The position numbers and the translations under genes are program-made. Shown here in pieces: positions 1-39,572 of a stretch of DNA of 39,572 bases. The stretch's first letter is position 1. Each line of letters begins with the position of its first letter. The notes below the pieces were generated by a model that was not told the DNA's origin, did not search any database, and worked only from the letters and a program-made list of their open reading frames with translations. The DNA comes from an uncultured Mucilaginibacter sp. (GTDB lineage Bacteria > Bacteroidota > Bacteroidia > Sphingobacteriales > Sphingobacteriaceae), in NCBI GenBank assembly GCA_903863845.1, contig CAIPDP010000058.1, forward strand, positions 1 through 39,572. The letters are read 5' to 3'.

Positions 1-870
1 CAAACGCTTTATTCTGCACATATTGAATCAACACCCGGCAGTGTTTCGCAGGTAAGGGAATGTACGGCAGAACTGTTACGCTTCGCCAAGGAATCAGGTA
101 CGCCGGTTTTCCTTATCGGCCATATCACCAAAGACGGCATGATCGCCGGTCCGAAGATACTGGAGCATATGGTGGATACCGTTTTACAGTTTGAAGGCGA
201 CAGACACCATGTGTACCGCATTTTGCGTTGCATCAAAAACCGCTTTGGCTCTGCTTCAGAGCTCGGAATCTACGAAATGATGGGCGAGGGATTACGCGAG
301 GTTTCCAATCCATCCGAGATCTTATTGTCGCAACGGGATGAACCACTAAGTGGTATAACCATTTCTACCACTTTAGAGGGCCTGAGACCGATGCTTATAG
401 AAACCCAGGCATTGGTGAGCACGTCGCCCTATGGCACGCCCCAGCGAACCGCTACGGGCTTTGATACCAAAAGAATGAATATGCTGCTGGCCGTGCTCGA
501 GAAACGCTGCGGTTTTAAGTTAGGGGCGAAGGACGTTTTTTTGAATATAACAGGAGGCATAAGCGTTGAGGACCCGGCGATTGACCTGGGCCTTGCTGCG
601 GCAATCATTTCATCCCATGAGGATATTCCGATACCTATCAAAACCTGCTTTGCCGGAGAAATTGGCTTATCGGGTGAGGTCAGAGCGGTAAACCGTATCG
701 AACAACGCATCGCCGAAGCGCAAAAGCTTGGTTTCGAACAGATCTTTATATCCAAATACAACCTGGAGTCGGGAGGCCAAAACAAAAAGCGTATCGACCT
801 GACACGCTTTAAAATTGAAGTTCGTACGGTTGGCAGTATCGAAGAGGTTTTAAGTGCGCTCTTCGGATAA
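1..870 (+). CDS. radA: DNA repair protein RadA/Sms, C-terminal part (5' end outside window)
   Basis: The frame is open from base 1, so this is the 3' part of a longer gene. RadA is a RecA-like ATPase that drives branch migration in recombinational repair. The visible start of the fragment covers the end of the ATPase core, with GHITKDGMIAGPKILEHMVD near residues 40-60, a hallmark RadA stretch. The remainder is the Lon-protease-like C-terminal domain (GGISVEDPAIDLGLAAAI and AGEIGLSGEVRAV), which in RadA is a structural fold and not an active protease. The N-terminal zinc finger and Walker A motif would lie upstream of the window. The stop lies 5 bases from the stop of the convergent NHL lipoprotein gene. 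Confidence 0.95.
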   Translation, partial: QTLYSAHIESTPGSVSQVRECTAELLRFAKESGTPVFLIGHITKDGMIAGPKILEHMVDTVLQFEGDRHHVYRILRCIKNRFGSASELGIYEMMGEGLREVSNPSEILLSQRDEPLSGITISTTLEGLRPMLIETQALVSTSPYGTPQRTATGFDTKRMNMLLAVLEKRCGFKLGAKDVFLNITGGISVEDPAIDLGLAAAIISSHEDIPIPIKTCFAGEIGLSGEVRAVNRIEQRIAEAQKLGFEQIFISKYNLESGGQNKKRIDLTRFKIEVRTVGSIEEVLSALFG

Positions 871-875
871 ATAGC

Positions 876-2273
876 TTAGTTATTGTTAATTGTGGTAACC
901 ACCACCTTACGTATGCGGTTGTTACTGTAGTCGGCAACGTAAATATTGCCATTGGCGTCAACACCTATACCCTGCGGCTGATTAAATTGCGCCGCTGTCC
1001 CGGTTCCATCAGCGAAACCTGAAACATTAGCTCCACCTGCCAGATCATACAGGGTTCTCGCTGCGGTAAGCTCGATGATCTGTCCGGATTCGTCAGTTAT
1101 ATAAATATTACCCACCTTATCCACACATAAACCCGAAGGCAAGCCAACAAGCGCTGTCTGGCCCGGACCACCTGCCACGGTCGTAATCACACCTGCCGGG
1201 GTGATCTCTCTGATAGCACTGTTACCGCGATCGGCAATATAAAGATTATCATTTGCGTCAATTGCGATCGCGCAGGGGTGCCTGAAATACCCCCAAACGC
1301 CAGTAGCACTATCAACCGTAGCATTGACATAGCCTTGCGGGAGAAGACCTGCTACCAGGCTTACACTCGCTTTTGAAATCTTACGGATCATATTATTATT
1401 CTGATCAACCACAAAAAGGCTTCCTTTAGAATCAAAAGCAACACCCGACGGACCATTAAAAGCTGCGACTTTAGCGGCTGCACCATCAACAAAGGCTGCA
1501 TAGCCATTGCCCGCAAAGGTGCTTACTGTAGTTCCGTCGGCTGAGATCTTGCGGATCACATTATTGCCAAAATCGGCTACATAAATATTTCCGCTTGCAT
1601 CCAGCGTTAACCCGGCCGGAGCATAAAATTCAGCAGTCCCCGAGGGTCCGTCTACATATCCGGCAGTACCGTTTCCTGCAATAGTGGTTACTGTACCATC
1701 GGTGCCCATTTTACGGATCCGATTATTGAAGGTATCGGAAATATAAACATTACCCTGGGCATCAACTGCAAGGCCACCCGGGTTGTTAAATTGTGCCCCG
1801 GTACCCATACCATCACCAAAGCCCGGATTTCCGCTGCCTGCCACCGTAGTTACTACTCCGGCAACAGATGATAAATTAGAACTGGTAGTAAATTTAACAA
1901 CTGCGCCATAAGCTGTGCCATATTGATTTGTTGCATAGGCACGTACGTAATAGGTAGTATTAGCAGTTAATGAAGTTATATTAGTAGTAAACGTATAACT
2001 TGTTGTAATTAAGGGTGAACTCACCTTTGAGTTGGCCAAAGTCGGCAAAGGATTTGTTGCACTGTATACGATCCCGTTATCACTAATTGCTGAGGAGCCA
2101 ACAGAGGTAATTGTACCGCCGCTTTGAGCTGTGGTCGTAGTAACATCAAGCATTACATCCTGGGTGGTTACGGCAGGTATATCAGTTGGGGTTGTTGTCT
2201 TTTTACAGCCGCTTCCAATGATGATAATTAGTAACGAAAACAGCAATATAGTTGCAAGTAGGAGTTTTTTCAT
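876..2273 (-). CDS. NHL-repeat lipoprotein with an N-terminal Ig/fibronectin-like segment
   Basis: This 465-residue protein starts with a lipoprotein signal (MKKLLLATILLFSLL, then a Gly-Ser-Gly-Cys lipobox near residue 23), so it is probably anchored in the outer membrane. Residues about 35-130 look like a beta-sandwich module ending in TTYYVRAYATNQYGTAYG, typical of fibronectin-like segments in Bacteroidota surface proteins. From about residue 140 there are five to six NHL repeats of the pattern GxAVDAxGNxYIADxxNNRIRK, which should close into a beta-propeller. NHL propellers bind proteins or glycans; the ligand here cannot be told. No close operon partner: carB upstream has its own terminator. 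Confidence 0.9.
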   Translation of the reverse strand: MKKLLLATILLFSLLIIIIGSGCKKTTTPTDIPAVTTQDVMLDVTTTTAQSGGTITSVGSSAISDNGIVYSATNPLPTLANSKVSSPLITTSYTFTTNITSLTANTTYYVRAYATNQYGTAYGAVVKFTTSSNLSSVAGVVTTVAGSGNPGFGDGMGTGAQFNNPGGLAVDAQGNVYISDTFNNRIRKMGTDGTVTTIAGNGTAGYVDGPSGTAEFYAPAGLTLDASGNIYVADFGNNVIRKISADGTTVSTFAGNGYAAFVDGAAAKVAAFNGPSGVAFDSKGSLFVVDQNNNMIRKISKASVSLVAGLLPQGYVNATVDSATGVWGYFRHPCAIAIDANDNLYIADRGNSAIREITPAGVITTVAGGPGQTALVGLPSGLCVDKVGNIYITDESGQIIELTAARTLYDLAGGANVSGFADGTGTAAQFNQPQGIGVDANGNIYVADYSNNRIRKVVVTTINNN

Positions 2274-2321
2274 TTAGTTTTATTTTCTGCAGGCCTTATA
2301 AAACCCATCTTAAAATTTCCG

Positions 2322-2329
2322 CAAACTTA
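2322..2329 (-). promoter_or_regulatory. Putative -7 box of the NHL lipoprotein gene
   Basis: On the minus strand this reads TAAGTTTG, a match to the Bacteroidota -7 consensus TAnnTTTG, 49 bases before the ATG at 2273. I saw no well-spaced TTG -33 box. Confidence 0.4.
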
Positions 2330-2531
2330 ACCAAATCGGGTCAAATTTTTACAGATTTCAATAGTAGTTTAAAATTGTTACTTCCTCAACTGATTTAACA
2401 AATATTAACACAAGAACATCCCCGGCGATAAAATTTGAAAATATCGAGAGACATTCCGACTATCAATACGCATAAAAAAGATCTTTTATTATACCAGGCG
2501 AATTTTTCATGGACAGATTTAATGGAGAATA

Positions 2532-2561
2532 AAAAAGGTGAAAGTTGCCTTTCACCTTTTT
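2532..2561 (-). terminator. Rho-independent terminator of carB
   Basis: A near-perfect 13 bp hairpin with a TTGC loop (arms 2532-2544 and 2549-2561) begins with an A run and ends with a T run. It can therefore stop transcription from either side. It lies 15 bases after the carB stop codon. Confidence 0.85.
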
Positions 2562-2575
2562 GTTTTGTCTTTTAC

Positions 2576-5392
2576 TTATTTACTTAAGTACATTGATTTT
2601 TCTTTGTACAGGTGCCTGAAATAAGGATCTTCGATATTCGGTATAAATCGGATCGATTCACCCGTTGATTTCATTTCAGGGCCAAGCTCTTTGTTTACCT
2701 CAGGGAACTTATCGAAAGAGAATACTGGTTCTTTGATGGCAAAGCCTTTCAGCTTACGCTCTATCTTAAAGTCTTTTAATTTGTTTACACCCAGCATCAC
2801 CCTGGCAGCAATATTGATATACGGAACATCGTACGCCTTTGCGATAAATGGCACGGTACGCGAAGCCCGCGGATTGGCTTCTATCACATATACTTTCTCG
2901 TCTTTTATAGCAAATTGGATATTAAGCAAGCCACTTACATTCAAGGCTCTGGCGATTTTTTCGGTATGGTCTTCCATTTGCCTGATCACGTTATCTGACA
3001 GATTGAATGGAGGCAATACCGCGCTTGAGTCGCCTGAATGGATACCAGCGGGTTCGATATGTTCCATCAAACCTATGATGTGCACATCTTCTCCGTCGTG
3101 TATCGAATCCGATTCAGCTTCTTCCGCTCTATCAAGGAAATGATCGATCAGCACGCGGTTGCCGGGCAGATTACGAAGCAGACTAACCACCGCTTTTTCA
3201 AGATCTTCATCATTGATCACAATGCTCATCCCCTGACCACCAAGTACGTAGCTTGGCCGAACCAATACCGGATAGCCCACTCTATGTGCTACCTCGATAG
3301 CTTCTTCAGCGTTCTCGGCCACGCCATATTTAGGATACGGTATGCCCAGATCCTTCAACAGGTCAGAGAAGCGACCGCGGTCTTCCGCAATATCCATATT
3401 ATCGAAAGATGTGCCGATGATCTTGATACCATGCTCGTGCAATTTTTCAGCCATCTTGAGTGCAGTTTGACCACCTAACTGAACGATAACCCCTTCAGGC
3501 TTCTCCAATTCGATGATCTCGCGAACATGTTCCCAGAATACCGGCTCAAAATAAAGCTTATCCGCCATGTTAAAGTCAGTCGAAACTGTTTCAGGGTTAC
3601 AATTAATCATGATCGCCTCATAGCCCGATTCCTTTGCAGCCAGCAAACCGTGCACACAGCTATAGTCGAATTCGATACCCTGGCCTATGCGATTTGGTCC
3701 TGAGCCAAGTACAATGATCTTTTTCCTGTCTGACGCTATCGATTCGTTCTCTCCCTCGTAAGTCGAGTAATAATAGGGGGTCTTTGCCGGAAACTCTGCG
3801 GCACAGGTATCCACCATTTTGTAAACCCGGCGTATGCCAAGCCCAACACGTCGCTGGTACACTTCCTCTTCAGTTACGTTGGTAAGGATATGAGCTATCT
3901 GGAGGTCCGAAAATCCCTTCTGTTTGAGCGTGAAGAAAAATTCAGTCGGTATATTATTTAGTGAGTAGCGGCGAAGTTCGATCTCCAGGTTAACAATTTC
4001 CTGTATCTGATTAAGGAACCAGCGGTCTATTTTGGTTGCCTTGCGCACCGATTCGATCGGCACACCCAGGCTCAAAGCATCATAAATATGGAACAACCTA
4101 TCCCAGCTTGGATTTTCGAGACTGCTCATGATCTCTTCCAGGTTTCGGCTCTGGCGGCCATCGGCACCCAATCCCCATCGACCGATCTCCAAACTTTGGG
4201 CAGCTTTTTGCAGGGCTTCAATGAAGCTCCGGCCGATACCCATTACCTCACCTACCGATTTCATTTGCAGACCGAGATATTTATTGGCACCCTTAAACTT
4301 ATCAAAATTCCAACGAGGTATTTTTACGATCACATAATCAAGCGTTGGCTCGAAATAGGCTGAAGTGGTTTTGGTGATCTGGTTCTCAATTTCGTCAAGG
4401 TTATAACCTATGGCCAGTTTGGCAGCGATCTTAGCGATAGGATAGCCAGTCGCTTTTGAGGCCAGGGCCGATGAACGAGACACCCGCGGATTAATTTCAA
4501 TAGCAATTATTGCTTCGTTGGCAGGGTTAACTGCAAACTGCACATTACAACCTCCGGCAAAATTGCCTATAGCGCGCATCATCTTGATGGCCTGGTTGCG
4601 CATGTCCTGATAGCAACGGTCGCTTAAGGTCATTGGTGGCGCCACTGTTATCGAGTCGCCGGTATGGATACCCATCGGATCGAAATTCTCGATGGCGCAT
4701 ATGATGATCACATTGTCGCGACTGTCTCGCAACAATTCCAACTCATATTCTTTCCAGCCTATTACTGCCTGTTCAACCAGTACCTCATGGGTTGGTGAAG
4801 CCTGCAGACCCCGGCTCAGTGCCAGGTCAAAATCTTCTTTTTTATGAACGAAAGCTGCACCCTTGCCACCAAGTGTATAACTCGGGCGGATAACAAGCGG
4901 ATAGCCTATATCCTGAGCTGCTTCTTTTCCTTCTAAAAAGGAGTTTGCAATTTTCGAAGTAGCTACACCCACACCAATGTCAACCATTAACTGGCGGAAA
5001 GCCTCGCGGTTTTCGGTTTTTTCAATGGCATCCAGATCAACGCCGATGATCTTTACACCATATTTTTCCCATATGCCACGCTCAGCAACGCTGATACACA
5101 AATTGAGTGCTGTTTGACCACCCATTGTAGGCAGTACCGCATCAATTTTTTGTTCCTGTAAGATTTTCTCAATGCTTTCAGGTTCAAGAGGCCACAGGTA
5201 AACGTGATCGGCGATCACTTTATCTGTCATGATCGTTGCCGGGTTGCTGTTGATGATTGAGACTTCGATACCTTCCTCCTTTAAAGAGAGTGCTGCCTGC
5301 GAGCCTGAATAATCGAATTCACAAGCCTGACCAATGATAATTGGGCCCGAACCTATAATTAAAACGGATTTGATGGAAGTGTTTTTTGGCAT
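2576..5392 (-). CDS. carB: Carbamoyl-phosphate synthase large subunit, without the C-terminal allosteric domain
   Basis: CarB makes carbamoyl phosphate from bicarbonate, two ATP and ammonia delivered by the small subunit CarA, feeding arginine and pyrimidine synthesis. Two homologous halves are clear: each opens with a GSGPxxIGQxxEFDYS motif (near residues 13 and 565) and holds an ATP-grasp domain with RPSYxLGGxG and a late EINPRVSRSS / EANPRASRTV metal and ATP site. The protein is 938 residues, whereas E. coli CarB is 1073. The sequence stops where the E. coli allosteric MGS-like domain (937-1073) would start. ATG start chosen because it begins the family N-terminus PKNTSIKSVLIIGSGP. No carA lies in the window. 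A good promoter lies upstream. Confidence 0.97.
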   Translation of the reverse strand: MPKNTSIKSVLIIGSGPIIIGQACEFDYSGSQAALSLKEEGIEVSIINSNPATIMTDKVIADHVYLWPLEPESIEKILQEQKIDAVLPTMGGQTALNLCISVAERGIWEKYGVKIIGVDLDAIEKTENREAFRQLMVDIGVGVATSKIANSFLEGKEAAQDIGYPLVIRPSYTLGGKGAAFVHKKEDFDLALSRGLQASPTHEVLVEQAVIGWKEYELELLRDSRDNVIIICAIENFDPMGIHTGDSITVAPPMTLSDRCYQDMRNQAIKMMRAIGNFAGGCNVQFAVNPANEAIIAIEINPRVSRSSALASKATGYPIAKIAAKLAIGYNLDEIENQITKTTSAYFEPTLDYVIVKIPRWNFDKFKGANKYLGLQMKSVGEVMGIGRSFIEALQKAAQSLEIGRWGLGADGRQSRNLEEIMSSLENPSWDRLFHIYDALSLGVPIESVRKATKIDRWFLNQIQEIVNLEIELRRYSLNNIPTEFFFTLKQKGFSDLQIAHILTNVTEEEVYQRRVGLGIRRVYKMVDTCAAEFPAKTPYYYSTYEGENESIASDRKKIIVLGSGPNRIGQGIEFDYSCVHGLLAAKESGYEAIMINCNPETVSTDFNMADKLYFEPVFWEHVREIIELEKPEGVIVQLGGQTALKMAEKLHEHGIKIIGTSFDNMDIAEDRGRFSDLLKDLGIPYPKYGVAENAEEAIEVAHRVGYPVLVRPSYVLGGQGMSIVINDEDLEKAVVSLLRNLPGNRVLIDHFLDRAEEAESDSIHDGEDVHIIGLMEHIEPAGIHSGDSSAVLPPFNLSDNVIRQMEDHTEKIARALNVSGLLNIQFAIKDEKVYVIEANPRASRTVPFIAKAYDVPYINIAARVMLGVNKLKDFKIERKLKGFAIKEPVFSFDKFPEVNKELGPEMKSTGESIRFIPNIEDPYFRHLYKEKSMYLSK

Positions 5393-5447
5393 AGCTCTTT
5401 GGGTTATGGTTCATGGTTTAGGGTTCATGACATTGCTGGCTAAAAGA

Positions 5448-5476
5448 CAAACTTACAATGAACTATGATCTATCAA
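5448..5476 (-). promoter_or_regulatory. Putative carB promoter
   Basis: On the minus strand TTG (5476-5474), 18 bases, then TAAGTTTG (5455-5448) fits the Bacteroidota sigma-A pattern TTG-N19-TAnnTTTG. The leader to the carB ATG would be about 50 bases. It lies next to short degenerate repeats (GGTTCATGG, CTATGAAC). Confidence 0.6.
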
Positions 5477-5505
5477 CTATGAACGATATCTATGCGCTGA
5501 AAGCG

Positions 5506-5529
5506 AAAAACCCCGACCTCAGCGTCGGG
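5506..5529 (-). terminator. Rho-independent terminator downstream of the pan/TonB-C genes
   Basis: The stem CCCGAC/GTCGGG (5512-5517 and 5524-5529) with a six-base loop has five A residues at 5506-5510 on the plus strand, which form a T run on the minus strand. It would end transcripts arriving from the gene ending at 5840 and insulate carB. Confidence 0.7.
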
Positions 5530-5839
5530 ATGCAAAGTTAGAAAAATAGATCAAGCCGAGGGAAGGTTTTTTTAAATTTTAATCTGGCATTTATTGTCAT
5601 GAAAAACTGCTTTCAATTCAACTTTATTTTTAACCTAAAAATGTCCCTTAAAGACTTAAATAGCAGCTTTTTATTTAAAGCTTTAAAGTCAAAAAACTTT
5701 GTAAAACTAATTTGCTTTGATTCTGAAAAATTGAAGAAAATGGGTTTGGATGAAAGATAATACCTCATAAATTTCTACTTAGTACCCAATAGTGCAATTG
5801 TGTTATCCGACAATTGAAAATATTGATTCTTCCGAAAAC
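5530..5839. other. Non-coding AT-rich spacer, 310 bases
   Basis: No open frame of useful length with protein-like composition is visible on either strand. It holds T- and A-rich tracts and short self-complementary pieces such as AAAGCTTTAAAG near 5680. I see no clear promoter or RNA in it. Confidence 0.5.
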
Positions 5840-6808
5840 CTAATTTTCCGTCAGAGAAAAATTGATCGGTATTTGATAGTGTACCCTAACATTGCGGCCA
5901 AATTCTGTACCTGGTATCCATAAGGAGCAATTCCTCATCACACGCAGTGCTTCATTGTCTAAACCTGAGCTAACCGAATTGAGGATCATAAAATCGCTTA
6001 GTTTGCCGTCTTTCTCAACTACAAAACCTATAACAACGGTACCCTGAATATTTTTTTCACGCTCGTCGCTTGGGTAAATGATCCTGGCACCCAGGTAGCG
6101 GTAAAAGGCTTTCAATCCACCTTTAAACTGCGGCATGGTCATTCTTGATTGATAAGTTGTAGTAATTCCTTTGTCGTCAGTCATTGAACCACTCACTAAA
6201 GTGCCGTCCTGATACTGCTCTTTGTATTGCCATCTACCATCATTTTCGGCACCAGAGCACGAGCCGTCGTGTTTACCGTTTTTTACCGTGCCCGATTCAA
6301 TTACTTTTTTAAAATGTTCATCATAGATCTTAAATGACCCATTGCCATCAACAACAGAGGCAACACCTGTGCTGTCAAAATTTGCCATGATCAGGTATTC
6401 GTTTACCGAATTATCTTCGACCGATGTAACTGCTTTGCGTTTCAGGGAAAGGTAGAGTTTCCCATTGGGATAGAAATCAAATTCATCATCTACTTTGGTG
6501 CCGTTGCTATAGTTTGCGATCTGCTCCTTTTTACCATTCTTGAAGTATTCGATGCGGGTGCCTTCATATTCCGGCGGGTCAATTTTTGAAGATCGGCCTA
6601 CCGATTTCTTTTTGCTATCCAGGTAGTATCCCGCGACATTATAAAGTTTAGAGCCGGAATCTGGTTCTGTTACGATGCGTATATAATTGGCACTATCACG
6701 CTTGTCAACATAATGTCCATCGTCTTTCAGAAAATAAATATTCATCTTCTTTTGAGCTGTACAAACGAAGCAGGTTAGGGAAAAAAACAGGAATAGTAAT
6801 TTTTTCAA
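5840..6808 (-). CDS. Secreted protein with YwqK/MORN-like repeats and a TonB C-terminal domain
   Basis: The protein has a signal peptide (MKKLLFLFFSLTCFVCTA), a middle region with repeats such as GTRIEYFKNGKKEQIANYSNG and FDFYPNGKLYLS that resemble YwqK/MORN-type repeats, and a TonB-C domain at the end (MPQFKGGLKAFYRYLG, then IQGTVVIGFVVEKDGKLSD and DNEALRVMRNCSLWIPG). TonB-C modules contact outer-membrane receptors, but this protein has no N-terminal anchor helix followed by a Pro-rich spacer, so a role as a true energy transducer is uncertain. No ATG gives a sensible start. I chose the TTG at 6808 because it begins a classic signal peptide; an earlier TTG at 6835 abuts the panD stop. It follows panC and panD on the same strand. 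Confidence 0.8.
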   Translation of the reverse strand: MKKLLFLFFSLTCFVCTAQKKMNIYFLKDDGHYVDKRDSANYIRIVTEPDSGSKLYNVAGYYLDSKKKSVGRSSKIDPPEYEGTRIEYFKNGKKEQIANYSNGTKVDDEFDFYPNGKLYLSLKRKAVTSVEDNSVNEYLIMANFDSTGVASVVDGNGSFKIYDEHFKKVIESGTVKNGKHDGSCSGAENDGRWQYKEQYQDGTLVSGSMTDDKGITTTYQSRMTMPQFKGGLKAFYRYLGARIIYPSDEREKNIQGTVVIGFVVEKDGKLSDFMILNSVSSGLDNEALRVMRNCSLWIPGTEFGRNVRVHYQIPINFSLTEN

Positions 6809-6835
6809 AATCCGGAACGTTAAAGAATAAATCAA

Positions 6836-7186
6836 CTACTTGATCAATTTGTTTTCAGTATCAGGAAAAACCAGCAATGGCTTGTATTCGCGAGCTTCTG
6901 ACTGCTCCATATAAGCGTAAGACATTATGATCACAATATCGCCTACCTGTGCCAGACGAGCAGTAGCGCCGTTTAGGCAAACAGTGCCGCTGCCACGTTC
7001 GCCCTTGATTACATAGGTCTCGAAACGGGCGCCATTATTATTATTAACGATCTGTACTTTTTCGTTGGGGATAATATTGGCCGCTTCTATTAAATCTTCA
7101 TCTATCGTTATGCTCCCCACATAGTTCAACTCGGCCTGCGTCACTTTAGCACGATGGATCTTTGATTTTAATACTTCGATAATCAT
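6836..7186 (-). CDS. panD: Aspartate 1-decarboxylase (pyruvoyl enzyme)
   Basis: PanD decarboxylates L-aspartate to beta-alanine for pantothenate and CoA. The 116-residue length is normal. The self-cleavage site Gly24-Ser25 (NYVGSITID) creates the pyruvoyl cofactor from Ser25. Other hallmarks are Lys9 in KIHRAKVT, the NGAAAR-like segment CLNGATARL near residue 71, and [10 protein letters not shown]. It sits 103 bases downstream of panC on the same strand, so the beta-alanine supplier and the ligase that uses beta-alanine are probably co-transcribed. Confidence 0.97.
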
Positions 7187-7289
7187 GGAGCAAAGTTAGT
7201 TAATTTGTTAATTAGTGATCAGTTAATTAGCATTACAAGGCACACTGGCAGTAAGTGGGAAAACAAATGAAGCTGGTAAACAGCTGCCT

Positions 7290-8126
7290 TTATTTTAAAA
7301 TAATATTATCGATAAGCCTGGTATGCCCAACTCTGGCTGCAATCAGCACCACCAAATCATCGCTGTTGTTTTTAACTGGGTGCATAGTTTCAGGCTCAAC
7401 GGCTTCAAAATATTCAAGTTCAACTTCAGGCTCGTTTTCAATCATTTCTTTACAATGTTTGATCAGGAGTGAAATTTTAACGGGTTCAAAGTTCGCGGCC
7501 AGCCAATGGAGAGCCTTTGACAGCACTAAAGCATGTTTGCGCTCTTCGGGCGACAGGTGTATATTCCTCGAACTCATAGCTAAACCATCAGGTTCACGCA
7601 TAATGGGGCACATCACCAGGCGAACGGGCAGTTTGAGCATATCTACCATTTTTTTAATAACCATAAATTGCTGATAGTCTTTCTGCCCAAAGAAAGCCAC
7701 ATCGGGTTGAACAATATCAAAAAGCTTATACACCACCTGGGTAACACCCTGATAATGCCCTGGCCTGAATTTACCTTCCAACAAATTCTCCAGTTCGCCC
7801 AGTTCTAAATGCCATTGCTCATTGGCAGCATACATCTCACTGACACCCGGATTAAATAAAATATCGCAGCCCGCCTGCTTAAGTTTTTCGATATCAGATT
7901 CAATCGGACGGGGATATTTTTCCAGGTCTTTTGGGTCATTAAACTGCGTGGGGTTAACAAAAATACTGCATACCACCACGTCGGTTTGCTCCTGAGCAAT
8001 AGCCAGCAACGATAGGTGCCCCTGGTGTAATGCGCCCATTGTTGGCACAAAACCGATTGTTTTTGCTGTGTTACGCAAAGTTGCCAGGTGTTCGCCGAGA
8101 CTATGCTTACTGGTAAATATTTTCAA
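7290..8126 (-). CDS. panC: Pantothenate synthetase (pantoate-beta-alanine ligase)
   Basis: PanC joins pantoate and beta-alanine with ATP in the last step of pantothenate synthesis. Visible motifs are FVPTMGALHQGHLSL (HIGH-type nucleotide site), SIFVNPTQFNDPKDLEKYPR, FFGQKDYQQF and MSSRNIHLSPEER (KMSKS-like loop). There is no ATG near the family N-terminus. The TTG at 8126 gives KIFTSKHSLGEHL and 278 residues, the usual length. A longer TTG frame from 8183 adds 19 unlike residues, and that codon overlaps the likely -7 box, so I reject it. It is transcribed away from the glycogen-synthase-like gene and is followed by panD. Confidence 0.95.
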   Translation of the reverse strand: MKIFTSKHSLGEHLATLRNTAKTIGFVPTMGALHQGHLSLLAIAQEQTDVVVCSIFVNPTQFNDPKDLEKYPRPIESDIEKLKQAGCDILFNPGVSEMYAANEQWHLELGELENLLEGKFRPGHYQGVTQVVYKLFDIVQPDVAFFGQKDYQQFMVIKKMVDMLKLPVRLVMCPIMREPDGLAMSSRNIHLSPEERKHALVLSKALHWLAANFEPVKISLLIKHCKEMIENEPEVELEYFEAVEPETMHPVKNNSDDLVVLIAARVGHTRLIDNIILK

Positions 8127-8180
8127 TGAAGAGGAAATTGGTAAAAATGCGGCAAAGTTGTGTAATTGCTTAAATATAAC

Positions 8181-8188
8181 CAAAACTA
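8181..8188 (-). promoter_or_regulatory. Putative -7 box for panC
   Basis: The minus strand reads TAGTTTTG, matching TAnnTTTG. A start of transcription a few bases downstream would leave a leader of about 45-50 bases before the TTG at 8126. No well-placed -33 TTG was seen. Confidence 0.4.
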
Positions 8189-8202
8189 ACTTGTATAATC
8201 CG

Positions 8203-8233
8203 TTGGTAATTCATAAGATAATGCTTATATTTG
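8203..8233 (+). promoter_or_regulatory. Putative promoter of the glycogen-synthase-like gene
   Basis: TTG at 8203-8205, 20 bases, then TATATTTG at 8226-8233 is a good match to the Bacteroidota promoter pattern. The predicted leader to the ATG at 8284 is about 45 bases. It is back to back with the panC promoter. Confidence 0.65.
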
Positions 8234-8283
8234 CAGACTCAATTTTTTTGACTTCTTTACATAATTTTAATAACTGACAAGAG

Positions 8284-9108
8284 ATGGGCAAATCTAAGCT
8301 TCTGTTCATTACACATGAAATGTCACCTTTCCTTGAGCTCACAAAAATTTCTGAAATTACGCGCCAATTGCCCCAGGCAATGCAGGAAAAAGGTTACGAG
8401 ATCCGTATCCTGATGCCGCGTTTCGGAAATATCAATGAGCGCCGGAACCGGTTGCATGAAGTGATCCGTTTATCGGGTATGAACATCATTATTAATGATA
8501 ATGACAATCCATTGATCATTAAGGTAGCCTCGATCCCGGCAGCGCGGATGCAGGTTTATTTTCTCGACAACGAGGAATATTTCCAGCGCAAGCATGTGTT
8601 TACGGACAAAGAGGGTAAATTTTATGCCGACAATGACGAGAGAATGATCTTCTTCTGCAAAGGTGCATTGGAAACTGTTAAAAAATTAGGTTGGGCTCCC
8701 GATGTTATTCACTGCCATGGCTGGATGAGTGCATTAGTACCGGCTTATCTTAAAACTACTTATAAGGACGATCCAACCTTCAAAAATTCAAAAGTGGTGT
8801 ATTCCATCTACGAAAATGAATTTTCAGGCAGCCTGAATCCTGATTTCGCCAACAAAGCTGTCATGGCTGATATGACCGAATCACACACTGAGGCTTATGC
8901 CCAGGGTACAAATACATCGTTGCATGCGGGTGCTGTTCAATATGCCGACGGAGTGGTATTTGGGAGCGATATCGCGGACGATGAAGTGTTAAATATTGTT
9001 AAAAACAGCCATAAACCCGTTTTAGAGTTCAATTCCACTTCTGATTTCGAAAATTATTACAATTTTTACGACGAAATTACCAATGAAGAATTGGTACATG
9101 TTGCATAA
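8284..9108 (+). CDS. Single-domain glycogen/starch-synthase-like protein (GT5 N-terminal domain only)
   Basis: The 274 residues match the N-terminal catalytic half of GT5 glycogen synthases: LLFITHEMSPFLELTKISEITRQLPQAM at the start, EIRILMPRFGNI, YFLDNEEYF, and PDVIHCHGWMSALVPAYLK. The ADP-glucose-binding motif KTGGL is replaced by LTKIS, and the second Rossmann half carrying the EPCGL-type region is missing; a full enzyme has about 480 residues. It therefore may not be a working synthase. Annotation as glycogen/starch synthase is common for such proteins in Bacteroidota. It is divergent from panC, and its stop lies 15 bases before the DUF4270 ATG, so those two are probably one operon. Confidence 0.8.
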   Translation: MGKSKLLFITHEMSPFLELTKISEITRQLPQAMQEKGYEIRILMPRFGNINERRNRLHEVIRLSGMNIIINDNDNPLIIKVASIPAARMQVYFLDNEEYFQRKHVFTDKEGKFYADNDERMIFFCKGALETVKKLGWAPDVIHCHGWMSALVPAYLKTTYKDDPTFKNSKVVYSIYENEFSGSLNPDFANKAVMADMTESHTEAYAQGTNTSLHAGAVQYADGVVFGSDIADDEVLNIVKNSHKPVLEFNSTSDFENYYNFYDEITNEELVHVA

Positions 9109-9123
9109 GCTTTGAGATCAGAT

Positions 9124-10554
9124 ATGAAATTCTTCCGGTTAGACTTATTAACCCTGTTGATAAGTCTTTTTATTTTTAATGGCTGTAAAAACGAGGGCGC
9201 CATCGGGCTTGGAATCAAATCCAATACCCAATTGACCGGCAACCTGATTGATACTTCTACTATTGTTATCAATACAGTACCTGACAAAGGCTACTATGCT
9301 TTTGGTCTTCAACCTCAGGACTCTATTGTAACTACCGGCCTAACAAAAACCCCACTTGGCTATTTCCAGGATCCGGTTTTGGGTACGGTACAATCCAATA
9401 TAATTGCTGGTCTTAACCTGCCCGGTCAAAGTTCCTATTTACTGCCAACTGGCACGATCATTATTGATTCGGCAGTTCTTGCTTTGAAGTATGCCGATGG
9501 TTTCTACGGCGACTCGCTGACTTCTCAATATAAGGTTAACGTGTACCAGTTAACATCCCGTCCATCGCCAAGTCAGGCCTATTATAACACCTCCAAATGG
9601 TCGTATAATCCAACCCTACTCGGTTCACGCACTTTCTATGCCCGTACACACGACAGCATCAAAATCTTTAACATTATCAAAGGAGCGCCAGACACATTGA
9701 TCAAAGTTGCACCGCAGTTACGGATACCTATTAGCAAAAACTTTATCAATAATATTCTGTTTAACGCCGGTACCACACAATTGTCGTCGAACACCGTTTT
9801 CCTGAATAACGTGAAAGGGTTATTTATTAGCATGGATCCAACAGGAATGCAAGGTTCTGGAGGCACTTTCATGTTTTCGCTTGCCGACTCCCTAAATGTC
9901 TATTATCACTCTATAAACGGAACGACAATTGATACTTCGTCTGTATCACTGCCATTATCAGGCACTTCCTCTCCGCATTCGGCTCAGATCATTCGCAAAC
10001 CATCAAATGCTGTTACTACTGAACTGGCTAACACAACCACTGGTTCACGTAATGTGATCTACTTCCAGGGTTTGGCAGGCTTAAAGGCGAAGATCAGTTT
10101 CCCTTATTTGAAGAATATTCTAAAAACAGTAGGAAGCCGGATCGTTATCAACAGAGCCGAGCTTGTGATCACTGCTATGCCCGGTAGCACGATACCTTAT
10201 GTAGCACAACCCAAGTTAAGTATGTACAAATGGGACATTTCACATACGCCGGTTGAATTGCAGGACGCTTCGAGCACCGATGCACGATCAGGAGGTCTGA
10301 GTACATTTGGCGGCTTTTATAATCCCACTAACGAAAGTTATCACTTTACAGTTACTGGCTATATACAAGACCTGATGGATGGCAATACAGTCGACTATGG
10401 CACCTTTATTGCCCCGGTGGATACCACCAATAAAACCACTGTCGATTACCTTCCAACAACCCAAACAGCCGGCCGAACTATAGCAGTAGGTACCGACCCT
10501 AACTCGCCGTACCGAATAAAGCTTAATATTATTTATACTAAAATAAATCAATAA
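9124..10554 (+). CDS. DUF4270-family lipoprotein
   Basis: A lipoprotein signal (MKFFRLDLLTLLISLFIFNGC) with cysteine at residue 21 (taking the ATG at 9124; a TTG at 9112 would add four residues) points to an envelope location. The mature part has the DUF4270 pattern: GAIGLGIKSN after the lipobox, then a series of beta-rich segments (YAFGLQPQDSIVTTG, TPLGYFQDPVLGTVQSNI, TIIIDSAVLALKY) and a C-terminal FHFTVTGYIQDLMDG-like region. The family is typical of Bacteroidota and has no settled function. It follows the glycogen-synthase-like gene closely and ends just before a strong terminator. Confidence 0.85.
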   Translation: MKFFRLDLLTLLISLFIFNGCKNEGAIGLGIKSNTQLTGNLIDTSTIVINTVPDKGYYAFGLQPQDSIVTTGLTKTPLGYFQDPVLGTVQSNIIAGLNLPGQSSYLLPTGTIIIDSAVLALKYADGFYGDSLTSQYKVNVYQLTSRPSPSQAYYNTSKWSYNPTLLGSRTFYARTHDSIKIFNIIKGAPDTLIKVAPQLRIPISKNFINNILFNAGTTQLSSNTVFLNNVKGLFISMDPTGMQGSGGTFMFSLADSLNVYYHSINGTTIDTSSVSLPLSGTSSPHSAQIIRKPSNAVTTELANTTTGSRNVIYFQGLAGLKAKISFPYLKNILKTVGSRIVINRAELVITAMPGSTIPYVAQPKLSMYKWDISHTPVELQDASSTDARSGGLSTFGGFYNPTNESYHFTVTGYIQDLMDGNTVDYGTFIAPVDTTNKTTVDYLPTTQTAGRTIAVGTDPNSPYRIKLNIIYTKINQ

Positions 10555-10560
10555 TAAAAT

Positions 10561-10583
10561 GGCCCTAAACAAGGGCCTTTTTT
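10561..10583 (+). terminator. Rho-independent terminator after the DUF4270 gene
   Basis: Stem GGCCCT/AGGGCC (10561-10566 and 10572-10577), loop AAACA, followed by six T residues; six bases after the stop codon. Confidence 0.9.
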
Positions 10584-10609
10584 ATTTCAGATTATATTTT
10601 GTTCTAACA

Positions 10610-10639
10610 TTGGTTTTAACCAACAGTAAACTATTTTTG
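10610..10639 (+). promoter_or_regulatory. Putative glmS promoter
   Basis: TTG at 10610-10612, exactly 19 bases, then TATTTTTG at 10632-10639 is an excellent Bacteroidota promoter. The leader to the ATG at 10668 would be only about 23 bases, so there is no room for a glmS ribozyme of the Firmicutes type. Confidence 0.75.
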
Positions 10640-10667
10640 TACTTTTTAAATTTAAAAACTTCTATTT

Positions 10668-12503
10668 ATGTGCGGCATAGTTGGATATATAGGCTACAGA
10701 GATGCTTACCCCATCGTTATCAAGGGTTTACATCGGCTCGAATACCGTGGATATGACAGTTCAGGGGTAGCTTTAATTGATAAAGAGCTAAAAGTTTATA
10801 AAAAGGCAGGCAAAGTAGCCGACCTTGAAAAATTTGCCGAAGGACTAAATACCAAAGGCACCATTGGCATGGGCCATACACGCTGGGCGACTCACGGTGC
10901 CCCCAGCGACCGCAATTCGCACCCGCATTCCTCGGGCAACAGGAAGCTCACGATAATCCACAACGGTATCATCGAAAACTATGCGACCATCAAAGAGGCC
11001 CTGCTGGCTAAAGGTCATGTTTTTTTAAGCGATACAGATACCGAGATATTGGTACACCTGATTGAAGATATACAACAGGAAACCAGGCTTGATCTTCGTG
11101 AAGCCGTGCGCGTAGCACTGAATAAGGTTATTGGTGCCTATGCCATTGTTATCATGAGCGCCGATGACCACGATCAACTGATCGCGGCACGCAAAGGCAG
11201 CCCGATGGTGATCGGCGTTGGCAAGGGCGAATATTTTGTCGCTTCTGATGCAACACCTATCGTTGAATTTACCAAAAACGTCATCTACCTGAACGATAAT
11301 GAGATCGCTTATATCCGGCGCGAAGATCTGCTGATTAAAAATATCGACAATACTGTTCAAACTCCCTATATACAGGAACTTGACCTGAAGCTGGAAATGC
11401 TTGAAAAAGGGGGCTACGAACATTTCATGCTCAAAGAGATCTACGAACAACCGCGTTCTATACGTGATTGTATGCGCGGCAGGATCTATCCTCAACAAGG
11501 CAAGGTCCAACTCGGCGGCATTAAAGAATATGTTGAAAAATTAAAGAATGTCGACCGCATCATTATTATCGCCTGCGGCACCTCCTGGCATGCCGGACTG
11601 GTTGGCGAATACCTGATAGAAGAATATGCGCGCGTTTCAGTAGAAGTTGAATACGCTTCCGAATTCAGGTACCGTAATCCGATCATAACGGAAAAAGATC
11701 TGGTGATCGCCATTTCCCAGTCGGGAGAAACTGCCGATACCATGGCTGCACTTGAGCTGGCGAAAGAAAAAGGAGCAACTATTTTCGGCATTTGTAATGT
11801 GGTAGGTGCCTCTATTCCCCGCATTACCGATGCAGGTGTTTATACCCACGCCGGCCCCGAGATCGGTGTAGCTTCTACCAAGGCATTTACCGCTCAGGTT
11901 ACCGTGTTAACACTGATCGCTTTTTATATTGCCCAGCAGCGGGGTACCATCACCCAAAGCAAATTGATTGAATACCTGACCGAACTTAACCAAATCCCTG
12001 AATTGGTTGAAAGGGCACTGCAATCAAACGAACGCGTAAAAGAAATTGCAGCAAAATTCAAGGATTCAACCAATTGCCTGTTCCTGGGCCGTGGCAACGC
12101 TTTCCCGGTAGCATTGGAGGGCGCGCTTAAACTCAAAGAAATTTCGTACATCCATGCCGAAGGATACCCGGCAGCAGAAATGAAACACGGACCGATAGCA
12201 CTGATCGACGACGATATGCCGGTAGTATTTATCGCAACGCACCATTCGTCGTACGAAAAGGTGATCAGTAATATCCAGGAAGTAAAAGCAAGAAAAGGTC
12301 ACGTTATTGCTATAGTTACTGAGGGGGATACTGACGTGAAAGCCATGGCCGATTATGTGATCGAGATACCGCAAACTGCCGAAGCATTCGTTCCTTTACT
12401 GGCAACCATACCATTGCAATTACTGGCCTATCATATCGCCGTAATGCGGGGATGCAACGTCGATCAGCCGCGTAACCTGGCTAAATCTGTAACGGTTGAG
12501 TAG
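10668..12503 (+). CDS. glmS: Glutamine-fructose-6-phosphate aminotransferase (isomerising)
   Basis: GlmS makes glucosamine-6-phosphate from fructose-6-phosphate and glutamine, the first step to UDP-GlcNAc. The N-terminal glutaminase starts MCGIVGYIG, where Cys2 becomes the nucleophile; HRLEYRGYDSSG and GHTRWATHG follow. Two SIS sugar-isomerase domains follow (ACGTSWHAG, SQSGETADT, then LGRGNAFPVALEGALKLKE and EGYPAAEMKHGP). At 611 residues it is full length. The last codons (AKSVTVE and stop) lie at a mobile-element junction: from about base 12497 on the sequence seems to come from the element, which rebuilds Val-Glu-stop. The original terminator is now at 16215. Confidence 0.98.
   Translation: MCGIVGYIGYRDAYPIVIKGLHRLEYRGYDSSGVALIDKELKVYKKAGKVADLEKFAEGLNTKGTIGMGHTRWATHGAPSDRNSHPHSSGNRKLTIIHNGIIENYATIKEALLAKGHVFLSDTDTEILVHLIEDIQQETRLDLREAVRVALNKVIGAYAIVIMSADDHDQLIAARKGSPMVIGVGKGEYFVASDATPIVEFTKNVIYLNDNEIAYIRREDLLIKNIDNTVQTPYIQELDLKLEMLEKGGYEHFMLKEIYEQPRSIRDCMRGRIYPQQGKVQLGGIKEYVEKLKNVDRIIIIACGTSWHAGLVGEYLIEEYARVSVEVEYASEFRYRNPIITEKDLVIAISQSGETADTMAALELAKEKGATIFGICNVVGASIPRITDAGVYTHAGPEIGVASTKAFTAQVTVLTLIAFYIAQQRGTITQSKLIEYLTELNQIPELVERALQSNERVKEIAAKFKDSTNCLFLGRGNAFPVALEGALKLKEISYIHAEGYPAAEMKHGPIALIDDDMPVVFIATHHSSYEKVISNIQEVKARKGHVIAIVTEGDTDVKAMADYVIEIPQTAEAFVPLLATIPLQLLAYHIAVMRGCNVDQPRNLAKSVTVE
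12487..12503 (+). other. Left attachment junction (attL)
   Basis: The region CTGTAACGGTTGAGTAG ends glmS. The part up to ACGGT should be host glmS and the rest element-derived. It differs from the right junction only at wobble positions within SVTVE-stop. Confidence 0.65.
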
Positions 12504-12751
12504 AATGAACTAGGGGGAAACGAATGCCCCTTGTTTATCAAGGGTTTAGGGGGTGTAAATGGATACGTAATTTTCTGTTTACTCCCCTTTTCAATTTCTG
12601 AAATGACCACTGGTATTCGTAGGTTGACATCGAGGTGATGCACCTTGTTTACCCCGTCATGTGAGACTATAATTCGGTCAACAACAGTCCTCAAAATCAT
12701 CCCCTTTCCTTTACCATCCCAATTTGTGACCGATGAAAAATAGTTCCCCGA
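12497..12751 (-). pseudogene. C-terminal fragment of a serine recombinase at the left element end
   Basis: The minus-strand frame is open from 12751 into the attL core. It includes MILRTVVDRIIVSHDG and HHLDVNLRIPVV, a pattern like the beta-rich C-terminal end of large serine recombinases (VxxIxV.. H.L.I.F.LP). No catalytic domain precedes it; the intact recombinase gene just to the right runs the other way and appears to lack such a C-terminus. The frame carries on into antisense glmS in the present arrangement (stop at 12464). In the reconstructed circle it continues in frame into the HTH-like gene at the right end. It could be a remnant or a separated part of the neighbouring recombinase; this is inference from composition and motif. 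Confidence 0.4.
12528..12544 (+). other. Hairpin just inside the element, after glmS
   Basis: CCCTTG/CAAGGG (12528-12533 and 12539-12544) with loop TTTAT, 24 bases after the glmS stop. It is followed by TTTAGGGGG, not a T run, so it is at best a weak replacement terminator for glmS. Confidence 0.3.
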
Positions 12752-12794
12752 TTATTCCGGATACACAGAGTAATTATTTAATTTCCAGACTTAT

Positions 12795-14114
12795 ATGGAA
12801 ACACTTCACATACTTACCAGAGTAAGTACATCGGTTCAAGAAGAAGATGGTACTTCATTAAACACTCAAAAAGAACATGGGATTGACCTTTCGAAACGGT
12901 TGGGTATGAAGTACCAAATTCATAATGAAGGGGGAACATCATCCTCGAAAGACACGTTGGATAATCGACCAGTTATGGTTAATCTACTTCGACTGATGGA
13001 CGAAGGGGTAGTAAGAAACTTATATGTTTACAACACAGATAGAATAAGTCGAAATCAATCGACCTGGTATCTCATTCGTCAGAAAATGGTTAAAAATGGG
13101 GTCGTTCTTTATACTTCCAACGGGAGGTACGACACCAGTGGGACGATGGAGAACTTGATATTAGGAGTTCTCAGTGAAGTTAGTCAATACGATAATAAGG
13201 TCAGAACGGAACGTTCCCGACTGGGTAAAATCGAAAAAGTCAAATCCAACTTTTACAGAGGAGGAGACCCACCCTTTGGATATAGAATTGAAAAGGAACC
13301 TAAAGGTTCTCGATTGGTTGTTGACGAATACGAAAGTCCATACGTTCAATCAATTTATCAAATGTATTCCGAAGGTTTCAGTGTCAAAGAAATTAAACAT
13401 TTTCTAGAGTTAAATCACGTTAAGACAAGGAGAGATAACAACCACTGGTCACTTGGTTCAATCCAACTCATACTTCGTAATGATACTTACATAGGTATCG
13501 ATGAGTTTACAGATAAAAAGAGTGGTATGACGATTAGAAACCAAATTCCTCACGTTATATCGAGTAAACTTTTTGAGGTAGTACAGGAACGTCGAATTCG
13601 AACTCTGACGAGGAAGGGTCAGATTAACCGGACTACAAAAGATTATCTATTTAGAGATTTTATGTATTGTTCCTGTGGGTCACCGATTGGAGGTCGAATT
13701 CAAATTGAGAAGTCCGTTTACCACTATTATTGTCCTCTGTCAGAAAGGAAATTCAATAATTCAAAACCCAGTGACCAAACTTGTAACATGAAAAGATGTC
13801 TCCAAATCGGTATCACTGAGGAATTCCTGTGGGACAACATAGTCAATTTACTATCAAACACTGTGAAGTTGAAATTTGAATTTAAATCGTCACTAAGGAA
13901 TGACCCGAACTTGACCCTCCTCATCAACAATCAAAAGAGAAGACTTCAGGAACGATTGAAAAGACTTGAAACGAAACTTGAAACGATTAATGATGGATTA
14001 ATTGGGGTTGAGAAAGATAAACTGATGGGAAATTATACGTCCCATGAAGTTTATGAGGGACTAAAAGTGTCTTTGAATAAGGATTCTTTGGAGAGGTTTA
14101 ACATACCATCATGA
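12795..14114 (+). CDS. Large serine recombinase / integrase, alanine-free
   Basis: This 439-residue protein has the resolvase catalytic domain at residues 1-150 (Arg9 and nucleophile Ser11 in LTRVSTS; DRISRN at 82-87), then a Recombinase domain with GDPPFGYRIE and an HTH-like VKEIKHFLELNHVKTRR region, a zinc ribbon (Cys292, 294, 313, 330, 335) and a charged coiled-coil near residues 380-410. Such enzymes integrate and excise DNA through att sites. It ends soon after the coiled coil, shorter than many large serine integrases, and a C-terminus-like piece lies on the other strand at 12497-12751. There is no GC dinucleotide anywhere in the gene and so no alanine. Positions where relatives usually have Ala show Thr, Val or Ser (LTRVS for YARVS). 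It is the best candidate for the integrase of this element. Confidence 0.9.
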   Translation: METLHILTRVSTSVQEEDGTSLNTQKEHGIDLSKRLGMKYQIHNEGGTSSSKDTLDNRPVMVNLLRLMDEGVVRNLYVYNTDRISRNQSTWYLIRQKMVKNGVVLYTSNGRYDTSGTMENLILGVLSEVSQYDNKVRTERSRLGKIEKVKSNFYRGGDPPFGYRIEKEPKGSRLVVDEYESPYVQSIYQMYSEGFSVKEIKHFLELNHVKTRRDNNHWSLGSIQLILRNDTYIGIDEFTDKKSGMTIRNQIPHVISSKLFEVVQERRIRTLTRKGQINRTTKDYLFRDFMYCSCGSPIGGRIQIEKSVYHYYCPLSERKFNNSKPSDQTCNMKRCLQIGITEEFLWDNIVNLLSNTVKLKFEFKSSLRNDPNLTLLINNQKRRLQERLKRLETKLETINDGLIGVEKDKLMGNYTSHEVYEGLKVSLNKDSLERFNIPS

Positions 14115-14160
14115 GGAGTTTTTATATTATCGGATATATTATCGAAAATAACGAGAAAGA

Positions 14161-14616
14161 TTAATTTGAAGATTTAATTTTATCGTTTAGAAACTGTACA
14201 AGCTCATGTCCTAAGTCTTTATATCTACTGGAAATTTTCATTCTTTGAGAGAAACTGATAAATTTAATTATGATTATTACTTTTCGGTTACTATGTAAGA
14301 TGAAAGTTTCAATATTATCAAAATCTATTTTTCCACCATCAACTATAAAGGTTTCACACACCAGCCTGTCGTCAAAGTAATAGATATCACCTAAGTAATC
14401 ATTTTTAAAAAATTTGTAGATACAATATGTAAATAAGTAAGTCAAAATAAACATCGCCGGCATTTCAATGACAAATAGATGTATCCCAATATTCGGTAGA
14501 GAAATAACTGCAGAAACGATTACCGATATGCTTATAATCGGCCATATATAACTATCATCCTTTTCTAAAATTTTTTCACCATCCTTTGGTGTTTCGAAGA
14601 CCTTGAGGCGTTTCAT
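14161..14616 (-). CDS. Hypothetical membrane protein with a possible PH-like C-terminal domain (passenger gene)
   Basis: The 151 residues start with a short charged cytoplasmic stretch, followed by two hydrophobic segments at about 24-43 and 48-68, then a soluble part with alternating beta strands (DIYYFDDRLVCETFIVDGGKI) and a final helix (GHELVQFLNDKI), as in bacterial PH-like domains. I do not recognise a specific family. Within the element it is the odd one out: about eight GpC against about eleven CpG, a normal ratio, whereas the genes on both sides have almost none. That suggests a cargo gene acquired separately. It faces the recombinase tail to tail, with 46 bases between them. Confidence 0.55.
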   Translation of the reverse strand: MKRLKVFETPKDGEKILEKDDSYIWPIISISVIVSAVISLPNIGIHLFVIEMPAMFILTYLFTYCIYKFFKNDYLGDIYYFDDRLVCETFIVDGGKIDFDNIETFILHSNRKVIIIIKFISFSQRMKISSRYKDLGHELVQFLNDKIKSSN

Positions 14617-14652
14617 TGTTCAAATTTGGGGTTAGGTAAATATTATTGTCGT

Positions 14653-14846
14653 TTATAAATCAAGTATATATTTTATCTCAGGGTTGGTAGATAGCTTATC
14701 GATTTTCGATATTTGACCGTCGATTTCATCTATTTTATAACCACTAAACGTTTGAATAGTCAAAGTAAGATTTGATAATTGTTGACTTTCGTCATATAGG
14801 GACTTAAGTTTATCTAAAGTACTAACAAAAAATTAATTTTCCTCAT
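14653..14846 (-). pseudogene. Small coiled-coil ORF with an apparent one-base frameshift
   Basis: On the minus strand an ATG at 14846 opens MRKINF, then a run of six T (14827-14832) leads to a stop in that frame. The next frame continues smoothly as STLDKLKSLYDESQQLSNL to KIDEIDGQISKIDKLST and a TAA at 14653. With one more T the whole would be a 64-residue helical, coiled-coil-like protein without alanine. It may be a decayed gene, a slippage site or a sequencing error. The function is unknown. Composition (one GpC) matches the element core. Confidence 0.4.
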
Positions 14847-14964
14847 TTCCAGAAAATTTTATCTAGAATTTTATTTCATAAAAACCTCTGAACGGGGGTT
14901 TTTACCAAAAATACCTCTTATTTACCCGGGGATACGGGAAGGAAAGACCGGAGTACGGAGGGAG

Positions 14965-15084
14965 GGGGGTATAACTATATAAAAGGTGTGAGGATTAACA
15001 CCTTCAGTCTCCCCTGGTCAGACTCGTAACTGTTTGGGCAACCCGAGGACCACTGAGTATAACAACTACTTCGGCAAAGACCCC
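14965..15084 (+). ncRNA. Candidate structured RNA upstream of the small recombinase gene
   Basis: Between coding regions there is a compact set of complementary segments. The outer pair is GGGGT (14966-14970) with ACCCC (15080-15084). Hairpin one is AAGGTGT/ACACCTT (14983-14989 and 14998-15004). A second, stacked arm is made of CAGT/ACTG (15005-15008, 15052-15055), GGTC/GACC (15016-15019, 15048-15051), CTCG/CGAG (15023-15026, 15044-15047) and GTT/AAC. Two of the few GpC left in the element (15038, 15074) are here. Strand is uncertain; the plus strand is assumed because of the downstream gene. It may be a leader, an independent RNA or a DNA recombination site. No known RNA family was recognised. 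Confidence 0.4.
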
Positions 15085-15088
15085 TGTG

Positions 15089-15114
15089 TCAATTTTGAAC
15101 TCTACTCAAATTGA
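15089..15114. other. AT-rich hairpin upstream of the small recombinase gene
   Basis: TCAATTT/AAATTGA (15089-15095 and 15108-15114) with a 12-base loop. It could be part of the RNA leader or a protein-binding dyad. Confidence 0.3.
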
Positions 15115-15136
15115 TAACAAAATATAACGATAATAC

Positions 15137-15167
15137 TCTGGAAATGACCAGATTATACGTATTTTTG
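15137..15167 (+). promoter_or_regulatory. Putative promoter and overlapping operator of the small recombinase gene
   Basis: TATTTTTG at 15160-15167 fits the -7 consensus; a CTG at 15138-15140 sits at the right spacing for a -33 box. The dyad TCTGG-AAATGA-CCAGA (15137-15152) covers that -33 region, a likely operator position. The loop carries AAATGACCA, which also occurs near both element ends. Confidence 0.45.
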
Positions 15168-15202
15168 GGTAATCATTTAATCAGTCTAAAATAATTACAC
15201 GG

Positions 15203-15811
15203 ATGGGAACTACAGCGTACTATATGAGGACTAGTCACTACCTTCAGAACATCGGTACTCAGGTTGATAAAATTGAAGAAGGTTGGAAGGTGTACAAAGA
15301 TGAAGGTATTTCAGGTCGGGTATCATTCGAACACCGACCAGATGGTCGTAAACTCCTAGAGGATATCCAAAAAGGTAAAATCACTGAGGTCGTTGTTCTC
15401 AGGATTGATAGACTGGGTCGGGACACCACCGATATATTGAATACCATTAGAACCATCCACCAGTTCAAAGTACCCATTACTTCAAAGAATGAGGGTATAA
15501 CCACACTGGTTGATGGTAAGGAAAATCCGATGAGTAATCTCCTCGTTAACATACTTTCGTCGTTGAGTGAATACCAATACCACCAGACCCGAGAGAAGAC
15601 ACTGGACGGGATATTAAGGGGTAAATTGGAGGGTAAATACAAAGGTCGAAAGTCCGGTAGTACAGAACCAGTCGAAAAGTTCCTGTCCAAACCCAAAGTG
15701 AAAAAAGTTAAGATGATGTTAGAACAAGGAATGGGAATTCGTACCATCAGTACCATCGTTGACTGTAGTACCAACTTCGTGTATAAGGTCAAGGAAAAAC
15801 TTGTTGCATAA
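15203..15811 (+). CDS. Small serine recombinase (resolvase/invertase type)
   Basis: The 202-residue protein has the full resolvase catalytic domain: Arg9 and Ser11 (YYMRTSHYL), VVVLRIDRLGRDTTDIL with Asp69, Arg70 and Arg73, and the long E-helix region EYQYHQTREKTLDGILRGK. GKYKGRKSG and a C-terminal HTH (IRTISTIVDCSTNFVYKVK) follow, as in Tn3 resolvases and Hin-type invertases. Such enzymes resolve cointegrates or invert short segments. Only two alanines occur, at residue 5 and the last position; from 15217 to 15805 there is no GpC. The gene converges on the HTH-like gene with four bases between stops. In this element it could act on the internal sites or help the larger recombinase. Confidence 0.9.
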   Translation: MGTTAYYMRTSHYLQNIGTQVDKIEEGWKVYKDEGISGRVSFEHRPDGRKLLEDIQKGKITEVVVLRIDRLGRDTTDILNTIRTIHQFKVPITSKNEGITTLVDGKENPMSNLLVNILSSLSEYQYHQTREKTLDGILRGKLEGKYKGRKSGSTEPVEKFLSKPKVKKVKMMLEQGMGIRTISTIVDCSTNFVYKVKEKLVA

Positions 15812-15815
15812 TGGA

Positions 15816-16112
15816 TTAACCTGGGGGTTGATAGTTAACAATATCGACCTTAACTTCCTTTATATCAGGTTCAAAGGTTCTATAGAACCTGTTGATACTC
15901 CTTTTTTTCTTCGTATAAATCGACCAACATTTACTCTGGGTAAATGTAGTACCCCTAGGGGTTTTATAGTCATTTTCAACCATCCAATCACTGATTTCTT
16001 TGAAGTTCAGACCCTCATCCTCATGTTTAGTACGGATTAAATCGAAAAGAACCTGTTGGTGTTGAGAATAGGGAGATAACCACAGGTTGGATGAGGTCAA
16101 ACGGACACTCAT
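15816..16112 (-). CDS. Small HTH-like protein related to serine-recombinase C-terminal regions
   Basis: From the ATG at 16112 this is 98 residues. The core GLNFKEISDWMVENDYKTPRG followed by TKKKRSINRFYR is the pattern of a helix-turn-helix found in the Recombinase region of large serine recombinases and in small stand-alone proteins of Bacteroidota elements. The longer frame from 16232 would begin in host DNA beyond the att core, so I chose the internal ATG. It contains no alanine and no GpC. In the excised circle its frame is open upstream through attP into the recombinase-like fragment at the left end, so it may be the distal part of a larger protein. A DNA-binding or directionality role is possible but not shown. 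Confidence 0.6.
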   Translation of the reverse strand: MSVRLTSSNLWLSPYSQHQQVLFDLIRTKHEDEGLNFKEISDWMVENDYKTPRGTTFTQSKCWSIYTKKKRSINRFYRTFEPDIKEVKVDIVNYQPPG

Positions 16113-16177
16113 AACCAGAAAATGACCAGTTGAAGGGGAGGATTTGGATGGTGTGTGCGTACTTGTTGAAGGGTGCT

Positions 16178-16194
16178 CAGTTACGGTGGAATAA
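16178..16194 (+). other. Right attachment junction (attR)
   Basis: CAGTTACGGTGGAATAA repeats the glmS end in the same reading phase. The part after ACGGT is inferred to be the original glmS 3' end (Val-Glu-stop) and is followed by the displaced terminator. Confidence 0.65.
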
Positions 16195-16214
16195 TCAACA
16201 CAAGAATTATCATA

Positions 16215-16249
16215 AAGCCATGGTTTAATCATCAGCCGTGGCTTTTTTT
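16215..16249 (+). terminator. Displaced original glmS terminator
   Basis: Stem AAGCCATGG/CCGTGGCTT (16215-16223 and 16236-16244; one T-G pair), followed by a seven-T run. It starts 20 bases after the duplicated Val-Glu-stop at 16192, the spacing expected after glmS, but glmS now ends 3.7 kb upstream. Confidence 0.75.
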
Positions 16250-16345
16250 ATGCCTTCAATTTGAATACCAATTTATCCAAGGTATTTGCATTGGCTGCCG
16301 TCATTCAAACCATCGTTTTCATAAAAATTACTTCAACTTTTTATT

Positions 16346-16390
16346 ATAGATAAAATCAATATTTATTATCTTTGAATAGATTTAATCTAT
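16346..16390 (+). promoter_or_regulatory. oxyR promoter with two OxyR-box-like sites
   Basis: The -7 box TATCTTTG is at 16367-16374. ATAGATTTAATCTAT (16376-16390), directly before the ATG, fits the OxyR half-site ATAGNTNNNANCTAT at every fixed position. ATAGATAAAATCAAT (16346-16360) fits with one mismatch. Their centres are 30 bases apart, three helical turns, and they bracket the -7 box, which suggests autorepression. Confidence 0.6.
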
Positions 16391-17326
16391 ATGACCATTA
16401 CACAGCTTGAATATATCGTAGCAGTTGACACTTACCGGAGTTTTTCGAGTGCTGCTGAAAAGTGCTTTATAACACAACCGACGCTCAGTATGCAAATACA
16501 GAAACTCGAAGACACGCTGGGTGTAAAAATATTTGATAGAAGTAAACAACCCGTTATTCCCACTGAGATCGGCGCAGAGATCATTGCACAAGCCCGGGTA
16601 TTGTTGGGCGAAGGAGAAAAGATAAAGGAATTGATCACCGACAGGCAAAAGGAACTCTCGGGTGAGCTACGTGTTGGTATCATACCGACAGTTTCGCCCT
16701 ACATCCTGCCAAAAATGATCAGCGGCTTTATTGCTAAATATCCGCTGGTTAAACTGATCGTTTGGGAACAAACTACTGAAGACATTGTACAGCAATTGAA
16801 GCTGGGTACGCTTGACTGCGGCATCTTGTCGACTCCCCTCTATGAAGCAGCCTTAACGGAAATTCCGGTTTTCTATGAAAATTTTGTGGCTTACGTTTCT
16901 AAGAACAGTAAACTTTCAAAAAAGAAAAGCATTAGTCCGGATGATATTGATATGGAAGAAATATGGATTTTAAATGAGGGCCATTGTATGCGCGAGCAAG
17001 TATTGAATATATGTCAGCGCAGACGATCAACAAAAGGATTTCAGCATTTCGAATACAATACCGGTAGCGTTGAAACTTTGAAAAGGATGGTCGATCAGAA
17101 CAATGGGGCTACCATATTACCAGAATTAGCGTTGACAGACCTTAGCGAGAAGCAACTGGATAAGGTGCGTTACTTTAAAACACCCGAACCGGCACGTGAA
17201 GTAAGTATCGTTATCCAAAAGAATTTTCTGAAGCGAAGAATGATCGAAGCACTCAAAAATGAATTGTTGGAATTTGTCCCGAAGCGGATGAAAAGCCGCA
17301 AGAAAAAGGAAGTGATGGAAATTTGA
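16391..17326 (+). CDS. oxyR: LysR-family peroxide sensor OxyR
   Basis: OxyR is a transcription factor that senses hydrogen peroxide by a disulfide between two cysteines. The 311 residues have an N-terminal winged HTH (LEYIVAVDTYRSFSSAAEKC to QPTLSMQIQKLEDTLG) and a LysR substrate domain. Cys199 and Cys208 (GHCMREQVLNIC) are at exactly the E. coli OxyR redox positions, which separates it from generic LysR proteins. The C-terminus is unusually basic (KRMKSRKKK). It lies upstream of, but on the opposite strand to, reductase and sodA genes. A dyad that fits the OxyR box touches its start codon. Confidence 0.95.
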   Translation: MTITQLEYIVAVDTYRSFSSAAEKCFITQPTLSMQIQKLEDTLGVKIFDRSKQPVIPTEIGAEIIAQARVLLGEGEKIKELITDRQKELSGELRVGIIPTVSPYILPKMISGFIAKYPLVKLIVWEQTTEDIVQQLKLGTLDCGILSTPLYEAALTEIPVFYENFVAYVSKNSKLSKKKSISPDDIDMEEIWILNEGHCMREQVLNICQRRRSTKGFQHFEYNTGSVETLKRMVDQNNGATILPELALTDLSEKQLDKVRYFKTPEPAREVSIVIQKNFLKRRMIEALKNELLEFVPKRMKSRKKKEVMEI

Positions 17327-17502
17327 GGAATTAATTGCGAAATGATTTTAAATGCGAAATTCGGTACGCCAAATGTAGAATGATTTTCAATTCGAAGTAC
17401 GGAATGCCAATTGCGAAATGTTTTTTTAAAGCCAGGATCTAATACATTCATTCCGCAATTGGCATTCCGCCTTCCGCATTTTTTTCGCTCCGCCTTCCGC
17501 AC
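17327..17502. repeat. Intergenic repeat region, GCAATTGGCATTCCGCC family
   Basis: The spacer is packed with variants of AATGCCAATTGCGAAATG and its complement (TTCCGCAATTGGCATTCCGCC, ending CTCCGCCTTCCGCA). The last 47 bases (17455-17501) recur almost exactly in inverse orientation at 21207-21255. No coding function. Confidence 0.75.
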
Positions 17503-18513
17503 TTAACTAAAAGCGATCTCCACCCCTTCGCCAATAACATGCCCTGTACAGGTTAAAATAAAACCCTGGTTTATATCATCATCAGTCAGCACTTCATTGG
17601 CTGACATGAGCACTTTCCCACTTTTGCATACCGCTGCGCAGGTAGAACAGGATCCAACCCGGCAGCTATAAGGCAGCTGGATACCATTTTGCAGTGCAGC
17701 TTGCAGTATGGTCTGGTTTTCGCCTGTAGCAATATCGAAGCGCTCTCCTTTAAAATTTATTTTGACGAATCCGGGAGGGTAGTTGACCAATGTGTTGGGC
17801 ACTTTGATGGTATCAATGACGAACTTTTCAGACCTTATTTTATTGGCATCAATACGCATGTATAATAGCGTCAACCTAACCATTCGCGTATACGAAAAGG
17901 GGCCGCATAGAAAAAATTCAGCATCCTCCAATTTAAAATTAAGGTATTGTTTGATCAGTCGTTCTATTTGCAGGTTATTTAGTCGTTGCCCTTCGCTGCT
18001 GATCAGGTAAACGATGGTAAAAAACTCGGGATACTTTGCAGCCAATTCATCCAACCGGGGACGGAACAATATTTTCTCATTGTTACTGCTATAGAACAGT
18101 GTTAACTTAGTTTGCCCTGCCTTTGACAGTCTATCTTTTATCAGGGAATAATTTGGTGTAATACCGGTTCCCGCAGCAAATAAAAACAGATCGCCTTTTG
18201 ATTGCGGCTTCTTGAATGTAAACCGACCTGCCGGTTCAACCGCAGTTAAGATATCCCCAACCTTTAATTTGCTGAGCATGTAGCGGGATATTTCGCCGTT
18301 GGCGATCCGCTTGATCGTGATCGCCAAAAGTTCCTCGGCGGGGGACGAACTTAAGGAATAGGAACGGCGTATCTCCTGATCGCGGTGTTTAAATACCAAT
18401 GTAATAAATTGCCCTGCCTGGTAAGACACCCGCTTGCTCTCTGTATCTTTCAAATAAAAGGTGGCAATATCAGCGGTTTCCCATTTTATCGCTTCGATAC
18501 GTAATTGAAGCAT
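17503..18513 (-). CDS. Ferredoxin-NADP reductase-like flavoprotein with a C-terminal 2Fe-2S domain (PaaE-like)
   Basis: The 336-residue protein has a ferredoxin-reductase module with an FAD site RRSYSLSS near residue 50, an NAD(P) site FAAGTGITPNYSLIK near 113-127 and a CGPFSYTR motif, then a plant-type ferredoxin domain with Cys284, 289, 292 and 322 (CRVGSCSTC). This order is that of PaaE, the reductase of phenylacetyl-CoA epoxidase, and of related oxygenase reductases. No paaABC genes are nearby, so a general electron-transfer job is likely. The ATG at 18513 is preferred to a TTG at 18522 that overlaps the upstream stop. It follows the MDR gene by five bases, so they form an operon. Confidence 0.88.
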   Translation of the reverse strand: MLQLRIEAIKWETADIATFYLKDTESKRVSYQAGQFITLVFKHRDQEIRRSYSLSSSPAEELLAITIKRIANGEISRYMLSKLKVGDILTAVEPAGRFTFKKPQSKGDLFLFAAGTGITPNYSLIKDRLSKAGQTKLTLFYSSNNEKILFRPRLDELAAKYPEFFTIVYLISSEGQRLNNLQIERLIKQYLNFKLEDAEFFLCGPFSYTRMVRLTLLYMRIDANKIRSEKFVIDTIKVPNTLVNYPPGFVKINFKGERFDIATGENQTILQAALQNGIQLPYSCRVGSCSTCAAVCKSGKVLMSANEVLTDDDINQGFILTCTGHVIGEGVEIAFS

Positions 18514-18518
18514 CTTCG

Positions 18519-19514
18519 TCAAGGTTTAAGAACGATCTTACCAAATTGCGATGAATTGGCTAATTTTTTAAACGCATCTGCGGCAGTGGCAAAAGAAAAT
18601 ACCTCATCTATTACCGGGATGATCTTATGCTGATTTGTAAAATCGATCATCGCTTTAAAGTCAGCTGCCGAACCCATCGTGGTACCTAAAATTTGCAATT
18701 GCTTCCAGAATATCTTGCGACCATTAAGTGCCGGTATATTGCCCGCAGTACCTCCGAAGAAAACAATGCGGCCGCCGGGATTTGACAGGTCGAGCAGTTT
18801 ATCAAAATCGTCGCCCAAAGCACTATCAATGATCACATCAAAGCCACCTGTAACTTGTTTTAGTTGTTCTGCCCAGTCGCCCAAGTGGTAATTTGCTCCG
18901 CCTGCCGCACCCAGACGCCTTGCGTGTTCTAATTTGTCCTCAGCGCCCGAAGTAACAAACACCTCGCAACCCGCTGCTACTGCCCATTGGAGCGTAAAAA
19001 CGCCCGTTCCGCCACCTACTCCGGTTACCAGCACCTTGTCCCCTTTTTTAGCCTTTCCTTTAGTGAATAATGCCCGAAAAGTGGTCAGGCCCGCTAAGGG
19101 CAATGCGGCAGCCTGCTCCCAACTTAAATGCGCAGGCTTTGGATAGATATACTTTGCCTTTACTTTAACATATTCGGCCAGCGTACCATTTTCCGGTAGG
19201 CCGAGAATGGTAAAGTTGCGCCCCTGATGGTTTTCATCGGGCCCCCAATTGTTACTGGGGTTGATGATCACCGCTTTACTCAACCAATTATTATCAACGG
19301 CGTCTCCGGTTTCAACAATAACGCCGGCACCATCTGAACCCAGCACCGATGGATATTTTATTCCGCCATATTTACCGATCGTGATCCAATAATCGCGCCG
19401 GTTAAGTGCTGCGGCTTTGATCTGAACCAGCACCTCATCTTCTCCGATGACAGGCTTTTCAATTTCCAGGTTAACGATGGGTTCCTCGGCAGAGGCTAAT
19501 ACAATGGCTTTCAT
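18519..19514 (-). CDS. MDR-family zinc-independent-type alcohol dehydrogenase / quinone oxidoreductase
   Basis: This 331-residue medium-chain dehydrogenase has the GroES-like N-terminal fold (GEDEVLVQIKAAALNRRDYW, LGSDGAGVIVETG) and a Rossmann domain with the nucleotide motif VTGVGGGTGVFTLQWA near residue 160. The structural-zinc cysteines of classic alcohol dehydrogenases are not seen, which favours the NADPH:quinone reductase branch. Substrate unknown. It is upstream of the PaaE-like reductase in a tight pair and downstream of sodA, separated from sodA by a terminator. Confidence 0.85.
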   Translation of the reverse strand: MKAIVLASAEEPIVNLEIEKPVIGEDEVLVQIKAAALNRRDYWITIGKYGGIKYPSVLGSDGAGVIVETGDAVDNNWLSKAVIINPSNNWGPDENHQGRNFTILGLPENGTLAEYVKVKAKYIYPKPAHLSWEQAAALPLAGLTTFRALFTKGKAKKGDKVLVTGVGGGTGVFTLQWAVAAGCEVFVTSGAEDKLEHARRLGAAGGANYHLGDWAEQLKQVTGGFDVIIDSALGDDFDKLLDLSNPGGRIVFFGGTAGNIPALNGRKIFWKQLQILGTTMGSAADFKAMIDFTNQHKIIPVIDEVFSFATAADAFKKLANSSQFGKIVLKP

Positions 19515-19528
19515 GAAATGTTAAGCAT

Positions 19529-19559
19529 AAAAAAACGGCAGAATGAATGATCCTGCCGT
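19529..19559 (-). terminator. Rho-independent terminator of sodA
   Basis: Stem ACGGCAG/CTGCCGT (19535-19541 and 19553-19559) with seven A on the plus strand at 19529-19535, giving a T run on the minus strand; 21 bases after the sodA stop. Confidence 0.85.
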
Positions 19560-19580
19560 CGTAAATTTTATTTAAGTTGA

Positions 19581-20192
19581 TCAGGCTGTTGCCTTGGCAT
19601 AAAGCTCAGCAACATGACTCCAGTTGATAACATTCCAGATAGCGGCAAGGTATTCAGGACGACGATTCTGGTATTTCAGGTAATAAGCATGTTCCCATAC
19701 GTCGATACCTAAAATTGGTGTGCCTTTTACTTCAGCGATATCCATCAGGGGATTATCCTGGTTAGGTGATGAAGTGATAGCCAGTTTTTTATCTGCAGTA
19801 ACGATCAACCATGCCCAACCAGAACCAAAACGGGTTGCACCAGCTTCAGAAAGTTTGGTTTTGAAATCAGCAAATGAACCAAAAGTGCTGGTAATTGCAG
19901 CTCCAAGAGCACCTGAAGGCTCGCCACCACCACTTGGTGAAAGCAAGGTCCAGAACATAGTATGGTTAAAATGACCACCACCATTGTTGCGAACCGCCGG
20001 CGGGAATTTGGAAATGTTTTTTATAATATCTTCGATGCTGCTATCAGCCTCAGGTTTTCCTTCAAGCGCCTTGTTTAAATTGGTAACATAGGCCTGGTGG
20101 TGCTTTCCATGGTGAATCTCCATCGTGGTTTTGTCGATGTGAGGTTCCAAAGCGTCAGTCGCGTAAGCCAACGCTGGTAGTGTAAATGCCAT
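19581..20192 (-). CDS. sodA: Superoxide dismutase (Fe/Mn family)
   Basis: It converts superoxide to oxygen and peroxide, probably in the cytoplasm, because there is no signal peptide. The 203 residues show the four metal ligands His27 (MEIHHGKHH), His77 (GHFNHTMFW), Asp164 and His168 ([15 protein letters not shown]). Gln145 in SPNQDNPL is at the place of the second-shell glutamine typical of the manganese type, although cambialistic use cannot be excluded. It is a single-gene unit with its own terminator and a -7 box upstream, close to oxyR in a redox cluster. Confidence 0.97.
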
Positions 20193-20227
20193 AATGAACT
20201 ATTTTAAAGTTTGTGAATCGTTTGTCA

Positions 20228-20235
20228 CAAATATA
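20228..20235 (-). promoter_or_regulatory. Putative -7 box of sodA
   Basis: The minus strand reads TATATTTG, a full match to TAnnTTTG, 35 bases before the ATG. No TTG is at the usual -33 distance. Confidence 0.45.
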
Positions 20236-20278
20236 AAGCTATGTAAATCACTTTTGTTCTATTAAATGTCAACTTTTT

Positions 20279-20366
20279 TTGTTGGTCATTGGTCATTGGT
20301 CATTGGGTCCAAAGGCGGTGGCCTTGGGTCTATGGACCATTGACTATCGACTATGGACTATGGACT
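20279..20366. repeat. Short tandem repeats between sodA and tadA
   Basis: Three tandem copies of GGTCATT and then several copies of GACTATGGACTAT-like units, in an area without genes. Related degenerate units appear at 5399-5485 and 33731-33768. Its end overlaps the last codons of tadA by two bases. Confidence 0.6.
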
Positions 20367-20835
20367 AAGAACGCTTCTTTTTAAAAAAACTGCGGATCAG
20401 CTCAGCGCATTCGTTTTCACGGATACCGCCGGTGATGATGGTTTTGGGGTGAGTAACTTTTTGATTCAGGCGACCGAAACCCATGCGGGTATCGTAGGCA
20501 CCAAAAACGATCTGGCTTACCTGGAACCAATAGGAGGCCCCGGCACACATTACGCAGGGTTCTAAGGTAACATACAAGGTGCAGTCGCGCAGGTATTTGC
20601 CGCCTAAAAAATTGGCTGCTGCTGTTAAGGCCTGCATTTCGGCATGGGCAGAAACGTCGTTGAGTCGTTCCGTTAAATTATGACCCCTGCCGATGATCTT
20701 CCCCTTACAGACCACAATAGCGCCTATTGGAATTTCGTCCTCTGCTAAGGCCAATTTGGCTTCCTTGAGCGCTTCGGCCATAAAAAAATCGTCGGGTGAT
20801 ATTGCCGGCTCATCGCCGAAAGTATAGTAGCGCAT
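20365..20835 (-). CDS. tadA: tRNA-specific adenosine deaminase
   Basis: TadA converts adenosine 34 to inosine in tRNA-Arg(ACG) so that it can read three codons. The 156-residue protein has the zinc and catalytic motif His64-Ala-Glu66 (SAHAEMQAL) and Pro93-Cys94-x-x-Cys97 (EPCVMC), followed by IVFGAYDTRMGFG. A basic tail (FFKKKRS) is usual. An internal Met19 would also give a TadA of usual length, but the longer start overlaps the upstream csaA stop by one base (TGATG), which suggests translational coupling. Confidence 0.95.
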   Translation of the reverse strand: MRYYTFGDEPAISPDDFFMAEALKEAKLALAEDEIPIGAIVVCKGKIIGRGHNLTERLNDVSAHAEMQALTAAANFLGGKYLRDCTLYVTLEPCVMCAGASYWFQVSQIVFGAYDTRMGFGRLNQKVTHPKTIITGGIRENECAELIRSFFKKKRS

Positions 20836-21170
20836 CAGATCAGTTTACTGCCGTTAGGTACATTTTGTTCAACAGAAACAAGGACAATATCGCCATTTTC
20901 ATCTGCAAAACCTGTTACCAGGAATTCGGACATAAAAGTAGCAATTTGCTTTTTAGGGAAATTGATCACACCAACGATCTGCCGTCCAATCAATTCTTCC
21001 CTGCGATAATGTTTGGTGATCTGCGCGCTGGATTGTTTGATCCCAAAAGGACCAAAATCAACCTTTACTTTAAAGGCGGGCTTACGAGCTTCAGGGAAAT
21101 CGGCAACCTCGAGTATCGTGCCCACACGCAATTCAACTTTTTCAAAATCATGCCAGGTGATGGTTTCCAT
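20835..21170 (-). CDS. csaA: CsaA-like tRNA-binding-fold chaperone
   Basis: The 111 residues are one tRNA-binding (OB-fold) domain, as in Csa[64 protein letters not shown] and VPNGSKL at the end. CsaA binds unfolded or exported proteins in Bacillus and is related to the C-terminal domain of methionyl-tRNA synthetase. I chose the ATG at 21170; the open frame back to 21251 only translates the repeat region. It is followed directly by tadA, with which it overlaps by one base. Confidence 0.92.
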
Positions 21171-21177
21171 GGAACAA

Positions 21178-21383
21178 AGGTAATGTGAAAGGCGGAGTGA
21201 AAAAAATGCGGAAGGCGGAGCGAAAAAAAAATGCGGAAGGCGGAGTGCCAATTGCTGAATGAAAAAAATGCGGAAGTCGAAATGCCAATTGCGGAATGAA
21301 AAGTATTGAAAGGCGGAGTATCAATTGCGAACTTCGAATTAAAAATCACTTCGCATTTGACACTCCGAATTTCGCATTAAAAA
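21178..21383. repeat. Intergenic repeat region, inverse copy of the 17.3 kb repeats
   Basis: Repeated units AAAAATGCGGAAGGCGGAG and TGCCAATTGCGGAATG. Bases 21207-21255 are the reverse complement of 17455-17501 with very few differences (mainly the A-run length, nine against seven). No coding function. Confidence 0.75.
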
Positions 21384-22034
21384 TCAGACACTAATGATCC
21401 CATGTTTGATGGCAAAAATTACCAGGCCAACCAGATTTTTGGAGCCGGTTTTTTCGAAAAGGCGAGCACGGTAGCCTTCTACTGTACGTACGCTTAAAAA
21501 TATCTTATCGGCTATTTCCTGATTCGAATATTCCTGGCAAACCAGTTTTAATATGGCAACCTCCCGCTCATTCAATTCTACGGCGTGGTGGGCACCTTCA
21601 CTATGCCCGGGGCCAACCAGTTGTTTGATCAGCGTAACTGAAAGATGTTCATTAAAATAAAAGCCCTTTTGATCGACGGTTTTGATCGCTTCTATGATCT
21701 CCTCAGGTTCGGCATTTTTTAGCAGGTATCCCGAGGCACCCGCCTTCATCATATCTACAATATATTTATCCTCGTTGTGCATAGACAGTGCGAGCACTTT
21801 TACCTCTTTAAAATGCTGACGAATATGGGCCGTGGTTTGCATACCATCCATTTCAGGCATTTTTATATCCATCAGTACAACATCGGGTATTTTTGTTGCC
21901 AATAAGCCGATCAGTTCCTTACCATTGGATGCTTCAATGATCAGCTCAAAATCAACACAGTCTTCCAGGGTGGCTTTTAAACCGGTCCTGAAGATCTTAT
22001 GGTCGTCGGCGATTGCCAGCTTGATCGGTTTCAT
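21384..22034 (-). CDS. NarL/FixJ-type response regulator
   Basis: The 216 residues have a receiver domain with Asp10 and Asp11, phosphate-accepting Asp56 (VVLMDIKMPEMDG), Ser84 and Lys106 (GYLLK), then a LuxR-type HTH (LNEREVAILKLVCQEYSNQEIADKIF to SVRTVEGYRARLFEKTGSKN). It should bind DNA once phosphorylated by the kinase encoded 38 bases upstream. The targets are unknown. Confidence 0.93.
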   Translation of the reverse strand: MKPIKLAIADDHKIFRTGLKATLEDCVDFELIIEASNGKELIGLLATKIPDVVLMDIKMPEMDGMQTTAHIRQHFKEVKVLALSMHNEDKYIVDMMKAGASGYLLKNAEPEEIIEAIKTVDQKGFYFNEHLSVTLIKQLVGPGHSEGAHHAVELNEREVAILKLVCQEYSNQEIADKIFLSVRTVEGYRARLFEKTGSKNLVGLVIFAIKHGIISV

Positions 22035-22072
22035 ACGCTTGAAAAATTCAGGATAAATATATTATTAAAAGT

Positions 22073-22855
22073 TTATGTGCGCGGAAGCGGGATCTCAATA
22101 GTCGTAATTGTACCACTAAGCGGTTTTGAATAGATATCGATCTTGCCATTAATGAGTTGCACCCGGCTGCGAAGATTTTTGATACCGAAGCCCTGTTTGA
22201 CCTCATCCAGCTTAAAACCTACACCATTATCTCTGAAACTCATGATTAGCGCGTTGTTCTGTTTAGAAAGTTCGATGTGGATATTAGTTGCTTCCGAATG
22301 TTTAACTGCGTTACCGAAAAGTTCCTGTGCAATACGATAAAGCGTTAGCTCAACCGCCGACGGGAAACGTTCGTTGGCAAGTTTCTTTGAAAAACTTACC
22401 TGAATTGGCGTGCTGCTGTTGATCTTGTTGCAAAGTGCATCTAAAGCATCTATTAGTCCGAAATCGGTCAATACCGGCGGCAGTACATTATGAATGATAT
22501 TACGGATCTCCTGGATACACTCATCTGTCAATTTACAGGTATCTGCCAGCATCTCGTTTTTACCTTCACTTTGCTTATCCAGCTTATGGAGTTTCAGTTT
22601 AATAGCTGAAAGCACCTGGCCTACGCTGTCATGCAGATCTTCAGCCAGGCGTTTACGCTCGGTTTCCTGGGTCTCGATGACGGCTTTTAGCAGCTCCTGC
22701 TGCCGTTCGTCCTCCAGGCGCCGCAAGGCAACCTGGTTTTTGATCATTTTCCGCTGGTATACGATCACGAAAAAGAACAATCCGGTGATCAGCACAACCA
22801 CCACCAGTGTCCCGATAATGAGTACAGGTATTATGTTGTTTTCTGGGGTCGGCAA
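22073..22855 (-). CDS. Membrane-bound sensor histidine kinase (HisKA_3 type)
   Basis: The 260-residue protein has one N-terminal membrane helix (residues about 8-33), a short coiled coil, the HisKA_3 dimerisation helix with phospho-accepting His75 (RLAEDLHDSVGQVLS) and an HATPase domain with ELFGNAVKHSEAT (N box) and DNGVGF (G1). It has no extracellular sensor domain. The start is a TTG at 22855, inside the last 25 bases of the membrane-protein gene upstream; no ATG exists before the DHp region. Overlap implies coupling with that gene, which might supply the sensing part. Confidence 0.88.
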   Translation of the reverse strand: MPTPENNIIPVLIIGTLVVVVLITGLFFFVIVYQRKMIKNQVALRRLEDERQQELLKAVIETQETERKRLAEDLHDSVGQVLSAIKLKLHKLDKQSEGKNEMLADTCKLTDECIQEIRNIIHNVLPPVLTDFGLIDALDALCNKINSSTPIQVSFSKKLANERFPSAVELTLYRIAQELFGNAVKHSEATNIHIELSKQNNALIMSFRDNGVGFKLDEVKQGFGIKNLRSRVQLINGKIDIYSKPLSGTITTIEIPLPRT

Positions 22856-23460
22856 AGTAGTGCGATTGTGTATAACAAGTTAGCGATAATATTGGTGATA
22901 TTATTAATTATATAATACGAGGGCCGCTCATGAAGGGGGATCATAGCGATGAGCATAAACAAAAAGATATTGATGGAAAAATAAAAAAGCACGGCCGCAT
23001 TGAACCAGAATAGCCCTTGCTTTTCGATATGCAGAAATTCCTGCCTTGTCAGTAACTGAAAGAAAAGGAGCAGTGATAAAATGATAAAAACAATACTCGA
23101 AGCTGTATTTGAAATCGTAGGATATTCAAATATTTCCTTGCACGAATATAAACCCGCTGCCAGAGCCAAAGAGGAAAGAATGAGGGTTATGCGTTTATTG
23201 AGGTTGCTGACGAATGCCTTGTAATAGATGACGCAAAAAAAGACGATATTAACAATAACAAAAATATGCACCACCCAAATGTTTGAGTAGTGCCAGTAAG
23301 GCAGTACCCATTGCAGCAGATCGGCAAGGGCTGAAACGATAAAAAAGATCCCGATAAGCCTAAAAATACTGTCGAGATTTTTGAAACTATAGGCAAAGGC
23401 TATCAGCGGGATCAATCCCGACAGCGACGAAATAATATCAAATAATGCCTCCTTGCTCAT
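22831..23460 (-). CDS. Six-helix integral membrane protein, function unknown
   Basis: The 209 residues are almost wholly hydrophobic, with about six to seven helices (for instance IIFAYSF-like at 15-25, GIFFIVSALADLLQWVL, VVHIFVIVNIVFFCVIYY, SIVFIILSLLLFFQLL, FSINIFLFMLIAMI). I recognise no transporter motif. It overlaps the kinase gene by 25 bases, so it may be the membrane sensor partner of the two-component pair. ATG start at 23460, 13 bases after the stop of the upstream unknown gene. Confidence 0.8.
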   Translation of the reverse strand: MSKEALFDIISSLSGLIPLIAFAYSFKNLDSIFRLIGIFFIVSALADLLQWVLPYWHYSNIWVVHIFVIVNIVFFCVIYYKAFVSNLNKRITLILSSLALAAGLYSCKEIFEYPTISNTASSIVFIILSLLLFFQLLTRQEFLHIEKQGLFWFNAAVLFYFSINIFLFMLIAMIPLHERPSYYIINNITNIIANLLYTIALLCRPQKTT

Positions 23461-23473
23461 TGCAGGCCGGAGT

Positions 23474-23971
23474 TTAGCTTCCGCTACCAGTTAAAACGTT
23501 CTGAGGGCAATTTGCCGAGCCCGGACAAGGATGCGCCTGTTCAACCACGATGTTTTGCGAGCCTGAGCCACTGCTGCCGGTGCCTGAAGTTGCTGCCTGT
23601 GCCGCAAATACCTGCGCCTGTGCGGCCGCTTGTTGTTCTGTAGGCAACTGGTCGAGCCCCTGAGCATTTACGCCAACCAATATAAAATGATCTTCTCCTA
23701 CTGCTCCGGCAACGGTTTTCTTTAAAAAATTAGCGATCGAAAGTATAAATTTTTGCCAGCCATTTAGTTTATGGCTATTAGCATAATAGATTCGAATACC
23801 CTTACTGCCCGGTTGCTGCAACAGTCGGTTTAATATCTCGTTGCCGAAAAACTGGGATATCGATCCAAAAGATTGGCGTTCGCGGTGATTTTTAGTCCAT
23901 TCGGCGGCTACCGAAAGTTCAATTTCAGCTCCTTCTTTCCCGGTGATCGGAGTTCTTGTAGTTGTTGCCAT
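23474..23971 (-). CDS. Unknown 165-residue protein, first gene of the signalling operon
   Basis: I do not recognise the family. Residues 1-100 look globular and soluble (AAEWTKNHRERQ, then SFGSISQFFGNEILNRLLQQ, GIRIYYANSHKLNGWQKF and EDHFILVGVNAQG), followed by a low-complexity Ala/Gln and Gly/Ser stretch and a C-terminal patch with two cysteines (HPCPGSANCPQN). There is no signal peptide or membrane helix. It is 13 bases upstream of the membrane-protein gene and on the same strand as the kinase and regulator genes, so it is probably part of the same signalling unit. Confidence 0.7.
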   Translation of the reverse strand: MATTTRTPITGKEGAEIELSVAAEWTKNHRERQSFGSISQFFGNEILNRLLQQPGSKGIRIYYANSHKLNGWQKFILSIANFLKKTVAGAVGEDHFILVGVNAQGLDQLPTEQQAAAQAQVFAAQAATSGTGSSGSGSQNIVVEQAHPCPGSANCPQNVLTGSGS

Positions 23972-24207
23972 TTTGTTGATGAATGTTTTAGGATTTATAG
24001 ATCTAAAAATAAGACTATTCGCCTAAAAATCAATTCGTCTTGAAATACAAACAGCAATAAAAACCTCCCACAAAACAGAAGCAAGTCTCTGGCTTACAAA
24101 GCTTTTATTGGACATAAGCATGCCCCGGGCCCGGTCAGAATACGTAAATTTACGCAGCAGATTCCGTGCTGTCACGGTATAGCCGCCATCATTGTATGCC
24201 GCCCCGG

Positions 24208-24936
24208 CTACTTTAAATGCAGGTACAACATAGCCGCCAACGCCGCCCCCAATAAAGGTCCGGCGACGGGTATCCAGGCATAGGCCCAGTCACTTGTGCC
24301 CTTGCTTTTGATGGGTAAAAGCGCATGCATGATACGGGGACCAAGATCGCGTGCAGGATTAATGGCATAACCAGTTGTACCTCCCAAGGACAAACCGATC
24401 ACCCAAACCAGGAAGGCAACCGGCAGCGCACCAACGGAGCCCAGGCCTATCGGTGTTTTAGTAGCAACGATCTCGCCTTTGGTGATATAAAAAACTACAA
24501 AAATCAGTACAAAGGCCCCGATGATCTCACTGATGATATTGGAAACGTAATTTCGTAGCGCAGGTCCCGTGCAAAAAACCGCTAAAACTGAACCGGGGTC
24601 GTTAGTGCGCTGAAAATGATTATAATACATGGCCCATACCAGGAAAGCCCCAATAATAGCACCCAGCATTTGTGCCAGAATATAAGCCGGAACATCGGCC
24701 CAGGCAAATTTGCCGGCTAGGGCAAGCCCTAATGTAACTGCCGGGTTAAGGTGGGCGCCACTATAGGGTCCGGCAACGGTAACACCTACAAAAACAGCCA
24801 GGCCCCAGGCGGTAGTGATCACTATCCAACCGGAGTTATTGCCTTTGGTGTCATTTAATAATACATTGGCTACCACGCCATCGCCCAGCAGGATCAATAG
24901 CGCGGTGCCTATCAGTTCGGCTAAAAAAGGGGTCAT
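24208..24936 (-). CDS. glpF: Glycerol uptake facilitator (aquaglyceroporin)
   Basis: This 242-residue MIP-family channel has both pore motifs, Asn64-Pro-Ala (GAHLNPAVTLG) and Asn193-Pro-Ala-Arg-Asp (INPARDLGPR). Asp197 after the second NPAR is the mark of glycerol channels rather than water-only aquaporins. Six membrane helices are evident. It is the last gene of glpD-glpK-glpF, 23 bases after glpK. Confidence 0.95.
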   Translation of the reverse strand: MTPFLAELIGTALLILLGDGVVANVLLNDTKGNNSGWIVITTAWGLAVFVGVTVAGPYSGAHLNPAVTLGLALAGKFAWADVPAYILAQMLGAIIGAFLVWAMYYNHFQRTNDPGSVLAVFCTGPALRNYVSNIISEIIGAFVLIFVVFYITKGEIVATKTPIGLGSVGALPVAFLVWVIGLSLGGTTGYAINPARDLGPRIMHALLPIKSKGTSDWAYAWIPVAGPLLGAALAAMLYLHLK

Positions 24937-24959
24937 TGTGAATCTGTATTTAGATATTT

Positions 24960-26477
24960 TTATTCTGTGATTTGATCATTTTGTTCAAAAGCGCTCCAGC
25001 TTTGAGCAGCGGCAACAGCCCGTTCCCATCCATTAATTCCTTTTTGGATCTTTTCACGATTGCCGGCAGGAATAAACTCTTTTTCGGCTTGCCATAGTTC
25101 TTTGATCTCTTCTTCACTGCTCCAGTATCCTACTGCCAGCCCGGCCAGGTAAGCTGCACCAAGCGCGGTTGTTTCAACCACATTAGGCCGAATTACCTTA
25201 CAGCCCAATAAATTGGCCTGAAACTGCATCAGCAGATTATTGGCCGTAGCACCCCCATCTACCCGCAACTCACTGATCGGCAATCCGGCATCCGCCTCCA
25301 TTGCTTTTAATACATCCATCGTTTGATAGGCGATCGACTGTAAAGCCGCCCGTGCGATATGCCCCGAAGTAGTTCCGCGGGTAATACCAACCAGCGTTCC
25401 CCTGGCTTCCGGATCCCAATAAGGTGCGCCGAGCCCTGCAAAAGCCGGAACAAAATAAACGCCCCCGGTATCTGATACACTCAGTGCTAATTTCTCTACA
25501 TCGGCCGAATTTTTGATCACTCCCAAACCGTCACGCAGCCATTGTACTACGGCACCAGCAATAAAAATGCTGCCTTCAAAGGCATAAAGTGTTTTCCCGG
25601 CACGTTTCCACGCAATTGTTGTCAGCAGGTTATTTTTTGATTCGATAAAATGCTCCCCGATATTCATCAGCATAAAACACCCTGTTCCGTAGGTATTTTT
25701 TACCATACCATTACCAATACACATTTGTCCGAATAGCGCAGCATGCTGGTCGCCTGCAATGCCCGCTATGGGTATTTTTGAAGCGAAGATAGTCGTGGCC
25801 GTTTCACCATATATTTCGCTGCTCTGTTTAACTTCGGGCAACATGTTATTGGGAATGTCAAACAGGTCCAACAACTCCTGATCCCATTCAAGCGTACGAA
25901 TATTGAAAAGCATCGTCCGGCCGGCGTTGGTTACATCGGTTGCATGAACAGCGCCCCTTGTAAACTTCCAAACCAGCCAGCTGTCTACAGTACCAAAAGC
26001 CAATTCCCCTGCTTCGGCCCTGGCCCTTGCGCCCGGCACATTATCGAGTATCCACCTTATTTTGGAGCCCGAGAAATAGGCATCAATCACCAATCCGGTT
26101 TTTGAGCGGATCAGATCGGCACAACCGCCTTGTTTCAATTCATCACAAAAGGCTGCTGTCCTGCGGTCTTGCCATACAATAGCGTTATACACCGGTTCGC
26201 CGGAGATACGATCCCAAACAATCGTGGTTTCGCGCTGGTTAGTGATACCAATAGCTTTTATTTGCGATCCGTTGATACCCATTTTAACCGTAGCTTCGGC
26301 CGCGACACTGGCTTGCGACGACCATATCTCGTTAGGGTCATGCTCCACCCAACCCGGTTGAGGGAATATCTGGGTAAACTCCTTTTGGGCAACCGATCGA
26401 ATCTGCCCCTGATGATCAAAAACAATAGCGCGTGAACTGGTGGTACCCTGGTCGAGCGCCAAAATATACTGTTCCAT
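24960..26477 (-). CDS. glpK: Glycerol kinase
   Basis: GlpK phosphorylates glycerol to sn-glycerol-3-phosphate with ATP and so traps it in the cell. It is 505 residues, the usual length. FGGY-kinase motifs are present: [15 protein letters not shown] at the start, [42 protein letters not shown] and [19 protein letters not shown]. It lies between glpD and glpF on the same strand. Confidence 0.98.
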
Positions 26478-26520
26478 TAATGGTTTAAGAATAATTGGTA
26501 GATAAAGCTACTGATAAAAA

Positions 26521-28095
26521 TCAGGGCTGCAACAAATAATTATTCGCCAATTCAATAAAAAGTGCTACTTGCCGATCCTGCCAATATTCATCTTTTCCTA
26601 ACTCAGCAGCCATCAAGTGGGCAGTGATCGACGAAGCCGCAATAGCTGCACGGGCATCAACAAATAATAGCCTGAGTCGTCGGGCCAGCACATCCTCTAC
26701 CGTTTGTGCCATTTCGTAACGTATGGCCCAGATCACTTCGGCTCGTAGATATGGATAATTGGGATGTAGCTTTTTATTCCAATCGCCTTGTTCTTCTGCC
26801 AGTTGCAAGACTTTTGAACGGTCGCTGCCATAAACATATAAATGATCGTCCCAATCCACCGTGGTCGTTTGGCCATGAACCGGTAAATCACGGGTTCTGC
26901 AGGGCTGCGGATACAGCCCGGCAATTGCTATCGCCTTTGCAATGGTATCCTCAGCCATTTGCCGGTAGGTGGTCCACTTACCCCCTATAACGCTTATCAA
27001 ACCCGAACAGGCAACCAATACCTGGTGACTGCGTGATAACTCTTTGGTTTGCGAAGATCTGTCAGTGGGTGCAGCAAGTGGGCGCAGGCCGGCAAATACG
27101 CTCAACACATCATTGCGGGTAGGTATACGTTCCAGGTAGGCCGATGCTGTTCTTAAAATAAATGCGATCTCAGATTCCAGCGCAACTGGCTCCAGACTAT
27201 GTTCATTCAATGGTGTATCGGTGGTGCCGATGACCAGTTTATCATGCCAGGGTACGGCAAAAAGCACGCGACCATCATCAGTTTTCGGGATCATCAATGC
27301 ATCTGCAGAAGGCATAAATGATCTTTCTAAAACCAGGTGTACCCCCTGGCTGGGTTTTATCAAAGGCTTGCTTTTAGGATTATCAAGCTGCAAAATCTCG
27401 TCAACAAATACCCCTGTGGCATTGATCAGGACTTTAGTTTTTAGCTGCCAGGTTTTACCCGTCGCTATGTCTCTGGCCACTACGCCCGAGACTTTAGATC
27501 CCGATTTCAATAGCCCGGTAACTTTAACATAGTTGAGTACCGTTGCACCTTGTTCGATACTGGTTTGAGCAAGGTTTATGGCCAGCCGGGCATCATCAAA
27601 CTGACCGTCATGATAAACCACCCCACCTTGCAGTGCTTTTGGGTTAATACCCGGTAATCTCTGTATCACTTCTTTCGCGCTGATGCGGCTTGTTTTACCC
27701 AGGCTCAATCGCCCGGCTAACAGATCATATGCTGCAAGGCCAAAACTATAATAAATGATCTCGAACCAACTGTAACAAGGTATTATGAACGATACGTTTT
27801 TTACCAGATGTGATGCATTTTTGAGCAGCAAACCACGCTCGCGTAAAGCTTCACGAACCAGGCTGATATTGCCTTGTGCCAGGTAGCGCACCCCGCCATG
27901 CACCAGTTTGGTGCTGCGGCTTGAAGTCCCTTTGGCAAAATCGGCTTGTTCTAACAGGAGTGTTTTGTAACCACGGGAAGCAGCATCGAGCGCCGTTCCG
28001 AGACCGGTAGCACCTCCGCCTATGATGATGATGTCCCAGATCTTTTCAGAGTCGGAAAGAGATTCAAGCAGTAGATTCCTGTCGATCGTGTTCAT
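26521..28095 (-). CDS. glpD: FAD-dependent glycerol-3-phosphate dehydrogenase
   Basis: GlpD oxidises glycerol-3-phosphate to dihydroxyacetone phosphate and passes electrons to the quinone pool at the membrane. The 524 residues begin with the FAD motif IIIGGGATGLGTALDAASRG, then SSRSTKLVHGGVRYL, and end in the DAO C-terminal domain (NYPYLRAEVIWAIRYEMAQTVEDVLARRLRLLF). It is the first gene of the glycerol operon, with an AT-rich palindrome in its upstream region. Confidence 0.97.
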   Translation of the reverse strand: MNTIDRNLLLESLSDSEKIWDIIIIGGGATGLGTALDAASRGYKTLLLEQADFAKGTSSRSTKLVHGGVRYLAQGNISLVREALRERGLLLKNASHLVKNVSFIIPCYSWFEIIYYSFGLAAYDLLAGRLSLGKTSRISAKEVIQRLPGINPKALQGGVVYHDGQFDDARLAINLAQTSIEQGATVLNYVKVTGLLKSGSKVSGVVARDIATGKTWQLKTKVLINATGVFVDEILQLDNPKSKPLIKPSQGVHLVLERSFMPSADALMIPKTDDGRVLFAVPWHDKLVIGTTDTPLNEHSLEPVALESEIAFILRTASAYLERIPTRNDVLSVFAGLRPLAAPTDRSSQTKELSRSHQVLVACSGLISVIGGKWTTYRQMAEDTIAKAIAIAGLYPQPCRTRDLPVHGQTTTVDWDDHLYVYGSDRSKVLQLAEEQGDWNKKLHPNYPYLRAEVIWAIRYEMAQTVEDVLARRLRLLFVDARAAIAASSITAHLMAAELGKDEYWQDRQVALFIELANNYLLQP

Positions 28096-28151
28096 TGGTA
28101 AACCTAAACAACGAATTTACCTCATCATCTGATATGAGATATTCATTATTC

Positions 28152-28168
28152 GATAATATATTATTATC
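28152..28168. promoter_or_regulatory. Palindrome upstream of glpD, possible operator
   Basis: GATAATA-TAT-TATTATC, a perfect 7 bp dyad with a three-base centre, about 57 bases before the glpD ATG and 18 bases downstream of the asmA-like stop. It could bind a regulator of the glycerol operon; no regulator gene is adjacent. Confidence 0.35.
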
Positions 28169-28185
28169 AAATTCTTACCCCGGGT

Positions 28186-31100
28186 TTATCGGGCCGTTGT
28201 ATCCGCTTCCTCTTTCAGCTCGTCTTCTTTCTTACCGCTTCCGAGGTGAATTTTGGGGTTGGTTTGTGTTCCGGTAATCGTCATAGGTATACCAAATATG
28301 CCTAAAGGTGGTAGCCCCAGTCTGAATTTAAGATTTAAATCGCCGTTAAAGCTTACCTGTCCTTCAAACCTTGGTCTGAAACCTGCTATCCGCATTTTGG
28401 TGCGGGCAATGGTAATGATATTATTTGCTATCGTAGTTTTGATATCCACTTTCGACACATCATTAGGTTTACCAAGGCTATCTTTACCGGTTTCTTTGGC
28501 AACAGAACCGAATAATTTAAACCCTTTAAGCTTCACTTTTTTGATCGACAAAGTGCCCCCACCCTTTAATGATGGATATACCGGGTGCATGTTCTTATCT
28601 AACTTGCCGCTCAGCTGGTAATCGAGTGAAACAATACCTTGTGCACTTTTTGCCGATGTAGCCATATCGCGGAACAATTTGATCTGGTTATAAGCCTTTT
28701 GGATATCAAAATCTTTTGCGCTTAGATGGTAATCGAAATAGGCATGCTGGGGATTAAGGCTGCCATAAGTAGCGTCCATCACTACAGGTGCATCAACAAG
28801 GGTAAAACCTGCCTGTTTCAAAACAATCTGGCCATTATTGATCGTCATTTGCCCCTTGATATCATTGATGTTAAGTCCCTGGTATTTCACTTGCTTTACG
28901 TCTGCTGTAAAAGTAAGATTGAGGTTATTCGGCACGATCACAACACCAGTAGCTGCTGCTGCTTTTGCGGGTTGAACAGCCACAGGCGTAGTTGAAGGTG
29001 CCGGACCATCAGCAAATGCCATAAAATCATCCGCAATGACGGAGTTACTTTTCAGGTTAAAAGTCCCGGTCAGCAACGCATTAGGCTTCATCGCATAATC
29101 GATCACATTGGATAGCGCGCCATCCAGCACGATCACCGAATTACCATAATTTGCGGTGAAGGCATCAAATTTCATTTTATCCTGATTGAAGCTGAACACA
29201 CCTGTTTTTATCACGAAAGGTTTCGGGAACAAGTCTGAGGTTAATGCCAGGTCCTTCACTTTCATCGACCCGCTATTAAACAGCTGGTCGTAACGGCCCG
29301 ATGTGGCATCGCTTTGTTTGCCTTTCAACGTAAAATTTGTGCTAACCAGGCCGGTAACGCCATAGCCTTTAATGGCAAATACTTTGTAAATCTTGCCGAT
29401 ATCCAGTGTGCCCTGCGATTTGATATTGTATTGCAGATCGCTAAAGTTTTTCAGGTCAGCCCTCACCATAAACGGTTGTCCTTCAAAAGTGAGTGATACC
29501 GGTTTGATATTTACGTGCAAGCCCTTTAATGAGCCGTTATTGTCTGTAATATTGGCACTTACCTGCAGGTTTTGAATAGGATCAGGGTAATATTTGGTCT
29601 TCACATAACCATTTTGCAGGTTAATTTCGGCTTTAACAACCGGGTAAATTTTGCTTTTCGGAATGTATTTCCCTTTGGTTTGCAGATCGAAGCTTAGTTT
29701 TCCCTTCAGTTCCGTTCCCTGAACAGGATAGATCTTCTTCATATCTTCCAGGTTGAATCTGGCCTGTAAGGCGCCATCCAGACCCGAGGTATTGTTCATT
29801 TTAAAATAACCCTTCAGGTAATTGTCAAGCGCAATAACATTAAGGTTGACCAGCGAGAGCGTGAAGTTTTTCACGTTATTATCCGGCGAAGAGGCGTCCA
29901 GATCGAACCGGATATCTTTTACTGCCTCAGGTACATTACTGTATTTGATATAGCCATCACGGAAAGACGATTTAAGCGTAAACTTAGGTATACTGGTGAT
30001 AATCGTATCGATATGCCTTAAGCCGCGCTTTTGTATAGCTGTTGCATATTGGCCCTGAGCCAGCAAGTGCAGCGAATAACGCCCCTTCAGATCCACCGCT
30101 TTGATGCCAAAGGCCCGGTTCCATTTTTCAAGATCGACCTCGGTATTTACGCGTGCGAAAATTTTAGGCGACTTGATGCCATCAACAGAAAATTTAGAAT
30201 TGAAATAGTCTTTATCGATCCTGAAATGCAGCGAATCTATATGCAATGAAAGACTATCAGGATTAAAATTGGGCACCCGCATGTGCATATCCAGATAAAG
30301 GTCGCGAACAGGCGATGGCGTTTTTTCATTGGATATAAAGCCATTGCGTGCCTGCATACTGAAGGTAAAATCGGGCATCTTATTTTTTGAGGCGATATAT
30401 TGGCCGGTTAATCCTACCTGGATCACGCCGGTACCGTTGACCTCGGTATTTTTCACCCATTTGCTATATTCCGGAGGTAATGCCGTAAAGATGTCGCTTA
30501 AGTCACTTTGGTGCGATGTGAATTGGAAATCCATATCATAACCATCCTTCAAAAAGCCAAAACGACCTGTAAATGCTACGGGCAGCTGGTTGATCAACAG
30601 GTTATTTTTTCGGAATTCGAAAGCAAGCGATTTGGTATTGATGCTGGTGACCAGATCTGCACTAACATGCTTTTTTACCACGTAATTCTGCTTGTTATAG
30701 GTAAAGTCAACCCAACCTATCTCTGTATGCGATTGCAGGTCGAATACGTTTTTGGTAAAGTCTCCACTGCCCTTATAATCAAAATCATTCGCTTCTATTT
30801 GCATCGGGATCGAGGCATCGTCGTAAACCAGGTGGCTTTTTTCGATAATGATCTGTTCGATACCCAGGGATGCGGTGGTTGTATCTGTCTTAGCATTCGG
30901 GTTAGGCGGCTGCGCTTTGTAAACATTATAATTGGCATGACCGGTACTATCTACTTCAATATTGACAAAGGCGTTGCTAAGGTATATTTTACTGATATTG
31001 ATCTTGGACCGAAGCAGGGAAGTAATGTCAACCGCAAAGGAAATGTCTTTGGCGGCCACAAGGGTATCCTGCTCAAAGGGCGCTGTGCCTTTTAGCGAGA

Positions 31101-31329
31101 AATCTTCAAGTGTGAGTGTCAGTTCCGGAAAACGTTTGAAGAATGAGAGACTGGTGCCCGAAAAATTAACATGGCCATTAATATTCTGATTCATCAGCTG
31201 TCTGATCTTTTGGGTGATCGTTTTGGGGAAAAGTACCGGAAGCAGGAACATGATCAGCAGTATTGAACCAATAGTTATCCCGGTTATTCTCAGCGTTTTA
31301 AACAGTATTTTCTTGATGTTGAACTTCAT
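28186..31329 (-). CDS. AsmA-family envelope protein
   Basis: The protein has 1047 residues, one N-terminal membrane anchor (LRITGITIGSILLIMFLLPVLF) and a very long beta-rich body. The N-terminal AsmA pattern (HVNFSGTSLSFFKRFPELTLTLEDFSL) and the AsmA C-terminal region (TFTADVKQVKYQGLNINDIKG and GGGTLSIKKVKLKGFKLF near residues 800-930) are clear. Family members form long hydrophobic grooves and are linked to lipid movement between the two membranes. The C-terminal tail is acidic (GSGKKEDELKEEADTT). It is on the same strand as glpD, but 90 bases with a dyad separate them. Confidence 0.9.
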   Translation of the reverse strand: MKFNIKKILFKTLRITGITIGSILLIMFLLPVLFPKTITQKIRQLMNQNINGHVNFSGTSLSFFKRFPELTLTLEDFSLKGTAPFEQDTLVAAKDISFAVDITSLLRSKINISKIYLSNAFVNIEVDSTGHANYNVYKAQPPNPNAKTDTTTASLGIEQIIIEKSHLVYDDASIPMQIEANDFDYKGSGDFTKNVFDLQSHTEIGWVDFTYNKQNYVVKKHVSADLVTSINTKSLAFEFRKNNLLINQLPVAFTGRFGFLKDGYDMDFQFTSHQSDLSDIFTALPPEYSKWVKNTEVNGTGVIQVGLTGQYIASKNKMPDFTFSMQARNGFISNEKTPSPVRDLYLDMHMRVPNFNPDSLSLHIDSLHFRIDKDYFNSKFSVDGIKSPKIFARVNTEVDLEKWNRAFGIKAVDLKGRYSLHLLAQGQYATAIQKRGLRHIDTIITSIPKFTLKSSFRDGYIKYSNVPEAVKDIRFDLDASSPDNNVKNFTLSLVNLNVIALDNYLKGYFKMNNTSGLDGALQARFNLEDMKKIYPVQGTELKGKLSFDLQTKGKYIPKSKIYPVVKAEINLQNGYVKTKYYPDPIQNLQVSANITDNNGSLKGLHVNIKPVSLTFEGQPFMVRADLKNFSDLQYNIKSQGTLDIGKIYKVFAIKGYGVTGLVSTNFTLKGKQSDATSGRYDQLFNSGSMKVKDLALTSDLFPKPFVIKTGVFSFNQDKMKFDAFTANYGNSVIVLDGALSNVIDYAMKPNALLTGTFNLKSNSVIADDFMAFADGPAPSTTPVAVQPAKAAAATGVVIVPNNLNLTFTADVKQVKYQGLNINDIKGQMTINNGQIVLKQAGFTLVDAPVVMDATYGSLNPQHAYFDYHLSAKDFDIQKAYNQIKLFRDMATSAKSAQGIVSLDYQLSGKLDKNMHPVYPSLKGGGTLSIKKVKLKGFKLFGSVAKETGKDSLGKPNDVSKVDIKTTIANNIITIARTKMRIAGFRPRFEGQVSFNGDLNLKFRLGLPPLGIFGIPMTITGTQTNPKIHLGSGKKEDELKEEADTTAR

Positions 31330-31492
31330 AAATAATGGCCTCGGTACGACACTTTGAAGATAAAAATAAATGAGGAGGTATAAACCAGATATTTTGAACT
31401 TGTTTTAATTGGAAAAAGCTGTTCAAAATGTTTATTAAAAAACCCGGCGCTATTGCCTGACACACCAATCTGAGTTTGAGGTCTGGTTAAAT

Positions 31493-32329
31493 TTAAAACA
31501 GACTGTACTGTACAGGAACATTTTCAGGATTCTTAGCAATAGGCTTATTTCCGCTTTGTTTCGAACCATCTACGTAATAAACCGCGCTTTCCTGATAACG
31601 CGAGGCTACAATGATCTCGGTACCATCGGCATGTTGGTTAAATAGCTCCTGAACCAATTCAGGTTTGTTGTTGTCGCGGGATAAATGCGAAAGCAATAAA
31701 TGACTCATATAGGGCGGCCTGTGGCTGAGGAATAGTTCGAGGGCCTGCTTGTTAGATAGGTGACCAAGCCCCCCACTGATACGCCTTTTTAACTGAATAG
31801 GATACCGGCCATTTTCTAACATCCATTCATCATAATTAGCTTCCAGGAATGCAGCGTGGCATTGGGCAAAATGACTTTTCAGGTGATCACAGGCTATGCC
31901 GATATCTGTAAAAACACCGACAGTTATATCATTATAGCTAACCACAAAACTATGGGCATGTGCCGCATCATGGAATTTAGGAAAAGCGGTAACGGAAAGT
32001 TTACCTATTCCGACTGCCTCGTATGCTTTGAAAGTATTAACAAGGTCATGCTCCAATTCCAACCGGCTATTAGTCAGGGTCGCAGGGGTGATGTATACCG
32101 GCAATTGGTATTTCCTTGACAAAACAGCCACTCCGTCGATATGGTCGGAATGCTCATGAGATATAAAAATTGCCTTCACTTTTTGCATCGAAAGGCCAAG
32201 CCTTTTCATGCGCTTTTCGGTCTCGCGGCATGAAATTCCGGCATCAACCAGTATGGCCTCGCTTTGATTGCCAACGTAATAACAGTTGCCATTACTGCCC
32301 GAATTGATGGATACGATATAGAGCGACAT
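31493..32329 (-). CDS. MBL-fold metallo-hydrolase, YycJ/WalJ-like
   Basis: The 278-residue soluble protein has the metallo-beta-lactamase signature His58-x-His60-x-Asp62-His63 (ISHEHSDHIDG), a further histidine in FPKFHDAAHAHSF and the late SHLSRDNNKPELVQ motif. The N-terminus SLYIVSINSGSNGNCYYV is that of YycJ/WalJ exonuclease-like proteins, linked to DNA metabolism and cell-wall control in Firmicutes. Specific function here is not known. It appears to be a single gene. Confidence 0.88.
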   Translation of the reverse strand: MSLYIVSINSGSNGNCYYVGNQSEAILVDAGISCRETEKRMKRLGLSMQKVKAIFISHEHSDHIDGVAVLSRKYQLPVYITPATLTNSRLELEHDLVNTFKAYEAVGIGKLSVTAFPKFHDAAHAHSFVVSYNDITVGVFTDIGIACDHLKSHFAQCHAAFLEANYDEWMLENGRYPIQLKRRISGGLGHLSNKQALELFLSHRPPYMSHLLLSHLSRDNNKPELVQELFNQHADGTEIIVASRYQESAVYYVDGSKQSGNKPIAKNPENVPVQYSLF

Positions 32330-32599
32330 AGAACTTGCAAATTAACCGTTTTTAAGGGCATTATCCTAAAAATATCCGACGAACAGCCCTGAGCAATCCA
32401 CTAAATCCGATTTTTTAGCTACAAACCCGGTATTTGGTTGAATTAAAAGCCTTTACATCCTTCCATCCTCTGAAAAAAGGCATTCGTCTATACCCTCATG
32501 CCCCTTGTCTAATTCATTTTAGAGGTCGAAAAACTTGTTGTTGTTTTGGTCATTGAATTAACAGAACAAATTAGGTTTTACAATAAAAATTAAAAGAAA

Positions 32600-32968
32600 A
32601 TGAAAAAGATCATCATCATCGCATCACTGGTATTCGGCTTAGGTACCAGCGTATTTGCAGCTGCTCCGGTTAAACCCGTTTCAACTTCAACCGATCAGCC
32701 AGTTAGTTTCGGTACTTTGTCCGACCAGCTGGGCTTTGCTGTAAAAGTTGACGCTGAAAAATCAGTCGTTATTATTTACGACAAAGACCATAACGTTATT
32801 TTCAAGGATAATCTTTCTAAAGGTTTACCTACCGAAAAAGGTTACGTGATCAACCGCCTCGACTACGGCGATTATACCGTAGAAGTTAAAACAGAAACCG
32901 CCGACGTGGTAAAACAAATGCATGTTTATGACGACGGCAGCCATAAAGATTATTTCTTTATGCAATAA
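32600..32968 (+). CDS. Small secreted protein of unknown function
   Basis: The 122 residues begin with a clear signal peptide (MKKIIIIASLVFGLGTSVFAA), and the mature part is a beta-rich domain of about 100 residues (DAEKSVVIIYDKDHNVIFKDN, then YVINRLDYGDYTVEVKTETADVVKQ). The pattern is like small Ig-like or DUF3244-type periplasmic proteins of Bacteroidota. It is alone between its own A-rich leader and a terminator. I do not recognise a named family. Confidence 0.75.
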   Translation: MKKIIIIASLVFGLGTSVFAAAPVKPVSTSTDQPVSFGTLSDQLGFAVKVDAEKSVVIIYDKDHNVIFKDNLSKGLPTEKGYVINRLDYGDYTVEVKTETADVVKQMHVYDDGSHKDYFFMQ

Positions 32969-33006
32969 TATACTCCATTATTGAGATTGATGGGTTTAGT
33001 TGATGA

Positions 33007-33036
33007 AGCATCGCCTGGTTGGGGCGGTGCTTTTTT
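33007..33036 (+). terminator. Rho-independent terminator of the small secreted protein gene
   Basis: Stem AGCATCGCC/GGCGGTGCT (33007-33015 and 33023-33031; one T-G pair), followed by six T. Confidence 0.88.
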
Positions 33037-33039
33037 ATT

Positions 33040-33071
33040 TTGCAAAAAACCGAGCCTGCTTTCTATCTTTA
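33040..33071 (+). promoter_or_regulatory. Putative promoter of yceH, possibly giving a leaderless transcript
   Basis: TTG at 33040-33042, 21 bases, then TATCTTTA at 33064-33071. The ATG is at 33076, so transcription would start at or near the start codon. Confidence 0.4.
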
Positions 33072-33075
33072 GCGC

Positions 33076-33726
33076 ATGGATACAACACCGATTTTACCAC
33101 AACTTGAGGATACCGAACTGCGCGTACTTGGCGCAATGATGGAAAAAAGCCGTACTACACCCGATTATTATCCCATGACCGTCAACAGCCTGGTAGCCGC
33201 CTGTAACCAAAAAACTTCGCGCAAACCGGTTGTTAATTATGATGATGCCACGGTCATTGAAACCCTGAACACCCTGAAGCGCCGCGGATTGATCTCAACC
33301 GCTACCGGCGGAACTGATCGTGTAATCAAATACAAACATAACTTTGCCATTGTATATCCGGTTATACCTGCTGAGATCGCTATCATTTGCCTGCTTATCC
33401 TGCGTGGTCCGCAAACGCCCGGTGAACTCAATACTAATTCGGGACGCTTGTATGAATTTGAATCGATAGAAGAAGTACAGGAGATACTGGATAAATTATC
33501 ATCGGGTGATAACCCATTCATCAAACAGCTGCTTCGCCGCCCGGGGCAAAAGGAGGTTCGTTATGTGCATCTGCTGGGTGGAAGCACCGACTGGAGCGAC
33601 GAAAGTTTTGCAGCTGAAGCTTCGTTTACTACTTCCGGAAATCTTGAAGCCCGCCTTGCCAAAGTTGAAACTGAGCTCGCTGTGTTAAAAGAAGCTTTTG
33701 ATAAATTGATGAAGGAGTTGAGTTGA
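33076..33726 (+). CDS. YceH/DUF480 family protein
   Basis: The 216-residue protein fits the UPF0502 (YceH) family: ELRVLGAMMEKSRTTPDYYPMTVNSLV, ACNQKTSRKPV, AEIAIICLLILRGPQTPGEL and RRPGQKEVRYVHLLGG. It is built of two winged-helix units and ends with a short coiled coil (ARLAKVETELAVLKEAF). Its cellular role is poorly defined. AlkB follows 54 bases later on the same strand. Confidence 0.9.
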   Translation: MDTTPILPQLEDTELRVLGAMMEKSRTTPDYYPMTVNSLVAACNQKTSRKPVVNYDDATVIETLNTLKRRGLISTATGGTDRVIKYKHNFAIVYPVIPAEIAIICLLILRGPQTPGELNTNSGRLYEFESIEEVQEILDKLSSGDNPFIKQLLRRPGQKEVRYVHLLGGSTDWSDESFAAEASFTTSGNLEARLAKVETELAVLKEAFDKLMKELS

Positions 33727-33780
33727 TTTTAAGTCCAAAGTCTTTGGTCCAGAGTCTTTAGTCTATTAAATGGTGCCAGA

Positions 33781-34371
33781 ATGATCATAACACCTGAGTT
33801 GCTTAGTTATTTCCCCGAGGTCTTTCCTGTTAAAGAAAGCAAAGCGCTTTTTGAAAAACTGACCAAAAATATCGCCTGGCGGCAGGAGTCCATCATTATT
33901 TTCGGCCGCAAAGTATTAACACCGAGGCTTACTGCCTGGCATGGAGATGCCGGAGCGGTTTATAAATATTCGGGCGTTTCGTTTGATCCTTTGCCATGGA
34001 CAGAAGAATTGCTCTGCATCAAATCAAAAGCTGAGGCCCTGGCCGGAACAACTTTCAACAGCGTATTACTCAACCTGTACCGCGATGGCAGCGACTCGAT
34101 GGGCTGGCATAGCGATGATGAACCCCAACTGGGCCGGGATCCGATCATCGCATCTGTCAATTTAGGCGAAGCCCGGCGTTTCGATCTGCGACTCAAAACC
34201 GAGCACCAGCAAAAACTACAGATACTGCTTGAAGATGGCTCCGTTTTGGTGATGAAAAGCGACCTTCAGCATTATTGGCAACACCAGGTTGCTAAATCGG
34301 CTAAAGTAAAGGGGCCACGTATCAATTTAACTTTCAGAACGATCAAAACACGATCAATGCCTGGTCGTTAG
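33781..34371 (+). CDS. AlkB-like alpha-ketoglutarate-dependent DNA repair dioxygenase
   Basis: The 196-residue protein has the iron site His110-x-Asp112 (GWHSDDE) and His168 (YWQHQVAK), and the 2-oxoglutarate-binding Arg180 and Arg186 (GPRINLTFR). LNLYRDGSDSMGWHSDDEP is diagnostic of the AlkB family, which removes methyl groups from 1-methyladenine and 3-methylcytosine by oxidation. The layout fits the short bacterial/ALKBH2-like branch. It is convergent with the GH2 gene, 18 bases away. Confidence 0.93.
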   Translation: MIITPELLSYFPEVFPVKESKALFEKLTKNIAWRQESIIIFGRKVLTPRLTAWHGDAGAVYKYSGVSFDPLPWTEELLCIKSKAEALAGTTFNSVLLNLYRDGSDSMGWHSDDEPQLGRDPIIASVNLGEARRFDLRLKTEHQQKLQILLEDGSVLVMKSDLQHYWQHQVAKSAKVKGPRINLTFRTIKTRSMPGR

Positions 34372-34389
34372 ACAAATTCTGCCAACTGA

Positions 34390-37035
34390 TCATTCAAAAC
34401 CAGCACCTTTCGCGGCGTCACTCGGACCAATATCCAAATTCCAGGCGCTGGTCACAAAGTAAGGCAGTATTCCTTCTGCGTCCTTATTGGCATACGTAAC
34501 CCTGATCACCCTGCTTTCACCGGGCGCCAGTTCGATGTAATTATCGCTGAAAATTACCGGCAGAATATCGTCTCCACGCTGGCCCTTCAAAGCGCGCAAA
34601 TGCACCTGGAAGGCTACTGTTTTCCCGGTATTGCTTATCGTTACATCATGAGATGTGCTGTCAGCTCCTTTAGCAGTTGAGTAAGATACTTTCAAAGCAG
34701 TCTTTGCAAGACTTTGCAATGCCGAAAAATCGGTGTAGGAAGTTTCTGGTGTGGTATACCATTTTGATTTCTTCCAGTTCAGCACGTCGGCTTTCTTTGA
34801 TAGCCAATACCAATTGATACTGTGTACCCGTCCCTGGGCATCGCTTAATTGCAATTTGAGGAAATAGGTGTCTGATAGCCCATATGTACCGGGTAAAGTA
34901 AAACATTTGGCTGTACCATCCGCGTCAACATCTACGGTGGCCACATTGGCATATTTTTGAGTCCCGTCCAGGTCGTAAATCGTTGCCTCTGCTTTTAGCC
35001 CGCTGAATTGTTGCAGCCAGGAGTTGATGATATCTACCTCATTATTGGCATAAGAATACAGGATATGCAGGGGCTCCATCGATTTCTTCATACCAAAATA
35101 GGTTCCCGCGGGGTATAAGTAATAATCATAGGTATGCCAGATAAGTCCCGGCCAGGGGTTACTCCCCATCCATTGTACAACCCCGGTTGCCGTATGGTAT
35201 TTATGCAAACCGTAGGCTTCCATCATCGCACGGTGAGCCTCGTAATTCTGTGCCTGGGCCTCAGCAATATATTGTTTGATATCGAGGGGTTTGCCATAGC
35301 GATTTTCAAGCGCGGTGTTAAATGTTTTAGTATTCCCAAAATTCATGGTGCCGCAATGGTAGTTCCATACGGAGGAAGTATACCAAAGCGAATCTTTAGG
35401 GATAAATTTGATCAGGCTTTCGTAAGGTGGTATCGAAGGGCCAGGCGATATTTCGGTTGCAAAGCTGTAGTTACCTCCTCCATATTGCTGGGTGGTATCG
35501 GTTTCCCAATACACAGGCGGTACCCATTCATAAGGACCGGCCATTTTAACGCCGCTAAAACCTGAAACTTTCGATTTACTGGCATCGGCGGTCGAAATTA
35601 TCGGGTTGGGCCATTTCAATGCCGCTTCAATATTCAGATATGAACGCTCAACTGTGGTATCACGTGGCGGCATATCGCTGCCATTCAGCCAAACCATCAG
35701 GCTGGGTTTATTGCGCAACCAATACATCACGCTACTATCAGAAGCCATCGCCACCTGGCGTTTGGCAACGTCCCAGTTTTCGGGGTATTGCCAGGCACCA
35801 CAGCACATCCAGCCGGTCATCACCAACAGACCATATTGATCGCAAAGGGCATAAAAATGATCGTCCTCCATTTTACCTTCCGAGCGAACAATATTCATGT
35901 TCATGTCGCGGTACAAGCGCAGTTCCTGTTCTTGTCTTTTAGCCGAGCGGCGCTGAAAAATATCCGGCGACCAGGCCGCACCACGCAGCATGATGGGCTT
36001 GCCATTGACAATAAATTCGCGCGAATGATCATCGATCAGTTTCGAAGTGATCTGGCGTATACCAAAATTTTCAGCGATGGTATTGCTGACCACATTGCCA
36101 CGTACCACGGATAATTCAATACGGTTTAAATCCTGTTTGCCATATTGCCATGGCCACCATATTTTAGGGTAATTGATGTTCAATACCGTGAATTCATTTG
36201 GCGTAAACGTTACATTGGCCACTTCTCCCGGACCCAGGTGCACGCTCTTTTCAAAAGTGATCTGTTCGTTGATCCTGCCTTTAACAATTACGTCCTGCGG
36301 ATTTTTTGAATAATTAGTTACCAGGGCATCCACGGTCAGATGCGCCACGGCTAGTGAGGGAAGATCGAAATTGGTGGTTACCAGCGGGTATTGGATGCCC
36401 ACTTTATCAAAAGTTCTCACTTCAATATCATTCACGATACCACCGTTATAATCGGGTGGATAATGGATCCAATCGGCATAATCTATGGCCAGATCGCCTT
36501 TTTGACGATTCGGGTTAAAAGGCCGCCTGATCTCAAGCGCCAGCACATTAACACCCACGGCTTTGATGTATTTGGTGATATCCAGGTCGATGATCCTGAA
36601 AGGACCTATGATCTTGTCAGAATCAGCAACCAGCTTGCCGTTGATCCACAAGTTTGCTTTGTAATTGATGCCATGCAGTTTTAGTATTACGTCTTTTCCT
36701 TTTTGTGAAACAGGCAAGCTAAACGATTTACGGAACCACCAGGGTTTATCTAAAGCCGGATCGTTCAGCTTTTGAAAATTGGTACCAAAAAACGGATCAA
36801 AATCATATACTTTATTCGCCAGCAAGCCAGCGATGATCGTCGTCGGGACACTAACCGGGTACCATCCTTTTGGTATAAAATTACTTTGCGATACCAGGCT
36901 ACCTGCCGAAGCATCTTTGGTTACCGATTGCATCTGCCAGCCGTCTTTCAGGATCAAACGGTAATTTTCGCTGTCCTGGGCGAATACCGTGGTAATAATG
37001 AGTGATAGTATGACTATCAAACCGAGCTTTTTCAT
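34390..37035 (-). CDS. GH2 glycoside hydrolase, exo-beta-D-glucosaminidase-like
   Basis: The 881-residue secreted enzyme has a signal peptide (MKKLGLIVILSLIITTVFAQ), a GH2 sugar-binding jelly roll (PWWFRKSFSLP, LKLHGINYKANLWINGKLV), an Ig-like domain and a TIM barrel with NIVRSEGKMEDDHFYALCDQYG. The proton donor region reads NGSDMPP with Asp454, in place of the Asn-Glu of beta-galactosidases; the nucleophile is probably Glu528 (FATEISPGPSIPP). Ser-Asp in place of Asn-Glu and the E-S/T-GP motif match the exo-beta-D-glucosaminidase (CsxA) branch, which cuts glucosamine from chitosan ends. The open frame extends to 37254, but the signal peptide fixes the start at 37035. It is downstream of a ROK kinase and a sugar transporter. 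Confidence 0.9.
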   Translation of the reverse strand: MKKLGLIVILSLIITTVFAQDSENYRLILKDGWQMQSVTKDASAGSLVSQSNFIPKGWYPVSVPTTIIAGLLANKVYDFDPFFGTNFQKLNDPALDKPWWFRKSFSLPVSQKGKDVILKLHGINYKANLWINGKLVADSDKIIGPFRIIDLDITKYIKAVGVNVLALEIRRPFNPNRQKGDLAIDYADWIHYPPDYNGGIVNDIEVRTFDKVGIQYPLVTTNFDLPSLAVAHLTVDALVTNYSKNPQDVIVKGRINEQITFEKSVHLGPGEVANVTFTPNEFTVLNINYPKIWWPWQYGKQDLNRIELSVVRGNVVSNTIAENFGIRQITSKLIDDHSREFIVNGKPIMLRGAAWSPDIFQRRSAKRQEQELRLYRDMNMNIVRSEGKMEDDHFYALCDQYGLLVMTGWMCCGAWQYPENWDVAKRQVAMASDSSVMYWLRNKPSLMVWLNGSDMPPRDTTVERSYLNIEAALKWPNPIISTADASKSKVSGFSGVKMAGPYEWVPPVYWETDTTQQYGGGNYSFATEISPGPSIPPYESLIKFIPKDSLWYTSSVWNYHCGTMNFGNTKTFNTALENRYGKPLDIKQYIAEAQAQNYEAHRAMMEAYGLHKYHTATGVVQWMGSNPWPGLIWHTYDYYLYPAGTYFGMKKSMEPLHILYSYANNEVDIINSWLQQFSGLKAEATIYDLDGTQKYANVATVDVDADGTAKCFTLPGTYGLSDTYFLKLQLSDAQGRVHSINWYWLSKKADVLNWKKSKWYTTPETSYTDFSALQSLAKTALKVSYSTAKGADSTSHDVTISNTGKTVAFQVHLRALKGQRGDDILPVIFSDNYIELAPGESRVIRVTYANKDAEGILPYFVTSAWNLDIGPSDAAKGAGFE

Positions 37036-37090
37036 ATATCTAACTATTTTTGGTATATCGTATAGGTATGTTATAAATCGCAGTAAACCC

Positions 37091-37936
37091 TTACTGCGCA
37101 TCATAATACAAGGCTGCTGCACCCAAAATGCCACTATTTTGCAGCGCCGAAACGTCGATACGGATACGTTCAATCGACTTGCTGTACATAAATGTTCTGA
37201 TCTGTTCCCACATGGTCTGCTGAAAATAATCATAGGCCATACGCACCGATCCACCTAAAATGATCAGTTCGGGGTCCAGCGAATACATCACCATTTTTAT
37301 GGCGTTACCGATGTGGGTACCCAGCTCAGCATAGAGCTCAAGGGCACGCTGATCGCCTTTTTGAGCCTGTTCGAATACTTTTGTACCGTCAAGTCCATAT
37401 ACATTTTGGAAGAAGGAACCGCTGGCATAGTACTCCAGGATATTGTCACGGTAATCAAGGCAGCCAAATTCACCGGCGCCACAGTTTTGGCCCGCATAAA
37501 GCTTTTTGTTGATGATCAGTCCTGCTCCCAGCCCTGTACCGAGGGTTAGCCCGATCATGGCATCGACACCTTTCCCTTTGCCAAAATGGTATTCGCCTAC
37601 GGCAAAGCAATTGGCATCGTTATTGACAAACACCGGGATATGATAGCGCTCTTCAATTAGCTTTTTCAGCGGCACTTCAACCCAGGATGGAATATACAGC
37701 ACATCATAAACGATACCCTGCTTTACATCCACTACGCTCGGAACGCCTATACCTATGGCAGCCACATCGTTCGTGATGAGTTTATCCACCACCTGGTAAA
37801 TATCATTCAGCACTTCTTCTACCGTACCATCGCTATGTATGCGCGCTGCTTCAATAAGCGAAAGCTCGCCGTCGACCACCACCGCTCCGCGCACATTGGT
37901 GGCGCCAAGGTCGATACCTATTACTTTGGTGCTCAT
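37091..37936 (-). CDS. ROK-family sugar kinase
   Basis: The 281-residue protein has the phosphate loop IGIDLGATNVRGAVV, the catalytic-aspartate region PVFVNNDANCFAVGEY (about residue 103) and GLTLGTGLGAGLI. It should phosphorylate a hexose or amino sugar. The usual zinc motif (CxCGxxGCxE) is absent: GAGEFG leads directly to CLDYRDN and the EYYASG segment, as in some Bacteroidota glucokinase-like ROK proteins. It overlaps the transporter gene by four bases and precedes the GH2 gene, so glucosamine or N-acetylglucosamine is a likely substrate. Confidence 0.9.
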   Translation of the reverse strand: MSTKVIGIDLGATNVRGAVVVDGELSLIEAARIHSDGTVEEVLNDIYQVVDKLITNDVAAIGIGVPSVVDVKQGIVYDVLYIPSWVEVPLKKLIEERYHIPVFVNNDANCFAVGEYHFGKGKGVDAMIGLTLGTGLGAGLIINKKLYAGQNCGAGEFGCLDYRDNILEYYASGSFFQNVYGLDGTKVFEQAQKGDQRALELYAELGTHIGNAIKMVMYSLDPELIILGGSVRMAYDYFQQTMWEQIRTFMYSKSIERIRIDVSALQNSGILGAAALYYDAQ

Positions 37937-39189
37937 GATGCTTTATCTTTTTTATTAAAAATAGTTTCGTTGGTGATGAGCGGTTTGGCCCAGAAACCGA
38001 TGCTTAGCATATACCCGAATGTAAGGTACAGAAAAGTCATACCGTAACGCAGGCCTATCAAATTACCAAGGCCTCCTATCAACACCTGTACCACGGCACC
38101 GCCAAAAATACCGGTCACCAAAATACCGGCAAATGAACCATGGTCTTCTTCTACCGAACTGAGTGCCAGCGAAAAAATGATGGGGTACATTACCGACATA
38201 AAAAACCCGGTAATAGAAAATGCATATAACGATACCTGCGCGCTTCCGAAAAGGCCAAGTGTTAAACAGATCATCGCCGGTATGGTGAACGAGATCAGTA
38301 ATTTCCGGCTATCCATCAATTTCAGGAGGACAAGCCCGATCAATCCACCGATCAGCATCAATCCCCAAAAATAGGCTACTGCATCAGCACCGGTGGTTTG
38401 CGGATCAAAATGATGGTATTCAAATAAAAACTGCGACATCCAATAGGATACCCCCTGTTCGGTGCCTACATAGCAGAAAAGAGCTATAAAATAAAGTACT
38501 ACTACAGGCTTTTTGAATAGATCGACATGGGTTTTCCAGGGTCCCGCTTTCTCGTCGTTTGCCAATTCAACCTTCGGAAATTTTGATACCAGGATAATGA
38601 CGAACATCAATAGCGCCATTACGGTGAACAGCCAGTAGAGCGATATCCAGGTAAGGTTTTGCGGTACCAATGGTTGCAGTAATGAAAATACACCCGCATG
38701 ATTTCCTTTATTCAGGTTAACCACCATATAGGAGTAAACCAGCGGACTTAAAAACGAAGCTCCGCCAAAGATCAATTGCGCCAATACCGAAGTGAAGGCA
38801 TAATTCTCGGCTCCGCCTGCTGTTCGTAACAATGGATTGATCACTACCTGCAGCATCGCCATGCCACAACCGATCAGGAACAGGGAAAGGATAGCTGTAA
38901 GATAATTAGGTTCAGCAGCTAATAAAAGTGATCCTAAAAAGGCCACGACAAAAGCCGCCACCATGATCTTTTTTTCGTTGTATTTCTGCACCAGCATGCT
39001 GGTGGGGATTGACATTACACCATAAGCAATAAAGAATGCAAAAGGCAGTACACCAGCCAACAGATCGCTCAGCTTAAAGTCTTTGATAAACTCCGGCGAA
39101 AGTGGCCCGATGACATTGGTAAGGAATGATATAACGAAGAACGTGAGCATGATCAATGCTACGATATAGTAATTCGGTTTACTTTTCAT
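37933..39189 (-). CDS. FHS-family sugar/proton MFS transporter (FucP/NagP-like)
   Basis: The 418 residues form about twelve membrane helices. Family signs are FVISFLTNVIGPLSPEFIKDF in helix 1, [23 protein letters not shown] in helix 4 and a C-terminal half with MSVMYPIIFSLALSSV. FHS transporters bring fucose, glucose or N-acetylglucosamine through the inner membrane. It is the first gene of a three-gene unit with a ROK kinase (four-base overlap) and a secreted glucosaminidase-like enzyme, which points to amino-sugar import. Confidence 0.9.
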   Translation of the reverse strand: MKSKPNYYIVALIMLTFFVISFLTNVIGPLSPEFIKDFKLSDLLAGVLPFAFFIAYGVMSIPTSMLVQKYNEKKIMVAAFVVAFLGSLLLAAEPNYLTAILSLFLIGCGMAMLQVVINPLLRTAGGAENYAFTSVLAQLIFGGASFLSPLVYSYMVVNLNKGNHAGVFSLLQPLVPQNLTWISLYWLFTVMALLMFVIILVSKFPKVELANDEKAGPWKTHVDLFKKPVVVLYFIALFCYVGTEQGVSYWMSQFLFEYHHFDPQTTGADAVAYFWGLMLIGGLIGLVLLKLMDSRKLLISFTIPAMICLTLGLFGSAQVSLYAFSITGFFMSVMYPIIFSLALSSVEEDHGSFAGILVTGIFGGAVVQVLIGGLGNLIGLRYGMTFLYLTFGYMLSIGFWAKPLITNETIFNKKDKAS

Positions 39190-39290
39190 GTTGGTTATTT
39201 GGCTTGCGAATGGTTAACTAATATCGTTAAAATTATGACATTATATAACTTATTGAAAAATTTTAAAAAGTTTTCATAAGCAGACCAAAT

Positions 39291-39315
39291 AAAAAAGCCC
39301 CAGATAAGTGGGGCT
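39291..39315 (-). terminator. Rho-independent terminator of the molybdopterin oxidoreductase gene
   Basis: Stem AGCCCC/GGGGCT (39296-39301 and 39310-39315) with an A run at 39291-39296 that gives a T run on the minus strand; about 22 bases after the stop codon. Confidence 0.88.
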
Positions 39316-39337
39316 CTACTTTATTATAATTAACAAC

Positions 39338-39572
39338 TCAGATAAGCTTATCCGGCGTAACCGGCAATTCGCGAATCCTCTTGCCCGTAGCATTAAAGAT
39401 AGCATTAACTACGGCCGGCGCAACGCCAATCGTAGCAATTTCGCCCATACCTTTGGCACCCATCGGGTTTAAGTAGGGGTCGGGTTTATTGACAAAAAGG
39501 GCCTCCACTTGTGGGATATCCGCCTGAACCGGCACGTGATAGTCGACAAAATTATTGTTGATCAGACGCCCG
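39338..39572 (-). CDS. Molybdopterin-binding xanthine dehydrogenase/aldehyde oxidase subunit, C-terminal end (5' part outside window)
   Basis: The minus-strand frame is open to the window edge and reads NNNFVDYHVPVQADIP, then NPMGAKGMGEIATIGVAPAVVNAIFNATG and a stop. GAKGMGE with its glutamate is the active-site region of the molybdenum hydroxylase family, in which the glutamate acts as base. Only about 78 residues are present. It is probably the large subunit of an aldehyde oxidase-like enzyme, with its iron-sulfur subunit outside the window. Confidence 0.9.
   Translation of the reverse strand, partial: GRLINNNFVDYHVPVQADIPQVEALFVNKPDPYLNPMGAKGMGEIATIGVAPAVVNAIFNATGKRIRELPVTPDKLI

Follow-up and report, generated by a model that had tools for sequence, protein, structure and literature searches.

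We identified a serine-recombinase element at the 3' end of glmS that has largely lost the dinucleotide GpC. Probably (roughly two in three), it was purged of GpC by enzymes that cut double-stranded DNA, RGCY sites first, and destroyed GpC-bearing copies on cell entry. The best reading is restriction-site avoidance carried to the extreme of a site of just two bases, which implies a candidate GpC-cutting enzyme with a preference for RGCY. The window, i.e., the whole stretch of DNA analyzed, comprises 39,572 nt from an uncultured Mucilaginibacter sp. (contig CAIPDP010000058.1, assembly GCA_903863845.1).

A GpC at position 12640 is followed by the next one at 14202, and the interval 12642..14201 contains no GpC, with 53.1 expected from base composition, along with 55 CpG. 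The large recombinase gene within it (12795..14114) contains 0 GpC (46.4 expected) and 46 CpG, and the GpC scan revealed two further GpC-free stretches at 15217..15805 and 15808..16156. The initial annotation, which had claimed these stretches and about 46 CpG in the recombinase gene, was accurate in all of these points. Its statement that the products nearly lack alanine held for the large recombinase (0 of 439 residues), the small recombinase (2 of 202), and a third ORF (0), the latter of which, however, comprises 138 aa as listed and not 98. Ten of 157 scan windows of 500 bp from this stretch fell below a GpC observed/expected ratio of 0.3, all of them inside the element. The scan of the genome that had been proposed was applied to 1008 windows of 500 bp drawn from 262 kb sampled elsewhere in this genome (two sampled contigs consisted entirely of N and gave no windows); none was below 0.3, and the lowest value was 0.78. 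Equally GpC-free host stretches, previously named as counterevidence, were thus not found among these windows, on which a host-wide bias was rejected. Since recoding the 439 residues with host codon usage (15 host ORFs of the window, 2000 draws) resulted in a mean of 47.4 GpC and a minimum of 31, the absence of GpC is not explained by the alanine-free protein; the same simulation, together with normal CpG, led us to reject chance or AT-richness. GpC is missing from every frame and from non-coding DNA, as expected from the earlier claim that the pressure acts on nucleic acid and not on protein, and avoidance of alanine at the protein or tRNA level was rejected for this reason. Depletion is not uniform across the element, because a 151-aa cargo ORF on the reverse strand (14161..14616) has near-normal GpC (8 vs. 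9.9 expected). This ORF had no Pfam match at E 0.1 and is probably a recent arrival. In the adjacent non-coding stretch (14617..15202), GpC is low but nonzero (3 vs. 17.3 expected).

The element spans approximately 12489 to 16194 and is flanked by two copies of a short core; besides the cargo ORF, it encodes two serine recombinases, one large and one small, as well as a third conserved ORF. Its initial description as a mobile element is supported, at least by type. The host gene glmS (10668..12503, forward strand) was recognized as an ORF with tblastn matches to glmS of 15 related loci, and glmS is present on 15 of the 20 related loci fetched. Pattern matching placed one att-like core (12489..12503, forward strand) within the final codons of glmS and the far core, in the same orientation, at 16180..16194 (forward strand). 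The C-terminal NLAKSVTVE of the glmS product, read antisense, leads to the YSTVT stretch found at recombinase ends.

The large recombinase (P0001, forward strand) has homologues and contains both a Resolvase and a Recombinase domain, each above the cut-off (PF00239, E 1.3e-17; PF07508, E 4.5e-15). A match to the zinc ribbon PF13408 is absent; the alignment shows five invariant cysteines (C292, C294, C313, C330, and C335). The protein is not full-length in the window: it comprises 439 aa, compared to ~550 aa in most relatives, because its C-terminal tail lies elsewhere (12467..12739, reverse strand), detached from the gene body, inverted, and running into antisense glmS. This tail was identified by tblastn with the tails of relatives, of which that of P0010 matched at 43% (E 5.9e-21). 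P0028 and P0029 are identical for 548 residues and then continue into either antisense glmS or the third ORF, and P0092 and P0095 behave alike; judged by sequence comparison, recombination appears to occur at the core. The small serine recombinase (15203..15811, forward strand; PF00239, E 8.3e-25) has 685 homologues at E 1e-10. The third ORF (15816..16232, reverse strand) crosses the far core and has relatives in L002, L005, L014, and L021. It weakly resembles a piece of the Recombinase domain (PF07508, E 0.067, below the cut-off) and may possibly encode a DNA-binding or directionality protein. Among the four ORFs of the element, neither TnsA-E (Pfam matches) nor transfer genes were recognized, and Rfam revealed no match near the gathering score (best E 0.4).

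Nearly GpC-free recombinase genes account for 13 of 21 in the family, and the affected recombinases differ from that of the window by 30–70% in sequence. For most homologues, alanine content served as a proxy for GpC, which was counted at the DNA level in the remainder. The GpC depletion and the glmS site with its repeated core are both common to many relatives. Many relatives share both zero GpC and missing alanine, as the initial annotation had asked of them, but some have half-normal or normal GpC, and these include relatives of ~48–58% identity, so that its counterexample of close relatives with normal GpC was partly found. GpC is near-normal in L009 to L012, about half of normal in L004, L007, and L018, and normal in the 29% relative from genome G860. 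Given such normal-GpC relatives, the GpC-free state is labile and has changed several times; these relatives do not show it to be chance. The distant member L041 contains 1 GpC in 8081 bp (222 expected), and its non-coding DNA is as clean as its coding DNA (1 vs. 39.3 expected). Of 301 genomes searched within the taxonomic family, one had a match, as did 3 of 395 at the class level; such a sporadic occurrence fits horizontally moving DNA. In phage and plasmid collections, both recombinases found only matches below 60% identity. Viral contigs gave no match to a single-protein query, one relative (L021) to an alignment query, and 13 distant relatives (≤32% identity) to the small recombinase. The cargo of L021 includes a type I restriction-modification (R-M) system, and that of L002 a DrmD-like helicase and a methyltransferase.

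In the two half-purged relatives L002 and L021, loss of GpC is ordered by context, with RGCY lost before RGCR/YGCY and these before YGCR, as CviJI would select. Observed and expected counts were 3/114, 46/184, and 35/74 in L002 and 0/106, 46/180, and 59/76 in L021, while the RGCY ratio was 1.0–1.3 in four host segments. The order rests on these two relatives because the residual GpC of the window element shows none (RGCY 4/36, mixed 8/63, YGCR 4/27). Furthermore, 1 of 84 kept alanine codons in four cargo genes stands in RGCY context, whereas six host genes have 89 of 354 there (Fisher 1.7e-8). In the core genes, GpC is absent in every context including YGCR; an RGCY site alone is therefore insufficient.

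Word depletion was judged against shuffles and host DNA, and GpC is not the only word affected. The initial account of the depletion was incomplete in that it left out the loss of GATC from the element (0 vs. ~16). Palindromic target words are depleted in the window element for GATC (0/15.8 observed/expected; host 265/118), GANTC (2/16; host 63/109), and GGWCC (1/6.7; host 31/43), and CCWGG is not depleted there (3/4.1). Summed from per-segment counts, eight element segments contain GGWCC at 9/58 and CCWGG at 11/47; GGWCC is somewhat low in the hosts too (72/99), and their CCWGG total (172/118) is driven by the host of the window, with two hosts near half. L041 lacks GATC as well (0 vs. ~44 expected), and other restriction palindromes are depleted in combinations that differ among elements. 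Avoidance of GATC was rejected as the common cause because L002, L003, L005, and L021 keep normal GATC.

Three causes had been proposed initially, and escape from a nuclease is favored because of the RGCY-first loss, the recoding of alanine codons, and the depletion of other restriction palindromes, whereas deamination and an RNA toxin are less well supported. The element would pass between cells as unmodified double-stranded DNA, and copies still carrying GpC would be destroyed on entering a new cell, with one GpC-reading nuclease of CviJI-like preference as the presumed main agent. Long-resident core genes would thereby reach zero GpC, while newer cargo may still be in the process of being purged. 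The hosts and cargo scanned yielded no enzyme recognized as reading GpC or RGCY. In the genome of the window, a C5 methyltransferase gene lies next to that of an MvaI/BcnI-family enzyme, and in G675 one lies next to that of an LlaJI-family enzyme, none of which was recognized as a GpC enzyme; G350, host of the cleanest element, had no PF00145 methyltransferase match. To our knowledge, no two-base GpC cutter has been described from bacteria.

Instead of a single GpC enzyme, many ordinary type II enzymes (GGCC, AGCT, TGCA, GCGC, GCNGC, and others) could have jointly purged the element. This fits the element-specific combinations of lost palindromes, and Flavobacterium psychrophilum CSF259-93 reportedly carries 12 R-M systems, among them one with GCSGC as its predicted recognition site (PMC11837570). 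However, the non-palindromic AGCC/GGCT shows the same degree of depletion as AGCT and GGCC (2/55 and 0/51), and core genes lack GpC in any context, which makes this explanation rather unlikely. Mutation, in which a cytosine methylase or deaminase would attack RGC on either strand and turn GpC into GpT or ApC, is clearly improbable. A per-strand RGC preference would yield the same context order, GT is above host level, and one alanine column turned to Val as by a single GCN deamination; but the increase of GT is no greater than that of GA or GG, and two of four scorable alanine columns (a weak test) turned mainly to Ser, which one such deamination does not reach. The recoding of kept alanine codons out of RGCY and the loss of GATC, GGWCC, and CCWGG from some elements also argue against it. 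Very little probability remains for escape from an RNA-cutting toxin, e.g., MqsR reading GCN in messages: the window element is cleanest in coding regions and the coding strand of L021 HsdR has 10 RGCR and 0 YGCY, but RGCR:YGCY is only weakly one-sided overall (29:16 in four cargo genes, 220:195 in six host genes), double-strand palindromes are lost too, and the non-coding DNA of L041 is clean. That the elements were purged against a nuclease of sister elements at the same site and not of the hosts would fit the defense cargo of relatives, but is the least probable explanation, as no GpC enzyme was recognized among the scanned cargo proteins and type I enzymes read longer, bipartite sites.

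Returning to restriction-site avoidance, it normally amounts to a statistical shortage of sites of 4 to 6 bases, whereas here a dinucleotide was removed outright, strongly enough to alter protein composition. We propose tentatively, with the balance falling just short of even, that Bacteroidota and their neighbors harbor an undescribed, widespread GpC-cutting defense (RGCY first), against which the glmS family erased GpC and recombinase alanine and distant recombinase elements did so independently. If restriction-site avoidance is correct, the element would be a record of nucleases met, its absent words a readable list of host defenses including a predicted two-base cutter, and this would suggest how to recode harmless vectors for Bacteroidota. 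The family also offers recombinases targeting a conserved site at the glmS end.

Among the titles and abstract openings listed in our literature searches, neither a GpC-free or alanine-free element nor serine recombinases at glmS in Bacteroidota were described. Restriction-site avoidance is known from phages. Plasmids likewise avoid restriction sites, more strongly if small or of broad host range, according to one study (PMC10359461). In both cases, words recognized by enzymes that small mobile DNA encounters are lost from it; however, plasmids show a statistical dip at 6-bp sites, whereas the element lost a two-base word outright and an amino acid with it. Relaxed CviJI* activity spares YGCR. 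The sites are given as RGCY for CviJI and GC for CviJI* (PMC3681635). The preference order of CviJI from Chlorella virus IL-3A equals the order of word loss in L002 and L021, but the enzyme belongs to an algal virus, no counterpart from bacteria emerged here, and YGCR is lost from the core genes too. Large serine recombinase integrative elements share the Resolvase and Recombinase domains, the repeated short core, and the fixed chromosomal site; in contrast, the window element has a second, small serine recombinase as well as the third conserved ORF, and its large-recombinase tail and body are separable by inversion. The site of Tn7 is the glmS 3' end, and the element thus occupies the same neighborhood as Tn7 and Tn7-like elements; unlike in these, serine recombinases replace TnsA-E, and the crossover lies within the last glmS codons.

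In the window, the GpC at position 12640 is followed by the next one only at 14202. The initial annotation had described 12642-14201 as free of this dinucleotide, and the counts confirmed it (0 GpC vs. 53.1 expected from base composition; 55 CpG), with 46 CpG and no GpC in the large recombinase gene. Two further stretches that it named, 15217-15805 and 15808-16156, were GpC-free as well. A scan of the kind that it had proposed, here with 500-bp intervals, revealed a GpC observed/expected (o/e) ratio < 0.3 in 10 of the 157 intervals of the window, all within 12501-16000, and in 0 of 1008 intervals sampled from 262 kb elsewhere in the genome, where the lowest value was 0.78 and two contigs consisting of N contributed no intervals. 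An alanine-free protein as the cause of zero GpC was rejected by re-encoding the 439 residues with codons of 15 host ORFs from the window, which gave a mean of 47.4 GpC, with 31 as the lowest value over 2000 draws. Host DNA of the window is nearly devoid of CTAG (2 vs. 74 by shuffles) and over-represents GATC (265 vs. 118).

The last codons of glmS, which ends at 12503, contain a core (12489-12503) that is repeated in the same orientation at 16180-16194. Between the cores lie the large serine recombinase (12795-14114), a small cargo ORF with near-normal GpC (14161-14616; 8 vs. 9.9 expected), and the small serine recombinase (15203-15811); a third ORF is encoded on the minus strand (15816-16232). 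The YSTVT-like stretch encoded by the core occurs in 79 of 119 homologues among the matches listed. A recombinase tail (12467-12739, minus strand) adjoins glmS and the gene body faces away from it, so that the large recombinase gene looks split by inversion. In the related loci L002, L005, and L021, the core-bearing tail is present in two copies, as inverted repeats flanking the gene (263-272 bp, 97-99.6% identity). Recombinases P0028 and P0029 are identical for 548 residues and diverge at the core, beyond which one runs into antisense glmS and the other into the third ORF. The same pair of joints is seen in P0092 and P0095 (99.8% over 480). The simplest reading of these sequence pairs would be site-specific recombination at the core in natural populations. 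Locus L021 additionally carries a perfect 1273-bp inverted repeat (1-1273 and 8378-9650), which contains the third ORF and the small recombinase and flanks type I R-M cargo at both ends. Cargo of L002 (2601-7114) encodes a helicase resembling DrmD, with E 2.1e-92 for its best match in PADLOC, and a protein combining ParB-like and N6/N4 methyltransferase parts; it may represent a DISARM-like system. The non-coding region upstream of the window's small recombinase (14880-15210) shows slightly stronger folding than shuffled sequence (z −2.07), has no match in Rfam, and is perhaps a structured RNA or a recombination site.

Homologues of the large recombinase numbered 163 at E ≤ 1e-20. Among the best 120, which include the query, 108 have at least 400 residues; alanine was < 1.2% in 69 of these, > 2.5% in 28, and intermediate in 11. 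The small recombinase gave 685 matches, and 67 of the 119 homologues fetched from the best 120 have no alanine. Whether relatives share the loss, as the initial annotation had asked, holds for many: GpC o/e was ≤ 0.10 in 13 of 21 recombinase genes (L002-L021 and the window, several partial; L006 and L022/L026, seemingly one record, counted once). It was near 0.5 in L004, L007, and L018, near 0.7 in L013, and 0.86-1.3 in L009-L012, which do not share it. Contig scans placed 19 related loci in genome contigs and one in viral contigs; glmS lies on the fetched stretch in 14 of the 19 and in the viral locus. The large recombinase had a match in one of 301 genomes of the host's family, the window's own, and in 3 of 395 class and 2 of 395 phylum genomes, two overlapping sets that include it. 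L041 and the G860 relative described below are among these matches.

The most extreme relative, L041 (genome G350), is 29% identical and also located at glmS, with the gene order third ORF, cargo, small recombinase, large recombinase, glmS. Its 8081-bp element (6800-14880) has 1 GpC vs. 222 expected and no GATC; its cargo ORFs are mostly without Pfam match, one having HTH_17. A relative in G860, likewise 29% identical, has normal GpC. A PF07508 survey of 198 genomes gave matches in 69, with 139 places listed, 90 of which were examined (30, L041, and 59 more fetched). Three of these places have GpC-free ORFs (expected > 15, o/e < 0.2), namely the window, L041, and L051/L074; the last comes from a genome in the same genus as the window and involves a different recombinase. 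L074 (1-1875, G014), at a contig end, encodes this large serine recombinase with 0 GpC vs. 41 expected and no alanine. Alanine labels (71 low, 39 high; 2 intermediate cases left out) were placed on a tree of 112 recombinases, where they change seven times, six of the changes being forced by well-supported branches; alanine is a proxy for GpC here, L004 and L007 being labelled low with half-normal GpC. L041, L043, and L074, whose branches are very long, may reflect either convergence or an old shared state.

The half-purged relatives L002 and L021 show an order of loss: RGCY first (3 vs. 114 expected and 0 vs. 106, respectively), then the mixed contexts RGCR/YGCY (46 vs. 184 and 46 vs. 180), then YGCR (35 vs. 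74 and 59 vs. 76). No clear order was seen among the few residual sites of the window element, L005, L006, and L014. RGCY o/e was 1.0-1.3 in four host segments. Non-palindromic AGCC/GGCT are depleted as AGCT and GGCC are, and CviJI/CviJI* sites are given as RGCY/GC (PMC3681635). Of the 84 alanine codons retained by four cargo genes, 1 lies in RGCY context; in six host genes, 89 such codons occur among 354 (Fisher 1.7e-8). Since cargo proteins retained alanine while the surrounding DNA was recoded, this points to selection on DNA. At L013 (466-1536; 45% identity, in a MAG titled Bordetella), RGCY is the sole context strongly depleted (2 vs. 14.9; mixed o/e 1.14). Among 13 distant viral contigs, RGCY o/e is 0.46 in L036 and 0.50 in L038, where the mixed class stands at 0.98 and 1.00, respectively, and contexts other than RGCY near 0.8-1.0; in the other 11, RGCY o/e ranges from 0.86 to 1.37. 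The pair weakly hints, independently, at RGCY as a target.

Mutation by a cytosine methylase or deaminase converting GpC, one cause raised in the initial annotation, appears improbable. At four columns with alanine in high-alanine relatives, the low-alanine proteins have Val 70 times, compatible with deamination, but Ser 98 times, which counts against it (remainder: Ala 54, Asn 9, Phe 8, Gly 5, Ile 1, Pro 1). GT is raised over the host by a factor of 1.3 in the core of the window element and 1.2 in that of L041, no more than GA (1.5 and 1.3). Escape from an RNA-cutting toxin, also raised there, is highly improbable, as non-coding DNA of L041 is clean of GpC (1 vs. 39.3 expected) and palindromes are lost too, although coding-strand RGCR outnumbers YGCY 10 to 0 in HsdR of L021. 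The same coding-strand comparison gave 29 to 16 in four cargo genes and 220 to 195 in six host genes.

Restriction avoidance predicts that several known kinds of sites are depleted, in combinations differing per element, and this is what we observed. Relative to dinucleotide shuffles, GGWCC occurred 9 times vs. ~58 expected in eight element segments and 72 vs. ~99 in seven host segments; CCWGG occurred 11 vs. ~47 and 172 vs. ~118 times, the excess among hosts being contributed mostly by that of the window, while those of L041 and L002 are near half themselves. CCWGG was not low in the window element (3 vs. 4.1). GATC was absent from the window element (0 vs. 16), L041 (0 vs. 44), and L074 (0 vs. 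6), low in L014 (4 vs. 13), and normal in L002, L003, L005, and L021. GANTC was rare in the window element (2 vs. 16) and absent from L074 (0 vs. 7), and normal in L041; the short L074 sequence also lacks CATG and GTAC. CTAG depletion was discounted because this site is nearly missing from some hosts as well.

A GpC or RGCY enzyme was not found in this analysis. The window's own genome encodes a C5 methyltransferase adjoining an MvaI/BcnI-family restriction enzyme (L134 1249-3791; G000 C149), and genome G675 one adjoining an LlaJI-family enzyme; G350 and G860 gave no PF00145 match. For F. psychrophilum CSF259-93, 12 R-M systems are reported (PMC11837570). In the literature searched, we met no description of a complete two-base purge with amino-acid loss. 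Both restriction avoidance and elements with serine recombinases have been described before; within these familiar kinds, it is the GpC purge that points to an as yet undescribed enzyme.
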